A stretch of DNA of 64,000 nt from Ornithobacterium rhinotracheale (GTDB taxonomy: Bacteria > Bacteroidota > Bacteroidia > Flavobacteriales > Weeksellaceae): positions 876,001 to 940,000 of the forward strand of contig NZ_CP035107.1 of the NCBI RefSeq assembly GCF_004088395.1, in the 5' to 3' direction. Position 1 is the stretch's first letter; each line of letters begins with the position of its first letter. Positions 1-64,000 of this stretch are shown in pieces. A program made the position numbers and the translations under genes. Under the pieces are notes generated by a model that was not told the origin of the DNA, searched no databases, and saw only the letters and a list, made by a program, of their open reading frames with translations.

Positions 1-1073
1 ACTACAAAAAAGATTTCCTAGAACTACAAGCCAGCCTACAAAATGTAAGCGTGTGGGGCGATGCTGGGCAACCTGGCGCCTCTGATGGCGTGGGCATTTA
101 TGAAGCGTGGGCTAAACTAAATATGGGCGAGAATTTCAGCCTAAAACTCGGGCGCCAGCCTATCTCGTATGACGACCAAAGAATCCTAGGCGCACTCGAT
201 TGGGCGCAAACAGGCCGCACTCACGATGCTGCCATCTTAAAGTATGACCAAAATGGCGTAAGCGCCGATGCAGGTTTTGCCTACAACCAAACTAAGGAAA
301 ATAAAACTGGAAACTTCTATGATTTAAACAAAGCCTTTTCCTACAAAACAATGCAGTACCTCCACCTCTCCAAGCAGTGGAGCGGAACCACAGCAAGCCT
401 CCTTTTTATGAACAACTCATTCCAAGAGGGCACCCCCGCACAGGATAAAATCTATGCCCGCCAAACATTCGGTGGATACCTTAAATCAAACCTCTCCCCA
501 GCCTTTAATCTTGCAGGGAGCTTCTACTACCAAACTGGCGATGCCCTCTACGATGTAGCCCTCTCTGCCTACCAAGCAAGATTAGAGCTAAACTACACCC
601 AGCCCGCCTACCAATTCGGTTTAGGCGCCGAGATGCTAAGCGGTACCAGCCACGATGAGCGCGGAAAATCGCACACCTTCGTCCCACTATATGGCACCAA
701 TCACGGGTTTAATGGCTTTATGGATTACTTCTATGTCGGGAACTACGCCACCGCTAGCAGCCCAGGGCTGAACGATTTCTACGGAAAAGCCCAGTTCAAT
801 GTAGGCGGCGATGCCAAAATCCTTGTGCAGCCACATGTCTTTTTTGCCAATGCCGATATAGCATCTGATAAAGATAAATACCTCGGTACAGAGGTGGACC
901 TTGTGTATTCCAACACGATTTCCAAAAATGTGAAGTTAAATGTGGGCTACTCCCATATGTTTGCCACCGAGAGTATGGAATATGCTAAGCTAGGCCGCGG
1001 CTCCCACGATGAGAACAACAATTGGGCTTGGGTGCAACTTTACATCACCCCGAATTTGTTTAAAAGCAAATAA
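1..1073 (+). CDS. Alginate-export-family outer-membrane porin, C-terminal part
   Basis: The frame is open to the left edge, so the signal peptide and first strands lie outside the window. The visible ~357 residues are a run of short amphipathic beta strands rich in Tyr, Phe, Gly and Asn, with a GRQPISYDDQRILG stretch near the start. That pattern is typical of the alginate-export / porin superfamily of 16- to 18-strand barrels. Expected role: diffusion channel in the outer membrane. Substrate cannot be told. It ends in FKSK rather than a terminal aromatic residue, which is slightly unusual for a barrel. A strong hairpin terminator follows at 1129. Family call is from overall look, so moderately sure. 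Confidence 0.65.
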   Translation, partial: YKKDFLELQASLQNVSVWGDAGQPGASDGVGIYEAWAKLNMGENFSLKLGRQPISYDDQRILGALDWAQTGRTHDAAILKYDQNGVSADAGFAYNQTKENKTGNFYDLNKAFSYKTMQYLHLSKQWSGTTASLLFMNNSFQEGTPAQDKIYARQTFGGYLKSNLSPAFNLAGSFYYQTGDALYDVALSAYQARLELNYTQPAYQFGLGAEMLSGTSHDERGKSHTFVPLYGTNHGFNGFMDYFYVGNYATASSPGLNDFYGKAQFNVGGDAKILVQPHVFFANADIASDKDKYLGTEVDLVYSNTISKNVKLNVGYSHMFATESMEYAKLGRGSHDENNNWAWVQLYITPNLFKSK

Positions 1074-1128
1074 GCGCCCCAGCATTCCCTCCTTGAACGA
1101 GCCTTGTAGAGGGTAGCAGCCACTTTAT

Positions 1129-1166
1129 AGAGATAGAGAAGTCAGCTTCTTTATCTCTTTTTTTTA
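1129..1166 (+). terminator. Rho-independent terminator after the porin gene
   Basis: Thirteen-base-pair stem (1129-1141 with 1146-1158, one G-U pair), four-base loop TCAG, then a run of T. It lies 56 bases after the porin stop codon. Confidence 0.8.
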
Positions 1167-1174
1167 TAAATCTA

Positions 1175-1363
1175 TGTGTAGAAGAATTATCTTCATGTGT
1201 AGAGGCGTTATCTTCACGTGTAGAGGGATTATCTTCACGTGTAGAGGAATTATCTTCATGTGTAGAGGGATTATCTTCACGTGTAGAGGAATTATCTTCA
1301 TGTGTAGAGGAATTATCTTCACGTGTAGAGAAATTATCTTCATGTGTAGAGGGATTATCTTCA
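1175..1363. repeat. 21-bp minisatellite, nine tandem units
   Basis: Nine head-to-tail 21-bp units (starts 1175, 1196, 1217 and so on to 1343) of the form YGTGTAGAGGNATTATCTTCA. Units differ at the first base (T or C) and at two or three bases near the middle. Because 21 is a multiple of three, both strands stay open as degenerate heptapeptide repeats, but no start context or protein-like composition supports coding. It fills most of the 351-bp gap between the porin terminator and glgB. Likely a length-variable locus. Confidence 0.95.
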
Positions 1364-1424
1364 CATAAAAAAAGCGCTTAACTTCCTAAGAAATTAAGCG
1401 CCCAAGTACTAATCAATATGGAAA

Positions 1425-3386
1425 CTATTTTAATACAATGGCCGTGCGGCTGGGTAAGTAAATTTTGAGCTCCTGGTGAGGGGTTGGGTATTTGATTTGG
1501 GTGTTTAATCGGTTAAACCCGCCAAATCTTTCATCATCGGTGCATAATTCCACCTCCAAATCCTTTTGGGCAGGCAGGTGAATGGTGAAATCGCTAAAAC
1601 TTTCCTTTCCGAAGTTAAAGATGAAGACGCGCCCGCCTTTGGTGAAGGCTAAAATGCCGTTGTGGTTGTCTTCATAGATTTTAAACTCATCGTTGGCGCT
1701 TAGCATAGCGGATTCTTTTAAGAAATGCACCATTTCGCCATCGAAGCGGTTTAGGAATTTATATTTGAGGTGGTCGGTCTCTGCTAGCGACCATTGGCGT
1801 TTGGCATAGGCATAAGACCACCCGTTCCCCTCGCGCGGGAAGTCAATCCACTCGGGGTGCCCAAATTCATTGCCCATAAAATTCATATAGCCCTCGCCAC
1901 CTAGTGCGGCGGTGATTAGGCGAATCATTTTGTGTAGGGCGATGCCGCGGTCTATCACGAGGCTTTGGGTAAAGACGCTCATACTTTCGTACATTTCTTT
2001 GTCCATAAGCCAAAACGCGATGGTTTTGTCTCCCACGAGGGCTTGGTCGTGGCTTTCGGCGTAGGCGATGCTTTTTTCGGTGCGGCGTCTATCGGTGAGG
2101 CGCCAGTATAGCTCGCCCATACTCCATTGCTCGTCGGTCTTGGTTTCAAGCGTTTCGAACCAATAGTCTGGAATGCCCATCGCGAGGCGATAATCGAAGC
2201 CTAAGCCGCCTTCGCTCACGGGGCGGCAGGCGCCTGGCATACCGCTCATATCCTCGCAAATGCTGATGAGCCCTGGTTTTAAATCGTGGATTAATTCGTT
2301 GGCTAATTGGAGGTAAATGATAGCGTCGTTATTCGTGTCTTGAAAGTATTTGCTGTAATGGTCAAAGTTTACATGCCCAAAATGGTGATAGAGCATGCTG
2401 GTAACGCCATCAAAGCGGAATCCATCAAAATGGAATTTCTGAATCCAATATTTAAGGTTGGAGACAAGGAAGCGCTTCACCTCTATTTTGGCGTAATCAA
2501 ATAGGCGAGAGTCCCAGTCTGGGTGCCAGCCGTTGAAGTAGAGTTCTGTCCCGTCTAATTCGGCTAAGCCTTCATCACGGTTTTTCACGGCGTGGCTATG
2601 CACCACATCTAGAATCACGGCAAGCCCATTTTGGTGAGCGGTGTCAATCAAATTTTTCAGTTCATCGGGGGGTCCATATCGCGAGGAGGGGGCAAAGAAG
2701 TTGGCCACTTGGTAGCCAAAGGAGCCGTAGTAGGGGTGCTCTTGAATGGCCATCAACTGAATTACATTGTAGCCCAATTTTTTGATTTTAGGAATCATAA
2801 ACTCGGTGAACTCCTTGAAGCTTCCCACTTTTTCATCTTCCGTGGCCATACCTATATGCGCCTCGTAAATTAAGGGGTTTTTAATGCTTGAAATGTCGAA
2901 ATCTGCATCATTCCACTCGTAGGTATCTTTGCCAGCAAAAGCGCCATCAAAGGTTTTATCATCATTCTGAACCGTTTGCGTGATATAGGCAGGGATTCTG
3001 TCAAGTGCGCCATTATCGGCAATTATATGCATTTTAATTTTGGAGCCAGGGAGGAGCTTCTCGGCGTATTCGCTATCGGGTAGAAAGATTTCCCAAGTGC
3101 CAAAATTTCCTCTCCTTAGAGGAGTCGCGGAGCGGTCCCAGCCATTAAAATCTCCAATTAAAAAAACTTGATGAGCATTGGGCAGCCAATCTCTGAACCA
3201 CCAGCCTTTTCGCTTTTCGTCATAATTAAATCCAAAAAACTCGTGCGCAGTGGCAAATCGGTCGAGCGAGCCAAAGTTTCTCTCAATATATTCCTTCGTA
3301 TTCTCGTACCACTCAATGCGGTTGATGATTTGTGATTCAAAATCTCTTAAACTAGGATCTTGCTCAATGAGTTTTAGTTGATGCAT
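1425..3386 (-). CDS. glgB: 1,4-alpha-glucan branching enzyme (GH13)
   Basis: 653 residues. Forms alpha-1,6 branches in glycogen by cutting and transferring alpha-1,4 chains. Visible order: an N-terminal CBM48-like domain (around residues 60-140, FLIGDFNGWD), the GH13 barrel with DVVHSHAV, the nucleophile region DGFRFDGV, the acid/base region ICEDMSG, and the third catalytic region AESHDQAL, then a C-terminal beta domain. The overall form is nearer the eukaryote-like branching enzymes found in many Bacteroidota than the longer E. coli type. No glycogen synthase or phosphorylase gene is adjacent. A matching promoter sits just upstream (3404-3433). Confidence 0.9.
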   Translation of the reverse strand: MHQLKLIEQDPSLRDFESQIINRIEWYENTKEYIERNFGSLDRFATAHEFFGFNYDEKRKGWWFRDWLPNAHQVFLIGDFNGWDRSATPLRRGNFGTWEIFLPDSEYAEKLLPGSKIKMHIIADNGALDRIPAYITQTVQNDDKTFDGAFAGKDTYEWNDADFDISSIKNPLIYEAHIGMATEDEKVGSFKEFTEFMIPKIKKLGYNVIQLMAIQEHPYYGSFGYQVANFFAPSSRYGPPDELKNLIDTAHQNGLAVILDVVHSHAVKNRDEGLAELDGTELYFNGWHPDWDSRLFDYAKIEVKRFLVSNLKYWIQKFHFDGFRFDGVTSMLYHHFGHVNFDHYSKYFQDTNNDAIIYLQLANELIHDLKPGLISICEDMSGMPGACRPVSEGGLGFDYRLAMGIPDYWFETLETKTDEQWSMGELYWRLTDRRRTEKSIAYAESHDQALVGDKTIAFWLMDKEMYESMSVFTQSLVIDRGIALHKMIRLITAALGGEGYMNFMGNEFGHPEWIDFPREGNGWSYAYAKRQWSLAETDHLKYKFLNRFDGEMVHFLKESAMLSANDEFKIYEDNHNGILAFTKGGRVFIFNFGKESFSDFTIHLPAQKDLEVELCTDDERFGGFNRLNTQIKYPTPHQELKIYLPSRTAIVLK

Positions 3387-3403
3387 CTTCGCTTATGTTT
3401 TTA

Positions 3404-3433
3404 CAAAAATAGAAGATTTAAGCATTACAGCAA
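3404..3433 (-). promoter_or_regulatory. Bacteroidota-type promoter for glgB
   Basis: On the minus strand a TTG (-33 box, 3433-3431) is followed 22 bases later by TATTTTTG (-7 box, 3411-3404), matching TTG / TAnnTTTG. The -7 box lies about 18 bases before the glgB start codon. Prediction from sequence only. Confidence 0.55.
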
Positions 3434-3653
3434 TACGGAAATTAAAAAAAATGAAATAATATTTATCACATTCTGTGAAAAAGAGTCTATTTGTTCCGAA
3501 ATGTTTTTATACCTTCGTAGCTGCGAATAATTTGTTTTATAACATTTTATGACGTGTTAAGGGGCGTGTAGTACTTTTGTGTAATCAGGCTTTGGTGATT
3601 GAAAAATTTAGATAAAATTTTTAAAAAATAAAGCTCAGCGTTCCTTTTTTTAG

Positions 3654-4481
3654 CTATGCTAAGCGGTAGGCCTCCCAAATTTTGATGCACTCTATGGCAG
3701 CCCTCACATCATGCACGCGCAAGATTTTGGCATTGTTTTCAAGTGCAAGCATATTCAGAGCGGTGGTTCCGTTTTGGCTCTCTTGTACAGGGATGCCGAG
3801 TAATTTATAAATCATTGATTTTCTCGAAATGCCCGTGAGAATAGGATATTTACCAAACAATAAATCCTTTTGCTGGCGGAGCAATTCATAATTTTGGTGT
3901 AGCTTTTTGGCAAAACCATAGCCAGGGTCTATAATTATATCATTGATGCCGAGCCGCTTTAATTCAAATATTTTTTGGCTAAAGTATAATTGCACTTCTT
4001 CAAAAATATTGTCGTACTCGGTATTTTGAGTCATTGTTTGAGGTGTGCCCCGCATGTGCATTAATATATAAGGTACTTTGAGCTGAGCCACGGTTTCAAA
4101 CATTTTGTCATCTATCGCACCGCCCGAAATGTCGTTCACAATGCTCGCGCCCGCTTGGATGCTTGCCTTGGCAACTTTAGCCCAAAAAGTGTCTACAGAA
4201 ATAATGATATCGGGGAAATTTTCAACCAATTTTTCAATCACGGGCAATATGCGTTGTAGCTCGGTCTCGGCATCTAGGAAGGTAGAGTCGGAGCGAGTGG
4301 ATTGTCCGCCAATGTCGATAATGCTTGCGCCTTGTTCCAGCATTTCTTCGGTGTGTCGCAGTGCCACATCTAGCTGATTGAATCTTCCGCCATCGGAAAA
4401 AGAATCGGGGGTAATGTTTAAGATTCCCATCACGCGTGGCGAATCCAGCGAGAGCAATTTTCCGTTACAATTAATCGTCAT
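3654..4481 (-). CDS. folP: Dihydropteroate synthase
   Basis: 275 residues, the usual length. Joins para-aminobenzoate to 6-hydroxymethyl-dihydropterin diphosphate in folate synthesis; target of sulfonamides. Signatures: MGILNITPDSFSDGG near residue 18, DIGGQSTRSDS, SVDTFWAKVA, NDISGG, DPGYGFAK and the pterin-binding GISRKS. Divergent from the DUF1599 gene, with about 108 bp between start codons. The call is firm. Confidence 0.95.
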   Translation of the reverse strand: MTINCNGKLLSLDSPRVMGILNITPDSFSDGGRFNQLDVALRHTEEMLEQGASIIDIGGQSTRSDSTFLDAETELQRILPVIEKLVENFPDIIISVDTFWAKVAKASIQAGASIVNDISGGAIDDKMFETVAQLKVPYILMHMRGTPQTMTQNTEYDNIFEEVQLYFSQKIFELKRLGINDIIIDPGYGFAKKLHQNYELLRQQKDLLFGKYPILTGISRKSMIYKLLGIPVQESQNGTTALNMLALENNAKILRVHDVRAAIECIKIWEAYRLA

Positions 4482-4589
4482 TGTTTTGAAATATTTGGTT
4501 TAAAAAACTTATTTTTGTAGGCTAAGATAGTAATTTAAAGCCATTGGTTATGGCTAATGTGCAAAAAAAATTAAATCAAACTTTTAAGT

Positions 4590-5132
4590 ATGGAAAAAAC
4601 TTTACAGCAATATGACCAAGCGTTTGCGATGTGCCGAAATTTATTTGAAAAGAAATTAGAGGATTATGGTGCGTCATGGCGAATTTTGCGTATGGCATCG
4701 GTCACAGACCAGATTTTTATCAAAGCCAATCGCATTAGAAATATCCAAGAAACCACTGAGCGTAAGGTAAATGAAAGCGAAGAAAGCGAATTTATTGCTA
4801 TTGTAAATTATTCCATCATTGCATTGATTCAACTGAGCAAAGGTGCTGTGGTGCAGCCCGATATGTCGGCAGAGGAAGCCATGGTTTTGTATGACCAATA
4901 CGCTCGCGAAGCCCGAGATTTAATGGAACGCAAAAATCATGATTATGGCGAAGTGTGGCGCGATATGCGCATTTCATCTATCACCGATTTGATTTTGCAA
5001 AAAATCCTGCGCGTGAAACAAATCGAAGACAATCAAGGGAAAACCGTGGTGTCCGAAGGTTTGGACGCCAATTATCTCGATATGCTGAATTACGCTATTT
5101 TTTCACTCATTAAATTAAACGAAAAAGCATGA
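4590..5132 (+). CDS. DUF1599 domain protein
   Basis: 180 residues built from two similar halves: residues 10-60 and 100-150 each carry a FEKKLEDYGASWR- or MERKNHDYGEVWR-like segment followed by DQIF/DLIL and IxR(I/V)KQI. This duplicated unit is the DUF1599 family (nucleotide-modification-associated domain), an all-alpha family related in look to MazG-type pyrophosphohydrolases. Biochemical role is not established. Its TGA overlaps the next gene's ATG by four bases, so the two are probably translated together. Confidence 0.8.
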   Translation: MEKTLQQYDQAFAMCRNLFEKKLEDYGASWRILRMASVTDQIFIKANRIRNIQETTERKVNESEESEFIAIVNYSIIALIQLSKGAVVQPDMSAEEAMVLYDQYAREARDLMERKNHDYGEVWRDMRISSITDLILQKILRVKQIEDNQGKTVVSEGLDANYLDMLNYAIFSLIKLNEKA

Positions 5133-6253
5133 GAATTTTAACCCAAATTGTTCGCATTTTTGTAGGAATTTTATTCATCATTTCAGGTTTAGTTAAAACT
5201 GTAGATCCCATAGGTTTTAGCTATAAATTAGAGGAATATTTCTCGCCCGATGTGTTCAATATTCCATTTTTGAAAGATTTGGCGTTGCCACTATCCATCT
5301 TTTTTGTCATTTTCGAAGTGATGCTTGGGGTGTTGTTGCTTCTAGGTGTTTGGAAGAAATTTACACTTTGGAGCTTGTGGCTTTTAATCGTATTCTTCAC
5401 CTTTTTAACCTTTTATTCTGCCTATTTCAATAAAGTTACGGATTGTGGCTGCTTTGGCGACGCGCTGAAATTAGAGCCTTGGCAATCGTTTTACAAAGAT
5501 TTAGTCCTTTTGGTATTAAGCACCTTTTTATTATTTAACCAAAAATACATCAAACGCTTTATCGCTCAGCCATTTTCGTATGTCATTGGTCTGATTTGGC
5601 TTGTGGCGTGTGGTTTCATTGCCTATTGGGGCGTGGCACATTTGCCGCTAGTAGATTTCAGAGCTTATGCCGTGGGCAAGAGCATTCCTGAGGGAATGAA
5701 ATCCGCTGAAGAATTAGGCTTAAAGCCCCCGATCATTATGCTTAAATATGAATTAGAAAACCGTGTAACACACCAAAAAATCAAGGTGGACGAAGAAAAA
5801 TATTTAGCAGATAAGCATTATTGGGAAGAAGGCTCTTCGTGGGATTTGATTTCAACCCGAGAAATTGTCAAAGAAAAAGGATATACACCACCAATTCACG
5901 ATTTTATGATTGATTGTGGCACAGAAGGCGACATGACCGATGTGTATTTGTCTGAGCCAAAGGTGGTAATGGTCATAACCTCGTTGCCGTCGAGAGCGAG
6001 CGAAAAAGGTTTGGCTAAAATCGCTGAATGGGTGCAAGCCCTAAAAGCTGAAAATCCTGATATCAAGATTTTGAATGTTTCTTCTCAAAACTTAAACATT
6101 GGCGGTGTAAATTCTTGCTTAATGGATGCCACAACGCTCAAAACCATGATTCGTAGCAATCCAGGCGTGGTATTCCTAAACAAAGGAACGGTAACGGCTA
6201 AATTTGCTTGGCGCGATTTGCCGAAAATTAAAAATGTAAATGCTAATTTCTAA
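5129..6253 (+). CDS. BT_3928-type DoxX membrane protein
   Basis: 374 residues. The N-terminal ~165 residues hold four to five membrane spans of DoxX type (RIFVGILFIISGLVKTVDPIGF at the start exceeds a simple leader) with a conserved DCGCFGDALKLEPW motif between spans. The C-terminal ~200 residues are a soluble thioredoxin-like region with ASEKGLAKIAEWV and a Cys near residue 332, probably outside the inner membrane. Found next to folP and DUF1599 in many Flavobacteriia. Suggested redox role is inference from the Cys residues and the DoxX fold. Confidence 0.8.
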   Translation: MRILTQIVRIFVGILFIISGLVKTVDPIGFSYKLEEYFSPDVFNIPFLKDLALPLSIFFVIFEVMLGVLLLLGVWKKFTLWSLWLLIVFFTFLTFYSAYFNKVTDCGCFGDALKLEPWQSFYKDLVLLVLSTFLLFNQKYIKRFIAQPFSYVIGLIWLVACGFIAYWGVAHLPLVDFRAYAVGKSIPEGMKSAEELGLKPPIIMLKYELENRVTHQKIKVDEEKYLADKHYWEEGSSWDLISTREIVKEKGYTPPIHDFMIDCGTEGDMTDVYLSEPKVVMVITSLPSRASEKGLAKIAEWVQALKAENPDIKILNVSSQNLNIGGVNSCLMDATTLKTMIRSNPGVVFLNKGTVTAKFAWRDLPKIKNVNANF

Positions 6254-6256
6254 CGG

Positions 6257-7330
6257 GTGGCAAGGTTCATAATCAGTAAAATACTCTATGGTTTGCTCAC
6301 ATTGTGGGGGGTAGTTACGGTGATATTTTTGCTCTTCAATGTAATGCAGGGCGACCCCGCGCGTATGATGCTTGACCAGAACGAAGACCCTGTGCAATTG
6401 GCAGCGATTCGCCATAATTTGGGCTACGACCAACCAAAATTTAAGCAGTATCTATACTATTTAAATGATTTATCGCCTATTTCGATCAATAGCAGAGATA
6501 AAGAAGATTTTACTTATTATTCTAAAGCTAAATATGGCGGAAAGGTGCTTTTTTCTACACAGAATTATGATGTGGTGCTGAAATATCCTTATTTGCGAAA
6601 ATCCTATCAAAAACAAGGGAAACCCGTTGCCAAAATCATTGCCGAAACCTTGCCCAATACACTCATTTTAGCCATTTCTGCAATTGTGATTGCATTTATT
6701 TTAGGAATTGTTTTGGGAATTATTTCTGCGGTGATCAAAGATACTTGGGTTGATAAATTTTTGCTCGTAATCACTTCAATCGGTATGAGTGTGCCGTCGT
6801 TTTTTGCCGCGATAATTATGGCATATATTTTTGCGTATCTCTTGGTAGATTACACGCATCTGAACATGACGGGGAGTTTATACGAAGTCGATGATTACGG
6901 CACGGGGAAATATTTAGACTTAAAGAATTTAATTTTGCCTGCTATCACCTTAGGGATTCGTCCGCTAGCAGTGATTACGCAGCTCACGCGCAACTCTTTG
7001 CTCGATGTGATGAGTCAAGATTACATCAGAACCGCATTTTCCAAAGGATTGAGCAAAAAGCAAGTGATTCTAAAACACGCATTAAAAAATGCACTAAATC
7101 CCGTAATTACCGCCACATCGGGCTGGTTTGCCGGAATGCTTGCGGGCGCCGTGTTTGTAGAGTTCATTTTCGGGTGGAACGGTATGGGCAAGGAAATTGT
7201 AAACGCCTTAAACACACTCGACCAGCCCGTGATTATGGGCGCCGTGCTGGTGATAGCCCTATCCTTTATCCTCATCAACATTTTAGTCGATATCCTCTAT
7301 GGCGTGTTAGACCCAAGAGTGAGAAAATAG
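6257..7330 (+). CDS. ABC transporter permease, dipeptide/oligopeptide (DppB) type
   Basis: 357 residues. Inner-membrane subunit of an ABC importer, probably for peptides or related substrates. Starts with MARFIISKILYGLLTLWGV, the usual first span, and has the permease loop EAA-like segment QDYIRTAFSKGLSKKQV followed by LKHALKNALNPVIT and a final set of spans ending in VLDPRVRK. Compared with the usual ~310-340 residues it carries an extra hydrophilic insert after the first span. The start is GTG; no ATG is available. Only four bases separate it from the DoxX gene. No partner permease, ATPase or binding protein is adjacent. Confidence 0.85.
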   Translation: MARFIISKILYGLLTLWGVVTVIFLLFNVMQGDPARMMLDQNEDPVQLAAIRHNLGYDQPKFKQYLYYLNDLSPISINSRDKEDFTYYSKAKYGGKVLFSTQNYDVVLKYPYLRKSYQKQGKPVAKIIAETLPNTLILAISAIVIAFILGIVLGIISAVIKDTWVDKFLLVITSIGMSVPSFFAAIIMAYIFAYLLVDYTHLNMTGSLYEVDDYGTGKYLDLKNLILPAITLGIRPLAVITQLTRNSLLDVMSQDYIRTAFSKGLSKKQVILKHALKNALNPVITATSGWFAGMLAGAVFVEFIFGWNGMGKEIVNALNTLDQPVIMGAVLVIALSFILINILVDILYGVLDPRVRK

Positions 7331-7388
7331 GAATTTGAGTGTTTTTTTGATTGAAATTTGGAATTAGTTCCTAACCAAAAAAATACAA

Positions 7389-7416
7389 AAAAAACCCGAA
7401 TATTCGGGTTTTTTTG
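7389..7416. terminator. Bidirectional terminator between the permease and ppa
   Basis: Perfect palindrome CCCGAATATTCGGG (7395-7408) flanked by A-run and T-run, so it can end transcription from both converging genes. Confidence 0.85.
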
Positions 7417-7433
7417 CTTTGAAAATCATATGA

Positions 7434-7940
7434 TTAGATTAAATCTTTCATTTTAAATTCTTCTCCGCTGTAGCGATCAAAGCAGTCTTTCAAAATTTGC
7501 TCCGCTTCTTCTTTGGTTCCCCAGCCTTGCACATCTACTTTCTTTTTTTCTAAATCTTTATACACTTGGAAGAAATGTTCTATCTCGCTTTTCATATGCG
7601 GGTTAAGGTCGTCTAGAGTTTCTAGGTTACTCCAAACAGGGTCGCCCACAGGCACACAGATTAATTTTTCGTCTGGGCCTTTCTCATCTTGCATGTGGAA
7701 TACACCAATGGTTTTTACTTCAATTAAACATCCAGGGAAAGTAGGCTCTGTTACCAATACCAAAACATCTAGCGGGTCTTGGTCAAGGGCAAGCGTATTA
7801 GGAACAAATCCATAATCAGCAGGGTAGTGCATGGAGGAGAAAATAGTTCTGTCCAAGCGGATTCTGTTCCATTTTTTGTCTAATTCATATTTGTTTCGGC
7901 TTCCTTTAGGAATCTCGATTAATACATCGAATGTTTTCAT
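7434..7940 (-). CDS. ppa: Inorganic pyrophosphatase
   Basis: 168 residues, family I soluble enzyme that splits diphosphate and drives biosynthetic reactions. Signatures: EIPKGSRNKYE at the N terminus, YPADYGFVPNT, and DQDPLDVLVL with the metal-binding Asp residues. The ATG at 7940 giving MKTFDVLIEIPKG was chosen over an upstream in-frame ATG because it matches the family N terminus. The viral-type mobile element at 8021 sits 80 bp upstream of this start, so the promoter region beyond that point has been replaced. Confidence 0.93.
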   Translation of the reverse strand: MKTFDVLIEIPKGSRNKYELDKKWNRIRLDRTIFSSMHYPADYGFVPNTLALDQDPLDVLVLVTEPTFPGCLIEVKTIGVFHMQDEKGPDEKLICVPVGDPVWSNLETLDDLNPHMKSEIEHFFQVYKDLEKKKVDVQGWGTKEEAEQILKDCFDRYSGEEFKMKDLI

Positions 7941-8020
7941 AGTCTTTATATGATTTAAATAATATCGCAAATTAATCATTATTTGGAAAAGCAACAAAAT
8001 TAAATTCTAAAAATTTAACT

Positions 8021-8045
8021 TCTACATTCAAAACACAAATGCAAC
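8021..8045 (+). repeat. Left terminal inverted repeat of the provirus
   Basis: Contains ACATTCAA (8024-8031) and AAATGCAAC (8037-8045) separated by five bases. The right end, read on the minus strand, has the same two blocks with the same spacing (18 of the inner 22 positions match; the outermost three do not). The IS30 terminus also has ATTCAA with GCAAC at this spacing. Preceded by target duplication ACT. Confidence 0.85.
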
Positions 8046-8072
8046 GCTTAAATAATTTAAATACAAAAGCGT

Positions 8073-8327
8073 ATGCAAAGAGAAGAAATCAGACCCTTTT
8101 TGGTAGTACAGAAGTTTGTGCCTATTCCAGCAAAGTATTTAGAACCAAGACAATACATATATGAGTATGGTATTGTAGTACAGGTATTAAAACAAGAAAA
8201 TAATGTTGAAGTGTTGTTTTCTGGTCGTTCGTGGATATCTTTTGATAATAACCATATGTTATATCATCGTGTGGTTGTAAAGAGAGAAGAAACCGATTTT
8301 ATTGATTTAAAAAAAGAAAGCCGATAG
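8073..8327 (+). CDS. Small protein of unknown function, first gene of provirus
   Basis: 84 residues, mixed alpha/beta look, no membrane segment or signal peptide. Many Val and Tyr residues (QYIYEYGIVVQVL, YHRVVVKREE) suggest a small beta-barrel such as an SH3-like or OB-like fold, but that is a guess. It lies between the left terminal repeat and the hairpin before rep, so an early or regulatory role is possible. I do not recognise the family. Confidence 0.6.
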   Translation: MQREEIRPFLVVQKFVPIPAKYLEPRQYIYEYGIVVQVLKQENNVEVLFSGRSWISFDNNHMLYHRVVVKREETDFIDLKKESR

Positions 8328-8357
8328 GCTTTTGAGTGGGCTCGTCTCAAGTATCGG
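8321..8357 (+). other. Hairpin before rep, candidate replication origin
   Basis: An outer stem CCGATA (8321-8326) with TATCGG (8352-8357) encloses an inner stem TTGAG (8332-8336) with CTCAA (8346-8350) and a nine-base loop TGGGCTCGT. There is no T-run after it, so it is a poor terminator. Its place, directly upstream of an HUH Rep gene and starting inside the last codons of the 84-residue gene, suits the nick site of a rolling-circle origin. Not proven by sequence alone. Confidence 0.5.
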
Positions 8358-8385
8358 TAAAATCTAACGGCAAAAATCCCTGTAA

Positions 8386-9549
8386 ATGCGACAATATCAA
8401 GAGGTTAATAATTATTATTTGTGTGAAAAGGTTCAGCTTAGACCTACTAGTCTATTGCATTATAGTTATGTGATGGATTTACGAAATTACGAAGTAGGCT
8501 ATGCTCCTACCTTGCGTCAAAATCTAAACAAGGAAAAAACAGAATTAGATGAGTTAAACGCACTAGATGATATTTCGGAATTTGGTACAATCACTAAATA
8601 TGCTGAAAAGTACGAGGAGCTATACACACAAAAGCAAGTAGATGTTTATAATCAGAAAGGGCATGTGTTGAAAGATTTGGGTACATTATCAGAAACTCAA
8701 GTAAGAAATATAAAGAAGTATGCGATATTATTTGCTGACGCAACGAAATCAAATAAAGACAAATATTTGTCTTTTGTAACCTTGACCTTGCCCAGTGCGC
8801 AAATACACCATGATAGAGTGTTGCGTAAAATACTGGCTAAATATCTTGATCATTTAAAAAAGGTCTATGGTTTAAAAAATTATCTCTGGAAAGCGGAGAC
8901 GCAGAAGAATGGAAATATTCATTTTCATGTGTTGATTGATACTCAAATTCCTCGCGGGGATATTCAGCGGATATGGAACCAGTATATAAATAAATATGGT
9001 TATGTAGATAGATATTCTGAAAAGATGAACCGTTTAACGGCTAAACAATATCTAGAAAAGTATTCAAAAAATTATAAATCAGAAAAAGACTGCATACTAG
9101 CCTATCAGCGCAACAAAAAAATAGGATGGACAAATCCCCCAAGTACTAAAATTGAAACGCCAAAGAGTAAACGAAATATAGTTGCCTATGTGGTGAAATA
9201 TCTATTAAAGCAAGAGGAGAATAAACGCCCAATAATTGGTGCGGTGTGGGGAGCGAGCAATAAGGTTAAAAAGCTGAATTATTTAAGTTTTGAAGTGAGT
9301 ACCTATATGGAAGAATTAAACCATTTGCGTGAAAAATTGGAGTATGTGCCTACGGCAATACAATATGTTGAATTGTATAAGGGGAAAGTATATCAGATGA
9401 TCCGCAAGGGATACAAGCGATTAAACGAGCATTTAAAAATTTACCAAAAGGCTATAAAAAACCTACTGAATACTGATGTAAATATGAGTTTAGATAAATC
9501 AATGCAATTAATTTATGAAAAACAATACACAGAACTTGCAAATAATTAG
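8386..9549 (+). CDS. HUH-endonuclease rolling-circle replication initiator
   Basis: 387 residues. Nicks one strand at the origin and stays bound to the 5' end to start rolling-circle replication. Three Rep motifs are visible in order: motif 1 FVTLTLPSAQIHHD (about residue 128), motif 2 NIHFHVLID with the metal-binding His-X-His (about 182), and motif 3 YVVKYLLK with the catalytic Tyr and Lys (about 268). This resembles Rep proteins of Bacteroidota ssDNA phages and related plasmids. The C-terminal 100 residues are a Lys-rich helical tail. The 3' end overlaps the next small gene by 35 bases in another frame. Confidence 0.88.
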   Translation: MRQYQEVNNYYLCEKVQLRPTSLLHYSYVMDLRNYEVGYAPTLRQNLNKEKTELDELNALDDISEFGTITKYAEKYEELYTQKQVDVYNQKGHVLKDLGTLSETQVRNIKKYAILFADATKSNKDKYLSFVTLTLPSAQIHHDRVLRKILAKYLDHLKKVYGLKNYLWKAETQKNGNIHFHVLIDTQIPRGDIQRIWNQYINKYGYVDRYSEKMNRLTAKQYLEKYSKNYKSEKDCILAYQRNKKIGWTNPPSTKIETPKSKRNIVAYVVKYLLKQEENKRPIIGAVWGASNKVKKLNYLSFEVSTYMEELNHLREKLEYVPTAIQYVELYKGKVYQMIRKGYKRLNEHLKIYQKAIKNLLNTDVNMSLDKSMQLIYEKQYTELANN

Positions 9550-9676
9550 CGTCAAGGAATTAGCTTGTTATTTAGGCGTGAGTTATTCCACTGCCAAAAT
9601 GATTAGAAAGGATATATTAAAACACTATAAAAAGAAGTATTTAACGCTCAAGCTGGTTAAATTATATTTTGACTGA
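9515..9676 (+). CDS. Small helix-turn-helix (excisionase-like) protein
   Basis: 53 residues starting at ATG 9515, overlapping the end of rep in a different frame. Residues 11-33 read ISVKELACYLGVSYSTAKMI, a helix-turn-helix of the MerR/excisionase (HTH_17) kind, followed by a Lys-rich tail (RKDILKHYKKKY). Such proteins often act as directionality factors or as switches of phage gene expression. It stands directly before the phased A-tract region and a promoter-like sequence, which it might bind. Function is inference from the motif. Confidence 0.65.
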   Translation: MKNNTQNLQIISVKELACYLGVSYSTAKMIRKDILKHYKKKYLTLKLVKLYFD

Positions 9677-9730
9677 AAAGGGTTTAAAATGGACAAAATT
9701 GGCTAAAAAGGGCTGAAAATGGCTTAAATG
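9671..9730 (+). repeat. Phased 10-bp A-tract repeats
   Basis: From 9681 the sequence falls into exact ten-base steps each beginning GG and carrying an A-rich core: GGTTTAAAAT, GGACAAAATT, GGCTAAAAAG, GGCTGAAAAT, GGCTTAAATG, with GACTGAAAAG before them. A-tracts repeated once per helical turn are known to curve DNA. It lies between the HTH gene and the start of the structural-type genes. Confidence 0.8.
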
Positions 9731-9754
9731 GGAAAGGTGTTTTTGCAGGCTCAA

Positions 9755-9762
9755 TATTTTTG
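9755..9762 (+). promoter_or_regulatory. Candidate -7 box for the late/structural genes
   Basis: TATTTTTG matches the Bacteroidota -7 consensus TAnnTTTG, 29 bases before the ATG at 9791. No TTG is found at the usual 22-24 bases upstream; the phased A-tracts end there instead, so an activator or curvature may substitute. Tentative. Confidence 0.4.
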
Positions 9763-9790
9763 TTTTAGAAATTTAAAATAATAGATAAAA

Positions 9791-10447
9791 ATGAAACAGA
9801 GTTTAAGTAAAGCAACCGAGGTACTGGAGATTAGAGAGAGTGCCGCTGGTTTGATTTTTAAGAGTGGCGCTCGTTCTGCTGTTTTTTTGCAGGCGGTGGA
9901 TATTGAGGTTTTTTTAGTGGATGAGACTTTTACGAAGAAGGTGCTTGTTCCGAAGATGAGCGTTAAGCTATTTACAGAATTGTTGGGCGTGCATTTCATC
10001 AAATTGCAAACAACAATTGATAGCGACAAAGTAGCGGTAATTCCTTTTTCTAAATCTGGAAGTTTGCCACTTGATGACAAAACTTACATTGAGTTCCATG
10101 TATCGGGTGGACAAGCACAGAATGTAACTGCAGAAACATTTGAGGCTATTGGAAGTGCAGAGCCTATTTATGTTCAGCAGGTGAAACTTGACCAAAACAT
10201 TAGTGTAAAGGATGTCGATGTATTAGCATTTGATTATTTGGTAGCTGAGAAAACACCAAATGAATTACAAGTTATCAATGCACAGGGCAAAACAAGGATT
10301 TCGCAACTACAACTTGATTATGCAAAAAATGCAAGGATTGATGAGTTATCGAAATTACCTGCATTAGATTTAACAGGCTTGTACACTTTGGCGGTGTATA
10401 AAAATGTTGGTGAAGAATTTACATTCTATTTGTTAGACGCAAAATAA
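9791..10447 (+). CDS. Beta-rich protein, candidate virion/capsid protein
   Basis: 218 residues, no Cys, no signal peptide and no membrane span. The first 130 residues alternate short hydrophobic strands (AAGLIFKSG, AVFLQAVDIEVFLVD, FIKLQTTI, KVAVIPFSKSG) with loops, a pattern fitting a beta-sandwich such as a jelly roll. First gene after the promoter-like region and before membrane-protein genes, the usual place of a main structural protein in small phages. At 218 residues it is short for a double jelly roll (PM2 P2 is about 269). No family is recognised; a capsid role is inference. Confidence 0.5.
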   Translation: MKQSLSKATEVLEIRESAAGLIFKSGARSAVFLQAVDIEVFLVDETFTKKVLVPKMSVKLFTELLGVHFIKLQTTIDSDKVAVIPFSKSGSLPLDDKTYIEFHVSGGQAQNVTAETFEAIGSAEPIYVQQVKLDQNISVKDVDVLAFDYLVAEKTPNELQVINAQGKTRISQLQLDYAKNARIDELSKLPALDLTGLYTLAVYKNVGEEFTFYLLDAK

Positions 10448-10454
10448 TATTGAA

Positions 10455-11222
10455 ATGATAGGAGCAATAACAGCGGTAAGTAGTTTAATTGGAAGTGTGG
10501 GGGGCGGTAACGCCTCCGGCTCCTCTCTTGGTCAATTTGGAGGAAAGATAGTAGGCGGTGTATTAAGTAAGATAACTGGCGGTTTAGATAGTGTACTTGC
10601 AAACGGCTTTGATTTGCATTGTTGGGGCTCGAGCTGGTCGCCTAGTAGAGCGATGAAAGAAGGAACCACAATCGTTGAATGGATTATTGAGCAATCTGGA
10701 TTTACTAAGGTAGCCAGTGCTGACAATTTTAATAAGGCGTTACTTTATTTAAAAGTTTGTGCAAGTGGTTTCCCATGGGGTAAAGATTGTACTAGAAAAG
10801 GTACCGAGGCACTAGCTGCAATGATAACAGAGGCATATGGTAGAATGCTGAAAGAGTATCAGACTAAGTTTGCCTATGTGGGGGATAAAGAGTATCCTGC
10901 GGGGACAGATGTTCATTTAGATTTTCCGTTTAAGGACACTTCAAGAGGTGATGCCGTGAGTAAGGAGGTTTTGCGAGTGCCGTTCTTCAGAGAAAAAACA
11001 GATGCTGAAAGACAAGCAGATAGCCAAGCAGGTTCATCGGATTATAGACCTACTGATGATGAAACACTTAAAACTGGCATGCCTTCAGAAGGTGCACAAC
11101 CAGCAGTGACAGAGGGGAAAGTTTATGGCAAAGCTACTGGACATGTGAGAAGTGGGGATAATACTCTGTTGTATTTATTACTCGGAGGTGTAACGATTTA
11201 TTTATTAACCAAGAAAAAATAA
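10455..11222 (+). CDS. Gly-rich protein with C-terminal membrane anchor, likely structural
   Basis: 255 residues. The N terminus (residues 1-45) is rich in Gly, Ser and hydrophobic residues and lacks a signal-cleavage site; it may be membrane-active. The middle has one Trp/Cys region (LHCWGSSWSPSRAM). Residues 200-232 are polar. Residues about 233-250 (TLLYLLLGGVTIYLL) form one span, ending TKKK, so the bulk would face one side of a membrane with a charged stop. Seven bases after the candidate capsid gene. Possible membrane-associated virion protein; family unknown. Confidence 0.5.
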   Translation: MIGAITAVSSLIGSVGGGNASGSSLGQFGGKIVGGVLSKITGGLDSVLANGFDLHCWGSSWSPSRAMKEGTTIVEWIIEQSGFTKVASADNFNKALLYLKVCASGFPWGKDCTRKGTEALAAMITEAYGRMLKEYQTKFAYVGDKEYPAGTDVHLDFPFKDTSRGDAVSKEVLRVPFFREKTDAERQADSQAGSSDYRPTDDETLKTGMPSEGAQPAVTEGKVYGKATGHVRSGDNTLLYLLLGGVTIYLLTKKK

Positions 11223-11241
11223 TTTTTAAAAACAAAATAAA

Positions 11242-11412
11242 ATGAAACAAGTAATAACAAAAATTGATAGTTTTTTATTGAAACCATTGAGCGGTAATGG
11301 TGCAGGGACAAGTATTGGAACCGTTTTGGTGCTGGCACTAGGTGCGGTTATTGTGTCTGTGTACATGGGCTGGATAAAAGTTAAGAGTTTCGGCAGACGC
11401 CGTGGCTGGTAG
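11242..11412 (+). CDS. Small single-span membrane protein
   Basis: 56 residues from ATG 11242. Layout: short amphipathic start, Gly/Ser segment SGNGAGTSIG, one strong span (about residues 25-44, GTVLVLALGAVIVSVYMG), then a basic tail KVKSFGRRRGW. That size and shape recalls minor membrane or coat proteins of small ssDNA phages. The span followed by Arg/Lys predicts the C terminus on the DNA/cytoplasmic side. Family not recognised. Confidence 0.6.
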   Translation: MKQVITKIDSFLLKPLSGNGAGTSIGTVLVLALGAVIVSVYMGWIKVKSFGRRRGW

Positions 11413-11440
11413 TTGTTTAATTAAAAAAAAAAGTATAGAA

Positions 11441-11857
11441 ATGGCGTATAATAATGGATATAATAACGGTTGGGGTGGAAATCCCAACCCTAATTTTAAC
11501 CGAGGTTATAACCGCGGTTATAATAATCAGAGACAACCTAAAAAACATTCTGGGGCGAGAGCTGGACAGGGCAAGAATGGAAAGTTTTATGTTACCGCTT
11601 GGAATTACTCTAAGCAAAGGGGCATGGTGACTGTAAAGGCATTTGAAAACTCGCGTTCTGTGCGCTCGGAGTCTCAAACAGGGAATAGATTTCTGATGAT
11701 GATGTTTGAGGTGTTTTATAAAAACACAGGAGCAAAGGTATTGGAGCTAGCTAATTATAATGTGAATACAGGAAAGGTGTATTTACAAAAAGTTGGCATG
11801 GTAATTAGTACCAAAGCGCCGAATGGTGGGTATTTTGGACAAATTAAAACTAGATAG
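11441..11857 (+). CDS. Asn/Gly/Tyr-rich small protein, candidate nucleic-acid-binding
   Basis: 138 residues with ATG 11441 giving MAYNNGYNNGWGG. The first 40 residues are low-complexity Asn, Gly, Tyr and Arg, then a basic patch QPKKHSGARAGQGKNGK, then a ~95-residue beta-rich domain (KFYVTAWNYS, GMVTVKAFE, LMMMFEVFY, KVYLQKVGMVIS). The shape would fit a small OB-fold, possibly an ssDNA-binding or genome-packing protein, but this is inference. An upstream in-frame start would add 13 residues without likeness to a real N terminus. Stop codon is two bases before the next ATG. Confidence 0.55.
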   Translation: MAYNNGYNNGWGGNPNPNFNRGYNRGYNNQRQPKKHSGARAGQGKNGKFYVTAWNYSKQRGMVTVKAFENSRSVRSESQTGNRFLMMMFEVFYKNTGAKVLELANYNVNTGKVYLQKVGMVISTKAPNGGYFGQIKTR

Positions 11858-11859
11858 TT

Positions 11860-12048
11860 ATGTTTAAAAATATTAGAAGTTTGATGAAAAGTATTCCGAC
11901 ATTGTTGAAATATGTGCAATGTGCAAAAATTTGCTTGCACCATGCGTATGAGGCAAAAAAAGAGATAGATACGCTTTTTGATGATGTGGAGGGTAATGAA
12001 CCTGAGTATCTTCAGAATGAGGATCCAGATAAGGAGCATTTGTGGTAA
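11860..12048 (+). CDS. Small unknown protein
   Basis: 62 residues starting two bases after the previous stop. The first half is basic and amphipathic (MFKNIRSLMKSIPTLLKYV) with two Cys residues; the second half is strongly acidic (FDDVEGNEPEYLQNEDPD). No signal peptide or clear span. Function unknown; kept because of its tight spacing in the operon. Confidence 0.45.
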   Translation: MFKNIRSLMKSIPTLLKYVQCAKICLHHAYEAKKEIDTLFDDVEGNEPEYLQNEDPDKEHLW

Positions 12049-12062
12049 TTTGATTTGTTGAG

Positions 12063-12161
12063 ATGAGGATGTTAAGTAGTGTTGTAATGGCGGTTATATA
12101 CATTGGAATGATTATGCTTTCTGATGTCTTAAAGGACCAAATAAAAGAAACATTTAAGTAA
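12063..12161 (+). CDS. Very small membrane peptide
   Basis: 32 residues, ATG 12063. A hydrophobic stretch (LSSVVMAVIYIGMIMLS) covers residues 4-20, followed by a charged tail ending FK. Its TAA shares its last base with the next ATG (TAATG), so translation is probably coupled. Holin-like or virion membrane peptide is possible but unproven. Confidence 0.4.
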   Translation: MRMLSSVVMAVIYIGMIMLSDVLKDQIKETFK

Positions 12162-12532
12162 TGAAGTTTTTAAGTGATTTAACAAATGTATTAAAGCTAT
12201 TGGGGGTTGCTCTGGTAGCTTTAATCATATGGATGGCATTTAAGGGTTTTCAGAAAACTGTGCTTTTGGGTAAAGACGGCATACCTGATAAAATTTCGGA
12301 GGCTTTTAGACAAAAGACATCTAAAGAGCAATTTCGTATTTATTTAGATTATTGGGCGGTGCGTGCTAAATGGTTCTTTTTTGGAAGTTATCCAAGCCTA
12401 AGTGATGAGCAGGTAAAGCATTTAAGAAATGAAAACAAGAATTTAGGAAGTTTTGTAGGTCGGTTCTTCCAGGAACAACAGAAATTGTTGGAAAAATACG
12501 ACCTAAAGAAAGAACAAAGATACCAACATTAA
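12161..12532 (+). CDS. Single-span membrane protein with cytoplasmic helical domain
   Basis: 123 residues. One span at about residues 10-29 (VLKLLGVALVALIIWMAF), then about 90 mostly helical, charged residues with a WAVRAKWFFFG patch and a coiled-coil-like end (EQQKLLEKYDLKKEQRYQ). No cleavable signal. Joined to both neighbours by one-base stop/start overlaps (TAATG at 12161 and at 12532). Sitting directly before the endolysin-like gene, it could serve lysis or membrane docking; family unknown. Confidence 0.5.
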   Translation: MKFLSDLTNVLKLLGVALVALIIWMAFKGFQKTVLLGKDGIPDKISEAFRQKTSKEQFRIYLDYWAVRAKWFFFGSYPSLSDEQVKHLRNENKNLGSFVGRFFQEQQKLLEKYDLKKEQRYQH

Positions 12533-13377
12533 TGAGAAAAAATAGAGATAAAAAAATGACATATTTACAAGCAATTGCCCTGCTAGCTGGAAGTTGGTGG
12601 GCTTATAAAATATCAAAACCAAAGTCTAAAGTGGAATTTGGAGAATTGGAACTAGTGGGGGTGGATATTGTAGAGGATTTAGATTTTGAAAGATATAAAG
12701 ATGAGCGTTTTAAAATAAAAGGTTTTGATGCTGGTTCAAATTTATTTATCGAAAAAAAAGTATTTCAAAAGGCTTTGTCATTAGTGAAAAGTGGTAAAAT
12801 GAAAACCAATCACATGGCGGCTATTCTTGCTAATATAATGATAGAATGTCATTATAATGAAGTTTTAGACGAGGAGCCAAGTCGTAAATGGTGGAATGCA
12901 AATTATTCTGGTAATTTGACATATACACCTAGAAATTATTTTGGATATAGATATGGTAATTCTTCTAAATCTAGGAATGGAGGGGCAAAAGGTAAAGAAT
13001 TAGGTAATAAATCTTTTGAAGATGGTTATACATTTAGAGGGCGTGGATTGTGTCAGCTTACTGGTAGGTCTTTGTATGAGAGGTTTTCTAAAGTTAATGG
13101 TGTTGATGCTATTTCTAATCCAGATTTAGCGAGGGATTTTGATATGAATTTTAATTATATGGTGTGTGCTTTCATGCATTGGAAAGGGGCGTTGTTTAAT
13201 GGTTATAATTTAAATAGAGTTATGCCAGGAAATAGTTTAGAGTTTTCTAAGTCTAGAATGATTTTGAATTATGGGGAGTACTTTTCTAAGAAAAATAAAA
13301 ATCATCTTATCAATTCAAATGGAATGGCGTTTTATAAATTGTTAAATAAATTTTTAGAAGATGACAAAGAGAGATAA
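12532..13377 (+). CDS. GH19-type muramidase/chitinase-like endolysin
   Basis: 281 residues. A lysozyme-like enzyme that should cut the glycan strands of peptidoglycan, for phage entry or release. A weakly hydrophobic, basic N terminus (KKMTYLQAIALLAGSWWAYK) may anchor it. The catalytic part has AAILANIMIECHYNE with the likely catalytic Glu, and the GH19 hallmark FRGRGLCQLTGRSLYERFS, then ISNPDLARDF. In FLiP-like phages a lytic transglycosylase-like virion protein plays this role. Translation is coupled to the upstream gene; the next gene begins inside its last 17 bases. Confidence 0.8.
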   Translation: MRKNRDKKMTYLQAIALLAGSWWAYKISKPKSKVEFGELELVGVDIVEDLDFERYKDERFKIKGFDAGSNLFIEKKVFQKALSLVKSGKMKTNHMAAILANIMIECHYNEVLDEEPSRKWWNANYSGNLTYTPRNYFGYRYGNSSKSRNGGAKGKELGNKSFEDGYTFRGRGLCQLTGRSLYERFSKVNGVDAISNPDLARDFDMNFNYMVCAFMHWKGALFNGYNLNRVMPGNSLEFSKSRMILNYGEYFSKKNKNHLINSNGMAFYKLLNKFLEDDKER

Positions 13378-14092
13378 GAAAAGGGTAAAAAAAGGGTTAT
13401 TCATCTTTTTAATAATCTATCTATTATTTAGATTGACCAAGAAGACGAGTATAAAGGAGAAAGTAAGCACAGGAGATAATTCCTTGTTGCCACTGGATAC
13501 AAATAAATTCAAGGAACCTGTGAGCTTGCCCAAAGTAGAAAAACCAAAGTTTGATAAGGTTTTTGCCAAAGGCGGTTCTGCAGTGAGGAATGAAAAGGCA
13601 TTTGCTCACAAGGTGGAAGATATGATGAATGCGGAGCGAAGAAAGGGCAAGATACCTGTAAAGTCTGATGTTGTGAAGCAAGTACAGCGAGAGCAGGCAC
13701 CAGATGTTTCTCCGGCAGAGCCATGTGTGGAGTGTGAGGAAAAGAAAAAGGCTGTGCCTACTCCACCGAAGCCTGTGGAAGTGCCGAAGCCTGTGCCGAT
13801 TGATGTGCCGAAGTCTTGTAATGTTTTGACGCCTGTGCCTGCGGTGTATGATTTTGGGTGTGGGAATGAGACTGGTGCGCTGTTGATTGAGAAGGCGAAT
13901 GTTTTGGTGTATGATTACGGGAGCCACCGCCGAATTATTAACCGAAATGGTGATGTGATACGAATTGATGTTCAGGGGCGTAGTGGTGATGATGCTTTGT
14001 ATTTGAATCATAATGAGTATGTGGATTTGGCGGAGCAGTTTAGGACTTATGATGGTGAGTTTTCTATTAATGAAAGGGGTGTTTTGGTTTAA
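13361..14092 (+). CDS. Membrane-anchored protein with Pro/Val/Lys linker
   Basis: 243 residues. Residues 13-25 (FIFLIIYLLFRL) are a short N-terminal span after a basic start (MTKRDKKRVKKG). Residues 35-120 are polar and helical. A CVECEEKKK segment leads into a rigid linker of repeated Pro-Val/Pro-Lys (about 130-155), followed by a ~75-residue C-terminal domain with tandem short strands and many Asp/Asn/Tyr. The anchor-stalk-tip plan would suit a virion spike or host-contact protein; this is inference. The family is not recognised. Confidence 0.5.
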   Translation: MTKRDKKRVKKGLFIFLIIYLLFRLTKKTSIKEKVSTGDNSLLPLDTNKFKEPVSLPKVEKPKFDKVFAKGGSAVRNEKAFAHKVEDMMNAERRKGKIPVKSDVVKQVQREQAPDVSPAEPCVECEEKKKAVPTPPKPVEVPKPVPIDVPKSCNVLTPVPAVYDFGCGNETGALLIEKANVLVYDYGSHRRIINRNGDVIRIDVQGRSGDDALYLNHNEYVDLAEQFRTYDGEFSINERGVLV

Positions 14093-14108
14093 TTAAAGAG
14101 ATAGAGAG

Positions 14109-14282
14109 ATGACTAATTTTGTAGATAGGAGTAAGATTTATGGTATTTTGGGGTTTACGGGGGCTGTGAGCTTTGAGGAGTTTAAACCGCTTGTGGCGAG
14201 TTTGCTGGCTATATTGCTGGATTTTGGGTATAGTTTTTTGAAAAAGAAAATTAAGGATTTAAGAGATAAAAAAGAGGAATAG
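14109..14282 (+). CDS. Small membrane-associated protein with basic tail
   Basis: 57 residues, ATG 14109. Residues 26-44 (KPLVASLLAILLDFGYSFL) form one hydrophobic segment, followed by a highly charged helix KKKIKDLRDKKEE. Two bases separate it from the next ATG. Short length and shape are like the other small membrane proteins of this element. Function unknown. Confidence 0.5.
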   Translation: MTNFVDRSKIYGILGFTGAVSFEEFKPLVASLLAILLDFGYSFLKKKIKDLRDKKEE

Positions 14283-14284
14283 AG

Positions 14285-14836
14285 ATGTGCCAAAAGTTTT
14301 ATTTGATTGATAATGCTAAGTTCCGCCGTGAGCTTGTTTGTTTACCTGTTTCAATGATTGATTATGATGCTGAGTGCTACTATCAGGAGTTTAATGGTGG
14401 ATTGATGACGCCTGCTGCTTTTAAGAAGTGGATACTTGCGGAGTATGGGGGTGATTTGGAGGCTTATGTTTTCTTTTATCGTTTGTTGCCTCTGGATAGT
14501 GTTGAGATTAAGGATAGGGTGCCTGCTGTGGCAGAGGTTGTGGAGGAGGCTGTGCCTGTGGTTCCTGCTGTGCCTGTGGCGTCTTGGGAGAAGATTAATG
14601 AGTTTTATGGCGGGTTTGAGGTTTGGAAACGCGGTGATGATTATAAGTTTGTGAATAATGTTGAGGGTTTGGCAATTGGTGTTTATAGATATGCTCCGCC
14701 TCAGGAGGTTTATGAGAATGAAGTTTGCTATTTAGGCTATGGTCAGGAATTTGAGTATAGTGGTGAAGTGTCTGATTTGATTGTTTGGGACGGTGTTTCA
14801 GGTACTGAGCCGAGAGATTTGAATTTTGTTGCTTAA
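14285..14836 (+). CDS. Unknown protein with Pro/Val linker
   Basis: 183 residues, acidic, no signal peptide and no span. The first ~75 residues are a compact domain (FRRELVCLPVSMIDYDAE, FKKWILAEYGG). Residues about 80-100 are a Pro/Val/Ala/Glu linker similar in kind to that of the gene two places upstream. The last ~80 residues are a Tyr/Gly-rich beta domain (WKRGDDYKFVNN, YRYAPPQEVYENE). Could be a receptor-binding or assembly protein; no family recognised. Confidence 0.5.
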   Translation: MCQKFYLIDNAKFRRELVCLPVSMIDYDAECYYQEFNGGLMTPAAFKKWILAEYGGDLEAYVFFYRLLPLDSVEIKDRVPAVAEVVEEAVPVVPAVPVASWEKINEFYGGFEVWKRGDDYKFVNNVEGLAIGVYRYAPPQEVYENEVCYLGYGQEFEYSGEVSDLIVWDGVSGTEPRDLNFVA

Positions 14837-14845
14837 CTTTGAGGT

Positions 14846-15055
14846 GTGGGACATAAGAATGATTATAGTTGCATAGTTTTTGGGCGTTTTGGCGTGTTCA
14901 AGATGCAGTATGTGCACGACCTTTATAAGTTTAGCAAGTGGCTGGATGGTTCTAAGTTTCGGGATTGGAAGTATTTTAATGTGTATGACCGCCGAGCTGG
15001 GCAGTACTTGGGGAGGTTTTATAAGGGGAGTTTTGTGCCGAGATTTTTGAATTAA
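14846..15055 (+). CDS. Small unknown protein
   Basis: 69 residues from GTG 14846, or 50 residues from ATG 14903 (MQYVHDLYKF). Basic and aromatic, ending in YDRRAGQYLGRFYKG. The GTG start keeps it nine bases after the previous stop; the ATG start is equally acceptable. It has no membrane segment. Function unknown. Confidence 0.4.
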   Translation: MGHKNDYSCIVFGRFGVFKMQYVHDLYKFSKWLDGSKFRDWKYFNVYDRRAGQYLGRFYKGSFVPRFLN

Positions 15056-15197
15056 TTTGTTTTTTTTCATAGAATATTTTTACTAATGGGGTGATGCGTT
15101 GTGCGCATTGCCCTTTTTTCTTTTTTATCTTTTTGCTTTGCTGAAAATTGGCATTTATTTTGATGTAAGCGTGTATATTAGTAAAATATTTAGATAT

Positions 15198-15521
15198 ATG
15201 AAAAAGATGGTTTTAAGTGTGGCACTTGCGTGCGGTGTGTGCGTGGGCTACGGGCAGAGTAAAGAGGCTAAACGGGAGATTAGAAAGTATTATACTGAAA
15301 AGCAGATTAAATACATTAAAAAAGAGTTAAAAGAATATATAAGTGATTGTGATGATATTTTGCATTTATCTAACTCTTTAGATGAGAAACTTTTTAAGAA
15401 TAAAGGGCATTTGATTGCTTATTTTGATTTTTTTATTAATCCACTTTATGATGATTTTTGTACAAAGGGTGAAGTTTATGGATATGGTTTGAAGATAAGT
15501 AGATTAATAAATGGTGAGTGA
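15198..15521 (+). CDS. Small secreted protein, coupled to the transposase
   Basis: 107 residues with ATG 15198 giving MKKMVLSVALACGVCVGYGQ, a clear signal peptide cut after GQ as in many Bacteroidota exported proteins. The mature ~87 residues are Lys/Glu/Tyr-rich and helical at first. An in-frame start at 15099 would place 33 hydrophobic residues before the signal and is unlikely. Its TGA shares its A with the transposase ATG at 15521. Role unknown. Confidence 0.55.
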   Translation: MKKMVLSVALACGVCVGYGQSKEAKREIRKYYTEKQIKYIKKELKEYISDCDDILHLSNSLDEKLFKNKGHLIAYFDFFINPLYDDFCTKGEVYGYGLKISRLINGE

Positions 15522-16495
15522 TGGCACGGAGATTTAAACATTTAGACTTGCACGATAGAGCGATGATAGAGGCGTATTTAAAGGCTGGTTGGTCTATCTC
15601 TAAAATAGCCCGTGAACTGAAAAGGGATAAATCTACGATAAGCCGTGAAGTGAGGAGGAACCGAACGAAAAAAGGAAAATATAAAGCAAAGACTGCACAG
15701 ACGCTCTATTCTGAAAAGAAAGAGCGTTTTTTGCGTTATAGACGCTTTACAAAAGACATTGAGAAAAGAGTAAAACAATTTTTGTATAAAAGATATTCAC
15801 CGCTCCAAATAGTAGGCTATTGTAAAAGCCTGGGACTGGAAATGGTATCAGTAGAAAGAATTTATCAATATATAAGATTGGATAAGCTGAAAGGGGGTGA
15901 TTTGTGGCGGTATTGTAGGCATTCGCTGAAAAGGAGAAAGGTGCGGGTTTCTAAGGTGGTGGGGAAGATAAGGAATAGGGTGAGTATAGAGGAACGCCCG
16001 CAGGTGGTGAATGATAGGATGGAGTTTGGACACTGGGAGGGTGATTTAATTGAGGGGAAAAATCATAAGGGTTATTTGCTGACGATTACAGAAAGGGTAT
16101 CAAGGTTTTTATTTATTAGATATATACCTAATAAAAGTGCAGATGTTGTGGCAAATGCGATGAATGATGTGTTACTTCCTTATAAAAAGGTAGTGAAATC
16201 AATTACTGTGGATAATGGGCTGGAGTTTGCAAATCATGAGAATGTGGCAAAGAAATTGCAAGCCCAGATTTATTTTACAGACCCATACTCTAGTTGGCAA
16301 AAGGGACAAATTGAGCATATGAACAAACTTATTAGACAGTATGTAAAAAAAGGTTCGGCAATTACAAAAAGTACCGCTAACAAGCTGAAAGCGGTACAAA
16401 AAGAGATAAACGACAGACCGTTTAAAGTGTTAAAGTTTTCTAGACCTCGTGAAGTTTTTTTTAATTTTGTGGAAAATGTTGCATTTAGGGGTTGA
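15521..16495 (+). CDS. IS30-family DDE transposase
   Basis: 324 residues from ATG 15521. Carries out cut-and-join of the element's ends. An N-terminal helix-turn-helix (LKAGWSISKIARELKRDKST, about residues 19-38) binds the ends. Catalytic residues: Asp in FGHWEGDLIEG, Asp in SITVDNGLEF and, 33 residues on, Glu in KGQIEHMNKLIRQY. Length fits the family. The start overlaps the upstream stop (TGATG), so it is translated with viral-type cargo. Its last 18 bases, including the stop, form part of the right terminal repeat. No left end for a short IS is found just upstream. Confidence 0.93.
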   Translation: MARRFKHLDLHDRAMIEAYLKAGWSISKIARELKRDKSTISREVRRNRTKKGKYKAKTAQTLYSEKKERFLRYRRFTKDIEKRVKQFLYKRYSPLQIVGYCKSLGLEMVSVERIYQYIRLDKLKGGDLWRYCRHSLKRRKVRVSKVVGKIRNRVSIEERPQVVNDRMEFGHWEGDLIEGKNHKGYLLTITERVSRFLFIRYIPNKSADVVANAMNDVLLPYKKVVKSITVDNGLEFANHENVAKKLQAQIYFTDPYSSWQKGQIEHMNKLIRQYVKKGSAITKSTANKLKAVQKEINDRPFKVLKFSRPREVFFNFVENVAFRG

Positions 16496-16502
16496 ATGTG
16501 CC
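16478..16502 (-). repeat. Right terminal inverted repeat of the provirus
   Basis: Read on the minus strand: ACATTCAA (16499-16492), five bases, AAATGCAAC (16486-16478), matching the left end. The outer three bases (16500-16502) differ from the left end. Followed directly by ACT (16503-16505), the second copy of the target duplication. Confidence 0.85.
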
Positions 16503-16506
16503 ACTT

Positions 16507-17160
16507 TTATGCATGGTCAAAATAGTTTTTTAATTGAATGCTTACTTTTGGGGCTAATTGCATGACCATGATATGCGTGCCCCCTTTTATGATGTCAGCA
16601 TTTTTTATATTTCTTACGGGGAATACAATATCCCTATCGCCGTGCATGTGATGTAGGTTTTTTACGACTAAATCTTTTGGATCCCAACGAATGATTTGAT
16701 GGATACTCCACTTTAAATAATAAGGATCTCGGTGCGTGAAAAATTCCTTGATTTCAGGCAATCTTCTGTCGTATAACTTTCTAAAAAAAGAATAAGAAAG
16801 AAAACTGTCTGAAGTGAAAAACCGCATCGGAATCAATCGATCGGCGTGCAATTTTCCACCCCAGCGCATCAGCGGAGGAAGTTCTTGGCGATTTTTCACA
16901 GAGGAGATTAAAATCGTTTTCTTAGGCAAAAGAAAGCGGTTCATTTCCTGCACAATGATTCCGCCAAACGATAGCCCCAGCAGGGCAAAATCCTCGCTAG
17001 TATCTATCCCGCGCGCCATTCGCTGAGCATAGTGCGCTAAGCTCTCCCCTCTCTGAGGGGAGAGCCATTCAATGAAAACGGGCTCTATCTCATCGGGGAA
17101 TTTTAAAAATTTAAACGCCTTTTGGTTGGCACCGAGCCCGCTGATGCAGTAGAGTTTCAT
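16507..17160 (-). CDS. Alpha/beta-hydrolase
   Basis: 217 residues. Short alpha/beta-hydrolase with the nucleophile elbow GLSFGG (Ser near residue 62), the acid region HGDRDIVFP and the catalytic His in GGTHIMV. Starts MKLYCISGLGANQ with an oxyanion GLG. Substrate unknown. Its ATG overlaps the mtaB stop by four bases (the hydrolase is downstream). The provirus sits immediately beyond its stop codon: the target duplication is one base away, so the gene is intact but has lost its original 3' flank. Confidence 0.8.
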   Translation of the reverse strand: MKLYCISGLGANQKAFKFLKFPDEIEPVFIEWLSPQRGESLAHYAQRMARGIDTSEDFALLGLSFGGIIVQEMNRFLLPKKTILISSVKNRQELPPLMRWGGKLHADRLIPMRFFTSDSFLSYSFFRKLYDRRLPEIKEFFTHRDPYYLKWSIHQIIRWDPKDLVVKNLHHMHGDRDIVFPVRNIKNADIIKGGTHIMVMQLAPKVSIQLKNYFDHA

Positions 17161-18488
17161 AAAATTTGCACTTCCACAATGCCATCTGGATTAAGCATAA
17201 CTAAATCCACCTCGGTGCATTGATTGATTAAATCTGGATTGTATGGCGTTTGTACTTTGATGTAATTCTCGGTATAGCCGAACATCATTCCGTTTTTGTT
17301 TTCCGCTTCCCACACTACTTTTCGGCGTGTCCCTAATTGAGATTGGTAAAATGCAACACGCTTTTTCTCAGAAAGAATTCTAAGCATTTTGTTGCGTTTT
17401 TTTCTTTCGTTAATCGGTACTACGCCTTCAAAATCAACGGCTTCTGTATTGTCTCGCTCCGAATAAGTAAAGACATGCAAGTAGCTGATTGGTAGTTGAT
17501 TCAAGAAATTATAAGTTTCAAGGAAATGCGCTTCGGTCTCCCCTGGGAAGCCCACAATCACATCTACCCCGATGCAACAATGCGGCATAATTTCTTTTAT
17601 TTTTGCCACGCGCTCTTGGTAAAGCCCTGTCAAGTAGCGGCGTTTCATTTTCTTTAAAATCTCGTCGCTACCCGATTGCAATGGAATATGAAAATGCGGC
17701 ACAAATCGTTGGCTCGTTGCCGTGTACTCGATTAATTCATTTTTTAATAAATTCGGCTCGATAGATGAAATTCTGATGCGGTGCACATCGGTCTCTTGGT
17801 CAAGTCGTTCCACGAGTTCCAAAAAGGTATGATCGTGTTTTTTGTTGCCAAATTCGCCTTTTCCATAATCGCCGATGTTTACTCCCGTGAGCACAATTTC
17901 TTCAATCCCTTTTTCGGCAATTTCTTGTGCATTTTTTAGTACATTTTCCACGCTGTCACTTCGCGAAATTCCACGCGCCAGCGGAATGGTGCAGTAAGTA
18001 CATTTGTAGTCGCACCCGTCTTGCACTTTTAAGAAAGCACGCGTTCTGTCTCCAATGGAGTAGGCACTTTCGTAAAAATCAGCTTCTTCGATTTCGCAAG
18101 AGTGAATTTGCGTGTTTTCCTTATTTAAGCTATCTAAAAAATGTACAATATTAAATTTTTCTTTCGCTCCCAAAACCAAATCTACGCCTTCCATTGCTGC
18201 GATTTCTTCTGGTTTTAATTGAGCATAACATCCCACCACAATCACAAAACCTTGCGGATTGGCTTTTTGTGCCATTTTCACCACGCGTTTGCAATCTTTG
18301 TCCGCATTTTGCGTTACCGAGCAGGTGTTGATTACATACACATCGGCAGGCTGGTCAAACTCCACTGGCTCATAGCCCCCCTGTTTCAGTGAGCGGGCGA
18401 TGGTTGAGGTCTCCGAGAAATTAAGTTTACAGCCTAAGGTATAAAAGGCCGCCTTTTTATGTAGATGATTATTTTGTGTCTCGTTCAT
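17157..18488 (-). CDS. mtaB: tRNA methylthiotransferase MtaB (radical SAM)
   Basis: 443 residues. Adds a methylthio group to t6A37 of tRNA. Visible: N-terminal domain with FYTLGCKLNFSE and two more Cys (INTCSV, VGCYAQ) for one Fe-S cluster, the radical SAM motif CDYKCTYC, HIPLQSGSDEILKKM, and a C-terminal TRAM region. The ATG at 18488 (MNETQNN) is preferred; an upstream in-frame ATG adds 23 residues unlike the family. Operon with the downstream hydrolase. Confidence 0.92.
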   Translation of the reverse strand: MNETQNNHLHKKAAFYTLGCKLNFSETSTIARSLKQGGYEPVEFDQPADVYVINTCSVTQNADKDCKRVVKMAQKANPQGFVIVVGCYAQLKPEEIAAMEGVDLVLGAKEKFNIVHFLDSLNKENTQIHSCEIEEADFYESAYSIGDRTRAFLKVQDGCDYKCTYCTIPLARGISRSDSVENVLKNAQEIAEKGIEEIVLTGVNIGDYGKGEFGNKKHDHTFLELVERLDQETDVHRIRISSIEPNLLKNELIEYTATSQRFVPHFHIPLQSGSDEILKKMKRRYLTGLYQERVAKIKEIMPHCCIGVDVIVGFPGETEAHFLETYNFLNQLPISYLHVFTYSERDNTEAVDFEGVVPINERKKRNKMLRILSEKKRVAFYQSQLGTRRKVVWEAENKNGMMFGYTENYIKVQTPYNPDLINQCTEVDLVMLNPDGIVEVQIL

Positions 18489-18607
18489 ACTGCAAAAGTA
18501 AACATTTTTAGGATAGAAATATTTTGTATTAAATCTTAACACATAAATATTGTTCATTAAAATGAAAAAAGTCTTAAATTAGCCGAGAAATTCAAAATTA
18601 ATTTCAC

Positions 18608-19354
18608 ATGAAAAAATTTTCCACCCTTATTTTTATTATGTTTTTTGCAATGCCTCATGCTCAAAAAAGTATTGATGTGCAAGCTCGCTTTTTAGAAAAT
18701 ACCAAATATGAAGCTACGACTAAATATGAGGTGAGCATGCAGATGCCTGATAGAGAGGAGTTTTTAGATATGAATTTTGCATTCAAAATGGATTTTTTGA
18801 CAGGTAAGAAATCGGGAAACAAAACGCCTATAGTCATCAAGATGAAAAAGATGGATTTTAAAATCAACGAAAATTTAATTCCGATTTCTTTTAATGATTT
18901 GAAGATGTATGGTGCTGTCGAAAATCGATCCAAAATTAGCATTGATTCGATTTCGGGGACTATGATGAATAGAGAAGTGAAAAATCAGCTCAAAAAGACA
19001 TTTGACCAAATGAAACAATACGATTTCTCTGGAAAAATCAAAGTGGGAGAATCCAAAACTCTATCCATTCCAATTAACATGGATGGAGATGAAGTGGTGG
19101 CTAAAATGGTTTACACGCTAGAGCGTATCGAAAACGATCATGGAATTTTTAATTTCAAAGGGGAAATTCCAGAATATATAAGCCAACAGGGCTTAAAAAC
19201 AAGTATAGACCTAGAAGGGAAACTTTTCTATGATATTAAAAACTTTTTCTACGACAGAAACAATATCAATATGAAAATGAAAATGACAAAAGGATCAAAA
19301 ATCATCAACGCATTAGGAGAATTTAGTATAAGGATTAATATCGTTAAAGAATAA
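18608..19354 (+). CDS. Secreted protein of unknown function
   Basis: 248 residues. Signal peptide MKKFSTLIFIMFFAMPHAQ with a Gln after the cut site, typical of Bacteroidota. The mature part is beta-rich and Met/Lys-rich (FKMDFLTGKKSG, KMKKMDFKIN, NINMKMKMTKG) and somewhat like DUF6263-type periplasmic proteins such as the gene at 41720. No catalytic motif seen. Divergent from mtaB. Function unknown. Confidence 0.6.
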   Translation: MKKFSTLIFIMFFAMPHAQKSIDVQARFLENTKYEATTKYEVSMQMPDREEFLDMNFAFKMDFLTGKKSGNKTPIVIKMKKMDFKINENLIPISFNDLKMYGAVENRSKISIDSISGTMMNREVKNQLKKTFDQMKQYDFSGKIKVGESKTLSIPINMDGDEVVAKMVYTLERIENDHGIFNFKGEIPEYISQQGLKTSIDLEGKLFYDIKNFFYDRNNINMKMKMTKGSKIINALGEFSIRINIVKE

Positions 19355-19540
19355 AAAAACGATTTTTAGCTATTTTTTAATTCCATTTTTAGAAAAGATT
19401 ACCAAGAATATCTATGCCAGAACTGGATTTTGAATCTGGAATAATTCTTTATATACAAAAAGCAGCCTTTAAACCTTAATGAATGCATTGCTAAATTGAA
19501 TTAAAAAATCACCAAACAAAAATCATGGGCATACGGCTGA

Positions 19541-19569
19541 TTGAAATCCTAATAAAATATGTATATTAG
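19541..19569 (+). promoter_or_regulatory. Candidate promoter of the N-glycan operon
   Basis: TTG at 19541 and TATATTAG at 19562-19569, 21 bases apart start to start, close to TTG / TAnnTTTG with one mismatch. Lies 22 bases before the sulfatase ATG. Confidence 0.4.
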
Positions 19570-19590
19570 CCTAATTGTAATTAAAATTTA

Positions 19591-21096
19591 ATGAAAAAGG
19601 CTATTTTGGTATCAAGCCTCATGAGTGTTTCAGCACTAGCGATGGCTCAGAAAAAATTAAGTTCAAAACCCAATGTCGTAATCATTTATGCTGATGATTT
19701 GGGGATCAACGATTTGTCTTGTTATGGGGCTAAAGAAATCAAAACGCCAAACATAGATAAATTGGCGCAAAATGGTGTGAGGTTTACCAATGCTTATGCC
19801 GCAGCGGCAACCTGTACGCCGAGCCGTTTTTCATTGCTTACAGGCGTTTATCCTTGGAAAAACAAAAATGCCCGAATCTTAGAAGGCGATGCTCCGATGC
19901 TTATTCCACAAGACGACCATAATTTGCCAAGCCAATTGCAAAAGGCAGGCTATGTTACGGGCGTAGTGGGAAAATGGCATTTAGGTTTAGGAAATGGCAA
20001 AATGGACTGGAACCAAAAAATCACTCCGTCGCCCAACGATATAGGATTTGATTATTCATTCATCACCGCAGCGACCAACGATCGTGTGCCTACTGTTTTT
20101 GTAGAAAATCACTCGGTGGTGGGCTTGGAAAAATCAGATCCGCTCAAGGTGAGCTATAAAACCAATTTCCCTGGAGAACCTACGGGAAAAGACAATCCAG
20201 AATTGCTGAAATTAAAACCTTCTCAAGGACACAATCAAAGCATTCACAACGGAATCCCACGCATTGGCTACCAAACGGGCGGAAAGAATGCCCGCGACCA
20301 ATGGGTGGATGAGAACATGGCAGATCTTTTTGTAAAAAAGGCAGAAAACTTTATTTCAGAAAATAAAAATAAACCATTTTTCTTGTACTATGCACTGCAC
20401 CAGCCACATGTGCCACGCACACCGAATCAGCGTTTTGTGGGGAGTACCAATTTAGGACCAAGAGGAGATGCTGTGGTAGAAGCCGACTGGTGTGTGGGGC
20501 AAATTATGGAACAGCTTAAAAAAGAGAATTTGCTAGACAATACTTTAGTAATTTTCAGTAGCGACAATGGTCCTGTGCTTGACGATGGCTACTTTGATGG
20601 GGCGGAGGAGACCAAAAATCTTCACCAGCCTTGGGGCAAATACAAAGGTGGGAAATATAGCATGTACAACGCAGGGGCAAATATTCCTTTGATTGTATAT
20701 TGGAAAGACCAAACCCCGCAAAAGGTGTCTGATGCTTTGCTTTCTCAGATTGATTTACCTGCATCTTTGATGGATTTGGTGGGAATGAAAAATGTAACTT
20801 TTGCCGATTCTCAAGATTATTTAAAAACATTTTTGGGCAAATCCAACAAGCACCGCAAATATCTGTTGCACGAGGGAATGCAAGGTAAAATTGCATTGAG
20901 ACAAGGCAAATGGTCTTACATTCCGCCGTATGATGGACCTAAAATGGTGCCATGGGGAGTAACCATCGAAACAGGAAATGCCGACAAACCACAATTGTAC
21001 AATTTGTGCCAAGACCCAGGCGAGACCAAAAATATTGCTGAAAAACACGCAAATAAAATTAAGAAATTTGATAATTTAATTAAAGCTTCAATGTAA
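19591..21096 (+). CDS. Secreted arylsulfatase-type sulfatase
   Basis: 501 residues. Removes sulfate esters, here probably from sugars of host glycans. Signal peptide ends at ALAMAQ. The metal-binding start is VVIIYADDLGINDLS; the active-site motif CTPSRFSLLTG (Cys to be turned into formylglycine by an anaerobic- or FGE-type maturase not seen here) follows near residue 72; GKWHLG and SSDNGP are further family motifs. The stop codon shares a base with the next ATG. Linkage to PNGase F and GH92 suggests action on sulfated N-glycans such as 6-sulfo-GlcNAc; the exact sugar is inference. Confidence 0.9.
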   Translation: MKKAILVSSLMSVSALAMAQKKLSSKPNVVIIYADDLGINDLSCYGAKEIKTPNIDKLAQNGVRFTNAYAAAATCTPSRFSLLTGVYPWKNKNARILEGDAPMLIPQDDHNLPSQLQKAGYVTGVVGKWHLGLGNGKMDWNQKITPSPNDIGFDYSFITAATNDRVPTVFVENHSVVGLEKSDPLKVSYKTNFPGEPTGKDNPELLKLKPSQGHNQSIHNGIPRIGYQTGGKNARDQWVDENMADLFVKKAENFISENKNKPFFLYYALHQPHVPRTPNQRFVGSTNLGPRGDAVVEADWCVGQIMEQLKKENLLDNTLVIFSSDNGPVLDDGYFDGAEETKNLHQPWGKYKGGKYSMYNAGANIPLIVYWKDQTPQKVSDALLSQIDLPASLMDLVGMKNVTFADSQDYLKTFLGKSNKHRKYLLHEGMQGKIALRQGKWSYIPPYDGPKMVPWGVTIETGNADKPQLYNLCQDPGETKNIAEKHANKIKKFDNLIKASM

Positions 21097-22283
21097 TGAT
21101 ACATTTTAGAAATTGCTTCCTTTTTTGTTTAAATTTTTGTGCAGTTGTGCTTTTCGCACAGCAACCACAAACGGTAGAAGTGTTTAAAAATACACTTGTA
21201 AACTTCAGCAACGAGGGCGAAATCCCGAATACGATTCGTTTGCAAAGCGGTCGGCTTTTAATTAAAAAAGTAAAAGCACCCATATTTAAAAAAGGAACAG
21301 ATGTTTCCATCAAAGTAAAATTGCGTTCCAATGGGGATTCTTGGGACAAGGCGGGCTCTGTTTTTGTTTTAAGCCCTAAAGATCAAAACAATATTTTAAA
21401 AATAGCGCAAGGCAAAGCCAAATTCCCAAGAGGCTCTGCACCCGAGGCGGGGTTTAATGGTGTGCTACCTGCAGAAGGCTACAATCCGCCTGTGGAATTG
21501 ATGCGTTTTATGACGCCTTTTGGTGTAGGACATTTTAGCGACACGATTAAATTCCCCAAAACCAAATTAGGGCGTCCTGTGAGTGTGCCTACTTGGGCAG
21601 ATTTTGTGGAATGGAATCAAGATATTTCGCAATTGCAATCTTTGTTGATGGGCGAGTTTTATGTCGGTGTTTGGATTGATACTTGGACTAAAGAAGGCTA
21701 TTTGGTAGACATCAGTTTAAAATATTCAGGAAGGCCTCGCCCGATTAAAAAGGTGCTTCCGCTCGTGAGCACGGTGTATTACATTGATGGACAAAAAATC
21801 CCTGATTTCTTTTCAAGACAAACTTTGCAGATGTCTTTTGATTTTCCAAAAGTGAAAAAATCAACTCAACCTGAACTATACTACATCACTTCGGGGCATG
21901 GTGGGCATGAAAAAGGCGATGAATTTGTGAAAAAACAAAATACCGTGAGCATAGACCACAAGCCCGTTTTAGATTTTATTCCATGGAGAGATGATTGTGC
22001 TTCGTTCAGAAGGTTTAGCCCCACGAGTGGCGTTTGGGTGCAAAAAGACACGGCAAGATTTTACAACGATGCGGGCGGGGTAGAAACTCGCGTGATTGAA
22101 GAACGCTTGGCGTCTTCGGATTTGTCTCGCTCTAATTGGTGCCCAGGTTCGCAAGTATTGCCTGAAATTGCCCCAGTTCAATTATCGCAAGGAAAACATG
22201 TTTTAGTTATAAAAATACCTGCTACTGCCAATAAGGAAAATCAACAAAATCATTGGATGGTTTCGGCATATTTGGTGTATTAA
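21096..22283 (+). CDS. PNGase F-like peptide-N-glycosidase
   Basis: 395 residues. Expected to cut the amide bond between Asn and the first GlcNAc of N-glycans. Signal peptide MIHFRNCFLFCLNFCAVVLFA. Resembles PNGase F of Elizabethkingia: the first beta-sandwich has SNGDSWDKAGSVFV, ELMRFMTPFGVG and LMGEFYVGVWIDTW; the second has YYITSGHGGHEKGDEF, CASFRRFSPTSGVW and RSNWCPG. The Asp after SNGDSW and Glu/Trp residues match active-site regions. It is longer than classic PNGase F (about 314 mature) by an insert around residues 95-125. One-base overlap with the sulfatase gene. Confidence 0.85.
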   Translation: MIHFRNCFLFCLNFCAVVLFAQQPQTVEVFKNTLVNFSNEGEIPNTIRLQSGRLLIKKVKAPIFKKGTDVSIKVKLRSNGDSWDKAGSVFVLSPKDQNNILKIAQGKAKFPRGSAPEAGFNGVLPAEGYNPPVELMRFMTPFGVGHFSDTIKFPKTKLGRPVSVPTWADFVEWNQDISQLQSLLMGEFYVGVWIDTWTKEGYLVDISLKYSGRPRPIKKVLPLVSTVYYIDGQKIPDFFSRQTLQMSFDFPKVKKSTQPELYYITSGHGGHEKGDEFVKKQNTVSIDHKPVLDFIPWRDDCASFRRFSPTSGVWVQKDTARFYNDAGGVETRVIEERLASSDLSRSNWCPGSQVLPEIAPVQLSQGKHVLVIKIPATANKENQQNHWMVSAYLVY

Positions 22284-22301
22284 ATAAATTCAATCAAAAA
22301 A

Positions 22302-24554
22302 ATGAAAAAAACAATAATTTTATCCCTTGGATTGCTTGGGAATATACTTTTAGCGCAGAAAGCAATCGATTATGTAGACCCGTTTATCGGTACTTCCAAT
22401 TTTGGTGCAACAAACCCTGGAGCCATTGCGCCACGTGGCATGTTGAGCATTTCGCCGTTTAATGTGGCGTTTGATACCACGGGCATCAAAAATCCTTTAG
22501 AAAAAGATAGCCGATGGCTTTCTAATCCATATGTGCACGAAAATACATTTTTCACGGGTTTCACGCATGTGAATTTGAGCGGTGTAGGCTGTCCAGATTT
22601 GGGCGTAATCATCGCTATGCCCACCACAGGAGATTTAGAACTAAATCACTTAAAATATGGTAGCACTTACCACGACGAAAAAGCAAAACCTGGCTACTAT
22701 GCTTTGACATTGGATAAATATAACATCAAGGCAGAAGCCACTGCCGATACAAGAGCGGGCATTACTCGCTATACTTTCCCCGCAGGGCAAGCCAATTTAA
22801 TCATCAATCTTGGTTTGGGCTTAACCAATGAGCAAGGAGCGGTGATTAAAATGAATAATAATCAGGAATTTCAAGGAATGCGTATGGTGGGCTCGTTTTG
22901 CTACAATAATGCAGAAGGGGCATATCCCGTGTATTTTTATGGAAAAGTTTCGATTCCTGCCGAGGAATTTGGTTCGTACAAAGTGGCAGATAACTACCAA
23001 GGCGTAGAAGCTCAATGGATGACCTATAACGGACAAACTTTGCTAAAACCTTCGTTCACCAATGAAGTCATAGGCGATAGCATCGGCGGTTTTTTTAGTT
23101 ATAATTTTAAAAAACCGACACAACTTGAATTAAAGATTGGCGTTTCGTATGTAAGCATTGAAAATGCTAAAGAAAACTTGATGAAAGAAATCGGGCAAAA
23201 AGACTTTAATCAAGTGGAGATGCAAACTCAAAACGCTTGGGAAGATAAACTCTCAGTCGCTGAGGTAGAGGGCGGAACTTTAGACCAGAAAAAAATATTT
23301 TATACAGGACTATACCACGCGTTGATTCATCCCAATATTTTAAACGACATCAATGGCGAATTTCCTTTACACAAACGCGTGGGCATAAAGAAAACCAATC
23401 ACCAGCGATATACCGTATTTTCGTTATGGGATACCTACCGCAATTATCATAGCTTATTGTCGCTGTTATATCCACAAGACCAGTTGGATATGGTAAATAC
23501 AATGCTCGATATTTACGACGAAACTGGCTGGTTGCCAAAATGGGAATTAAACAACACCGAAACCTTTACCATGGTAGGCGATCCTGCCACCGTTGTTTTG
23601 GCAGATACTTACATGCGTGGCATCACAGGTTTTGACAAGAAAAAAGCTTATGAAGCCATGCTAAAAGGTGCGACGCAAATGAAAGACAATCCGCTACGCC
23701 CAGGGATTGATGATTACTGGAAATATGGTTATGTGAGTTTAAATTCAGGTGTGCCTGGTCCTGTTTCCACCACACAGGAATATAATATTGCAGATTTTGC
23801 GATTTCTCAATTTGCAAAAGTGATGGGAGATAAAGAAAATCAAAAGAAATTTGAGGCACAGTTTAAAACTTACCGAAAATTATATAATAAAAAATGGAGC
23901 CTTCTAGTACCAAAATACAGAAATGGAGAATGGCTAAAAGGCTTTAATCCAGAAAAAGGAGCCAATTTTGAAGCCAATGAAGGCTATATTGAAGGAAATG
24001 CTTATCAATATACATTTATGGTTCCACAAGACATTCGTGGTTTAATAAAACTGATGGGTGGAAACAAAAATTTCGTAAAAAATCTAGATGCCGTGTTCGA
24101 AAAAGGACAATTCGATATGGCAAACGAGCCAGATATTGCTTATCCTTATCTATACAACTATATCAAAGGTAGCGAGTGGAAAACCCAAATGCGTGTAAAC
24201 GATTTACTGAATAAATATTTTACAACACAGCCTGCAGGGCTGCCTGGCAACGACGATACAGGCGTAATGTCTGCCTGGGCGATGATGAGCATGATGGGCT
24301 TTTATCCTACCGAACCAGCCGTTGCTAATTATGCACTTACGGCACCTAAGTTTACTAAAATTAAATTACGCTTAAATCCAAAATTCTTTGGAAACGAGGC
24401 GGTGGAAATCATCTCCAATGCAAGCCCAGAGAACATTTACATTCAGCAAATTAAAATAGATGGTAAGAAACATAATTCTTACTTCATCACCGATAAAGAA
24501 TTGAAATCTGCAAAAAAAATAGAATTTATACTGGGAAATCAACCCAAAAAATAA
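22302..24554 (+). CDS. GH92 alpha-mannosidase
   Basis: 750 residues, usual length. Calcium-dependent exo-alpha-mannosidase acting on high-mannose N-glycans, probably in the periplasm or on the surface (signal peptide ending LLAQ). Family features: the start DYVDPFIGTSNFGATNPGA, SLWDTYRNYHSLLSL, WELNNTETFTMVGDPA with the catalytic-region Glu, and near the end PGNDDTGVMSAWAMMSMMGF. Third gene of the operon, 18 bases after the PNGase-like gene. Linkage specificity (1,2 or 1,3 or 1,6) cannot be read. Confidence 0.92.
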   Translation: MKKTIILSLGLLGNILLAQKAIDYVDPFIGTSNFGATNPGAIAPRGMLSISPFNVAFDTTGIKNPLEKDSRWLSNPYVHENTFFTGFTHVNLSGVGCPDLGVIIAMPTTGDLELNHLKYGSTYHDEKAKPGYYALTLDKYNIKAEATADTRAGITRYTFPAGQANLIINLGLGLTNEQGAVIKMNNNQEFQGMRMVGSFCYNNAEGAYPVYFYGKVSIPAEEFGSYKVADNYQGVEAQWMTYNGQTLLKPSFTNEVIGDSIGGFFSYNFKKPTQLELKIGVSYVSIENAKENLMKEIGQKDFNQVEMQTQNAWEDKLSVAEVEGGTLDQKKIFYTGLYHALIHPNILNDINGEFPLHKRVGIKKTNHQRYTVFSLWDTYRNYHSLLSLLYPQDQLDMVNTMLDIYDETGWLPKWELNNTETFTMVGDPATVVLADTYMRGITGFDKKKAYEAMLKGATQMKDNPLRPGIDDYWKYGYVSLNSGVPGPVSTTQEYNIADFAISQFAKVMGDKENQKKFEAQFKTYRKLYNKKWSLLVPKYRNGEWLKGFNPEKGANFEANEGYIEGNAYQYTFMVPQDIRGLIKLMGGNKNFVKNLDAVFEKGQFDMANEPDIAYPYLYNYIKGSEWKTQMRVNDLLNKYFTTQPAGLPGNDDTGVMSAWAMMSMMGFYPTEPAVANYALTAPKFTKIKLRLNPKFFGNEAVEIISNASPENIYIQQIKIDGKKHNSYFITDKELKSAKKIEFILGNQPKK

Positions 24555-24560
24555 AAAAAT

Positions 24561-25478
24561 ATGGAAAAAATACAAGGACTCATCGTTGCACCCTTTACGC
24601 CGTTTGACAAAGCTGGCGAGGTGAATTATGACATCATTCCGCAATATGCCGAAATGCTCAGAAAAAATGGGCTAAAAGGCGTTTTTATCAACGGTTCGTC
24701 GGGAGAGGGCTATATGCTCACTACCGAGGAGCGCATTCAACTAGCCGAAAAATGGAAAGCATCTGTGCCAGCTGATTTTAAAATCATCGTGCATGTGGGG
24801 AGCACTTGCGTGAAAGATAGCAAAAAAATGGCTGAGCATGCGCAAGCCCTAGGCGTGTTTGGGATAGGCTCTATGGCGCCACCGTTTCCAGAAATTGGGC
24901 GAGTAGAAGAGTTGATTGCCTATTGCCAAAAAATTACAGAAGGAGCACCCGAATTGCCATTCTACTATTACCACATTCCAGTGTTCAATGGGGCGTATCT
25001 GTCTATGGTAGAATTTTTGGAAAAAGCCGACCAAAAGTTACCAAGCCTTGCGGGCATTAAATATACCTACGAAAATATGTACGAGTTTAACCAATGTAAA
25101 TTTGTACAAAATGGAAAATATGACATGCTCCATGGGCAAGACGAAACGCTCTTGGCAAGTTTGGCAATGAGTAAAACCCAAGGCGGCATTAGTGGCACTG
25201 CCAACTATGTGGGTAATGTGCTTGTGGGCGTAATGGAGGCATGGCAAAAAGGAAACTTAGAAAAAGCCCGAATTTTACAAAATTATAATCAAGAAGTCAT
25301 CAATGTGATTGTAAAATACCGCGGAAACATCGTAGGAGGAAAACGCATCATGAAATTGATGGGCTTAGATTTAGGCGAAAACAGAGTGCCGTTTAGAAAT
25401 GTTACAGCCGAGGAAGAAGCCGCTTTATTAAAAGATTTAGAAGCTATAGATTTCTTTAATAAATGTAACGAACTTTAA
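24561..25478 (+). CDS. nanA: N-acetylneuraminate lyase
   Basis: 305 residues, class I aldolase of the DapA/NanA family. Splits sialic acid into N-acetylmannosamine and pyruvate in the cytoplasm. Seen: NGSSGEGYMLTTEER near residue 43, YYYHIPVFNG with the catalytic Tyr, and GIKYT with the Schiff-base Lys at about residue 164. Length and the GSSGEG motif fit NanA better than DapA. Six bases after the GH92 gene. No sialidase or sialic-acid importer is in the window, so the supply route is elsewhere. Confidence 0.87.
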   Translation: MEKIQGLIVAPFTPFDKAGEVNYDIIPQYAEMLRKNGLKGVFINGSSGEGYMLTTEERIQLAEKWKASVPADFKIIVHVGSTCVKDSKKMAEHAQALGVFGIGSMAPPFPEIGRVEELIAYCQKITEGAPELPFYYYHIPVFNGAYLSMVEFLEKADQKLPSLAGIKYTYENMYEFNQCKFVQNGKYDMLHGQDETLLASLAMSKTQGGISGTANYVGNVLVGVMEAWQKGNLEKARILQNYNQEVINVIVKYRGNIVGGKRIMKLMGLDLGENRVPFRNVTAEEEAALLKDLEAIDFFNKCNEL

Positions 25479-25500
25479 TATTTTTTAAAATAAAACAGCA

Positions 25501-25527
25501 AGCGCGAAACTTTTTCGCGCTTTTTTT
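25501..25527 (+). terminator. Terminator of the N-glycan operon
   Basis: Stem AGCGCGAAA (25501-25509) with TTTCGCGCT (25513-25521), three-base loop, then seven T. Confidence 0.9.
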
Positions 25528-25587
25528 GTGATTGAAAAATAGCAGAATTTTAAATTTTTTATTTATTTTTAGTCAAAATTATTTTTC

Positions 25588-26195
25588 ATGGAATCTGGAG
25601 TTATTGAACTTTTATTAATTGATTTGATTTTGATGCTATTGCCAGTTGTTTTTTATTTCTTTCCGCCCAAAAAAATGAATTCATTGTATGGGTACAGAAC
25701 CCTAAAATCTTTTAAAGACCAAAGATCTTGGGATTTTGCACAAAGGTATTCCGCAAAAAGATTGTTGCAGATTTCATTTATAATTATGTTGTTGCAAATA
25801 ACAATGATACTTTTGGGCGTTGATGCCAATATTGAAAATTCATATTTGTTATTAGTAACATTACTAAGTTAACCCGTAGTGCATTATAAAAAAGGTTGCT
25901 CATGTGACGGAAGAATAGTGAATTTTACTGGTTTTCAATTAAATAAAATTACAAGCCGCCTAGGGACAAGTTGCAATTTTATTTTTATCTAAAATTGAAA
26001 GGCTCGTTTGCAGCGAAGAAAACGAAAATTTTTCCTTTCTTTGGGAATATTGGCGAAAATGATCTTCCTGATTATCATTCAATATCACAATAAATTAATC
26101 TCATTTGGATAATGCACTACGGGTTAAGTTATATAATAGGGCTAATTATTTGTGTAATATCAACAGAAATAGCACTGAAAAAACAGAATTTTTAG
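25588..26195 (+). pseudogene. SdpI-like membrane protein gene broken by a MITE
   Basis: The first 94 codons (25588-25871) encode two to three spans with the SdpI-family segment NSLYGYRTLKSFKDQRSWDF. A 253-bp insertion (25872-26124) brings in a stop at once (AGT TAA). If the insertion and one copy of its 7-bp duplication are removed, the frame continues after LLS with YIIGLIICVISTEIALKKQNF and a stop at 26193-26195, giving a full-length protein of about 115 residues. The present product lacks its last span and may be unstable. SdpI proteins give immunity to a toxin in Bacillus; the role here is unknown. Confidence 0.8.
25872..26124. mobile_element. 253-bp IS982-derived MITE, copy 1
   Basis: Ends are ACCCGTAGTGCATTAT and ATAATGCACTACGGGT, the same 16-bp inverted repeats as the intact IS982 element at 60903. 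Flanked by 7-bp direct repeats TAAGTTA (25865-25871 and 26125-26131). Inside are short stretches recognisably derived from the transposase gene, with large deletions. No coding capacity. By eye identical to the copy at 61916. Confidence 0.93.
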
Positions 26196-26280
26196 ATTTT
26201 TATTCTGAATTAAAGACTATTTGTCATTCCGAACTTGATTCGGAATCTGTAAATTTCAATAAAGATAAAGCCACACAAAA

Positions 26281-26312
26281 AAAGCGCGAAAATCAGATTT
26301 TCGCGCTTTTTT
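26281..26312. terminator. Bidirectional terminator between sdpI remnant and ccsBA
   Basis: Thirteen-base stem (26281-26293 with 26297-26309) around a three-base loop CAG, with A-run before and T-run after. Confidence 0.85.
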
Positions 26313-26328
26313 CATTGATTTTATAAAT

Positions 26329-29300
26329 CTATTGAGAAACCAATTTTTTATGGTTTTTACGATAGAAATAGTAAGAAACTAAACTTAATACCAATGCAAT
26401 GGCTACACTTATTGGTACCCAAGTAGGGATTGGGATTTTATCTCCCGCGGCGTAGGTGTGCAATCCGCTGAGGTAGTAGTTTACTCCAAAATAAGTCATA
26501 ATCGGAGAAGCCACCGCCCACAGAGATGCAATATTAAACGCAAAATTTCCTCTAAGTCCAGGCACCAATCGCATGTGTAATACAAAGGCATACACAATGA
26601 TAGAAATAAACGCCCAAGTCTCTTTTGGGTCCCAGCTCCAGTAGCGCCCCCAGCTCTCATTAGCCCACATTCCGCCGAGGAAGGTGCCCACGGTGAGCAG
26701 GAAAATCCCAATGGTGAGCGACATTTCGTTTACAATGCTTAGCTCCTTAATGTTTTTAGATATAATTTTTGAAGACTTTAAACAATATAGGATAAGCGAG
26801 AAAATGGCTAAAACCATACTCAGCCCAAAGAAGCCATAGCTAGCAGCAATGATGGCAACATGTATGATGAGCCAGTAGGATTTTAACACAGGGACGAGCG
26901 GCGTGATTTGCGGGTCGAGTAGGGAAGACCCGTGAGCAAATCCCATCATAATCACGGCCACGAAGCAGCCCGCAGCAGGCAAAAAGGCGTTGCTGTTTCT
27001 GTATAGCATAAGCCCCGCCAAAACGCCTATCCACGAGATGAATACTATGGCTTCATACCCATTTGTCCACGGTGCGTGCCCCGAAATATACCAGCGTAGC
27101 CCAAGCCCAATGGCGTGAATTATAAATATAAGCCAAGTAGCAATTAAGGTATAGAGGGTGATTTTTTTAAGAATTTTCTTGTGCGAAAATAAATTCATAA
27201 ATCCTAAAATCAGGAAGATTAAGCCCAGCACGGCATACACCTTCATTGCGTGGAAGAAGGGTTCAAAATGGTTGTAAAACACTTCAATTTCCACTTTGTT
27301 TTGTGGCGGAACGATGTTTTTCCCCCATTTTTGCTGATAGTTGCCTATTTCATCGGCCACGGCATTTACTTTTGCCCAATTGTTATCCTCTTGTGCTTGA
27401 TTTAGGGAGTTAAAATATTTATTGAAGAAGGCTAGCGCTGTGGTATCAATTTCCATAGTTTCGCCTTGTTTTATCCAGCTTGTCCAAGTGTCGTTAATAT
27501 CGTTCTGAACGGGTATCATTTTAAGGTAATAGCCTTTTGCCAAATTATCTAGAATGGTAAAGCGTTCAGTTACATTTATAATCTCATTGTCTTGCTTAGT
27601 TTTTTCGGAGGGCTTTTTTCTGAAAGCCTCGCCGTAGGCTTTTGCTAGGTAAAACTCCCCTGTGGCCAAGTCCACCATATTCATTAAGGAGGTGTGCTGG
27701 GTATCGTCCACTTTCAGTTTTTCATAAAATTCTGGACCAATATTTTTGCTCACCTTGATGATTGGCGCTTTGGCCCACAGCGAAGGGTTTTGCTGCACGG
27801 AGAGGAACCACGCTGTGGCAGGCAGCCCATAGAATTCATCAGATTTATACACTTTTCTAAGCAATTCAAGGGCGTGGGTGCTTACGGGCTTAATGCGCCC
27901 GCGGTCATCTTGAATTAATAGGTGTTCAAATTTTTTGAGGTGTTCGGGCGAGAAATTAATTTGTTTTACGATGTCTTCACCCTTTTCTATGGTGTTTATA
28001 TCCTCAGCTTTTAGGGCAAAATCCTCGCCGTCGTGGTTATGCCCATCGTGCTGATGGTGCTGTGCTTCATCGGCTGAATTGGCAATGCTATCCAGTGTTT
28101 TAATATGTTGCTCGGCTTCCTGAGCTTTCAGGTTTTGGAGCGAGAGTAGGCTTAAAAAGCCTAGGAGTATATACTTTTTATGACTTAAATTTTTGAGCAT
28201 TTTAGCAAGATTTATAAAGCGTGAGCCCTTCCAAAAGAGTGTGAGGAACATTCCGAGATAGAGCATAATGTACCCAATGTAGGTGATGATGGTGCCTGGG
28301 CGGTCTTGATTGACTGATAGGCGTGTGCCTAATTCATCGGGGTCATACCCTGATTGAAAGAAGCGATACCCGCCGTAGTCCAAGACATTGTTCATATAGA
28401 TTCTATAATCCTTTTCCGTGCCGCCATCTATCACGGCGATTTCGCTGGCAAAGGAGGAGGGGTTGCGCGAGCCTGGGTAGGTTTCCATTTGGAAATCCTT
28501 TAATTTAATTGCAAAAGGAGTATTGATGATTTTGGAGCCATAGCCTGCAGAAATCATAAGCCCATTGATTTGTTTGCGTGCACTCAAGTTGGTATAGCCT
28601 TCGCCACCGCGTAAGATGAGCGTGTCTTTTACATTCCCATCTTTATACTCAAGCACTACCACATTGCTGTTTTCTTGGTCTTTATTTTTATCGCCCGCAA
28701 TAAATTCTAGCGTTCCGCGGTAGGCAGGTTTAGCCAAAACAAAGTTTACAGGCCCAATTTGGTACATGGCACGCAATCTTGTATTTTGTGGTGTATTCAC
28801 TTCGATTTTTTGAAAACTCTGGGCAAAGGTGGCAGAATCTGTCACAGCCCCCATTTGCTGCCCTTGCATGCTCATGCTCTGCCCCTCAAGTGGCGAATTA
28901 ATTGTGAGTGCATTTTCGTTTCCAGAGATTTGGATAGTCCCTTCGATAGGGTTGTTAAAGGTAAAGACAGCCCCGCCGATTTCCTTAATCTCACCTTCTT
29001 GGATATAATTAGTCTTTCGTCCGCCCTGTCCCACAGTTACGATTTCAATGCTTAATTTGCCCTTGCCCGCAATCACGGTATCTTTGGCATAAGGGATATA
29101 GTCCAGTGATTTTACCGAGATGTCTCTATCTTTAAACGAATACCTCTGGCTAAAATTTTGATGCAGGGGGAAGCCCACTTTTTTGCTATTCAAAAAAGTC
29201 ATTGTATAGGGCGTTTCGTAGGCTAAATGCTGGTCTCCATCAAATATATCGAGCTTCACATAAGTTTTGCTGGATATGATATGGTTCGAGGTTTGCCCCT

Positions 29301-29622
29301 CACGAATATTCATCATACCCTCCACCGAGAAGAGGTGCGTATACGCCGCCCCGATGAATATTACAATAAAGGCCAAATGGAAGAGCAACACGCTCCACTT
29401 GCCCCTGTGCCAGAGGCGATACCTAAAAATATTGGCAATGAAATTAATGATTAAAAGCACCTGCAAAAGGCTGAACCAAGTGCTGTAATATACCAATTGC
29501 TTAGCCGCAGGCGTTCCGTAATCATTCTCTATAAAAGTAGCCACCGCCATAGCCACGGCATAGATTAAAAGCATCACCGCCATAGCACGGGTAGATAAAA
29601 GAAGTTTCTTTAAAATATCCAT
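26329..29622 (-). CDS. ccsBA: Cytochrome c biogenesis protein CcsBA
   Basis: 1097 residues, a natural fusion of ResB/CcsB and CcsA. Exports haem and joins it to apocytochrome c outside the inner membrane (System II). The first part has spans at about 14-35, 50-70 and 80-97, then a large periplasmic domain to residue ~440, then another span. A His/Asp-rich loop HHQHDGHNHDGED lies near residue 525. The C-terminal ~300 residues hold CcsA spans with the haem-handling WWD-like motif ESWGRYWSWDPKETWAF and conserved His (FAHGSS, ILHMRL-type positions). The length is normal for Bacteroidota fusions. Confidence 0.9.
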   Translation of the reverse strand: MDILKKLLLSTRAMAVMLLIYAVAMAVATFIENDYGTPAAKQLVYYSTWFSLLQVLLIINFIANIFRYRLWHRGKWSVLLFHLAFIVIFIGAAYTHLFSVEGMMNIREGQTSNHIISSKTYVKLDIFDGDQHLAYETPYTMTFLNSKKVGFPLHQNFSQRYSFKDRDISVKSLDYIPYAKDTVIAGKGKLSIEIVTVGQGGRKTNYIQEGEIKEIGGAVFTFNNPIEGTIQISGNENALTINSPLEGQSMSMQGQQMGAVTDSATFAQSFQKIEVNTPQNTRLRAMYQIGPVNFVLAKPAYRGTLEFIAGDKNKDQENSNVVVLEYKDGNVKDTLILRGGEGYTNLSARKQINGLMISAGYGSKIINTPFAIKLKDFQMETYPGSRNPSSFASEIAVIDGGTEKDYRIYMNNVLDYGGYRFFQSGYDPDELGTRLSVNQDRPGTIITYIGYIMLYLGMFLTLFWKGSRFINLAKMLKNLSHKKYILLGFLSLLSLQNLKAQEAEQHIKTLDSIANSADEAQHHQHDGHNHDGEDFALKAEDINTIEKGEDIVKQINFSPEHLKKFEHLLIQDDRGRIKPVSTHALELLRKVYKSDEFYGLPATAWFLSVQQNPSLWAKAPIIKVSKNIGPEFYEKLKVDDTQHTSLMNMVDLATGEFYLAKAYGEAFRKKPSEKTKQDNEIINVTERFTILDNLAKGYYLKMIPVQNDINDTWTSWIKQGETMEIDTTALAFFNKYFNSLNQAQEDNNWAKVNAVADEIGNYQQKWGKNIVPPQNKVEIEVFYNHFEPFFHAMKVYAVLGLIFLILGFMNLFSHKKILKKITLYTLIATWLIFIIHAIGLGLRWYISGHAPWTNGYEAIVFISWIGVLAGLMLYRNSNAFLPAAGCFVAVIMMGFAHGSSLLDPQITPLVPVLKSYWLIIHVAIIAASYGFFGLSMVLAIFSLILYCLKSSKIISKNIKELSIVNEMSLTIGIFLLTVGTFLGGMWANESWGRYWSWDPKETWAFISIIVYAFVLHMRLVPGLRGNFAFNIASLWAVASPIMTYFGVNYYLSGLHTYAAGDKIPIPTWVPISVAIALVLSLVSYYFYRKNHKKLVSQ

Positions 29623-29665
29623 TCAAGTAAAATTAAAATCCATTATTTAATCCGAGCATTCAATA

Positions 29666-30250
29666 TTATTGCTCAATCCATTTTAGAATCTCGGCATCCG
29701 TAGGCTTCACGCGCGATTCATAGACGCGCGCCACGCTGCCATCTTCATTGATTAGGAATTTCTGAAAATTCCATTTCACTGGTGCATCCATCACCCCGTT
29801 TTCGCTCTTTTGGGTTAAAAAACGATAGAGCGGTGCTTGTTCTTTGCCCACCACATTGATTTTCCCCATCATCGGGAAGCTAACATTAAATCGGCTGGTG
29901 CAGAATTTCTTAATCTCTGCATTGCTCCCAGGCTCCTGCCCCTTGAAATCATTAGAGGGGAACCCAATGATGGTGAAGTTGTGCTGCTTATACTTTTGGT
30001 ATAGCTCCTCCAAATCTGCATACTGTGGTGTAAATCCGCACTCGGAGGCGGTATTGACAATCATAATTTTCTGCCCCCTTAAATCTGAGAGTTTAAACTC
30101 ATTCCCATCAATATCCTGCACCGTAAATTGGTAAATATTCTTCACCTCACTAGGCACGGCGGCTGCTTGCTCCTCGGGCGCCTTAGCCTTTTGCTGGAAT
30201 TGGCACGCGCTGAACGATATTGCACACGCAAGTAAAAGTATTTTTTTCAT
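29666..30250 (-). CDS. Glutathione peroxidase-family lipoprotein
   Basis: 194 residues from ATG 30250. Reduces peroxides, in practice often with thioredoxin as donor. N-terminal lipobox (ISFSAC) predicts a lipoprotein facing the periplasm. Peroxidatic Cys (not selenocysteine) in NTASECGFTPQY, then GFPSNDFKGQEPG and the conserved Trp/Asn in VKWNFQKFLI. A longer start at 30319 adds an unlikely leader. 43 bases downstream of it lies ccsBA, divergent in need but same strand. Confidence 0.88.
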   Translation of the reverse strand: MKKILLLACAISFSACQFQQKAKAPEEQAAAVPSEVKNIYQFTVQDIDGNEFKLSDLRGQKIMIVNTASECGFTPQYADLEELYQKYKQHNFTIIGFPSNDFKGQEPGSNAEIKKFCTSRFNVSFPMMGKINVVGKEQAPLYRFLTQKSENGVMDAPVKWNFQKFLINEDGSVARVYESRVKPTDAEILKWIEQ

Positions 30251-30510
30251 TTTAAACTGGTAAAAATTTCGGCTAAAATACAAAAAATATAAAAAACAGA
30301 CTAAAAGCTCCCTATTCATAACATTTAGGCTGAAAAATAACTTGTGGCGCTTTTTTTACAAGAAAAATGAGGGCTTGGGCAAGGTTTAGGGGCTTTTTTT
30401 GCCCGAAAATCGATTTTATGTATGGAATGTTTCTAAATTTTTGTAGCTTTATCGTCCGATTTTTAGGCTTAATTGAATGGTGTGAAAAAAGAAATTCAAA
30501 GCAAAGTAAT

Positions 30511-32655
30511 ATGAGTGATTATAAATACATTAATCGAGAGATTAGCTGGCTTAAATTTAATGCAAGGGTGTTGCAGGAGGCCAGAGATAAGAGCGTGCCA
30601 CTGCTAGAACGCCTGCGTTTTTTAGGCATTTACTCGAATAATTTAGATGAGTTTTACAAGGTGCGGTATGCCACGGTGGTGCGTGCTTTGGAGATAGACC
30701 AAAAGATTTATTCCAACATCATTAAAGGGCAATCGCTCAAAACCTTGCTCAATGATATCAAGGAGAGCGTGTCGTTGCAGCAACAGACTTATGATGATAC
30801 TTATGATGAAATCATTCAAGCGCTGGAAAAGGAGAATATATTCTTTATCGATGATACCGAGGTTTCGGGCAAGTATGCGGATTATATTCGCAATTATTAT
30901 CAAGATAAATTAAGCCACACCATCGCGGTGTACTTGGTACCGCCAGATACTACCAAGATTCCAGAGCTTCGGGAGGGGGCAAATTACCTTGCGGTGAAGA
31001 TGGTGAAAAACCCAGAGGTGAAATCTGAAACCCGCCGCCTGAGACAAAACTCTAAGGCTTGGGAGGGAATAAGCCCCGAGAATGAGGCCCAGCCCGCGTA
31101 TACTTATGCCATAGTGGAGGTGCCTACACACCTGTTTTCGCGCTTTGTGGTGCTGCCTAAAATGGACGAGAATCGCCACTATATTATGATGCTTGAAGAT
31201 GTGATTCGCTATAATTTAAATGAAATCTTTAACATCTTTGATTATGACCATATTGAGGCGCACTCCTTTAAATCCTCCAAAGATGCCGAAATGGATTTGG
31301 ACCAAGATGTTCAAAAAAGTTTTATGGATAGAATCTCGCGCAGCGTGAAGCGCCGTCGCCGTGGCGAGCCTGTGCGCTTGGTGTATGATAGGGATATGGC
31401 ACCCGATACCTTGGAATATTTGAAAAAGATACTCCACATTGATTCCTATGATACTATTTCGCCAGGGAGCAAATACCACAACAAGCGCGATTTCATTAAA
31501 TTCCCCAACTTGGGCAGAACCGATTTAGAGTTTAAGAAAATCAAACCCCTCGTGCCGCCCGCGTTGCAAAATGTGAAAAGCTACATTCGCGCCATTGAGC
31601 AGCAAGACCATATGCTCTATGCGCCGTATGTGGATTACTCTGTGTTGCTGAAATTTTTGCGCGAGGCCGCCATAGACCCTCAGGTGAAATCGATTAAAAT
31701 GACGGTGTACCGCGTGGCAAGCGAGTCCCAAATTATGAGCGCCCTTGTGAACGCCGCTAGAAATGGGAAAAAAGTAACCGCCGTGCTGGAACTGCGCGCT
31801 AGATTTGATGAGGCAAATAATGTACACTGGTCTAAAACCTTGCAAGATGAGGGCGTGAAAGTAATCTTTGGGGTAGCAGATTTAAAAGTGCACTCCAAGC
31901 TGGGGCTAGTAACCTATGAGCGCGAGGGCGAGGAAAAGAAAATCGCCTTTGTGAGTACGGGGAATTTCCACGAGAAAACGGCAAGGCTCTACACAGATTT
32001 CACACTACTCACCTCGCGTAAGGAAATCACAGAGGAGGTGTCTCAGGTGTTTGATTTCTTTGAGTTTAATTATAAAGTGAAGCCTTATAAACACCTCATC
32101 GTTTCGCCACACGAAATGCGCCGAAAACTCACTCACTACGTTGATCAAGAAATTGAAAATAAAAAGCAAGGAAAGCCCGCTCAAATCAATATTAAGGCCA
32201 ATAGCCTCTCCGATAAAAAAATGATAGATAAGCTGTACCAAGCTAGCCAAGCAGGGGTAGAGGTGCGATTGGTAATCCGCGGAATTTGTTGCTTAATCCC
32301 AGGCATCCCTGGTATGAGCGAGAATATTAGAGCCATCAGCGTGGTGGATAAGTTTTTGGAGCACCCGCGCATCTATTGGTTTAAAAATGGAGGCGATGAC
32401 CTAGTTTATATCTCCTCCGCGGATATGATGACGCGTAACATCGATCACCGAGTGGAGGTAGGATGCCCAATCTATGATCCTGAGTTGAAAAAAGAAATAA
32501 TGGATACCTTTGATTTGAGTTTTAACGACAATGTTAAGGGAAGGATTCAAAACAATACCCAAGATGAAATTTACCAAAGCAATGATTTGCCAGAAAATCG
32601 TTCGCAAATAAGTATTTACGAATATTATAAAAAATTGTATGATGAAAATAACTAA
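30511..32655 (+). CDS. ppk: Polyphosphate kinase 1
   Basis: 714 residues from ATG 30511 (MSDYKYINREISWLKFN). Makes polyphosphate from ATP. N-terminal helical domain with NREISWLKFNARVL and SNNLDEFYKVR; two phospholipase D-like catalytic domains with HSKLGLV (the autophosphorylated His region near residue 451) and STGNFHEKTARLYTDF, then DHRVEVG. A longer in-frame start at 30367 is rejected since it lacks likeness to the family N terminus. The ppx gene begins inside its last 14 to 17 bases. Confidence 0.94.
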   Translation: MSDYKYINREISWLKFNARVLQEARDKSVPLLERLRFLGIYSNNLDEFYKVRYATVVRALEIDQKIYSNIIKGQSLKTLLNDIKESVSLQQQTYDDTYDEIIQALEKENIFFIDDTEVSGKYADYIRNYYQDKLSHTIAVYLVPPDTTKIPELREGANYLAVKMVKNPEVKSETRRLRQNSKAWEGISPENEAQPAYTYAIVEVPTHLFSRFVVLPKMDENRHYIMMLEDVIRYNLNEIFNIFDYDHIEAHSFKSSKDAEMDLDQDVQKSFMDRISRSVKRRRRGEPVRLVYDRDMAPDTLEYLKKILHIDSYDTISPGSKYHNKRDFIKFPNLGRTDLEFKKIKPLVPPALQNVKSYIRAIEQQDHMLYAPYVDYSVLLKFLREAAIDPQVKSIKMTVYRVASESQIMSALVNAARNGKKVTAVLELRARFDEANNVHWSKTLQDEGVKVIFGVADLKVHSKLGLVTYEREGEEKKIAFVSTGNFHEKTARLYTDFTLLTSRKEITEEVSQVFDFFEFNYKVKPYKHLIVSPHEMRRKLTHYVDQEIENKKQGKPAQINIKANSLSDKKMIDKLYQASQAGVEVRLVIRGICCLIPGIPGMSENIRAISVVDKFLEHPRIYWFKNGGDDLVYISSADMMTRNIDHRVEVGCPIYDPELKKEIMDTFDLSFNDNVKGRIQNNTQDEIYQSNDLPENRSQISIYEYYKKLYDENN

Positions 32656-33526
32656 ACTAGCCGCAATAGATATAGGCTCCAATGCCGTGAGGCTCTTGGT
32701 GAGCGCCATTTATGAGGAAGAAGGCCGCGTAACATTTAACAAAACTAGCTTGGTGCGCGTGCCAATTCGCCTAGGGGAAGATGCCTTTGTGAGAGGGGAA
32801 GTCTCCAAGGAAAACGAAAAAAGGCTCATTCAAGCAATGACAGCCTATAAGCTCCTGATGGATGTGCACCAAGTGCAAGGATATTGCGCCTTTGCCACTT
32901 CCGCTATGCGCGAGGTGAAAAATGGAAAGGAAATTGTGCAAAAAATCAGAGAAAAAGCAGGCGTTAATTTAGAAATCATCGATGGGCAAAAAGAAGGGCA
33001 AATCATCTTTGAAACAGAGCTAAAAGAATATATCAATAATAAAAATGCTTACCTATACATAGATGTGGGAGGAGGCAGCACAGAGCTCACAATTTTGGCA
33101 CACGGCAAAGTGCTAAATACACGCTCATTCAACATCGGAACTGTGCGCTGGCTGAATGGCAAGGTGGATAGCTCCTACTTGACAAGGGAAGTTAAGCCGT
33201 GGGTAATGGAGAACTGTAAAAATTTGGGCAATATAGAAATGATAGGCTCAGGCGGAAATATTAACCATATTTTTAAGTATTCAGGCAAGAAAAAATCACT
33301 TAGTTTTACTTATCTAAATCAGCAGCGAAAGATACTAAGCGCACTAGATTTTGAGGACCGCTTATCAATTTACAATATGAAGCCCGACCGAGGTGATGTC
33401 ATCATTCCCGCACTGGAAATTTACACCTCTGTGATGAAATTTGCCAAGGCCAAAAAGATGTATGTGCCTAAAATTGGACTGGCTGATGGTATGGTGCAGT
33501 ATATGTATCATCACAAGAAATATTAA
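32642..33526 (+). CDS. ppx: Exopolyphosphatase / GppA phosphatase family protein
   Basis: 294 residues from ATG 32642 (MKITKLAAIDIGSNAVRLLV); an ATG three bases earlier is also possible. Hydrolyses polyphosphate or pppGpp. ASKHA-fold phosphate loops: AIDIGSNAVRLL near the start and YIDVGGGSTELT near residue 138; GSGGNINH and ADGMVQYM near the end. The short form (one domain pair, no C-terminal HD domain) is typical of Bacteroidota. Overlap with ppk means synthesis and breakdown of polyphosphate are made from one transcript. Confidence 0.9.
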   Translation: MKITKLAAIDIGSNAVRLLVSAIYEEEGRVTFNKTSLVRVPIRLGEDAFVRGEVSKENEKRLIQAMTAYKLLMDVHQVQGYCAFATSAMREVKNGKEIVQKIREKAGVNLEIIDGQKEGQIIFETELKEYINNKNAYLYIDVGGGSTELTILAHGKVLNTRSFNIGTVRWLNGKVDSSYLTREVKPWVMENCKNLGNIEMIGSGGNINHIFKYSGKKKSLSFTYLNQQRKILSALDFEDRLSIYNMKPDRGDVIIPALEIYTSVMKFAKAKKMYVPKIGLADGMVQYMYHHKKY

Positions 33527-33536
33527 GTGCAATATA

Positions 33537-33567
33537 TTGGCAGGAATTGTAATTTATCGTACTTTTG
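33537..33567 (+). promoter_or_regulatory. Promoter of argS
   Basis: TTG at 33537 and TACTTTTG at 33560-33567, 23 bases apart, matching TTG / TAnnTTTG. The start codon of argS is about 130 bases downstream, leaving a long leader with no clear structure. Confidence 0.55.
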
Positions 33568-33694
33568 AGCCCCTAAATCAAGGGATTTAAACAACTGAAT
33601 TTAAACTTTAATTAAATCGATTTAAAGGCTTATTTAGCAGTCGTTTAAATTAGAGTTATTAAAGTGGGGAATTAACTGTAAAATCTGAAAATAA

Positions 33695-35449
33695 ATGAAC
33701 ATAAAACAACATATTGCCTCGGCAATTTTAGATACACTAAAAGAAAAATTTCAGCTCTCGCCAGAGAGTGTGGAGGTGCAAGTTACGAGAAAAGAATTCA
33801 AGGGAGATTACACGCTAGTGGTGTTTCCGCTGGTGCGTTTGCTAAAAGCCAAGCCAGAGCAAGCGGGTGAAATGATTGGCGATGCCTTGATGCAAAATAA
33901 TCTTTTTTCAGGCTATAATGTTGTCAAGGGCTTTTTAAATCTTGAGCTATCAGAGGAATTCTTCGCTCAGTATTTGCAGCGCTTAATTCAAGGGGAAGAG
34001 GCACCCAAAACTGGGCAAAAATTAATGGTGGAATACTCTTCGCCAAATACCAATAAGCCCCTGCACTTAGGGCATATTAGAAACAATTTACTAGGCTATT
34101 CCGTTGCCGAGATTTTAAAGGCTGCGGGCAATGAAGTGATTAAAACACAAATTGTAAATGACCGCGGAATTCACATCTGCAAATCTATGCTAGCGTGGCA
34201 AAAATTTGGTAATGGAGAAACCCCCAAAAGTGCGCATACGAAGGGCGACCACTTGGTGGGGAAATACTATGTAGCATTTGACCAAGCATACCGCCAAGAG
34301 ATGAAAGATTTGGTAGCAAAAGGCGTGAGCGAAGAGGAGGCAAAAAAGACCGCCCCTATATTCCTAGAAGCACAAGAAATGCTCAGAAAGTGGGAGGCTA
34401 ATGACCCCGAAGTGCGCCAACTTTGGGCTACAATGAACGATTGGGTGTATGAAGGCTTTGACCAAACTTATGAGCGCCTCGGGGTGGATTTTGATGAGGT
34501 GCAGCACGAGAGCGAAACCTATTTGCTAGGCAAGGATTTAGTAAATCAAGGATTAGAAAAAGGCGTATTCTTTAAAAAAGAAGATGGCTCAGTTTGGATA
34601 GATTTAACTAGCGAGGGATTAGACGAAAAACTAGTTTTGCGCGCCGATGGCACCTCCGTCTACATCACACAAGATTTAGGCACCGCCGTAGAGCGATTTA
34701 AAAATTATCACATAGATGGCCTAACCTATGTGGTGGGCAATGAGCAGGATTACCATTTCAAAGTTTTATTCTTAATATTAAAGAAATTAGGCTTTGATTG
34801 GGCAGCCCAGCTACACCACCTGTCCTATGGAATGGTAGATTTGCCAGATGGCAAGATGAAATCCCGCGAGGGTACAGTAGTCGATGCAGATGATTTGATG
34901 AATGAAATGAAGCAAACAGCCAAAGACATCGCCGCCGAAGCTGGAAAATTGGACGGGCTTACCGAGGCAGAAAAAGAGGAGCTGTATGAAATCATAGGGC
35001 TAGGGGCACTTAAATATTTTATCCTAAAAGTAGACCCTAAAAAACGAATTATGTTTAACCCTAAGGAAAGCATTGATTTTAACGGGAACACAGGGCCATT
35101 CATCCAATACGCCTATGTGCGAATCCAGTCCGTATTGCGCAAAGAGCAGCCGCAGCCAGTGGATATGAGCGAGTACAAATTCAGTACTATCGAAAAAGAT
35201 TTGCTTAAAGCCATTAACGAATACCGAGAGGTTGTAAACAAAGCGGCACAAGAGTTAAGCCCCGCATTAGTAGCTAATTATGTATATGATTTGGTAAAGC
35301 AATTCAATTCATTCTATCAAAATCATAGCATTCTAAATGCCGATACTGAGTTGCAAAAACAAGTGCGCCTACACTTAGCAGAGCAAGTAGCGGTAAAAAT
35401 CCAGAAATCCCTCCAATTGCTTGGCATAAAAGTGCCGCAGAGAATGTAA
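33695..35449 (+). CDS. argS: Arginyl-tRNA synthetase
   Basis: 584 residues. Class I synthetase charging tRNA-Arg. N-terminal Add1 domain (first ~110 residues), HIGH-type motif SSPNTNKPLHLGHIRNN near residue 116, KMSK-type region DGKMKSREGT near 384, then the DALR anticodon-binding domain (FIQYAYVRIQSVLRKE to the end). Length is normal. Followed by a hairpin terminator and the 23-bp repeat array. Confidence 0.95.
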   Translation: MNIKQHIASAILDTLKEKFQLSPESVEVQVTRKEFKGDYTLVVFPLVRLLKAKPEQAGEMIGDALMQNNLFSGYNVVKGFLNLELSEEFFAQYLQRLIQGEEAPKTGQKLMVEYSSPNTNKPLHLGHIRNNLLGYSVAEILKAAGNEVIKTQIVNDRGIHICKSMLAWQKFGNGETPKSAHTKGDHLVGKYYVAFDQAYRQEMKDLVAKGVSEEEAKKTAPIFLEAQEMLRKWEANDPEVRQLWATMNDWVYEGFDQTYERLGVDFDEVQHESETYLLGKDLVNQGLEKGVFFKKEDGSVWIDLTSEGLDEKLVLRADGTSVYITQDLGTAVERFKNYHIDGLTYVVGNEQDYHFKVLFLILKKLGFDWAAQLHHLSYGMVDLPDGKMKSREGTVVDADDLMNEMKQTAKDIAAEAGKLDGLTEAEKEELYEIIGLGALKYFILKVDPKKRIMFNPKESIDFNGNTGPFIQYAYVRIQSVLRKEQPQPVDMSEYKFSTIEKDLLKAINEYREVVNKAAQELSPALVANYVYDLVKQFNSFYQNHSILNADTELQKQVRLHLAEQVAVKIQKSLQLLGIKVPQRM

Positions 35450-35476
35450 ATATTGTTTGCTTAATTTTGATAAATG

Positions 35477-35510
35477 AAATCGCCTTGACCTCATCAGGGC
35501 GATTTTGTTT
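35477..35510 (+). terminator. Terminator of argS
   Basis: AAATCGCC (35477-35484) pairs with GGCGATTT (35498-35505), 13-base loop, then a T-rich stretch. Confidence 0.75.
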
Positions 35511-35526
35511 TAAAGCCTTTTTTAAG

Positions 35527-35779
35527 CACTCGCACTAGACGGAGCAACGCACTCGCACTAGACGGAGCGACACACTCGTACTAGACGGAGCGACACACTC
35601 GCACTAGGCGGAGCGACACACTCGCACTAGGCGGAGCGACACACTCGCACTAGACGGAGCAACACACTCGTACTAGGCGGAGCGGCACACTCGCACTAGA
35701 CGGAGCAACACACTCGCACTAGGCGGAGCAATACACTCGCGCTAGGCGGAGCGACACACTCGCACTAGGCGGGACGTAT
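35527..35779. repeat. 23-bp minisatellite, eleven tandem units
   Basis: Eleven 23-bp units (starts 35527, 35550, 35573 and so on to 35757) of form CACTCGCACTAGRCGGAGCRACA with scattered changes; the last unit is degenerate. It fills most of the 442-bp gap between argS and the NUDIX gene. A hairpin AGCCAATTCC/GGAATTGGCT (35803-35828) and a second longer inverted repeat (about 35838-35884), probably the terminator of the NUDIX gene, follow. No gene is seen in the gap. Not CRISPR: no spacers. Confidence 0.95.
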
Positions 35780-35891
35780 CACCCGTATTGTACATAAGAG
35801 AAAGCCAATTCCGCAGAGGGAATTGGCTGAGTATTTAGTAAGGAGGGGCTTGCGTTATTTTTAGCGAGGTAAGCCCTTACTTTATTTAGCT

Positions 35892-36512
35892 TTAAATTCC
35901 TTTTAAATAACTTTTCAGCAAAATCTCAATATTCTTATAAGTGGATTGATTTTTCAGCACATCGCGCACAAAAGATAAGTCGCACCATTGAGCTTGGGAG
36001 ATAGCCTCCTCAGTCTGAGGCGTGGGCGCATCGTTGCCATTGTAGCGCATTTCATACCAGTAGGTGGTTTTAAAAATGGCTCTATCCCGCAGGGGGTACA
36101 TATGGTAGGTTTTCGGTAATTTTTTAATGATTTCCAATTCAGAGATGCCGCATTCTTCCTCCACCTCGCGCAGAGCGGCCATTCGTTTTCCTTCCTCTTT
36201 TTCGATTTTACCCTTGGGCAAATCCCAAGTATTGAGGCGGAAAATCATTAGAATTTCCCCTTTTTGATTAAGCACAATTCCGCCTGCCGCTCTGATGTTT
36301 TCAAAACTTGCTTTAAAGTCCTTAAAAGTGTTTTTAGGGTTTTGAGACACTACGCGGAACGCCACTTTCTTCTCGCCCCTTTCAAGCGTGCAGAGGTCGT
36401 AAATATGCTGAAAGGCGTTGGGATTTTCAGCCAAGATATTTAAGCAATCAGGCTTTTTGCTTGCTTTTTTAGCGAAAGAAACTTCTACATTATTGATAAA
36501 AACTCTGAACAT
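35892..36512 (-). CDS. NUDIX hydrolase
   Basis: 206 residues. Nudix box GKIEKEEGKRMAALREVEEECGI fits GX5EX7REUXEEXGU (split here: it starts near residue 110 and ends with EECGI). Preceded by ~75 residues of unknown N-terminal domain, then AAGGIVLNQKGEILMIFR. Hydrolyses a nucleoside-diphosphate-linked compound; substrate unknown. Divergent from the SRPBCC gene, with 42 bp between starts. In many relatives pyrE lies between these two; it is absent here. Confidence 0.85.
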   Translation of the reverse strand: MFRVFINNVEVSFAKKASKKPDCLNILAENPNAFQHIYDLCTLERGEKKVAFRVVSQNPKNTFKDFKASFENIRAAGGIVLNQKGEILMIFRLNTWDLPKGKIEKEEGKRMAALREVEEECGISELEIIKKLPKTYHMYPLRDRAIFKTTYWYEMRYNGNDAPTPQTEEAISQAQWCDLSFVRDVLKNQSTYKNIEILLKSYLKGI

Positions 36513-36554
36513 TTTTGTAGCTTTACGATTTTAAGCCATAAAATTAATGAAAAA

Positions 36555-36953
36555 ATGAAATTCGAGAGCAAAAAAATTACTATAAATGAGCCACAAGTGC
36601 AAGTTTTTCAAGAATTAGCCCAGCCCGCCAATTACCAAGCCTTGATGCCAGAGAATACACAATTTCATTTATATGAAGATGGGCAAGGCTTTGATTTTCA
36701 GTTGAGCGGAATGCCGCGTGTGGGGCTGAGGCTAAAAGAGGCGGGGGCGCCAAATTACATTTTATTTGAGTCGCCCAACGAAAGTTTTAATTATGAAATG
36801 AGGCTTGTGTTGGAACCCGTGAGCGATGCCCAAACACAGGTTTATATAGATTTTAGCGGAAAGTTTAACCCGATGATTGAGATGATGGTCAAGCGCCCGT
36901 TATCCAATTTTCTTGAAAGATTGATGGATAATTTGGCTCAAAACAAGGGCTAA
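36555..36953 (+). CDS. SRPBCC-family protein
   Basis: 132 residues. START/Bet v1-like small-molecule-binding fold: strand-rich with EPQVQVFQELAQPANYQALMP at the start and a long C-terminal helix (MIEMMVKRPLSNFLERLMDNLA). Such proteins bind hydrophobic ligands; ligand unknown. No signal peptide, so cytoplasmic. Start chosen at ATG 36555, the only good one. Confidence 0.75.
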   Translation: MKFESKKITINEPQVQVFQELAQPANYQALMPENTQFHLYEDGQGFDFQLSGMPRVGLRLKEAGAPNYILFESPNESFNYEMRLVLEPVSDAQTQVYIDFSGKFNPMIEMMVKRPLSNFLERLMDNLAQNKG

Positions 36954-37008
36954 ACGAAATTGAAATAAAATCCGTAATTTTGTAGCCATTTTCAAAGAAA
37001 TTCAATCT

Positions 37009-38091
37009 ATGTCAGACTTAATAGAGAAACTACAAGGAATACAGCAACGCTTTGATGAAATCGCTGATTTAATTATTCAGCCAGATGTAATCAATGACCA
37101 CCAGCGCTACGCCAAGCTAAATAAGGAGTACTCAGATTTGCGTGAAATTATACAAGCAAAGGAAGAATATGAAGCGCAATTAAACCTGCTAGCCGAGGCC
37201 AATCAAATCATAGAATCAGCCGAGGATAGGGATATGGTGGAGCTAGCCAAGGAGGAAAAAGATAGCGCGCTAGCGGTCATTCCAGAAATAGAGGAGCGCG
37301 TGAAGTACCTCTTAATTCCCAAAGACCCAGAAGATGATAAGAATGTAATAGTGGAGCTGCGGGCAGGCACGGGAGGCGATGAAGCCGCGATTTTTGTGGA
37401 AGACATTTTCCGAATGTATTCTATGTATTTTAAAAATAAAAATTGGAGCTTTGAAGTCCTAAACGCCACAGAGGGCGGCGTAAAAGGCTACAAAGAATTA
37501 GTACTAGAAGTGAGTGGCGACTCTGTATACGGAACTATGAAATTTGAAAGTGGAGTACACCGCGTGCAGCGTGTGCCAGAAACCGAGTCTCAGGGGCGTG
37601 TACACACTTCGGCTATCACAGTGGCCGTGTTGCCAGAGGCGGAGGAGGTAGATGTGGAAATTAACCCCGCAGATTTAGAGTACCAAACTGCGCGTTCAAG
37701 TGGTGCAGGAGGGCAGAATGTAAACAAGGTAGAAACCAAAGTGCAATTAACACACAAGCCCACAGGAATTATGATTCAGTGCCAAGAGTCCCGCTCACAG
37801 CACGCCAACCGTGAGAAGGCTCTACAAATGCTACGCACCAAATTGTATGAAATAGAGCTTGAAAAAATTATGAGCGAGCGCACCGCACAGCGCCGTTCGC
37901 TAGTATCTTCGGGCGACCGCTCGGCCAAAATACGCACCTATAATTACCCACAAGGGCGCGTAACCGACCACCGAATCAACAAGTCAATCTACAATCTTGA
38001 TAACTTTATGAATGGAGATATTCAGGAGATGATAGATTCTCTTAAATTAGCTGAAAATGCCGAAAAAATGAAAGGCGAAGAAGCCATATAA
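37009..38091 (+). CDS. prfA: Peptide chain release factor 1
   Basis: 360 residues. Ends translation at UAA and UAG. GGQ motif in [15 protein letters not shown] (near residue 232) and the N-terminal helical domain as usual. The codon-recognition region holds [19 protein letters not shown], and the PxT-type loop is in this class (PETE). A -7-like box TAATTTTG lies at 36975-36982. No internal frameshift, as expected for RF1. Confidence 0.96.
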
Positions 38092-38104
38092 AAAATAATA
38101 GAAA

Positions 38105-39367
38105 ATGATAAGCGAGGCGTTTCTTTACTACATATGGAAATTTAAATTGTGGAGTAAAGAAGCGCCTTTGCTATCCACAGAAGGGGAGCAAATTGAGGTA
38201 ATAGCCCCAGGGGAAAGAAACGAGAATGCAGGCCCAGATTTTACCAATGCAAAACTGAAAATCAACGGAATTTTATGGGTGGGCAATGTGGAAATTCATA
38301 TAAAATCCTCAGACTGGATTCAGCATAAACACCAGCAAGATGATAATTATCAAAACATTATTTTGCACCTTGTTTTCGAAGATGATTACAGCGCTTCCCT
38401 AGGAGCCTTTCCCACATTGGAGCTAAAAAAATATTTGCCGCAAGCCACCATTGAGCGGTATCAAAATTTACAAGAAAATTTTAACTTTATTCCGTGCGAA
38501 AAATTCATAGGCACACTAGATTCCTTTTATCTGAAAACTTTTACCGAGCGCCTATTCATCAGCAGATTAGAGCGCAAAGCAGAGCAGCTTAATCAGCGAT
38601 TGAAGTTTCTAAAAGGCGATTGGGAGGCTCTCTTGTTTGAAGAATTAAGCTATGCATTTGGGCTGAAAATCAATGCGGAACCAATGCAACTTTTAGCAAA
38701 ATCTTTCCCATTTCAAGTCTTGCGAGCCAATCATAGCCAAGCAGAGGCGCTGCTCCTTGGGCAGGCAGGTTTTTTAGAAACGCCAAACGATGAATATTCC
38801 ATTTTGTTAAAGAATTCCTATGATTTCATTCGGCATAAGCATCAATTAGCGCCCTTGCCCAATCATTTATTTAAATTCTTGCGATTGCGCCCGCCGAGTT
38901 TTCCCACGCTTAGGATAGCTCAATTAGCCGCAATTTATCACCATAGTCCGCAGCTGTTTTCCCGCTTGCAATGGGCAGAAAGTTTGAAAGAATTCTATGC
39001 GATTTTTGGAGAATTTTCCACGAGTCAATATTGGGATAATCACTATAAAATAGGGGTAGAAAGTAAGCGAAAAACGGTTAAGAAAATTTCAAAAGCATTG
39101 ATACACTTAATATTAATCAATGTTTGGTATCCCATTTTCTTTCTTTTTAAGAAAAATCAATCTGATTTTGATATGGAAAAATTCCTAGAAGCTTATAGCA
39201 AAATCCCTGCGGAGGAGAATTCTATTTTGTTGAAATTCAAAGAATTAGGCATTTTAGCTAAAAATGCACAAGATAGCCAAGCGCTACTGGAACTGAAAAA
39301 AAGTTTTTGCACTCACAAAAAATGCCTATCTTGTAGCATTGGAAATCAAGTTTTAAAATTATGCTAG
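38105..39367 (+). CDS. DUF2851 family protein
   Basis: 420 residues. Begins ISEAFLYYIWKFKLW and has PGERNENAGPDFTNAKLKI and GNVEIHIKSSDW, all typical of DUF2851, a Bacteroidota family with a possible nuclease-like core (the ND/E-V-K type arrangement suggests PD-(D/E)XK, inference). It ends with a Cys-rich CTHKKCLSCSIG tail that could bind metal. Function unknown. Overlaps the PspC gene by seven bases. Confidence 0.85.
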   Translation: MISEAFLYYIWKFKLWSKEAPLLSTEGEQIEVIAPGERNENAGPDFTNAKLKINGILWVGNVEIHIKSSDWIQHKHQQDDNYQNIILHLVFEDDYSASLGAFPTLELKKYLPQATIERYQNLQENFNFIPCEKFIGTLDSFYLKTFTERLFISRLERKAEQLNQRLKFLKGDWEALLFEELSYAFGLKINAEPMQLLAKSFPFQVLRANHSQAEALLLGQAGFLETPNDEYSILLKNSYDFIRHKHQLAPLPNHLFKFLRLRPPSFPTLRIAQLAAIYHHSPQLFSRLQWAESLKEFYAIFGEFSTSQYWDNHYKIGVESKRKTVKKISKALIHLILINVWYPIFFLFKKNQSDFDMEKFLEAYSKIPAEENSILLKFKELGILAKNAQDSQALLELKKSFCTHKKCLSCSIGNQVLKLC

Positions 39368-39582
39368 ACGATTTAAGAATCAGAATGGAGGCTCACGGAT
39401 TTGAGGTAATTTCTCGCATTTCAGATAAGCTCGGAATGCGCGCTACCAAATTGCGATTGCTATTCATCTACCTATCTTTTGCCACGCTGGGCATCACCTT
39501 TGTTTTTTATTTAATAATGGCGTTTTTCCTTTGGGTGAAAGATGGCTTTATCAAAAAAAGAAAATCTGTATTTGATTTATAG
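39361..39582 (+). CDS. PspC-domain small membrane protein
   Basis: 73 residues. PspC-like: helical start (DDLRIRMEAHGFEVISRISDK trimmed at residue 25), then RATKLRLLFIYLSFATLG and a second hydrophobic half (VFYLIMAFFLWVKD), ending with a basic tail. PspC proteins sense or answer membrane stress in Proteobacteria; here only the short domain is present. Overlaps the DUF2851 gene. Confidence 0.75.
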   Translation: MLDDLRIRMEAHGFEVISRISDKLGMRATKLRLLFIYLSFATLGITFVFYLIMAFFLWVKDGFIKKRKSVFDL

Positions 39583-39596
39583 AAAAACATTAAATT

Positions 39597-40496
39597 TTGA
39601 AAGATTTTTTTCAACACTTTTCAGTCAGTAAGGAGCAGCGAGGAGCTTTCATTGCACTTAGTCTGCTGGTTATTGTGGGGCTTTTGGGGCTTGAATTTAT
39701 ACCTCAATTTTTGCCAGAGGGTAGCGTTTCGCCGCTCCCCGCCGAGGTGCAAAATTATTTAGCCCAAACTGAAAATATTGAGCAAAAAGCGCCCAAAGTT
39801 CATTTAGAAAAATTTAACCCGAATGCCTTAGATGCAGCGGGCTTTCAGGAATTAGGCTTTTCAAAAAAGCAGGCGGAAATCATAGTAAAGTACCGTTATT
39901 CGCTGGGAGGAAATTTTAGTACGCCAGAGGATTTTGCTAAATGCTTTGTAGTGAGCGAGAAAAAGTTTCAGGAGCTTTTGCCATACATTCAGTTGAGGAA
40001 GGTAGCCGTGTCTGCCGAGCTTAAAACGCCCAAGACTTTTAGAGAGCAAAAACGCCCTGAAATTTCAAAGTTTAATCCGAATTCACTAGACCAAAAAGGC
40101 TGGGAGAAATTAGGCTTTTCTGAAAAACAGGCGCAAACAATCATTAAGTACCGAGATAAAATCCTTGGCGGAAAGTTTGAAAATTTACAGCAGATAAAGG
40201 ATTGTTATGTGATAAATGATTTTAAATTTAATCAAATTAAAAACTACATTATTTTACCTCAAAAAGCGGAGGAGAAACACCAAGAAAAGCAGGAAAATTC
40301 AAGACTTTACCCTAATGCAATGACTTTAAAAGATTGGTTAAAAATAGGCTTTAATGAGGTAGATGCTAAAAATATTCTTAAATTTCGCAGTTTTATGGGC
40401 GGATTTCACTCAGTCGAAGATTTAGAAAAATTGAAGATTAATAATGTGGAACTTTTAACCCAGCTGAAAAATCAATATATTTTAGAATTTGATTGA
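39597..40496 (+). CDS. Helix-hairpin-helix (ComEA-like) DNA-binding protein
   Basis: 299 residues from a TTG start (39597); no ATG is available in a fitting place. One N-terminal span (about residues 18-36, GAFIALSLLVIVGLLGLEF) followed by three ComEA-like units: FNPNALDAAGFQELGFSKKQ, FNPNSLDQKGWEKLGFSEKQ and LYPNAMTLKDWLKIGFNEVD. Such units bind DNA without regard to sequence; with the anchor it may help DNA uptake at the membrane. The 14 bases after the PspC stop are the only gap. Confidence 0.8.
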   Translation: MKDFFQHFSVSKEQRGAFIALSLLVIVGLLGLEFIPQFLPEGSVSPLPAEVQNYLAQTENIEQKAPKVHLEKFNPNALDAAGFQELGFSKKQAEIIVKYRYSLGGNFSTPEDFAKCFVVSEKKFQELLPYIQLRKVAVSAELKTPKTFREQKRPEISKFNPNSLDQKGWEKLGFSEKQAQTIIKYRDKILGGKFENLQQIKDCYVINDFKFNQIKNYIILPQKAEEKHQEKQENSRLYPNAMTLKDWLKIGFNEVDAKNILKFRSFMGGFHSVEDLEKLKINNVELLTQLKNQYILEFD

Positions 40497-40509
40497 AAAT
40501 TTTGAAAAA

Positions 40510-41646
40510 ATGAGAGAAAGAACAGAAGAGCAAAATATCATAGTTGAAGCCATTAGGAGCTTTGCCGAGCAGAGAATTAAACCCAATGTAATGGCGTGGG
40601 ACGAGGCGCAGCACTTCCCCGTGGATTTATTTAAAGAATTGGGCGAAATGGGCTTGATGGGCATTTTGGTGCCAGAGGAATTAGGCGGCTCGGGCTTAAG
40701 TTATGAGGAGTATGTGGATATAATAGATGAGCTTTCGCAGGTAGACCCCTCGATAGGGCTTTCCGTGGCAGCGCATAACTCGCTTTGTACCAATCATATT
40801 TTAACCTTTGGGAATGAGGCGCAAAAACAAAAATGGATTCCTAAATTAGCCTCGGGCGAAGTGATAGGAGCGTGGGGGCTTACTGAGCATAACACAGGCT
40901 CCGATGCGGGAGGTATGAGTACCACCGCGGTGAGAGAGGGCGACGAATGGATAATTAATGGCGCTAAAAACTTCATTACACACGCCATTTCTGGTGATAT
41001 TGCGGTGGTTATGACGCGCACAGGCGAGGTGGGCACCTCGGGCAATGCTACGGCCTTTGTCCTCGAAAAAGGAATGCCGGGCTTCACCTCAGGCAAAAAG
41101 GAAAATAAATTAGGTATGCGCGCCTCAGAAACAGCAGAATTAATCTTTGATAATGTACGCGTGCCTGATTCTCACCGCTTAGGCAATGTGGGAGATGGAT
41201 TCCGCCAAGCGCTGGCAATTCTAGATGGTGGGCGAATTTCAATCGCGGCACTGGCGCTGGGGATTGCCAAGGGAGCGTATAAAGCCGCCTTGCAGTATGC
41301 TAAGGAACGAAAACAATTTGGGCAGTCCATCGCTAATTTTCAGGCGATTAATTTTAGATTGGCTGAAATGGCGACTAAAATTCACGCCTCGGAATTAATG
41401 ATTTTAAACGCCTGCGAATTGAAGCAGAAAAATTTAAAAATGACCAAGGAGGGCGCTATGGCTAAGTGGTATGCCTCAGAGTCTTGCGTGGAAATTGCAA
41501 CTGATGCTGTGCAAATCTTTGGAGGCTATGGGTATTCAAAAGATTTCCCCGTTGAGAAATTTTATAGGGATTCAAAATTATGCACCATAGGCGAAGGCAC
41601 TACGGAGATTCAAAAATTGGTGATAGGCCGCGAGATTTTAAAATAA
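40510..41646 (+). CDS. Acyl-CoA dehydrogenase
   Basis: 378 residues from ATG 40510. FAD enzyme for the first step of beta-oxidation of fatty or branched acyl-CoA. Signature WGLTEHNTGSDAGGM (FAD-binding, near residue 124), catalytic base Glu in YRDSKLCTIGEGTTEIQ near residue 360 and QIFGGYGYSKDFPVEKFYRD. The catalytic-Glu position is like short-chain/glutaryl types. An upstream TTG at 40489 is not needed. Specificity not readable. Confidence 0.93.
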   Translation: MRERTEEQNIIVEAIRSFAEQRIKPNVMAWDEAQHFPVDLFKELGEMGLMGILVPEELGGSGLSYEEYVDIIDELSQVDPSIGLSVAAHNSLCTNHILTFGNEAQKQKWIPKLASGEVIGAWGLTEHNTGSDAGGMSTTAVREGDEWIINGAKNFITHAISGDIAVVMTRTGEVGTSGNATAFVLEKGMPGFTSGKKENKLGMRASETAELIFDNVRVPDSHRLGNVGDGFRQALAILDGGRISIAALALGIAKGAYKAALQYAKERKQFGQSIANFQAINFRLAEMATKIHASELMILNACELKQKNLKMTKEGAMAKWYASESCVEIATDAVQIFGGYGYSKDFPVEKFYRDSKLCTIGEGTTEIQKLVIGREILK

Positions 41647-41719
41647 ATTCCTTGCGAAACACAGAATGTTAAAAAACTAAAATCGTATATTTGCAATATT
41701 TAAAAATAGAATTAAAAAT

Positions 41720-42715
41720 ATGAAAAAATCAATAATAGCACTTTCAATCGTAGCCCTAGCTTTTTCGTGCAAAGAAAAAAGCCCCGCTACCGCCACAGGT
41801 GAAACTACAAAGGTGGAAAATAAGGTAGAGCGCCCTGCGGAAGCCTTCGTTAAAAATGCGCAAGATGAGTATGAATTTGGCTTCAATCTAGAAGAAGGCA
41901 AAACTTACCCTTTTAGCCTTACTAATAACGCCACTGTAACCCAGTCCAACGGGAAGCAGAGCCAGACGATAAAGCAAACTTCCACCACGGCATTTGAGTA
42001 TACTGTGGCGCAGGTAAAGGATAGTACTTATGTGCTAGATGTGAAGTTTATCCGCTTCAAGGAGGAGAATAAAAATGATAAAAAAACCATTAGCTTTGAC
42101 ACCGATGCAGAGAAGCCTACGGATAAATCACTCGCAAGGCAATGGGAATTTAATAAAGCCATTTTAGGCAAAACCTTTAAAATGGAAATCACCCGAAGCG
42201 GAAAAGTGATTGATGTAACTAATTTGCTCCCCGTGAGAAACGCAGTGAAGGAAGAGCTTAAAAAAGATTTAAGCCAAGAAGAGCTAGAAGGCCTAGACCA
42301 AGTGTTAAGCCAAACGCTAAACATTACAGGAATACAGACGATTTTTGATGAATTAACTTCATTTTACCCTAAAAAAGCTGTGAAATTAGGCGAGAAATGG
42401 AGCAAATCCGAAGGTACGGATAAAGCCAAATCTACTATGAACTACACCCTGCAAGCCATAGATAACGGCGTGGTAGACATTAAAATTGATGGTAGCAGCA
42501 AAGGTAGCGATTCGCAAACAAGCCCTGAGGGCATAAGCGTGTACCGAAGCTTAGAGGGCAGCGTAGATGGATTGGCTAAATTAGACCAAAAATCAGGCTG
42601 GATTTCTTCTGCTGATATTAAGAGAAAGGAAGTAGTGAGAGAGACACAAGAGTATCAAGGACAGAAAATAAACTTCTCCTCAACTACCAATACTCACACT
42701 CAAATCAATAATTAA
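41720..42715 (+). CDS. DUF6263-like lipoprotein
   Basis: 331 residues. Lipobox ALAFSC at residues 12-17, so a lipid-anchored periplasmic or outer-membrane protein. The rest is beta-rich with repeated TV/KV strands and a YPKKAVKLGEKWSKSEG segment, typical of DUF6263. Function unknown. Large hairpin terminator at 42744-42800. Confidence 0.75.
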   Translation: MKKSIIALSIVALAFSCKEKSPATATGETTKVENKVERPAEAFVKNAQDEYEFGFNLEEGKTYPFSLTNNATVTQSNGKQSQTIKQTSTTAFEYTVAQVKDSTYVLDVKFIRFKEENKNDKKTISFDTDAEKPTDKSLARQWEFNKAILGKTFKMEITRSGKVIDVTNLLPVRNAVKEELKKDLSQEELEGLDQVLSQTLNITGIQTIFDELTSFYPKKAVKLGEKWSKSEGTDKAKSTMNYTLQAIDNGVVDIKIDGSSKGSDSQTSPEGISVYRSLEGSVDGLAKLDQKSGWISSADIKRKEVVRETQEYQGQKINFSSTTNTHTQINN

Positions 42716-42743
42716 AAAAAGTTTTTGAGGCAATAAAAATGCA

Positions 42744-42800
42744 AAAGGAAACTGGCTTAAACGCTATTGAGAAAAAGTGTTTGAGTAAGTTTCCTTTCTT
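42744..42800 (+). terminator. Terminator after the lipoprotein gene
   Basis: AAAGGAAACT (42744-42753) pairs with AGTTTCCTTT (42788-42797); further pairing inside; T-rich after it. Confidence 0.75.
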
Positions 42801-42840
42801 TATTATTATTTATTATTAAAATAAATATACATTTAATGAA

Positions 42841-43056
42841 ATGACACCTATCTTAAAACTAGTATTACTCGGCGTAATCGTATATTTTGTTTATGATTAT
42901 TTTCGGAAAATTACAGGAAGTTCCTCCTCTCGTAGCAGTAGAAAGCAAGACCGAGAGGTGCGTATTTTTAAGACCAAAGAAGTAGAGAAACCGAAATATA
43001 ATGTAAATGCCGAAACGGTAGATTTTGAAGAAATTGATGAGAATGAAACTAAGTAA
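42841..43056 (+). CDS. DUF4834 family protein
   Basis: 71 residues. One N-terminal span (ILKLVLLGVIVYFVYDYF), a Ser/Arg linker, then an acidic tail. Small Bacteroidota family without known function; usually next to a YfhO-type gene, as here. The next gene starts within its last 14 bases. Confidence 0.75.
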   Translation: MTPILKLVLLGVIVYFVYDYFRKITGSSSSRSSRKQDREVRIFKTKEVEKPKYNVNAETVDFEEIDENETK

Positions 43057-45631
43057 AAACCTAATCTTCGGGCTGATTTCTATCCTCGTGATAGCCCTTG
43101 TAGCCCTAGCCTATAATATGCCCGTGCTAAGCGGAAACCAAGCCCTCTTGCAGCCCGACATCGTGAATTATAAGGGCAGCGCCCAGAGTATGCACCAGTA
43201 CCAAGCAGCCACTGGCGAAAAGGTATATTGGAGCGATGCTATGTTTGGCGGAATGCCCACCTACCAAACGGGGGCTAGCTACCCGTATAATATGGTGAAA
43301 AAAATAGACCAAGTCCTTCGATTTTTGCCCCGCCCTGCCGACTATATGTTTTTGCTTTTGGCGGGATTTTTTATGCTTGGTTTAGTCCTATTCAGGAATT
43401 GGAAATATGCCTTAATGGGCGCATTCCTCTTTGGGCTAGGCACATACTTTGTCATCATCATAGAGGCGGGGCATAACTCTAAGGCACACGCCATTGCCTA
43501 CTTTGCACCATTAGCCGCAGGCATCATTCTTTTATTTAAGCGAAAATACATTTTAGGGCTTTTGCTCACCACGCTTTTTATGGCGTTGGAGCTGAATGCT
43601 AATCACCCACAAATGACCTATTATTTTGGCTTTGTGATGGGGCTTTTCATCATTTTTGAAGCGGTGCAGGCCTTTAAGCAAAAGGAAATCAAAGCATTTG
43701 GAATCTCTCTTGGGCTAAGTGCCGTGGCATTATTACTAGCCTTAGGGCTTAATAGCTCTAATTATCTAGCCACCTACGAGTATAGCAAGCTAAGCACGCG
43801 GGGCAAAAATAGCGTAACCCTGCTACAAAATGAGCAAAGCAACCACACGGGGCTAGACAAGGACTACATCACCGCGTGGAGCTATGGCAAGCTAGAAACA
43901 TTAAACCTCTTTATCCCAAACTTTATGGGCGGCGGTTCCACTGAGCCAGAAACTTATAAGGAAAATTTGCAAAAATCCGTTCAGCAGGCAGCGAGCGAGC
44001 TAGCGGCACAGTATGCCGCACAGAATCCGCAAGTGAGCTATGAGCAGATTTACCCACAGGCCTTAGCCGCTATGAGCCAAAACATCAGCGCAATACCCAC
44101 TTATTGGGGCAATCAGCCATTTACCAGTGGTCCAGCTTATCAAGGTGCGGTGGTTGTATTTTTGTTTATTTTGGGCTTATTCTTGGTTAAAGGAAGATAC
44201 AAATGGTGGCTTTTGAGTGCTACGCTGTTGAGTTTTATCCTTGCTTGGGGCAAAAATTTAATGCCACTCACGGAATTTTTCATTGATTATATCCCGTTTT
44301 ATGATAAATTCAGAGCCGTATCCTCTATCTTAGTCATTGCCGAGTTCACTATGCCACTGCTTGCCGCTTTGGCCGTGTACCGCTACTTTAAGGATAAAAC
44401 TTTAAGCCAAGAAACAAAGAAGAAAATCTTGTATTATGCAGGTGGAGGAGTGGTGCTGTTTTTAGCGATTTTGTATGTGGCCGGTGGCAGTATGTTCTCG
44501 TTTACATCTGAGATAGATTCACAATTGCCACAAGCCATGGCAAAAGGCATTAAAGCTGATAGAATTGCGATGTTTAAAGCAGATACTTTGCGCACGATTG
44601 TCTTTGTTGTGCTCACATTAGGTTTGTTTTTATTGTATCAATTCAAGGCTTTAAAACACAAAGAAATCGTGATTGCGGGTATTGCAATTTTAAGTTTAAT
44701 TGATGTTTGGGGCGTGGATAAACGATACTTAAACGATGAAAACTTTATTCCTGCACAATGGGTGAAAAATCCGTTTCCTACACAAATGACCGATCGCATG
44801 ATGCAGGCGGCACAAAGCAATCCGATGGTGATGCAGATTGCATACAAAATCCCGATGAATAATGTTTTAAACCAAATCAAAGAAAACGACAAAGGGCATT
44901 ATCGTGTGTTTAACCGAGCAGTCAATACATTCAATGATGCCTCGACATCTTATTTCGTCAATGCAATTGGGGGGTACCACGGTGCTAAATTGCAGAATTA
45001 TCAAAATATCATAGATGTCTATTTTACAAGTGATTCTATCCAGAAAAAACAATTGGGCTTAAGCGCTCATTCGCTTGAAAACATCTTAAATATGCTCAAT
45101 ACGCGCTACATCATAGCAGGCAGCCCGCAGGAGCCGCAGGTGGTGGAAAACCCCAATGCCGCAGGAAATGCTTGGTTTGTGCAGCAAGTAATTAAAGTAA
45201 AAGATGACAACGAGTCTATTGTGAAAATTGGACAAATCGACATCAAAAATCAAGCGGTAGTTAATAATTTTTCAGCGAATAAAAATTATTCTTCTGCCAA
45301 TGCTAATATTGAATTGACAAAGTATTTACCATTTGAAATCCATTATACTAGCGAGAATGCTAATGATGGTTTTGCGGTATTTTCTGAAGTGTTTTATGAT
45401 CAAGGCTGGCAAGCGAGCATCGACGGAAAAGAAGCACCAATCGTGCAGACTAACTATTTCCTTCGTGGGCTTGAAATTCCTAAAGGTAAACACGAAATTG
45501 TTTTCAAATTTGAACCAAAATCCATTCAATTAGGTTCTATAATCACTTTGGCAAGCAATGTGATTTTTGCCTTATTGATTCTGGGTAGCGGTTTCTATTT
45601 TTACAAAAGCAGAAAAGAGAAAAATGCTTAA
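43043..45631 (+). CDS. YfhO-family polytopic membrane protein
   Basis: 862 residues from ATG 43043 (MKLSKNLIFGLISIL); ATG 43037 is possible. About twelve spans in the first two-thirds with short loops, GT-C-like in plan, and a C-terminal periplasmic beta domain (YHGAKLQNYQNIIDVYF, FYDQGWQASIDGKEA). Bacillus YfhO is linked to lipoteichoic acid glycosylation; Bacteroidota members probably move or transfer sugar or lipid groups across the membrane. Precise role unknown. Confidence 0.85.
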   Translation: MKLSKNLIFGLISILVIALVALAYNMPVLSGNQALLQPDIVNYKGSAQSMHQYQAATGEKVYWSDAMFGGMPTYQTGASYPYNMVKKIDQVLRFLPRPADYMFLLLAGFFMLGLVLFRNWKYALMGAFLFGLGTYFVIIIEAGHNSKAHAIAYFAPLAAGIILLFKRKYILGLLLTTLFMALELNANHPQMTYYFGFVMGLFIIFEAVQAFKQKEIKAFGISLGLSAVALLLALGLNSSNYLATYEYSKLSTRGKNSVTLLQNEQSNHTGLDKDYITAWSYGKLETLNLFIPNFMGGGSTEPETYKENLQKSVQQAASELAAQYAAQNPQVSYEQIYPQALAAMSQNISAIPTYWGNQPFTSGPAYQGAVVVFLFILGLFLVKGRYKWWLLSATLLSFILAWGKNLMPLTEFFIDYIPFYDKFRAVSSILVIAEFTMPLLAALAVYRYFKDKTLSQETKKKILYYAGGGVVLFLAILYVAGGSMFSFTSEIDSQLPQAMAKGIKADRIAMFKADTLRTIVFVVLTLGLFLLYQFKALKHKEIVIAGIAILSLIDVWGVDKRYLNDENFIPAQWVKNPFPTQMTDRMMQAAQSNPMVMQIAYKIPMNNVLNQIKENDKGHYRVFNRAVNTFNDASTSYFVNAIGGYHGAKLQNYQNIIDVYFTSDSIQKKQLGLSAHSLENILNMLNTRYIIAGSPQEPQVVENPNAAGNAWFVQQVIKVKDDNESIVKIGQIDIKNQAVVNNFSANKNYSSANANIELTKYLPFEIHYTSENANDGFAVFSEVFYDQGWQASIDGKEAPIVQTNYFLRGLEIPKGKHEIVFKFEPKSIQLGSIITLASNVIFALLILGSGFYFYKSRKEKNA

Positions 45632-45655
45632 AAATTGAATTTCCCTATACTATAA

Positions 45656-45690
45656 AAAGTGCGAGATATTTTCCACCTTGCACTTTCTTT
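45656..45690. terminator. Bidirectional terminator after YfhO and thioredoxin genes
   Basis: AAAGTGC (45656-45662) pairs with GCACTTT (45680-45686); A-run before and T-rich stretch after. Confidence 0.7.
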
Positions 45691-45705
45691 ATTCTTGATT
45701 TTTTT

Positions 45706-46095
45706 CTACTCTTCGGTTTCAAAATCTTCGGCAAATTCTTGCACTTTTTGCAGTAATTCGTTGTAGGGAAGAAGCCCCGAAGAGTGTTCTAAAACGCTTT
45801 GTTCATGAATGAACAAAAGACTCGGTGTGCTACGTATTTTAAACATTTCGGCTAAGCGTGGATTGACCTCTATGTCGACTTTTCCTATTTTTACTTTTTG
45901 TGCTAAATCTTGATTTTCTTTAACCAAACGAGTAATCAGCGAGCTCATCACTTGGCATGGCTGGCACCAGCTGGCGTAAAAGTCAAGCACAACGGGCAAA
46001 TTGCTTTCGGCAATTTCTTGGTTAAAGTTGGCTTCGTTGATTTCGAGGGCTTTGATGCTTTTATTCTTTGAACTAAAAATATTAAATAATCTCAT
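45706..46095 (-). CDS. Thioredoxin-fold protein
   Basis: 129 residues. Thioredoxin core with active site WCQPCQ (Cys near residues 43 and 46), VVLDFYASW before it and KIRSTPSLLFI with the cis-Pro after it. The ~20-residue N-terminal extension (FSSKNKSIKALEINE) is unlike TrxA. General disulfide reductase role in the cytoplasm. Three bases downstream of the HAD gene. Confidence 0.88.
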   Translation of the reverse strand: MRLFNIFSSKNKSIKALEINEANFNQEIAESNLPVVLDFYASWCQPCQVMSSLITRLVKENQDLAQKVKIGKVDIEVNPRLAEMFKIRSTPSLLFIHEQSVLEHSSGLLPYNELLQKVQEFAEDFETEE

Positions 46096-46098
46096 TTT

Positions 46099-46701
46099 TT
46101 ATAATAAGTTTAAATCTTCTAAATCTTTTCTCAGTTTTTCTGGCGATGTAAATTGAATGGCGTTGATGTCTTGCGCTTGTGCGGCTTTTACATTGTCCAA
46201 ATTATCGTCAATAAACAAACATTTTTCAGGTGTTAAGCTATAGCGATTAAGCAAAACTTGGTAAATTTCAGGTTCAGGTTTAATGAGTTTTTCTTCGCCA
46301 GAAACTACAATTCCTTTAAAAAGCGAAAAGAAATCATATCGGTTGTAGGCAATGTTAATGGATTCGGCGGACCAATTGGTGAGCCCGTATAAAGGATATT
46401 TCTGGTGTAATTCTTTCAGAATTTCTACCGTTCCAGGAATGTCAGATTTCAACATATCTTCCCATTCTCCATAGAATTTAGCGATCATTTCGCTATGTTC
46501 AGGAAATTGATTTTGAAGGATTTTTGTGGCTTCGGCAAAACTTCTTCCGCGATCTTGCTCCATATTCCACTCATCGGTACAGACATTGGCGAGAAACCAT
46601 TCCATTTCTTCCTCCGTGTCGAAGTACTTTTGAAATACATAACGCGGGTTCCAGTCTACCAGAACACCACCGAAATCAAATATAATAGTATCAATATTCA
46701 T
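46099..46701 (-). CDS. HAD-superfamily hydrolase
   Basis: 200 residues. HAD motifs: DFGGVLVDWN (the family has Phe-Gly where DxDxT is usual, with the nucleophile Asp at residue 9), LTNWS with the motif-II Thr, EKLIKPEPEIY with motif-III Lys, and FIDDNLDNV. Likely epoxide-hydrolase-like/haloacid-dehalogenase-like phosphatase of YihX type. Substrate unknown. Confidence 0.87.
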   Translation of the reverse strand: MNIDTIIFDFGGVLVDWNPRYVFQKYFDTEEEMEWFLANVCTDEWNMEQDRGRSFAEATKILQNQFPEHSEMIAKFYGEWEDMLKSDIPGTVEILKELHQKYPLYGLTNWSAESINIAYNRYDFFSLFKGIVVSGEEKLIKPEPEIYQVLLNRYSLTPEKCLFIDDNLDNVKAAQAQDINAIQFTSPEKLRKDLEDLNLL

Positions 46702-46790
46702 AGTTTAAATTTGGGGTAAAGATAAAAAATAAAGCCGTCTTTTTGCAATGAAAAAAACGACTTTATAAGTGATTTTATATGAGTTTAGAC

Positions 46791-48242
46791 TTAGCCCACG
46801 CTACCCTCTAAACTGATTTCAAGTAATTTTTGCGCCTCTACGGCAAATTCCATAGGAAGTTTGTTTAAAACCTCTTTGCTAAATCCGTTTACAATGAGCG
46901 CGATGGCTTTTTCTTCATCAATTCCACGCTGATTGCAGTAGAAAATTTGGTCTTCCCCGATTTTAGAAGTCGTGGCTTCGTGCTCAAGTTTAGCCGTGCT
47001 GTTTTTGATATCGATATAAGGGAAGGTATGCGCCCCGCACTTATTGCCCATTAGCAGGGAGTCGCACTGAGAGAAGTTTCGTGCGTTTTGTGCATTTTTG
47101 GCCACCTTTACCAGTCCGCGGTAGCTATTTTGAGATTTTCCTGCGGAGATTCCTTTGGAGATAATGGTGGATTTAGTGTTTTTCCCAAGGTGAATCATCT
47201 TGGTACCTGTATCGGCCTGCTGGTGGTGATTGGTTACAGCAATTGAGTAAAATTCCCCAATTGAGTTGTCGCCTTTTAGTATGCAGCTCGGGTATTTCCA
47301 AGTAACGGCAGAGCCTGTTTCTACCTGTGTCCAAGAGACTTTTGCATTCTTTTCAGCAAGGGCTCTTTTGGTTACGAAGTTGTAAATTCCGCCTTTTCCA
47401 TCTTTATCCCCAGGGAACCAGTTTTGCACGGTGGAGTATTTAATTTCCGCATCATCAAGCGCGATAAGCTCTACCACAGCGGCGTGCAATTGGTTTTCGT
47501 CGCGCTGAGGCGCGGTACACCCCTCTAAGTATGAGACATAAGCGCCCTCATCGGCTATCACAAGGGTGCGTTCAAACTGCCCAGTACCCGCCTGATTGAT
47601 ACGGAAGTAGGTGGAAAGCTCCATCGGGCATCGCACGCCTTTGGGGATATAGCAGAAAGAGCCATCGGAGAAAACGGCAGAGTTTAAGGCAGCGTAAAAG
47701 TTATCTCCACGCGGAACGACTTTACCCAGATATTTTTTTACTAAATCAGGGTGCTCCTTAATGGCTTCACTCATAGACATAAAGATGATTCCTTTTTCAG
47801 CCAAAGTTTCGCTAAAAGTGGTTTTTACAGATACGGAATCTATCACCGCATCTACTGCCACGCCGCTTAATCTTTTCTGCTCTTCAAGCGAAATGCCTAA
47901 TTTCTCAAAAGTCTTTAAAAGCTCAGGGTCTACCTCGTCAAGCGAGTTGAGCTGTTTCTGTTTTTTAGGTGCGGCATAGTATTGAATGGCTTGGAAGTCA
48001 GGTTTTTCATAGTTTACATTAGCCCAGTCAGGCTCTTCCATAGTGAGCCAAATTCGGTAAGCTTCTAGGCGCCATTCGGTCATCCATTCGGGTTCATTTT
48101 TTCGTTTGGAAATCTTGCGAATGATGTCTTCATTTAGCCCTTTGGGAAAGTCCTCGTACTCCACATCGGTTGTCCAGCCAAATTTGTACTCTTTGCCTGA
48201 TTCTAGTTCTTCTCTTAAATCGTCTTCGGTATATTTTGACAT
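46791..48242 (-). CDS. sufB: Fe-S cluster assembly protein SufB
   Basis: 483 residues, normal length. Scaffold subunit of SufBC2D. Features: [20 protein letters not shown], the beta-helix core with [10 protein letters not shown] and the conserved Cys in [12 protein letters not shown], and the C-terminal [14 protein letters not shown]. Thirty bases after the A-type carrier gene. In most Flavobacteriia sufC, sufD and sufS follow; here a 90-bp gap and an unrelated HAD gene follow instead. Confidence 0.95.
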
Positions 48243-48271
48243 GTTTTTTTTGTATTAAATGTTTGTTTTAA

Positions 48272-48613
48272 TCATAGCGAAAAACTTTCGCCACAGCCAC
48301 AAGTTCTATTCGCATTTGGGTTGTTAAAAACAAAGCCCTTCCCATTTAGCCCGCCAGAATATTCTAGCGTAGTGCCTACAAGGTAGAGGAAGGATTTTTT
48401 ATCTACCAGAATTTTTGCGCCATTATCTTCAAATAATTTATCGTTTTCAGTCTGCTGTGTATCAAAGCTTAAATTGTAAGACAAGCCAGAGCACCCACCG
48501 CTGATTACACCCACGCGCACATAGGCATTATCAAAGGATTTTCCCTCTTCGGAGAGTAGTTGCTCTAATTTGGTTTTAGCTTGTTGAGAAACTTTAATCA
48601 TGATTTTTGTCAA
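48272..48613 (-). CDS. A-type iron-sulfur carrier (SufA/IscA family)
   Basis: 113 residues. Fe-S carrier with the three conserved Cys: SGGCSGLSY (near residue 41) and the C-terminal CGCGESF. First gene of the short suf operon, read before sufB. Exact paralogue (SufA, IscA or ErpA) cannot be set from sequence alone. Confidence 0.92.
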   Translation of the reverse strand: MTKIMIKVSQQAKTKLEQLLSEEGKSFDNAYVRVGVISGGCSGLSYNLSFDTQQTENDKLFEDNGAKILVDKKSFLYLVGTTLEYSGGLNGKGFVFNNPNANRTCGCGESFSL

Positions 48614-48718
48614 TTATTTTTACAAAAGTACAGATTAATTTAAAACTAGTCTAATTTGTAAGCAATATTCTGATGATACGATGATAAATATTTTTTATAA
48701 TAAGTACGCGAGGCGATA

Positions 48719-49693
48719 TTATTTATTGATGTAGCCTAATTTTTCGCGCACTTTCTTCAATGTTTCGTTGGCAATCAGGCTGGCTTTTTCTGCACCCTGC
48801 ATTAGTGCTTCATCAATTTCTGAACGATTGGCTAAAAGTGCATCGAATTTCTCACGAGCCTCTCCGAATTTTTCAGTAATCAGTTCAAAAAGAGCTTGTT
48901 TAGCGTGTCCATATCCGTAGCCACCTTTTGTATAATTCTCCTTCATTTCAGCGATTTGGCTCTCGCTAGCCATCGTTTTGTATAGGTTAAAGACATTGCA
49001 AGAGTGGTAATCTTTGGGAGCTTCTAGTGGAGTGCTATCCGTTTGGATACTCATAATTTGCTTTCTAAGTTGCTTTGCTGGCAGAAAAACATTGATATAA
49101 TTATTGCGTGATTTACTCATTTTCTCGCCATCAATCCCAGGGATATACATTGTGGTTTCATTGGTTTTTCCTTCTGGAATTACGAAAGTTTCGCCCATCA
49201 GGTGATTAAATCTAGCTGCTACATCGCGCGTAATTTCAAGATGCTGCATTTGGTCTTTGCCCACGGGCACCACATTGGCATCATAGAGCAGAATATCGGC
49301 TGCCATCAAAATAGGGTAGGTGAAAAGCCCCCCATTTACATCATCTAGGCGCCCAGCTTTGTCCTTGAAGGAGTGAGCCAAAGTCAATCTCTGGTATGAG
49401 AAAAAGTTTAGCAAATACCATGTGAGCTCAGTACATTGTGGTACATCGGATTGGCGGTAAAAGACGGATTTAGAGGTGTCTAAACCTAGTGCAAGCCAAG
49501 CGGCAGCAGTTTGGTAAGTGTTTTCTTTCAAAGTCTGAGCATCTTTAATTTGCGTTAAAGAATGCAAGTCTGCAATGAATAAAAAACTTTCATTTTTCTC
49601 ATCTTTTGCCATCTCAATGGCGGGTAGAATTGCGCCCAAAATATTTCCTAAATGGGGCGTTCCTGTACTTTGTAGGCCGGTTAATACACGCAT
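48719..49693 (-). CDS. trpS: Tryptophanyl-tRNA synthetase
   Basis: 324 residues. Class I synthetase charging tRNA-Trp. Start MRVLTGLQSTGTPHLGN holds the HIGH-type motif, GKDQMQHLEITRDVA is the tRNA/Trp region, and KMSKSRNNYI is the KMSKS loop. Length normal. No leader peptide seen. Confidence 0.95.
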   Translation of the reverse strand: MRVLTGLQSTGTPHLGNILGAILPAIEMAKDEKNESFLFIADLHSLTQIKDAQTLKENTYQTAAAWLALGLDTSKSVFYRQSDVPQCTELTWYLLNFFSYQRLTLAHSFKDKAGRLDDVNGGLFTYPILMAADILLYDANVVPVGKDQMQHLEITRDVAARFNHLMGETFVIPEGKTNETTMYIPGIDGEKMSKSRNNYINVFLPAKQLRKQIMSIQTDSTPLEAPKDYHSCNVFNLYKTMASESQIAEMKENYTKGGYGYGHAKQALFELITEKFGEAREKFDALLANRSEIDEALMQGAEKASLIANETLKKVREKLGYINK

Positions 49694-50031
49694 TTTTATA
49701 TGTTTTATTAAACAAAAATTGTAGACTCTAGAGAAAAAGATTTTCGTGAGATTTACAATTTTTATTGAAACTTTTTAAGTTATGTAATATATTCGTTTAG
49801 ATGGCTATTGCTACCACAATTTCGCGAAGTTACGATATCTTTACTTTTTATACAAATTCCTATTTTTAGACCTGTTTCTGACTTTAATTGTAAAAACTTA
49901 AATAAATAATATTTAACTGAAAAATAATTTAAAATTTAACTTTTTTGAATCGTTTTGGTCTGAAGTTTGTAACTTAATTATATATCTCTTTAACATTTAA
50001 ACTTAATTATTTAAATATCTTAAAAAATGTC
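49694..50031. other. AT-rich intergenic region between trpS and SIMPL gene
   Basis: 338 bp between divergent genes. Very AT-rich. I saw no tRNA, clear promoter pair or hairpin. It presumably holds both promoters, but I could not fit a TTG / TAnnTTTG pair. Confidence 0.6.
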
Positions 50032-50766
50032 ATGAAAAGTAAATTAGTCATTTCAGTAATCATCGCCACACTTGGGTTGATTATTGCAACATGGGTTTTT
50101 GGCGTATCGCTTAAAAACAGAAACGAAAAACAAAACACAATTTCTGTTACAGGACTGGGAACGAAGCAGTTTACCTCTGATTTGATTACATGGTCGGGTA
50201 AATTTTCTACCACGGGCATTAACTTAAAAGAAGTCTATGATGCCTTGGCAAAAGACAAATCGGTTATTTACAACTATTTGATTTCTAAAGGGGTGAAATC
50301 TGAAGAAATTGTATTTTCTGCAGTAAATATTGAGAAAGAATATGATTATGAAACCAATAGCGATGGTTCGTCTCGCCGAGTATTCACGGGTTATGAATTG
50401 ACTCAAAGCGTCTCGATTGAAAGCCAAGAGGTGTCTAAAATTGAAAATTTGTCAAGAGATATTACCGAAATTATAAATCAAGGAATTGAATTTACATCGT
50501 CTTCGCCTAAATATTTTTATACCAAATTAGCTGAAGTGAAGCAAGATATGATTGCCAACGCGACCAAGGATGCTAAAGAGCGTGCAGAAAAAATTGCAAA
50601 TAATGCAGGTAGCAAACTTGGGAAACTTAAAAAGGCATCGATGGGAGTGATCCAGATCACAGCACCAAACTCTGATGAAGATTTCTCATACGGCGGAACA
50701 TTTAATACAGCTTCTAAAGAAAAAGAAGCGAGCATCACTATCCGATTGGAGTATAATGTGGATTAA
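50032..50766 (+). CDS. SIMPL-domain (DUF541) protein
   Basis: 244 residues. One N-terminal span (LVISVIIATLGLIIATWVFG) anchors a periplasmic SIMPL domain beginning ISVTGLGTKQF and ending EASITIRLEYNVD. SIMPL/DUF541 proteins are linked to stress tolerance and outer-membrane functions; no enzymatic activity known. Followed by a bidirectional terminator. Confidence 0.85.
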   Translation: MKSKLVISVIIATLGLIIATWVFGVSLKNRNEKQNTISVTGLGTKQFTSDLITWSGKFSTTGINLKEVYDALAKDKSVIYNYLISKGVKSEEIVFSAVNIEKEYDYETNSDGSSRRVFTGYELTQSVSIESQEVSKIENLSRDITEIINQGIEFTSSSPKYFYTKLAEVKQDMIANATKDAKERAEKIANNAGSKLGKLKKASMGVIQITAPNSDEDFSYGGTFNTASKEKEASITIRLEYNVD

Positions 50767-50787
50767 ATGTATTTGGTTATTAACGAA

Positions 50788-50819
50788 AAAAAAGCTTTTT
50801 CCTTGGAGAAAGCTTTTTT
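50788..50819. terminator. Bidirectional terminator between SIMPL gene and lspA
   Basis: AAAAAAGCTTT (50788-50798) pairs with AAAGCTTTTTT (50809-50819), ten-base loop. Confidence 0.8.
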
Positions 50820-50839
50820 GTTTTTACACCCTATAAAAT

Positions 50840-51469
50840 TTAATGAAATGCCTTTTTCTGGAAAATTAAGAGCAATGCGCCCCCTACCGAAATGGCGCTA
50901 TCTGCCACATTAAACACAGGTGAAAAGAAAACGCCCTCCGTGCCACCAATGATAGGGATTGCATCCGGAATATAGTAGCTAAACAATGGGAAGTAAAGCA
51001 TATCCACTACACAGCCCTGAAATAGCGGTGCATAGCCCTCAAAATTTAACTGAGATACGCCAGCATACCAGCGGTTCCATTGAAGGAGTTCGGTGTTCCA
51101 AGTGGTGCCAGAATCGAACATTATGCCATAAAAAGTGCTATCAATCACATTGCCTAGCGCACCTGCCAAAATGAACGACATAGGTATGGCGAAGTAATTG
51201 TTTTTCATATATTTTTTCCACGGTCCTATAGTCACTGCCCAAACGATAGCTCCACACATTACCCAGCGCAAAATCGCTAAAAGAGACTTGCCGAGTGGCC
51301 CACCCCAGTTCATGCCATATGCCATGCCAGGGTTCTCCACAAATACGATTTTAAACCAATCAAAAATATCAAAGGCTTCGCTATTGATGCCAAAATGTGT
51401 TTTAATGTAGATTTTAGAAACTTGATCTATGATTACGATGATAATCGCAATGATTGCAAACTTTTTCAA
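50840..51469 (-). CDS. lspA: Lipoprotein signal peptidase (signal peptidase II)
   Basis: About 209 residues from a TTG at 51469 giving MKKFAIIAIIIVIIDQVSK; another TTG at 51496 would add nine residues; no ATG fits. Cuts signal peptides of prolipoproteins in the inner membrane. Catalytic Asp residues in AGALGNVIDSTFYG (span 3) and FNVADSAISVGGA (span 4); FVENPGMAYGM is also typical. Longer than the usual ~160-170 by an insert between spans 3 and 4 (around WNTELLQWNRWYAG), common in Bacteroidota. Confidence 0.9.
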   Translation of the reverse strand: MKKFAIIAIIIVIIDQVSKIYIKTHFGINSEAFDIFDWFKIVFVENPGMAYGMNWGGPLGKSLLAILRWVMCGAIVWAVTIGPWKKYMKNNYFAIPMSFILAGALGNVIDSTFYGIMFDSGTTWNTELLQWNRWYAGVSQLNFEGYAPLFQGCVVDMLYFPLFSYYIPDAIPIIGGTEGVFFSPVFNVADSAISVGGALLLIFQKKAFH

Positions 51470-51651
51470 ATTGTATATAATTAATATAGGTGGCAAATTT
51501 AATAAAAAAAACTTAAATATTTCAAGATTTAATTATGATGCTATTGTGATATAATGTGTTTGAAAAATGGGATTTTGTTATATTTTCTAGTCTGAGTATG
51601 GAATATAAAAGCCTACGCTGGAAAAGATTATAAATAAAAAGTGTAAAAAAA

Positions 51652-51682
51652 TTTGTAGGGTTAAAAGTTTTTCTTACATTTG
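51652..51682 (+). promoter_or_regulatory. Promoter of rplM-rpsI
   Basis: TTTG at 51652-51655 and TACATTTG at 51675-51682, 23 bases apart, a perfect Bacteroidota pair. The start codon follows 50 bases later. Confidence 0.75.
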
Positions 51683-51732
51683 CAACCCGATTTTATCCAA
51701 AAGTACATAATAATTATTTAAAAATCAAAAAG

Positions 51733-52188
51733 GTGGATACACTAAGTTATAAGACAATATCAGCAAATAAGCAAACCGCTAACAAAGAGTGGTTGTTGGT
51801 AGATGCAGAAGGGCAGTCTCTAGGGCGTTTAGCATCTAAGGTAGCTAAATTACTAAGAGGTAAGCATAAGCCTAATTTTACCCCACACGCAGATTGTGGA
51901 GATTATGTAGTAGTAATAAATGCAGATAAAATCAACTTGACCGGAAATAAATGGTCTGATAAAGTTTACCAAAGATATACTGGATTTCCAGGTGGGCAAA
52001 GAAGCATTACGGCAAAGCAATTCTTTGCAAAAGATGCTACTGGATTGGTAGAAAAAGCAATTAAAGGTATGCTTCCTAAAAATAAATTAGGTAGAGCAAT
52101 TCTTAAAAATGTGAAGATTTACGAAGGTGCAGAGCATGAGCAAACTGCACAGCAACCAAGAATAATTGATATAAACGAATTCAAATAA
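51733..52188 (+). CDS. rplM: 50S ribosomal protein L13
   Basis: 151 residues. Start is GTG 51733 (MDTLSYKTISANKQTANKEW). Core LVDAEGQSLGRLASKVAKLL, GDYVVVINADKI and MLPKNKLGRAILKNVKIYEG match L13. Early-assembly protein of the large subunit. Five bases before rpsI. Confidence 0.97.
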   Translation: MDTLSYKTISANKQTANKEWLLVDAEGQSLGRLASKVAKLLRGKHKPNFTPHADCGDYVVVINADKINLTGNKWSDKVYQRYTGFPGGQRSITAKQFFAKDATGLVEKAIKGMLPKNKLGRAILKNVKIYEGAEHEQTAQQPRIIDINEFK

Positions 52189-52193
52189 AATAT

Positions 52194-52580
52194 ATGGCTA
52201 TCACTCATAAAATAGGGCGTAGAAAAACATCTGTTGCTAGAGCCTATATCCAAGAAGGAAAGGGAGAAATCACAATCAATGGGCGTGATTTAGAAGCTTA
52301 TTTTGGTACAGATGTGTTAAGATATAAAGTATTGCAACCTTTCGTGATTACTGAGACTGTAGACCAGTACGATGTAAATGTATTAGTACACGGTGGTGGT
52401 ATCACTGGGCAAGCTGAGGCTATCAGAATGGCTTTATCTCGTGCACTTTGCGAAGTGAACCAAGAGTTTAGAGCATTGTTGAAACCAGAAGGATTGCTTA
52501 CTCGTGACCCAAGAATGGTTGAGCGTAAAAAATACGGACAGAAGAAAGCTCGTAAGAGATTCCAATTCTCAAAACGTTAA
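52194..52580 (+). CDS. rpsI: 30S ribosomal protein S9
   Basis: 128 residues. IGRRKTSVARAYIQEGKGEI at the start and the C-terminal KKYGQKKARKRFQFSKR whose final Lys-Arg reaches the P-site tRNA. Co-transcribed with rplM, as in most bacteria. Confidence 0.97.
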   Translation: MAITHKIGRRKTSVARAYIQEGKGEITINGRDLEAYFGTDVLRYKVLQPFVITETVDQYDVNVLVHGGGITGQAEAIRMALSRALCEVNQEFRALLKPEGLLTRDPRMVERKKYGQKKARKRFQFSKR

Positions 52581-52629
52581 TCAATCCTCTGTTGGGAAAA
52601 TATATTTTCAGTTTTTTGAAAGAAAAATT

Positions 52630-52664
52630 AGTTTGCTTAGTCTTTGTACTAGGCAAACTTTTCC
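52630..52664 (+). terminator. Terminator of rplM-rpsI
   Basis: AGTTTGCTTAGT (52630-52641) pairs with ACTAGGCAAACT (52648-52659) with one G-U pair, then TTTCC. Confidence 0.8.
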
Positions 52665-52730
52665 TATTTAAATTAATGAATATTTTTCTAAATTCAAACT
52701 AAATAATTAATTAAAATAAAAACAAAAGCC

Positions 52731-52820
52731 GGTTAGTTTAGCATCCAAATGCAGCGGGCGATTGCGATAAAAGTATGACCACCACTGGATTGATTGCTGA
52801 TTAGCGGAAAGTAAACTAAT
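52731..52820 (+). promoter_or_regulatory. Structured leader of rpsB, candidate S2 autoregulation site
   Basis: A GC-richer island inside very AT-rich DNA just before rpsB. Closing stem TTAGTTTA (52733-52740) with TAAACTAA (52812-52819), next stem ATCCA (52743-52747) with TGGAT (52796-52800), unpaired inner part with further short pairs. It ends 19 bases before the ATG. Ribosomal protein S2 is known to repress its own operon through the leader in other bacteria; a like role here is inference. Confidence 0.5.
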
Positions 52821-52838
52821 TAAAACAAATTAAAAAAA

Positions 52839-53591
52839 ATGGCAAAAAAAAGCGTAAAAGAATTGCTAGAAGCTGGTGTTCACTTTGGACACTTAACTAG
52901 AAAATGGAATCCTAATATGGCTCCTTATATCTTTATGGAGAAAAATGGAATCCACATTATTGACCTTCACAAAACAGCTGTAAAGTTAGAAGATGCTTGC
53001 AAGGCTCTTCAGCAAATGGCTTCTTCTGGAAGAAAAGTTTTATTTGTAGCTACTAAAAAGCAGGCTAAAGACATCGTTTCCAAATATGCCTCAGAAGTGA
53101 ATATGCCGTACATCACTGAGCGCTGGCCAGGTGGTATGCTTACAAACTTTGTTACCATCCGTAAAGCAGTGAAGAAGATGAACGCCATCGATAAAATGAA
53201 AAAAGATGGTACTTTTGAGAGTTTGTCTAAAAAAGAAAGATTACAAGTAGACCGCCAAAGGGCTAAGTTAGAAAAAGATTTGGGCTCTATCGCAGATATG
53301 ACTCGTATCCCATCAGCTTTATTCGTTGTGGATATTGTAAATGAGCATATTGCAGTTAGAGAGGCTCAAAAATTAAATATTCCTGTATTTGCAATGGTGG
53401 ATACTAACTCAGACCCTAGAGAGGTGGAATTCCCAATTCCTGCTAATGATGATGCTACTAAATCTATTGAAATCATTATGCAGACTGTTACAGATGCCAT
53501 CAAGGAGGGATTATCTGTGAGAAAGGCTGAGAAGGAAAAAGCAAAACAAAATAAAGACGGAGATACAGAAACTTCTAACGAAGAAGAATAA
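52839..53591 (+). CDS. rpsB: 30S ribosomal protein S2
   Basis: 250 residues. [20 protein letters not shown] near the start, [23 protein letters not shown] and [19 protein letters not shown] are all S2 signatures. The C-terminal acidic/Lys-rich tail is longer than in E. coli. Operon with tsf, 87 bases downstream. Confidence 0.97.
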
Positions 53592-53678
53592 TTTTTGAGG
53601 TTTAATTTAAAAACTTTGAAAATTTATAAATGATAATTTAAGTAGATTCGTAAAACTAAAATTTAAAAATACAAAACA

Positions 53679-54503
53679 ATGGCATATCAAGTAAAAGCTG
53701 CTGATGTAAGCAAATTAAGAAATATAACTGGCGCGGGTATGATGGACTGTAAAAAAGCCCTCGTAGAAGCTGAAGGTGATTTTGATAAAGCAATTGAAAT
53801 CCTTAGAAAAAAAGGACAAAAAGTGGCTGCAAAAAGAGCCGATAGAGAAACTTCTGAAGGCGCTGTTATCGCAGCTACAAATGCAGATAATACCAAAGGG
53901 GCAATCATCGCACTAGGCTGTGAAACTGATTTCGTGGCCAAAGGTGAAGGATTCGTGGCTTTGGCTAAAGAGTTTGCTAACCACGCTCTTAATTTCACTT
54001 CTAAGGAGGATTTCCTTGCCTCTGAAATTGGTGGAATGACTGTGGCTGATAAATTAACTGAACAAACTGGTGTGATTGGAGAAAAACTAGATATTAAATT
54101 CTTTGAAACGCTAGAAGCTCCATTTGTAGGTTCTTATATCCACAACGGAAACAAAATTGCTGCTCTTGTAGGTCTTAGCGAAAGCTTTGATAACGCTGCA
54201 GAAGTTGCAAAAAATGTTTCTATGCAAGTAGCTGCTATGAATCCAATTGCATTAGATGAATCTAAAGTAGATCAGGCAGTTATCGACAAAGAAGTAGAAA
54301 TCGCTAAAGATCAACTAAGACAAGAAGGCAAGCCAGAAGCTATGTTGGATAATATTGCAAAAGGTAAGCTAAATAAATTCTTTAAAGAAACTACCCTTGT
54401 AAACCAAGAGTATATTATGGGAGACAAAGTTTCTGTTAAGGATTATGTAAATTCAGAAAAAGCTGGTGTTACAATTGTAGATTTTGTAAGAGTAGCCATT
54501 TAA
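53679..54503 (+). CDS. tsf: Elongation factor Ts
   Basis: 274 residues. Nucleotide exchange factor of EF-Tu. N-terminal UBA-like part with LRNITGAGMMDCKKALVEA, then GCETDFVAKGEGF, whose core contacts EF-Tu. Length normal. Followed by a strong terminator. Confidence 0.97.
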   Translation: MAYQVKAADVSKLRNITGAGMMDCKKALVEAEGDFDKAIEILRKKGQKVAAKRADRETSEGAVIAATNADNTKGAIIALGCETDFVAKGEGFVALAKEFANHALNFTSKEDFLASEIGGMTVADKLTEQTGVIGEKLDIKFFETLEAPFVGSYIHNGNKIAALVGLSESFDNAAEVAKNVSMQVAAMNPIALDESKVDQAVIDKEVEIAKDQLRQEGKPEAMLDNIAKGKLNKFFKETTLVNQEYIMGDKVSVKDYVNSEKAGVTIVDFVRVAI

Positions 54504-54524
54504 TGAGTTATAATAGATTTAGAC

Positions 54525-54557
54525 AAAGAGGCTGAGAATTTTATTTTCAGCCTCTTT
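54525..54557 (+). terminator. Terminator of rpsB-tsf
   Basis: Eleven-base perfect stem AAAGAGGCTGA (54525-54535) with TCAGCCTCTTT (54547-54557), then more T. Confidence 0.9.
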
Positions 54558-54573
54558 TTTTTATTTTTGTTAT

Positions 54574-55473
54574 ATGAAAAATTTAGTGGTAATTGTAGGT
54601 CCCACAGCCATAGGCAAAACAGCAACTGCCATTGCGCTCGCAAAGCATTTCAACACGGAAATTCTATCTAGCGATAGCCGCCAATTTTATAAGGAAATGC
54701 GCATTGGCACAGCCGTGCCAGCAGAGGAAGAGTTATCACAAATTAAGCATCATTTCATTCAGCATTTAAGCATTCATCAGGAGTATTCGGTGGGGGATTT
54801 TGAGCGAGAGGCAATAGATTTCATTACTCAATATTTCAAAAAAAAAGACATTTTAATTATGGCTGGTGGCTCTGGCTTATATGAAAAAGCTATTACGCAA
54901 GGGCTAGATAATTTTCCAGAAATTCTGCCTAATGTGCGCAAGCAGCTGAATGATGATTTAAATGAAAAGGGCTTAGAGTTTTTGCAAAAAGAATTGAGAA
55001 ATAGAGATTTAGATTATTTTAAGAGAGTTGATATTCAGAACCCGCATCGTGTAATTAGAGCTTTGGAAGTAATTCGCCACACGGGAGAACCCTATTCGAG
55101 TTTTTTGCGCAAAAATGAGACCAAGCGCGATTTTAATATCATTAAAGTAGGACTGACTTTGCCCCGCGAGCAAATTTATGAAAGAATCAATCAGCGCGTG
55201 GGTATTATGATTGAGGCGGGATTGCTTGAAGAGGCAAAAGAGCTTTATGCTTTTAGGGGGCTAAATGCCTTAAAAACAGTGGGGTATAGGGAGCTTTTTT
55301 CCTGCTTTGAGGGGAAGATTTCCTTAGAATTTGCCATTGAAGAAATTAAAAAAAATACGAGAAGATTTGCCAAAAGACAACTTACTTGGTACCGAAAAGA
55401 TGAGTGTATAAAGTGGTTTTCCCCTAGCGAAGTTCAAGCGATGGGCGAGTATATAAAGGAGCAAATACGGTGA
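54574..55473 (+). CDS. miaA: tRNA dimethylallyltransferase
   Basis: 299 residues. Adds the isopentenyl group to A37 of tRNAs reading U-start codons. P-loop GPTAIGKTATAIALA at residues 8-22, SSDSRQFYKEMRIGTAVP, GGSGLYEKA, and the C-terminal KKNTRRFAKRQLTWYRKD. Normal length. The partner modifying step (MiaB) is not in the window; MtaB at 17157 is a different enzyme. Confidence 0.95.
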   Translation: MKNLVVIVGPTAIGKTATAIALAKHFNTEILSSDSRQFYKEMRIGTAVPAEEELSQIKHHFIQHLSIHQEYSVGDFEREAIDFITQYFKKKDILIMAGGSGLYEKAITQGLDNFPEILPNVRKQLNDDLNEKGLEFLQKELRNRDLDYFKRVDIQNPHRVIRALEVIRHTGEPYSSFLRKNETKRDFNIIKVGLTLPREQIYERINQRVGIMIEAGLLEEAKELYAFRGLNALKTVGYRELFSCFEGKISLEFAIEEIKKNTRRFAKRQLTWYRKDECIKWFSPSEVQAMGEYIKEQIR

Positions 55474-55635
55474 ATTTTTTCTGATAATTAACATATTTTG
55501 TAAGTCTTAAAGGTGTGTAAGTGTTTGGTAATTAGATGTTTTTTTAACAGAAGAGATTTTTAGAATTAATTATTTTGATTTTCTTTTTTTTGAAATAGTT
55601 TTAAATTTATATATTGCGGAAATAATTAAAATTCT

Positions 55636-56016
55636 ATGTCGAAGAAAAAGTATGAATTAGAGGTGCCGGTACAAGCCTCACCAAGTTTTTTATACAATTA
55701 TATTTCCACGCCCTCGGGGCTGTCCGAGTGGTTTGCCGATAATGTAAATTCAAGAAGTGATAAGTTCACCTTTATTTGGGACGATTATGAAGAGGTGGCG
55801 CATCTAGTTCGCTCAAAATTTGATGAATATGTGCGTTTCCGCTGGGAGCAAGATGAGGATTCTAAGTATTATTTTGAGCTAAAAATTCAGGAAGATGAAT
55901 TAACGGGAGATGTCTCGTTGATTGTAACGGATTTTGCTGAGGAAGATGAATTGGAGGAGGCCAAAGATTTGTGGTTTAGTCAATTAGAGGATTTGAAACA
56001 CATCATAGGTTCTTAA
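55636..56016 (+). CDS. START-like domain protein
   Basis: 126 residues. Bet v1/AHSA1-like small fold: KYELEVPVQASPSFLYNYIS at the start, STPSGLSEWFADNV and an acidic C-terminal helix (FAEEDELEEAKDLW). Bacteroidota-specific START-like family; ligand unknown. Sixteen bases upstream of the class-IV aminotransferase-like gene. Confidence 0.75.
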   Translation: MSKKKYELEVPVQASPSFLYNYISTPSGLSEWFADNVNSRSDKFTFIWDDYEEVAHLVRSKFDEYVRFRWEQDEDSKYYFELKIQEDELTGDVSLIVTDFAEEDELEEAKDLWFSQLEDLKHIIGS

Positions 56017-56031
56017 CCTAAAAGTATAATT

Positions 56032-56826
56032 ATGATTAATTTTAATGGAAATATCATTCAATCAGCAGAGGCTCAGCTAGATTTAAGCAATGATTTTTTT
56101 CAAAATGGGCTTATCATTACCGAGAAATTGCTAGTAGCCTCGCATAAAATATTATTTGCAGAGCAGCATTATTTTAATCTAATGGCGGCTATGCGTATGA
56201 GCCGAATTGAAATTCCATTGAGCTTTACGCCAGAATTTTTTGAAAATCAAATCAATCAGTTATTAGAGGAATTTGTCCAAGAAAATTTAGGTGTAAGATT
56301 TGATATTTTATACCATAAAAATAAAATTAATTTTGTTGTAAGAGCTCAGGAAATCAGTCAATTATATAGATTTGAGGACTATGCGATGGATTTGTACCGC
56401 GAATCCTTCGTGTCTAATACTTTTTTTGATAGAATTAATTTTTTAAGCCCTGTGGACCATATTTTAGGCATTTATTGCCAAGAAAATGATTTCTCAGATT
56501 TGTTGCTCCAAAACGATAAAAAGGAATTAGCGCGTAGCTTGAAAGGGAGCATTTTTGTCATAAAAGGGACTACAATTTCCACCCCATCCATAGAGGACGG
56601 CGCAAAATCAAGCGTATTGCGAAATAAAATTCTAGATACGGCTAAAAAGTTGCCCGAATTCGACGAGGTGCAGGAGGGGGGCGTATTCCCCTTTGCGGTA
56701 ACCAAGGCAGATGAAGCTTTTGTAGCCATTGATGGGCAAGGAATCGTTTCCTTAAAAGGATTTAAGAAAACAAAGTTTTCAAATGAATATACGCAAAGTA
56801 TAGTAAATCAATTGTTTGGGATTTGA
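56032..56826 (+). CDS. Class IV aminotransferase-like protein, possibly without PLP lysine
   Basis: 264 residues. Overall plan of branched-chain aminotransferase / aminodeoxychorismate lyase (FFQNGLIITEKLLV, AEQHYFNLMAAMRM, STPSIEDGAKSSVLRNKIL). Where active relatives carry the PLP-binding Lys (KTLN-type segment), the sequence reads FDRINFLSP, so the Lys seems replaced by Asp. It may be an inactive or altered member. Lies just before pdxH, whose product makes PLP. Family call is moderate; loss of Lys is by hand alignment. Confidence 0.7.
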   Translation: MINFNGNIIQSAEAQLDLSNDFFQNGLIITEKLLVASHKILFAEQHYFNLMAAMRMSRIEIPLSFTPEFFENQINQLLEEFVQENLGVRFDILYHKNKINFVVRAQEISQLYRFEDYAMDLYRESFVSNTFFDRINFLSPVDHILGIYCQENDFSDLLLQNDKKELARSLKGSIFVIKGTTISTPSIEDGAKSSVLRNKILDTAKKLPEFDEVQEGGVFPFAVTKADEAFVAIDGQGIVSLKGFKKTKFSNEYTQSIVNQLFGI

Positions 56827-56835
56827 TAAAAAGCG

Positions 56836-57483
56836 ATGGAGCAAGATTTAAGTAATTACAGAAAAAGTTATGAGAAATTTCAGCTGATTGAAAGCGAGGT
56901 TTCAGCTAATCCGATGGAGCTTTTTAGAGATTGGTTCTATGTGGCAGATAATGAGGCTAAAATCAGCGAGGCAAATGCGATGAGTGTAGCAACAATTGGG
57001 CTAGATGGTTACCCCAAAACGCGTGTAGTATTGCTTAAAAAGTTTACGCACGAGGGGTTCATTTTCTACACAAATTATGATAGCGAAAAGGGGCAGGCCA
57101 TCGCGGCTGATGATAAAGTATGCTTATCCTTTTTTTGGCCAGTGCTTGAACGCCAAATCATTATAAAGGGAGTGGCAGAAAAGTTGCCTGAAAATTTGTC
57201 TGATGGCTATTTTGAATCCCGCCCTAAGCAAAGCCAAATCAGTGCCATAGTGTCTCCTCAGAGCAGCGTGGTGCCTAGTCGTGATTTTTTGGAAAACAAG
57301 GTGAAAGAGGTAGAGAGAGACTCTCAATCTGCTGATTTTCAGAGGCCTAAAAACTGGGGAGGATATTTGGTGCGCCCTGTGAGTATTGAGTTTTGGCAGG
57401 GTAGAGCCAACCGCCTGCACGATAGGCTCCGCTATACCTTGCAGGAAGATTATGACTGGAAAATTGAAAGATTGGCACCTTAA
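56836..57483 (+). CDS. pdxH: Pyridoxamine 5'-phosphate oxidase
   Basis: 215 residues. FMN enzyme making PLP from PNP or PMP. RVVLLKKFTHEGFIFYTNYDSEKG, FFWPVLERQIIIKGVAEKL and SVEFWQGRANRLHDRLRY-like end (read as PVSIEFWQGRANRLHDR) are family hallmarks. Normal length; nine bases after the aminotransferase-like gene. Confidence 0.95.
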   Translation: MEQDLSNYRKSYEKFQLIESEVSANPMELFRDWFYVADNEAKISEANAMSVATIGLDGYPKTRVVLLKKFTHEGFIFYTNYDSEKGQAIAADDKVCLSFFWPVLERQIIIKGVAEKLPENLSDGYFESRPKQSQISAIVSPQSSVVPSRDFLENKVKEVERDSQSADFQRPKNWGGYLVRPVSIEFWQGRANRLHDRLRYTLQEDYDWKIERLAP

Positions 57484-57540
57484 TTTATTTTGGTTTAAAA
57501 TTTGATATAGAGAGGGAGAACCAAAAATAAATATAAAACT

Positions 57541-57846
57541 ATGAGCGAAGAAAATAAAACGCAAGAGCAAACGACGGAGGAATTTTATATAAAATTAAAA
57601 GACGAATTAAATAAAGTAGAAAACTTCCCAGTAGAATTTACCTACAAATTCATTCTCCCTACGGATAATCAAAAAATTGCAGAATTGAAAAAGGTGTTTG
57701 ACGATGCAAGAGCACAGTTTCAAAACCGCGAATCTAAAAACGGAAAATACACCAGTATCACAGTCGTGATTTATGCTATGGATGCAGACCAAGTAATCCA
57801 TTATTACAAGAAAGTGGGGGAAATACCAGGGGTAATAATGTTATAA
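57541..57846 (+). CDS. DUF493 (YbeD-like) protein
   Basis: 101 residues. Small alpha/beta ACT-like fold: FYIKLKDELNKVENFPVEFTYKF-type start (shortened here), RESKNGKYTSITVVIYAMDAD and a C-terminal YYKKVGEIPGVIML, matching DUF493/YbeD. Function unclear; E. coli YbeD lies near lipoate genes. Confidence 0.85.
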   Translation: MSEENKTQEQTTEEFYIKLKDELNKVENFPVEFTYKFILPTDNQKIAELKKVFDDARAQFQNRESKNGKYTSITVVIYAMDADQVIHYYKKVGEIPGVIML

Positions 57847-57897
57847 TTTTGCCGTACTAGCAGAATAACAAATGTGAAAACTAAGATTTTTTTAGGA

Positions 57898-57930
57898 AAT
57901 ATGGAGCTAAATTTAGCTCCATATTTTATT
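57898..57930 (+). terminator. Terminator before uvrA
   Basis: AATATGGAGCTAAA and its complement TTTAGCTCCATATT form a perfect 14-base inverted repeat (57898-57925), then TTATTT. Confidence 0.8.
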
Positions 57931-58005
57931 TAAAAATCAGCCATAGAGCCACCCACCTCCCTCCGTCTCAATAATAATTTGTAAATTTGCCCCTCAAATT
58001 TCTAC

Positions 58006-60815
58006 ATGGAAAACGATAGCATTCAAATATACGGAGCACGAGAACACAATCTCAAAAACTTTAATTTAGAAATCCCGCGAGACCAATTAGTAGTATTCAC
58101 AGGATTGAGTGGCAGCGGAAAATCATCACTCGCTTTCGACACGATTTATGCCGAAGGGCAGCGCCGCTACATTGAAACCTTTTCAGCCTATGCTCGTCAG
58201 CTATTAGGTGGAATGGAGCGCCCTGATGTTGATAAAATCGACGGACTGTCTCCTGTGGTGGCGATTGAACAAAAAACGACTTCCAAAAGTCCGCGTTCTA
58301 CGGTGGGCACAATTACCGAAGTGTATGATTTTTTGCGTTTGCTTTTTGCCCGAGCTTCTACGGCATATTCTTATGTTACGGGCGAGAAAATGGTAAGCTA
58401 CACCGATGATGAAATTAAGGGGTTACTCAGAGAAAAATACGATAATAAGAAAATTGCGATTTTGGCCCCCGTGGTGAGAACTCGTAAAGGGCATTATCGC
58501 GAATTGTTTGAACAAATCGGTAAGCGGGGTTTTGTGCAGGTGCGCGTAGATGGTGAGATTCTTGACATTGAGCCAGGAATGAAGCTAGACCGCTATAAAA
58601 ATCACGACATTGAAATCGTGGTGGATAAATTATTGCTAAACTCCGAGACCTCCGAAGAGCGCTTACAGTCAAGCCTTGAAACCGCTATGTCCCAAGGCGA
58701 TAATGTGATGATGGTGTACAATTATGATGATGGCGAAGTGAAATATTATAGTCGCGAAATGATGTGTCCCACCTCGGGAATTTCCTACCCTAAGCCAGAG
58801 CCAAATACCTTTTCATTTAATTCGCCAAAAGGCGCTTGCCCCACTTGTAGCGGCTTAGGCACGCTCAAAACCGTATCGCCCAATAGTGTGATTCCAGACC
58901 CTAGCCTGAGCCTAAGCAAGGGCGCCATAGCTCCGCTGGAAGATATTAAGCACAAAAAATACTTCAATCAGCAAATAGCATACATTTTAGCAAAGTTTGA
59001 AGAAGATGACAAAACGCCTTTTCAAGATTTAAGCGAAGAAACAAAAGATGCTATCTTGTATGGTAGAGTAGAGGAGGTAGAAATTGAGCTTAAAGCATCA
59101 AAAGTTAAAAAGAAATTTAGCATAGATTTCGAAGGTGTGATTCCTTATTTGGAGCGAATCATCAATGATAAAGAGAATACAAAAACCTCTGGCGTGGAAA
59201 AAAGATATGCCGAGGATACTCCGTGCCCCACTTGTGCAGGCTCCCGCTTGAAAAAGGAATCGCTTTACTTTAAAATAGATGAAAAAAACATTGCCCAAGT
59301 ATCTGCGATGGATTTAGACACTCTCCACGAGTGGGTTCAATCTTTGCCACAGAGGCTCACCAGTAGCGAAAAAGAAATTGCCAGAGAGATTTTAAAAGAA
59401 ATCGAAACGCGCATTAGTTTTCTGCTAGATGTAGGACTTAATTATTTAAGCCTTAACCGAAGCTCTAAAAGCCTTTCAGGAGGGGAGGCACAGCGAATCC
59501 GCTTGGCAACGCAGATAGGCACACAGCTTGTAAATGTACTCTACATTCTAGATGAGCCCTCAATAGGCTTGCACCCGCGCGATAATCAAAAGCTCATTCA
59601 TTCACTGGAAAACCTTAGAGATATAGGAAACTCCGTTATCGTAGTGGAACACGACGAGGAGATGATTATGGCGGCAGACTATGTGGTGGACATTGGCCCC
59701 TATGCAGGCAAGCGTGGAGGTAGAGTAGTGTGGCAAGGCAAGCCCAGTGATTTAAAAAAGGCTAAAACCCTCACCGCGGATTACATTAATCAGGTTAAGA
59801 AAATTGAGATGCGCCAAGAGCCGCGCAAAGGCACAGGCGAATACATTGAGCTAAAAGGAGCAAGTGGTAATAATTTAAAAAATGTAGATATCAAAATTCC
59901 GCTGGGCACCCTCACCGTGGTTACAGGAGTTTCAGGCAGTGGAAAATCTACGCTTGTAAATGAAACGCTCTACCGTATTTTAAACCAAAAAATCTATCAC
60001 GCCATTCAGAAACCATTGCCCTACAAGGAAATCAAGGGCTGGAACTGGTGGACAAGGTTATAGATATAGACCAATCGCCCATAGGGCGCACACCGCGGAG
60101 CAATCCAGCGACTTATACAGGGGTGTTTTCAGACATTCGGGCGCTGTTTTCCAATCTGCCAGAGGCAAAAATTAGAGGCTACAAACCTGGTAGATTTTCC
60201 TTTAATGTAAAGGGAGGCCGCTGCGAAACCTGCCAAGGTGCAGGGCTACGGCAGATTGAAATGAATTTTTTGCCAGATATTTATGTTCCGTGCGAAACTT
60301 GCCACGGCAAGCGCTTCAATCGTGAAACCTTGGAGGTGAGATACAAAGGCAAATCTATTGCCGATGTTTTGAGTATGACGATTGACGAGGCGGTGGCATT
60401 CTTTGAGCCAATACCAAAAATCTACCAAAAGGTGAAAATGCTCCAAGAAGTGGGATTGGGATACATAACCCTAGGGCAACAATCTACCACGCTAAGCGGT
60501 GGCGAGGCTCAGCGGATCAAACTAGCCACGGAATTGAGCAAAAAACAAACAGGAAAAACGGTATATATATTAGACGAACCTACGACGGGCTTGCATTTTG
60601 AGGACATACGAGTTTTGATGAATGTAATACAGCGATTGGTAGATTTAGGCAATACCATCATCATCATAGAGCATAATATTGATGTGATACGAATGGCAGA
60701 TTACATCATTGATATAGGCCCTGAGGGCGGCGCCAAAGGCGGAACCGTAGTGGCACAAGGCACGCCCAATGAGATAAAAAAATCGAAGAAGAGTATTACA
60801 GCACAATTTATATAA
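58006..60815 (+). pseudogene. uvrA: uvrA with a -1 frameshift near codon 677
   Basis: Excision-repair damage sensor. The first frame (58006-60063) has Walker [15 protein letters not shown], zinc-binding CPTC pairs, [12 protein letters not shown], and the second Walker [14 protein letters not shown], then leaves the family at GWNWWTRL. The expected [12 protein letters not shown] is found in the next frame, which runs to 60815 with the second zinc finger ([16 protein letters not shown]), the second ABC signature [14 protein letters not shown] and [11 protein letters not shown]. One G is missing in the run at 60036-60038 (GGG where GGGG is expected). Together they give the usual ~936 residues. 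Either a real null allele or a sequencing error in a G-run. Confidence 0.9.
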
Positions 60816-60820
60816 CCAAG

Positions 60821-60847
60821 AAGAGAGTTTTTAAGCTCTCTTTTTTT
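60821..60847 (+). terminator. Terminator of uvrA
   Basis: AAGAGAG (60821-60827) pairs with CTCTCTT (60836-60842), then a run of T. Confidence 0.75.
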
Positions 60848-60902
60848 GTTTTAAATATTTTTTATTGTAGTTATTGTGCGTATGTTTTTTATAATTAAAA
60901 TT

Positions 60903-61879
60903 ACCCGTAGTGCATTATAAAAAAAGGTTGCCCATGAGCCTAAAGAAAAGTAAATTGCATTGGTTACCAATCAAATACAATTATGAGCAACCTAGAGGCA
61001 AGTTACAATTTTATTTTGAATAAACTAATAGAAATTTCAGGAACTGAAAATTTCTATTTTAAACCAGTGAAACCAAAATTATCTGATATAGAGCTGATAA
61101 GCTTAATTATTTTAGCAGAATTTAAATCTATCGACTCTGAGTACCAGCTTTTTAGAGAGATAAAAGGTTGGGCTATTGAATCTAAAATTGAAAGGAGTGT
61201 TTACAACAGAAGAAAACGAAAACTCTTCCCTTTTCTTGAAGAAATTAGGTGCAAAATGGTGAAAAAGTTCAATGATTTTGAAAACTATTTCTTGGTGGAC
61301 AGCATGCCTTTAGAAGTGTGTAAATTATCCCGCTCTTCCAGAAGCAAAATCTGTAAAGAAAATAGCTTTTCAATGCCAAATAAAGGTTTTTGTGCTTCTC
61401 AAAATCTACACTTTTATGGTTACAAGCTACATGCGATCTGTTCTATTGCTGGTGTGTTCCAAAGTTTTGACTTATCTCCCGCCTCCGTTCACGACATTCA
61501 TTATTTGAAAGACATAAAACTTCAAATTTCTGATTGCGTGTTACTTGGAGACAGGGGCTATCTTTCTCAAACGGTTCAGCTTGACTTGTTCAATGAGGTG
61601 AAAATCCAGTTAGAAACCCCTAAAAGAAAAAATCAAAAAGATTACAAACCTCAGTTCTATCCATTCAGAAAGTATAGAAAACGTATAGAAACTTTATTCT
61701 CGCAGTTGTGTGACCAATTTATGATACGGCGTAATTATGCCAAATCTTTTGAAGGATTCAAAACAAGAATATTGGCAAAAATTACCTCCTTGACTACTAT
61801 TCAATATCTCAATAAATTTGTCTTTCATAGTAACATTAACAATTTAAAAATTAACCTCATTCGATAATGCACTACGGGT
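60903..61879 (+). mobile_element. Intact IS982-family insertion sequence, 977 bp
   Basis: Ends ACCCGTAGTGCATTAT / ATAATGCACTACGGGT are perfect 16-bp inverted repeats. Flanked by 7-bp direct repeats TAAAATT (60896-60902 and 61880-61886). One transposase gene fills the element and has no visible damage, so the IS is probably active. Confidence 0.95.
60983..61867 (+). CDS. IS982-family transposase
   Basis: 294 residues. DDE-type: Asp in YFLVDSMPLEVC, Asp in VLLGDRGYLSQ and Glu in RKRIETLFSQL. N-terminal helical domain as in other IS982 transposases. It also could move the 253-bp MITEs that share its ends. Stop codon is 12 bases inside the right end. Confidence 0.94.
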   Translation: MSNLEASYNFILNKLIEISGTENFYFKPVKPKLSDIELISLIILAEFKSIDSEYQLFREIKGWAIESKIERSVYNRRKRKLFPFLEEIRCKMVKKFNDFENYFLVDSMPLEVCKLSRSSRSKICKENSFSMPNKGFCASQNLHFYGYKLHAICSIAGVFQSFDLSPASVHDIHYLKDIKLQISDCVLLGDRGYLSQTVQLDLFNEVKIQLETPKRKNQKDYKPQFYPFRKYRKRIETLFSQLCDQFMIRRNYAKSFEGFKTRILAKITSLTTIQYLNKFVFHSNINNLKINLIR

Positions 61880-61915
61880 TAAAATTTGTATTTCAGCATA
61901 TTTTTTATTAAAATT

Positions 61916-62168
61916 ACCCGTAGTGCATTATAAAAAAGGTTGCTCATGTGACGGAAGAATAGTGAATTTTACTGGTTTTCAATTAAATAAAATTACAAGC
62001 CGCCTAGGGACAAGTTGCAATTTTATTTTTATCTAAAATTGAAAGGCTCGTTTGCAGCGAAGAAAACGAAAATTTTTCCTTTCTTTGGGAATATTGGCGA
62101 AAATGATCTTCCTGATTATCATTCAATATCACAATAAATTAATCTCATTTGGATAATGCACTACGGGT
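61916..62168. mobile_element. 253-bp IS982-derived MITE, copy 2
   Basis: Same ends and, by eye, same sequence as the copy at 25872. Flanked by TAAAATT (61909-61915 and 62169-62175), the same 7-mer that flanks the neighbouring intact IS. Only 36 bp lie between the two elements. No coding capacity. Confidence 0.95.
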
Positions 62169-62208
62169 TAAAATTGTCTTATTGATAAATTTTAAATGAG
62201 AAAAATAT

Positions 62209-62386
62209 ATGATAGCTGAGATTATTTATTTGGTTGCTGCATTTTTTATTTTAGGAACTTTGATTTTGAACATCTCTAAAAGATTATAGTAGAACAGATA
62301 AGAAGACATTAGTTCTAAATGTCATTGGTGTATTAATCATTGCCAGTTACATCATCAAATTCGTTATCAAAAATGAAATCATATAA
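62209..62386 (+). pseudogene. Small two-span membrane protein gene with a +1 frameshift
   Basis: Frame one from ATG 62209 reads MIAEIIYLVAAFFILGTLIL then NISKRL and a stop at 62287. In the next frame the sequence goes on as DYSRTDKKTLVLNVIGVLII, ASYIIKFVIKNEII and a stop at 62386. Dropping one A from the AAAA run at 62278-62281 would join them into a ~58-residue protein with two spans and a charged loop. No family recognised. Confidence 0.55.
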
Positions 62387-62600
62387 TCAATCGCTGATTA
62401 CATTATTAAAAAATTAGATATAAAAACGCCTCCAAAAGTCCTTCTGCGCATGATTCAGAAGCTCCCCCCCAGACCACATTTTGCACTATAATCGCATAAC
62501 ATCATTGAAAAAGGATGAAAAAACTTTACAGTGTAAAGAGCAGAAAAACAATCAATTAATAAAAACCTGTAAAAACACAGAAAAAAAAGTGGTTAAAAAA

Positions 62601-62632
62601 TTTGGAGGTTAGGTAGGAAGTGTCTATATTTG
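62601..62632 (+). promoter_or_regulatory. rRNA operon promoter P1
   Basis: TTTG at 62601-62604 and TATATTTG at 62625-62632, 24 bases apart. First of three near-identical promoters before 16S rRNA; each -7 box is followed by CA and a pyrimidine-rich stretch. Confidence 0.75.
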
Positions 62633-62702
62633 CACTCCTTTTGAAACAGAAAGGGCAGTTCATTGAAGGTTGAGGAAAGGAAGATAAAAAAGTAAAATTT
62701 TA

Positions 62703-62735
62703 TTTGGATTGTAAGATAAAAAGACATTATATTTG
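62703..62735 (+). promoter_or_regulatory. rRNA operon promoter P2
   Basis: TTTG at 62703-62706 and TATATTTG at 62728-62735, 25 bases apart. -7 box 103 bases after that of P1. Confidence 0.75.
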
Positions 62736-62793
62736 CAGTCCGTTTCAGAATCAACCAAAAGAGCGGTGCGAAAAAAAAAAACTTGAAAAAAGT

Positions 62794-62824
62794 TTTGGTA
62801 GGAATAAAAAAGTTACTATATTTG
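62794..62824 (+). promoter_or_regulatory. rRNA operon promoter P3
   Basis: TTTG at 62794-62797 and TATATTTG at 62817-62824, 23 bases apart, preceded by a long A-run (62771-62780 and around) that could act as an UP-like element. About 145 bases before mature 16S. Confidence 0.75.
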
Positions 62825-62968
62825 CATCCGCTTTAAGAGATGAAGCGAAAAAGAGGAGTTCATTAAGATTAAAAGATAGAAGAAAAATAAAAGCCAAGTG
62901 TCAATTCGATGAGTTATCAGGAGGTAGGGCTTTAGCGTTATAATTGATTAGAAAAAAAATAAGGAATT

Positions 62969-64000
<1,032 letters not shown>

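Follow-up and report, generated by a model that had tools for sequence, protein, structure and literature searches.

The window, which is the whole stretch of 64,000 nucleotides of the Ornithobacterium rhinotracheale chromosome that was analysed, carries an element of 8,482 bp at positions 8021-16502. Its left end, TCTACATTCAAAACACAAATGCAAC, begins at 8021 and its right end, which is GGCACATTCAACCCCTAAATGCAAC when read as the reverse complement, finishes at 16502. The IS30-type terminal inverted repeats occupy 8021-8049 on the left (forward strand) and 16478-16502 on the right (reverse strand). Positions 8024-8049 are identical in all 18 copies compared, and the three terminal nucleotides at either end vary between copies. 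ACT flanks the element on both sides as a target-site duplication (left copy 8018-8020, right copy 16503-16505), and the joined flanks are contiguous in two congeners, G001 and G002. Target duplications in the IS30 family are 2-3 bp in size, and terminal inverted repeats together with such a duplication are present here. An earlier note on this DNA had described a block at 8018-16505 bordered by IS30-type inverted repeats and an ACT duplication. The block is real and its ends were found and are common to 18 copies, but the span given includes the duplication, which lies outside the element proper. GC skew in steps of 1 kb is +0.16 to +0.52 within the element as against -0.10 to +0.11 outside. 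There was no Rfam match in 7400-17400, and a tRNA scan of the window found none.

The genes of the element are all on the forward strand. They begin with a gene for an 84-aa protein (8073-8327), which has no family match above cut-off and is 83-100% identical in 18 of 18 copies, followed by one for a 387-aa HUH rolling-circle Rep (8386-9549). As had been claimed from the sequence, this is a HUH Rep: it matches Pfam REP_ORF2-G2P (PF23343) with 46.8 bits (cut-off 27.8) as well as phrog_3419, and its HxH (residues 179 and 181) and YxxK (268-271) motifs are fully conserved across A6, an alignment of nine sequences. The next gene codes for a 53-aa helix-turn-helix protein (9515-9676) whose HTH matches are weak and below curated cut-offs; blastp found a similar small ORF in two of six relatives. 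After the gene for a 218-aa protein (9791-10447), which is dealt with below, come those for a 255-aa predicted virion protein (10455-11222) with an N-terminal G-rich motif in common with Omtje ORF10, and for a 56-aa membrane protein predicted by eye (11242-11412), both with blastp counterparts in two of six relatives. A 138-aa predicted virion structural protein (11441-11857) matches phrog_20522 (E 1.5e-8), is 34% identical to an Omtje structural protein and has a counterpart in five of six relatives. It is followed by a 62-aa protein from the ORF list (11860-12048), a 123-aa membrane protein predicted by eye (12161-12532) and a 281-aa endolysin-like enzyme (GH19/lysozyme-like; 12532-13377) whose allele varies between copies. 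The earlier description of this enzyme as endolysin-like holds, since it matches the PHROG endolysin family phrog_181 with E 1e-14, but the GH19 label is weak because the match to Pfam PF00182 (18.7 bits) is under the cut-off of 25.5. The remaining cargo genes code for a 243-aa protein that is variable among copies (13361-14092), a 57-aa predicted membrane protein (14109-14282) that is holin-like by size and position only and has a blastp counterpart in one of six relatives, a highly variable 183-aa protein (14285-14836; 32% to 98% identity of other copies to the window's), a conserved 69-aa protein (14846-15055) that is 34-51% identical in all six relatives, and a variable 107-aa protein (15198-15521) without a match in one copy. 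At the right end of the block, in agreement with the earlier note, lies the gene for a 325-aa IS30-family transposase (15518-16495), which matches NF033563 with 280 bits (cut-off 80), PF00665 (rve) and PF13936. From the IS30 DDE motif we picked D176, D232 and E266, which we take to be candidate catalytic residues. IS30 transposases from other genera of Weeksellaceae are 38-56% identical to it. The 16 ORFs of the element were scanned and, as the note had stated, no integrase was matched; nor was any packaging ATPase family or Zot-type ATPase found among them, and PADLOC was empty for five unknown proteins.

The 218-aa protein is predicted to be the major capsid protein, with a double-jelly-roll fold, by way of an HMM link to a protein of the relatives and a structural model of one of these, P0005. 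The modelled fold of P0005 is a double jelly roll; the model was built from an alignment of 28 sequences of relatives, which had been gathered with a profile that itself held the window's protein. The window's protein, modelled by itself from four sequences, gave a pLDDT of 29. An HMM search of 865 sequences linked the window's capsid to those of the relatives with E 5.4e-6, the next sequence being at 0.11, and a second HMM search of 865 sequences gave E 1e-6. Comparison of the profiles A1 and A4 was weak (E 0.008, probability 4.9), and a wider profile gave E 2e-5 with a probability of 77 in local mode and 8.6 in global mode. The gene occupies the same position as the capsid gene of the relatives. 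The closest solved capsid fold to the model of P0005 is that of phiCjT23, while a search of predicted viral structures returned weak matches only, many of them unnamed or unrelated. Omtje ORF9, the likely capsid of that phage, had no significant match.

The same gene order between the same ends, which had been suggested as something to look for in other genomes, was found 18 times across three genomes of Ornithobacterium. Whereas a simple IS has a transposase gene only, in all 18 copies 7.1 kb of virus-type genes lie between the left end and the transposase gene. The copies are at many sites, up to 11 per chromosome, with six in the window's genome. Duplications of 3 bp lie outside the inverted repeats at 10 of the 18 copies; locus L013 is without a 3-bp match. 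The site occupied in the window is uninterrupted in G001 and G002 (97% and 99%), and for five of the six sites in its genome one congener or more lacks the interruption. Chance is excluded by the common ends of the 18 copies in three genomes, together with these two uninterrupted versions of the window's site. The claim that a virus-like element forms one IS30 unit is thus borne out, and it probably moves as such a unit, judging from these sequence comparisons. The six copies in the window's genome are only 89-97% alike in their alignable parts and therefore none of them is a fresh duplicate of another. Elsewhere in the window's genome (G000) and in two congeners, G002 and G003, DNA beyond the copies gave short and weak matches to the element, and one of 40 nt is a lone left end.

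Outside Ornithobacterium, nine genomes had a Rep match, six of which were read in detail and three (G313, G073 and G006) by blastp only. Three of the nine genomes gave transposase matches: in G202 the match is within the element, in G006 and G313 it lies elsewhere. The IS30 in G203 is of the same transposase lineage as that of G202, and the 14 kb fetched upstream of it match neither Rep nor capsid. When 395 genomes sampled from the order were searched, three matched Rep at E 1e-12. One of these, G384, was new; it has relatives of Rep and of the 138-aa protein and no IS30 match in the stretch fetched. Two arrangements that the earlier note had named as counting against its claim, cargo without transposase or ends and ends around the transposase gene alone, do occur outside Ornithobacterium: relatives in other genera have the cargo without the transposase or IS30 ends, and G260, also of another genus, has an IS30 with similar ends around its transposase gene alone. 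Within Ornithobacterium, all 18 copies have cargo and transposase gene together between the ends. The cargo-only relatives and the solitary IS30 of G260 show that the virus and the IS30 module are separable parts that were joined, and this separability elsewhere does not undo the Ornithobacterium unit. Rep and the 138-aa and 255-aa proteins had no close match in 50,697 phage records and the element's DNA had none in 72,556 plasmids; IMG/VR gave no match to Rep peptides, the left end or the relatives' capsid patterns. No relative of the capsid or of Rep was seen in five small faecal phage records that have IS30 transposases (L050, L141-L144), in the inovirus L049 or in seven viral contigs that contain the end motif.

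The virus type can be named: it is related to FLiP, phiCjT23 and Omtje and has a predicted double-jelly-roll capsid. The hallmark of Inoviridae and Plectroviridae is a Zot-type morphogenesis ATPase. A filamentous phage was rejected, there being no Zot-type match, and four 'Inoviridae sp.' records match Rep over a quarter of its length, at 28-29%. The Spiroplasma plectroviruses and other filamentous phages with an IS30 transposase (R8A2B, bajarodino virus 74) are similar in being ssDNA phages that carry such an enzyme, but their records are of filamentous-phage families and their transposases are 27-28% identical to the window's. As in phages of the FLiP and phiCjT23 type, whose virions are icosahedral and contain lipid and ssDNA, there is a rolling-circle Rep match and no packaging ATPase among the 16 ORFs. 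phiCjT23 and the phiCjT23-like prophages of Flavobacterium are similar in their small circular ssDNA genome, in which a minimal double-jelly-roll capsid gene comes after Rep; the prophages are 6.0-8.4 kb and are reported at dif, with inferred use of XerC/XerD (PMC9719478). They differ in this from the window's element, which has IS30 ends, a transposase and many sites and copies. With FLiP (Finnlakeviridae) and Omtje/phi18:4 (Obscuriviridae) the element has in common a capsid gene followed by a G-rich structural protein, small structural genes and a lytic enzyme; both the 255-aa and the 138-aa protein have matches in Omtje, whose ORF10 in turn matches FLiP gp9. However, Rep, capsid and endolysin of Omtje and FLiP are without a significant pairwise blastp match to the window's, and the sharing of core proteins, Rep included, that marks these two families was not found. 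FLiP is stated not to integrate (PMC13269007). The IS30 elements of Weeksellaceae, such as that of G260, have ends of the same form, TTCAA-n8-TGCAA, but the G260 element is about 1.1 kb and carries the transposase alone.

We consider it probable, on the basis of these comparisons, that the element is a provirus, very likely of an ssDNA phage related to phiCjT23, FLiP and Omtje, which inserts by IS30 transposition where its relatives appear to use the Xer/dif system of the host; spread is likely in two ways, as a virus and by transposition. IS30 elements transpose through a circle of joined ends. The transposase would join both inverted repeats into such a circle, which would also serve as the replicative form and as the template for the ssDNA genomes that Rep rolls off for packaging. 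Either on entry or later in the cell, the junction of the inverted repeats would be cut by the transposase and the opened circle inserted, with duplication of 3 bp, into DNA that is AT-rich and mostly intergenic. The copies may then recombine with one another, and likely also with incoming viruses, which would swap lysis and late genes and rearrange the chromosome.

It is unlikely, though worth weighing, that this is a former virus that is now only an intracellular IS30 transposon whose capsid genes no longer yield particles. The absence of a match among viral contigs by the three patterns tried would fit this, as would the high copy number per chromosome and the damage to a few genes (a stop in the capsid gene in two copies, a split Rep in one). 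On the other hand, the Rep, capsid and 138-aa genes have dN/dS values of 0.04-0.22 and are unbroken in most copies, and endolysin-like alleles are common to different species and yet differ within one genome, which suggests traffic between cells. That the element spreads chiefly by homologous recombination or gene conversion among old insertions, the transposase being a relic, is very improbable. Seven copies in G001 do have exchanged flanks and genes are mosaic, but recombination does not make new sites with 3-bp duplications, most of the sites in the window's genome are uninterrupted in a congener, and the transposase gene is unbroken in 16 of 18 copies (damaged in two) with dN/dS of 0.12-0.14 in four pairs. 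We find it hardest of all to credit that an ordinary dif-type prophage was hit by a chance IS30 and that the outer ends are merely IS30-like. Relatives with dif and without an IS30 match were found, and the similar ends in G260 surround its own gene alone; in Ornithobacterium, however, the inverted repeats of all 18 copies enclose the full 8.5 kb and not the transposase gene, with 3-bp duplications outside them in 10, the copies are at many sites, and flanking dif sites like those of phiCjT23-like prophages were not found, no dif-like 24-mer in the window or at the 17 other loci being better than shuffled DNA.

An IS30-borne provirus of this kind had been put forward as a new mode of lysogeny for the virus type. 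Lysogeny as such is already known from the dif-located prophages (PMC9719478); the apparent novelty is the use of IS30 instead of Xer/dif. Polintons are double-jelly-roll dsDNA viruses with a transposon-type integrase. In Toil-type proviruses, which are also double-jelly-roll, Cas1 is given as the transposon-type integrase (PMC5894146). Both are dsDNA, with other integrases and hosts, and are likened to the element by features and not by homology. We lean slightly towards regarding the element as what polintons would be in bacteria: an ssDNA virus with a double-jelly-roll capsid that lives, when a provirus, as a replicating transposon, having terminal repeats and a DDE enzyme of the rve fold. 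Host Xer/dif integration would have been swapped for a captured IS30 module at least two times, which would have freed the virus from a single chromosomal site, allowed 11 copies per genome and caused large chromosomal rearrangements.

In this element, IS30 transposons and minimal double-jelly-roll ssDNA phages, hitherto known separately, come together. Such phages have been proposed to model the ancestor from which ssDNA and dsDNA viruses of Bamfordvirae arose (PMC9719478). Because close relatives are dif-bound in one case and IS30-bound in the other, exchange of the integration module is directly testable. The finding also bears on genome rearrangement in Ornithobacterium: inversions bordered by transposases are described in published O. 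rhinotracheale genomes (PMC4334632), and copies of the element account for the exchanged flanks in the congener G001.

The element is 8,482 bp long (window 8021-16502), and the 16 ORFs taken as its genes, which were chosen from a listing that also gave overlapping ORFs on both strands, all lie on the same strand. Imperfect inverted repeats (22 nt at 82%) mark its ends, with an ACT duplication outside them, and its final gene codes for an IS30 transposase (NF033563, 280 bits against a cut-off of 80) that has the rve and HTH_38 domains. Family searches of the 16 ORFs gave no match to a tyrosine or serine integrase. The observation made in the earlier note is right. The GC skew is +0.16 to +0.52 within the element as against -0.10 to +0.11 outside, which would be expected of a genome packaged as one strand.

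The 218-aa predicted major capsid protein has a single named database match, from O. rhinotracheale (77% identical). Six copies of the element were found in the own genome (G000), 11 in G001, one in G002, which is of the same genus, and none in the draft genome G003. All 18 copies have the Rep, capsid, and transposase genes and the same start and end positions, which supports, at the level of sequence, the claim that a virus-like element moves as an IS30 unit. Left-end positions 4-29 are invariant in all 18. Apart from these copies, the four genomes gave one transposase match, a 41-residue fragment in G001 that is part of a lone 157-nt right-end relic (L133 6223-6378). The outermost 3 nt (window 8021-8023 and 16500-16502) differ among copies, being TCT, CCT, or GGC on the left and GCC or AGC on the right; the left GGC and the right GCC are reverse complements of each other. 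The own genome also contains an isolated left end of this GGC type, 40 nt long (L167 4971-5010, near C1:513973); the 14 kb fetched gave no match to a right end or to cargo. Five copy pairs in G001 are 99.5-99.95% identical across their full length and point to recent spread or gene conversion.

Identical 3-bp flanks were found at 10 of the 18 copies, as against a mean of 2.3 with the right flanks shuffled (P 2e-5). With an AT content of 78% in 80 bp of flank, a single AAA or TTT match means little, and uninterrupted sites are stronger evidence of insertion. For five of the six own-genome copies, the two flanks, once joined, form continuous sequence in one or more of the congeners G001, G002, and G003; the empty site of the window's copy matches at 97%, 99%, and 69%, respectively. 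The sixth, L013, probably lies at a rearranged site, since it has no 3-bp match, its transposase is broken, and eight or more places in G001 match its right flank. In seven G001 copies the 3-bp flanks are unequal, but each left flank has a perfect right-hand partner in another of these copies, giving one cycle of three and one of four, a pairing that none of 20,000 random draws reproduced. Of six cross-pairs tested, five run uninterrupted in G000 or G002 at 79-99%, and the sixth (L037 left, L038 right) matches in its right half only; for the seventh, the site of L010, the joined flanks are continuous in G002. Recombination between copies would therefore have relocated or inverted parts of the G001 chromosome.

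The genes of the element appear to be still in use, judging from dN/dS in four pairs per gene: Rep 0.06-0.10, capsid gene 0.11-0.22, 138-aa gene 0.04-0.14, and transposase 0.12-0.14. The 255-aa gene, compared with that of G002, gives 0.33, and the widely divergent alleles of the endolysin-like gene give 0.11-1.10. Damage is seen in the transposase of L013 and L036, as a stop in the capsid gene of L031 and L033, and as a split Rep in L040. Four genes are mosaic, namely the endolysin-like, 243-aa, 183-aa, and 107-aa genes. In its endolysin-like protein the window's copy shares 93% identity with two of the 11 G001 copies and with the G002 copy, but 42-45% with four of the five other own-genome copies; such alleles, common to different species, would fit spread between cells.

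Six related proviruses in other genera were compared. Five are bounded by direct repeats, one of which in each case matches CCTATAATTTATATTATGTTAAAT at 24/24, and in place and kind these correspond to the dif sites at which phiCjT23-like prophages are reported (PMC9719478). Searches of their genomes with the window's transposase gave nothing at E 0.001. The sixth, in G202, is bounded by IS30 ends like the window's in form, with an ATT duplication; the one transposase match in the G202 genome lies within it, and it showed no dif repeat. Likewise, neither the window nor any of the 17 further Ornithobacterium loci gave a dif better than shuffled DNA. Well-supported branches in a tree built from 16 transposases separate the Ornithobacterium enzymes from that of G202, and at least two changes of the integration module would therefore be needed, a count to be read with the long branches and the undecided neighbour G311, which is at a contig end. 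IS30 without virus genes occurs in the family (G260). In G203 (L113), an IS30 transposase shares 94% identity with the enzyme of the G202 element; ahead of it are two genes with 25-27% matches to two of the G202 element's genes, and no Rep or capsid match. In G313, whose genome has many broken IS30 pieces, two Rep-like genes (L070, 3912-4826 and 9136-10050) about 5.2 kb apart are possibly a tandem element. L072, which is an entire 7,750-nt contig of G006, is perhaps another member of the group: it carries a Rep-like gene and matches Omtje ORF10/FLiP gp9, the 138-aa type, and Omtje ORF12. The proviruses of three genera (L085, L086, and L087) share their neighbours in the host chromosome, genes that look DoxX-like and Era-like by eye, which would be expected were dif at a conserved position.

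IS30 transposases are present in Spiroplasma phages and in one circular inovirus record, the 10,183-nt L049 (PQ006121) from rodent faeces. In the open literature, surveyed largely by title, no description was found of IS30 in a double-jelly-roll virus or of this element. Obscuriviridae is described as a family without a realm whose capsid has been modelled as FLiP-like, the Omtje virion is reported to be icosahedral with ssDNA, and FLiP-group prophages in Bacteroidota have already been proposed (PMC13269007, PMC5894146). From its sequence, the best description of the element is that of a FLiP- and phiCjT23-related phage that has captured an IS30 module and would form a circle and a virion and make new insertions.
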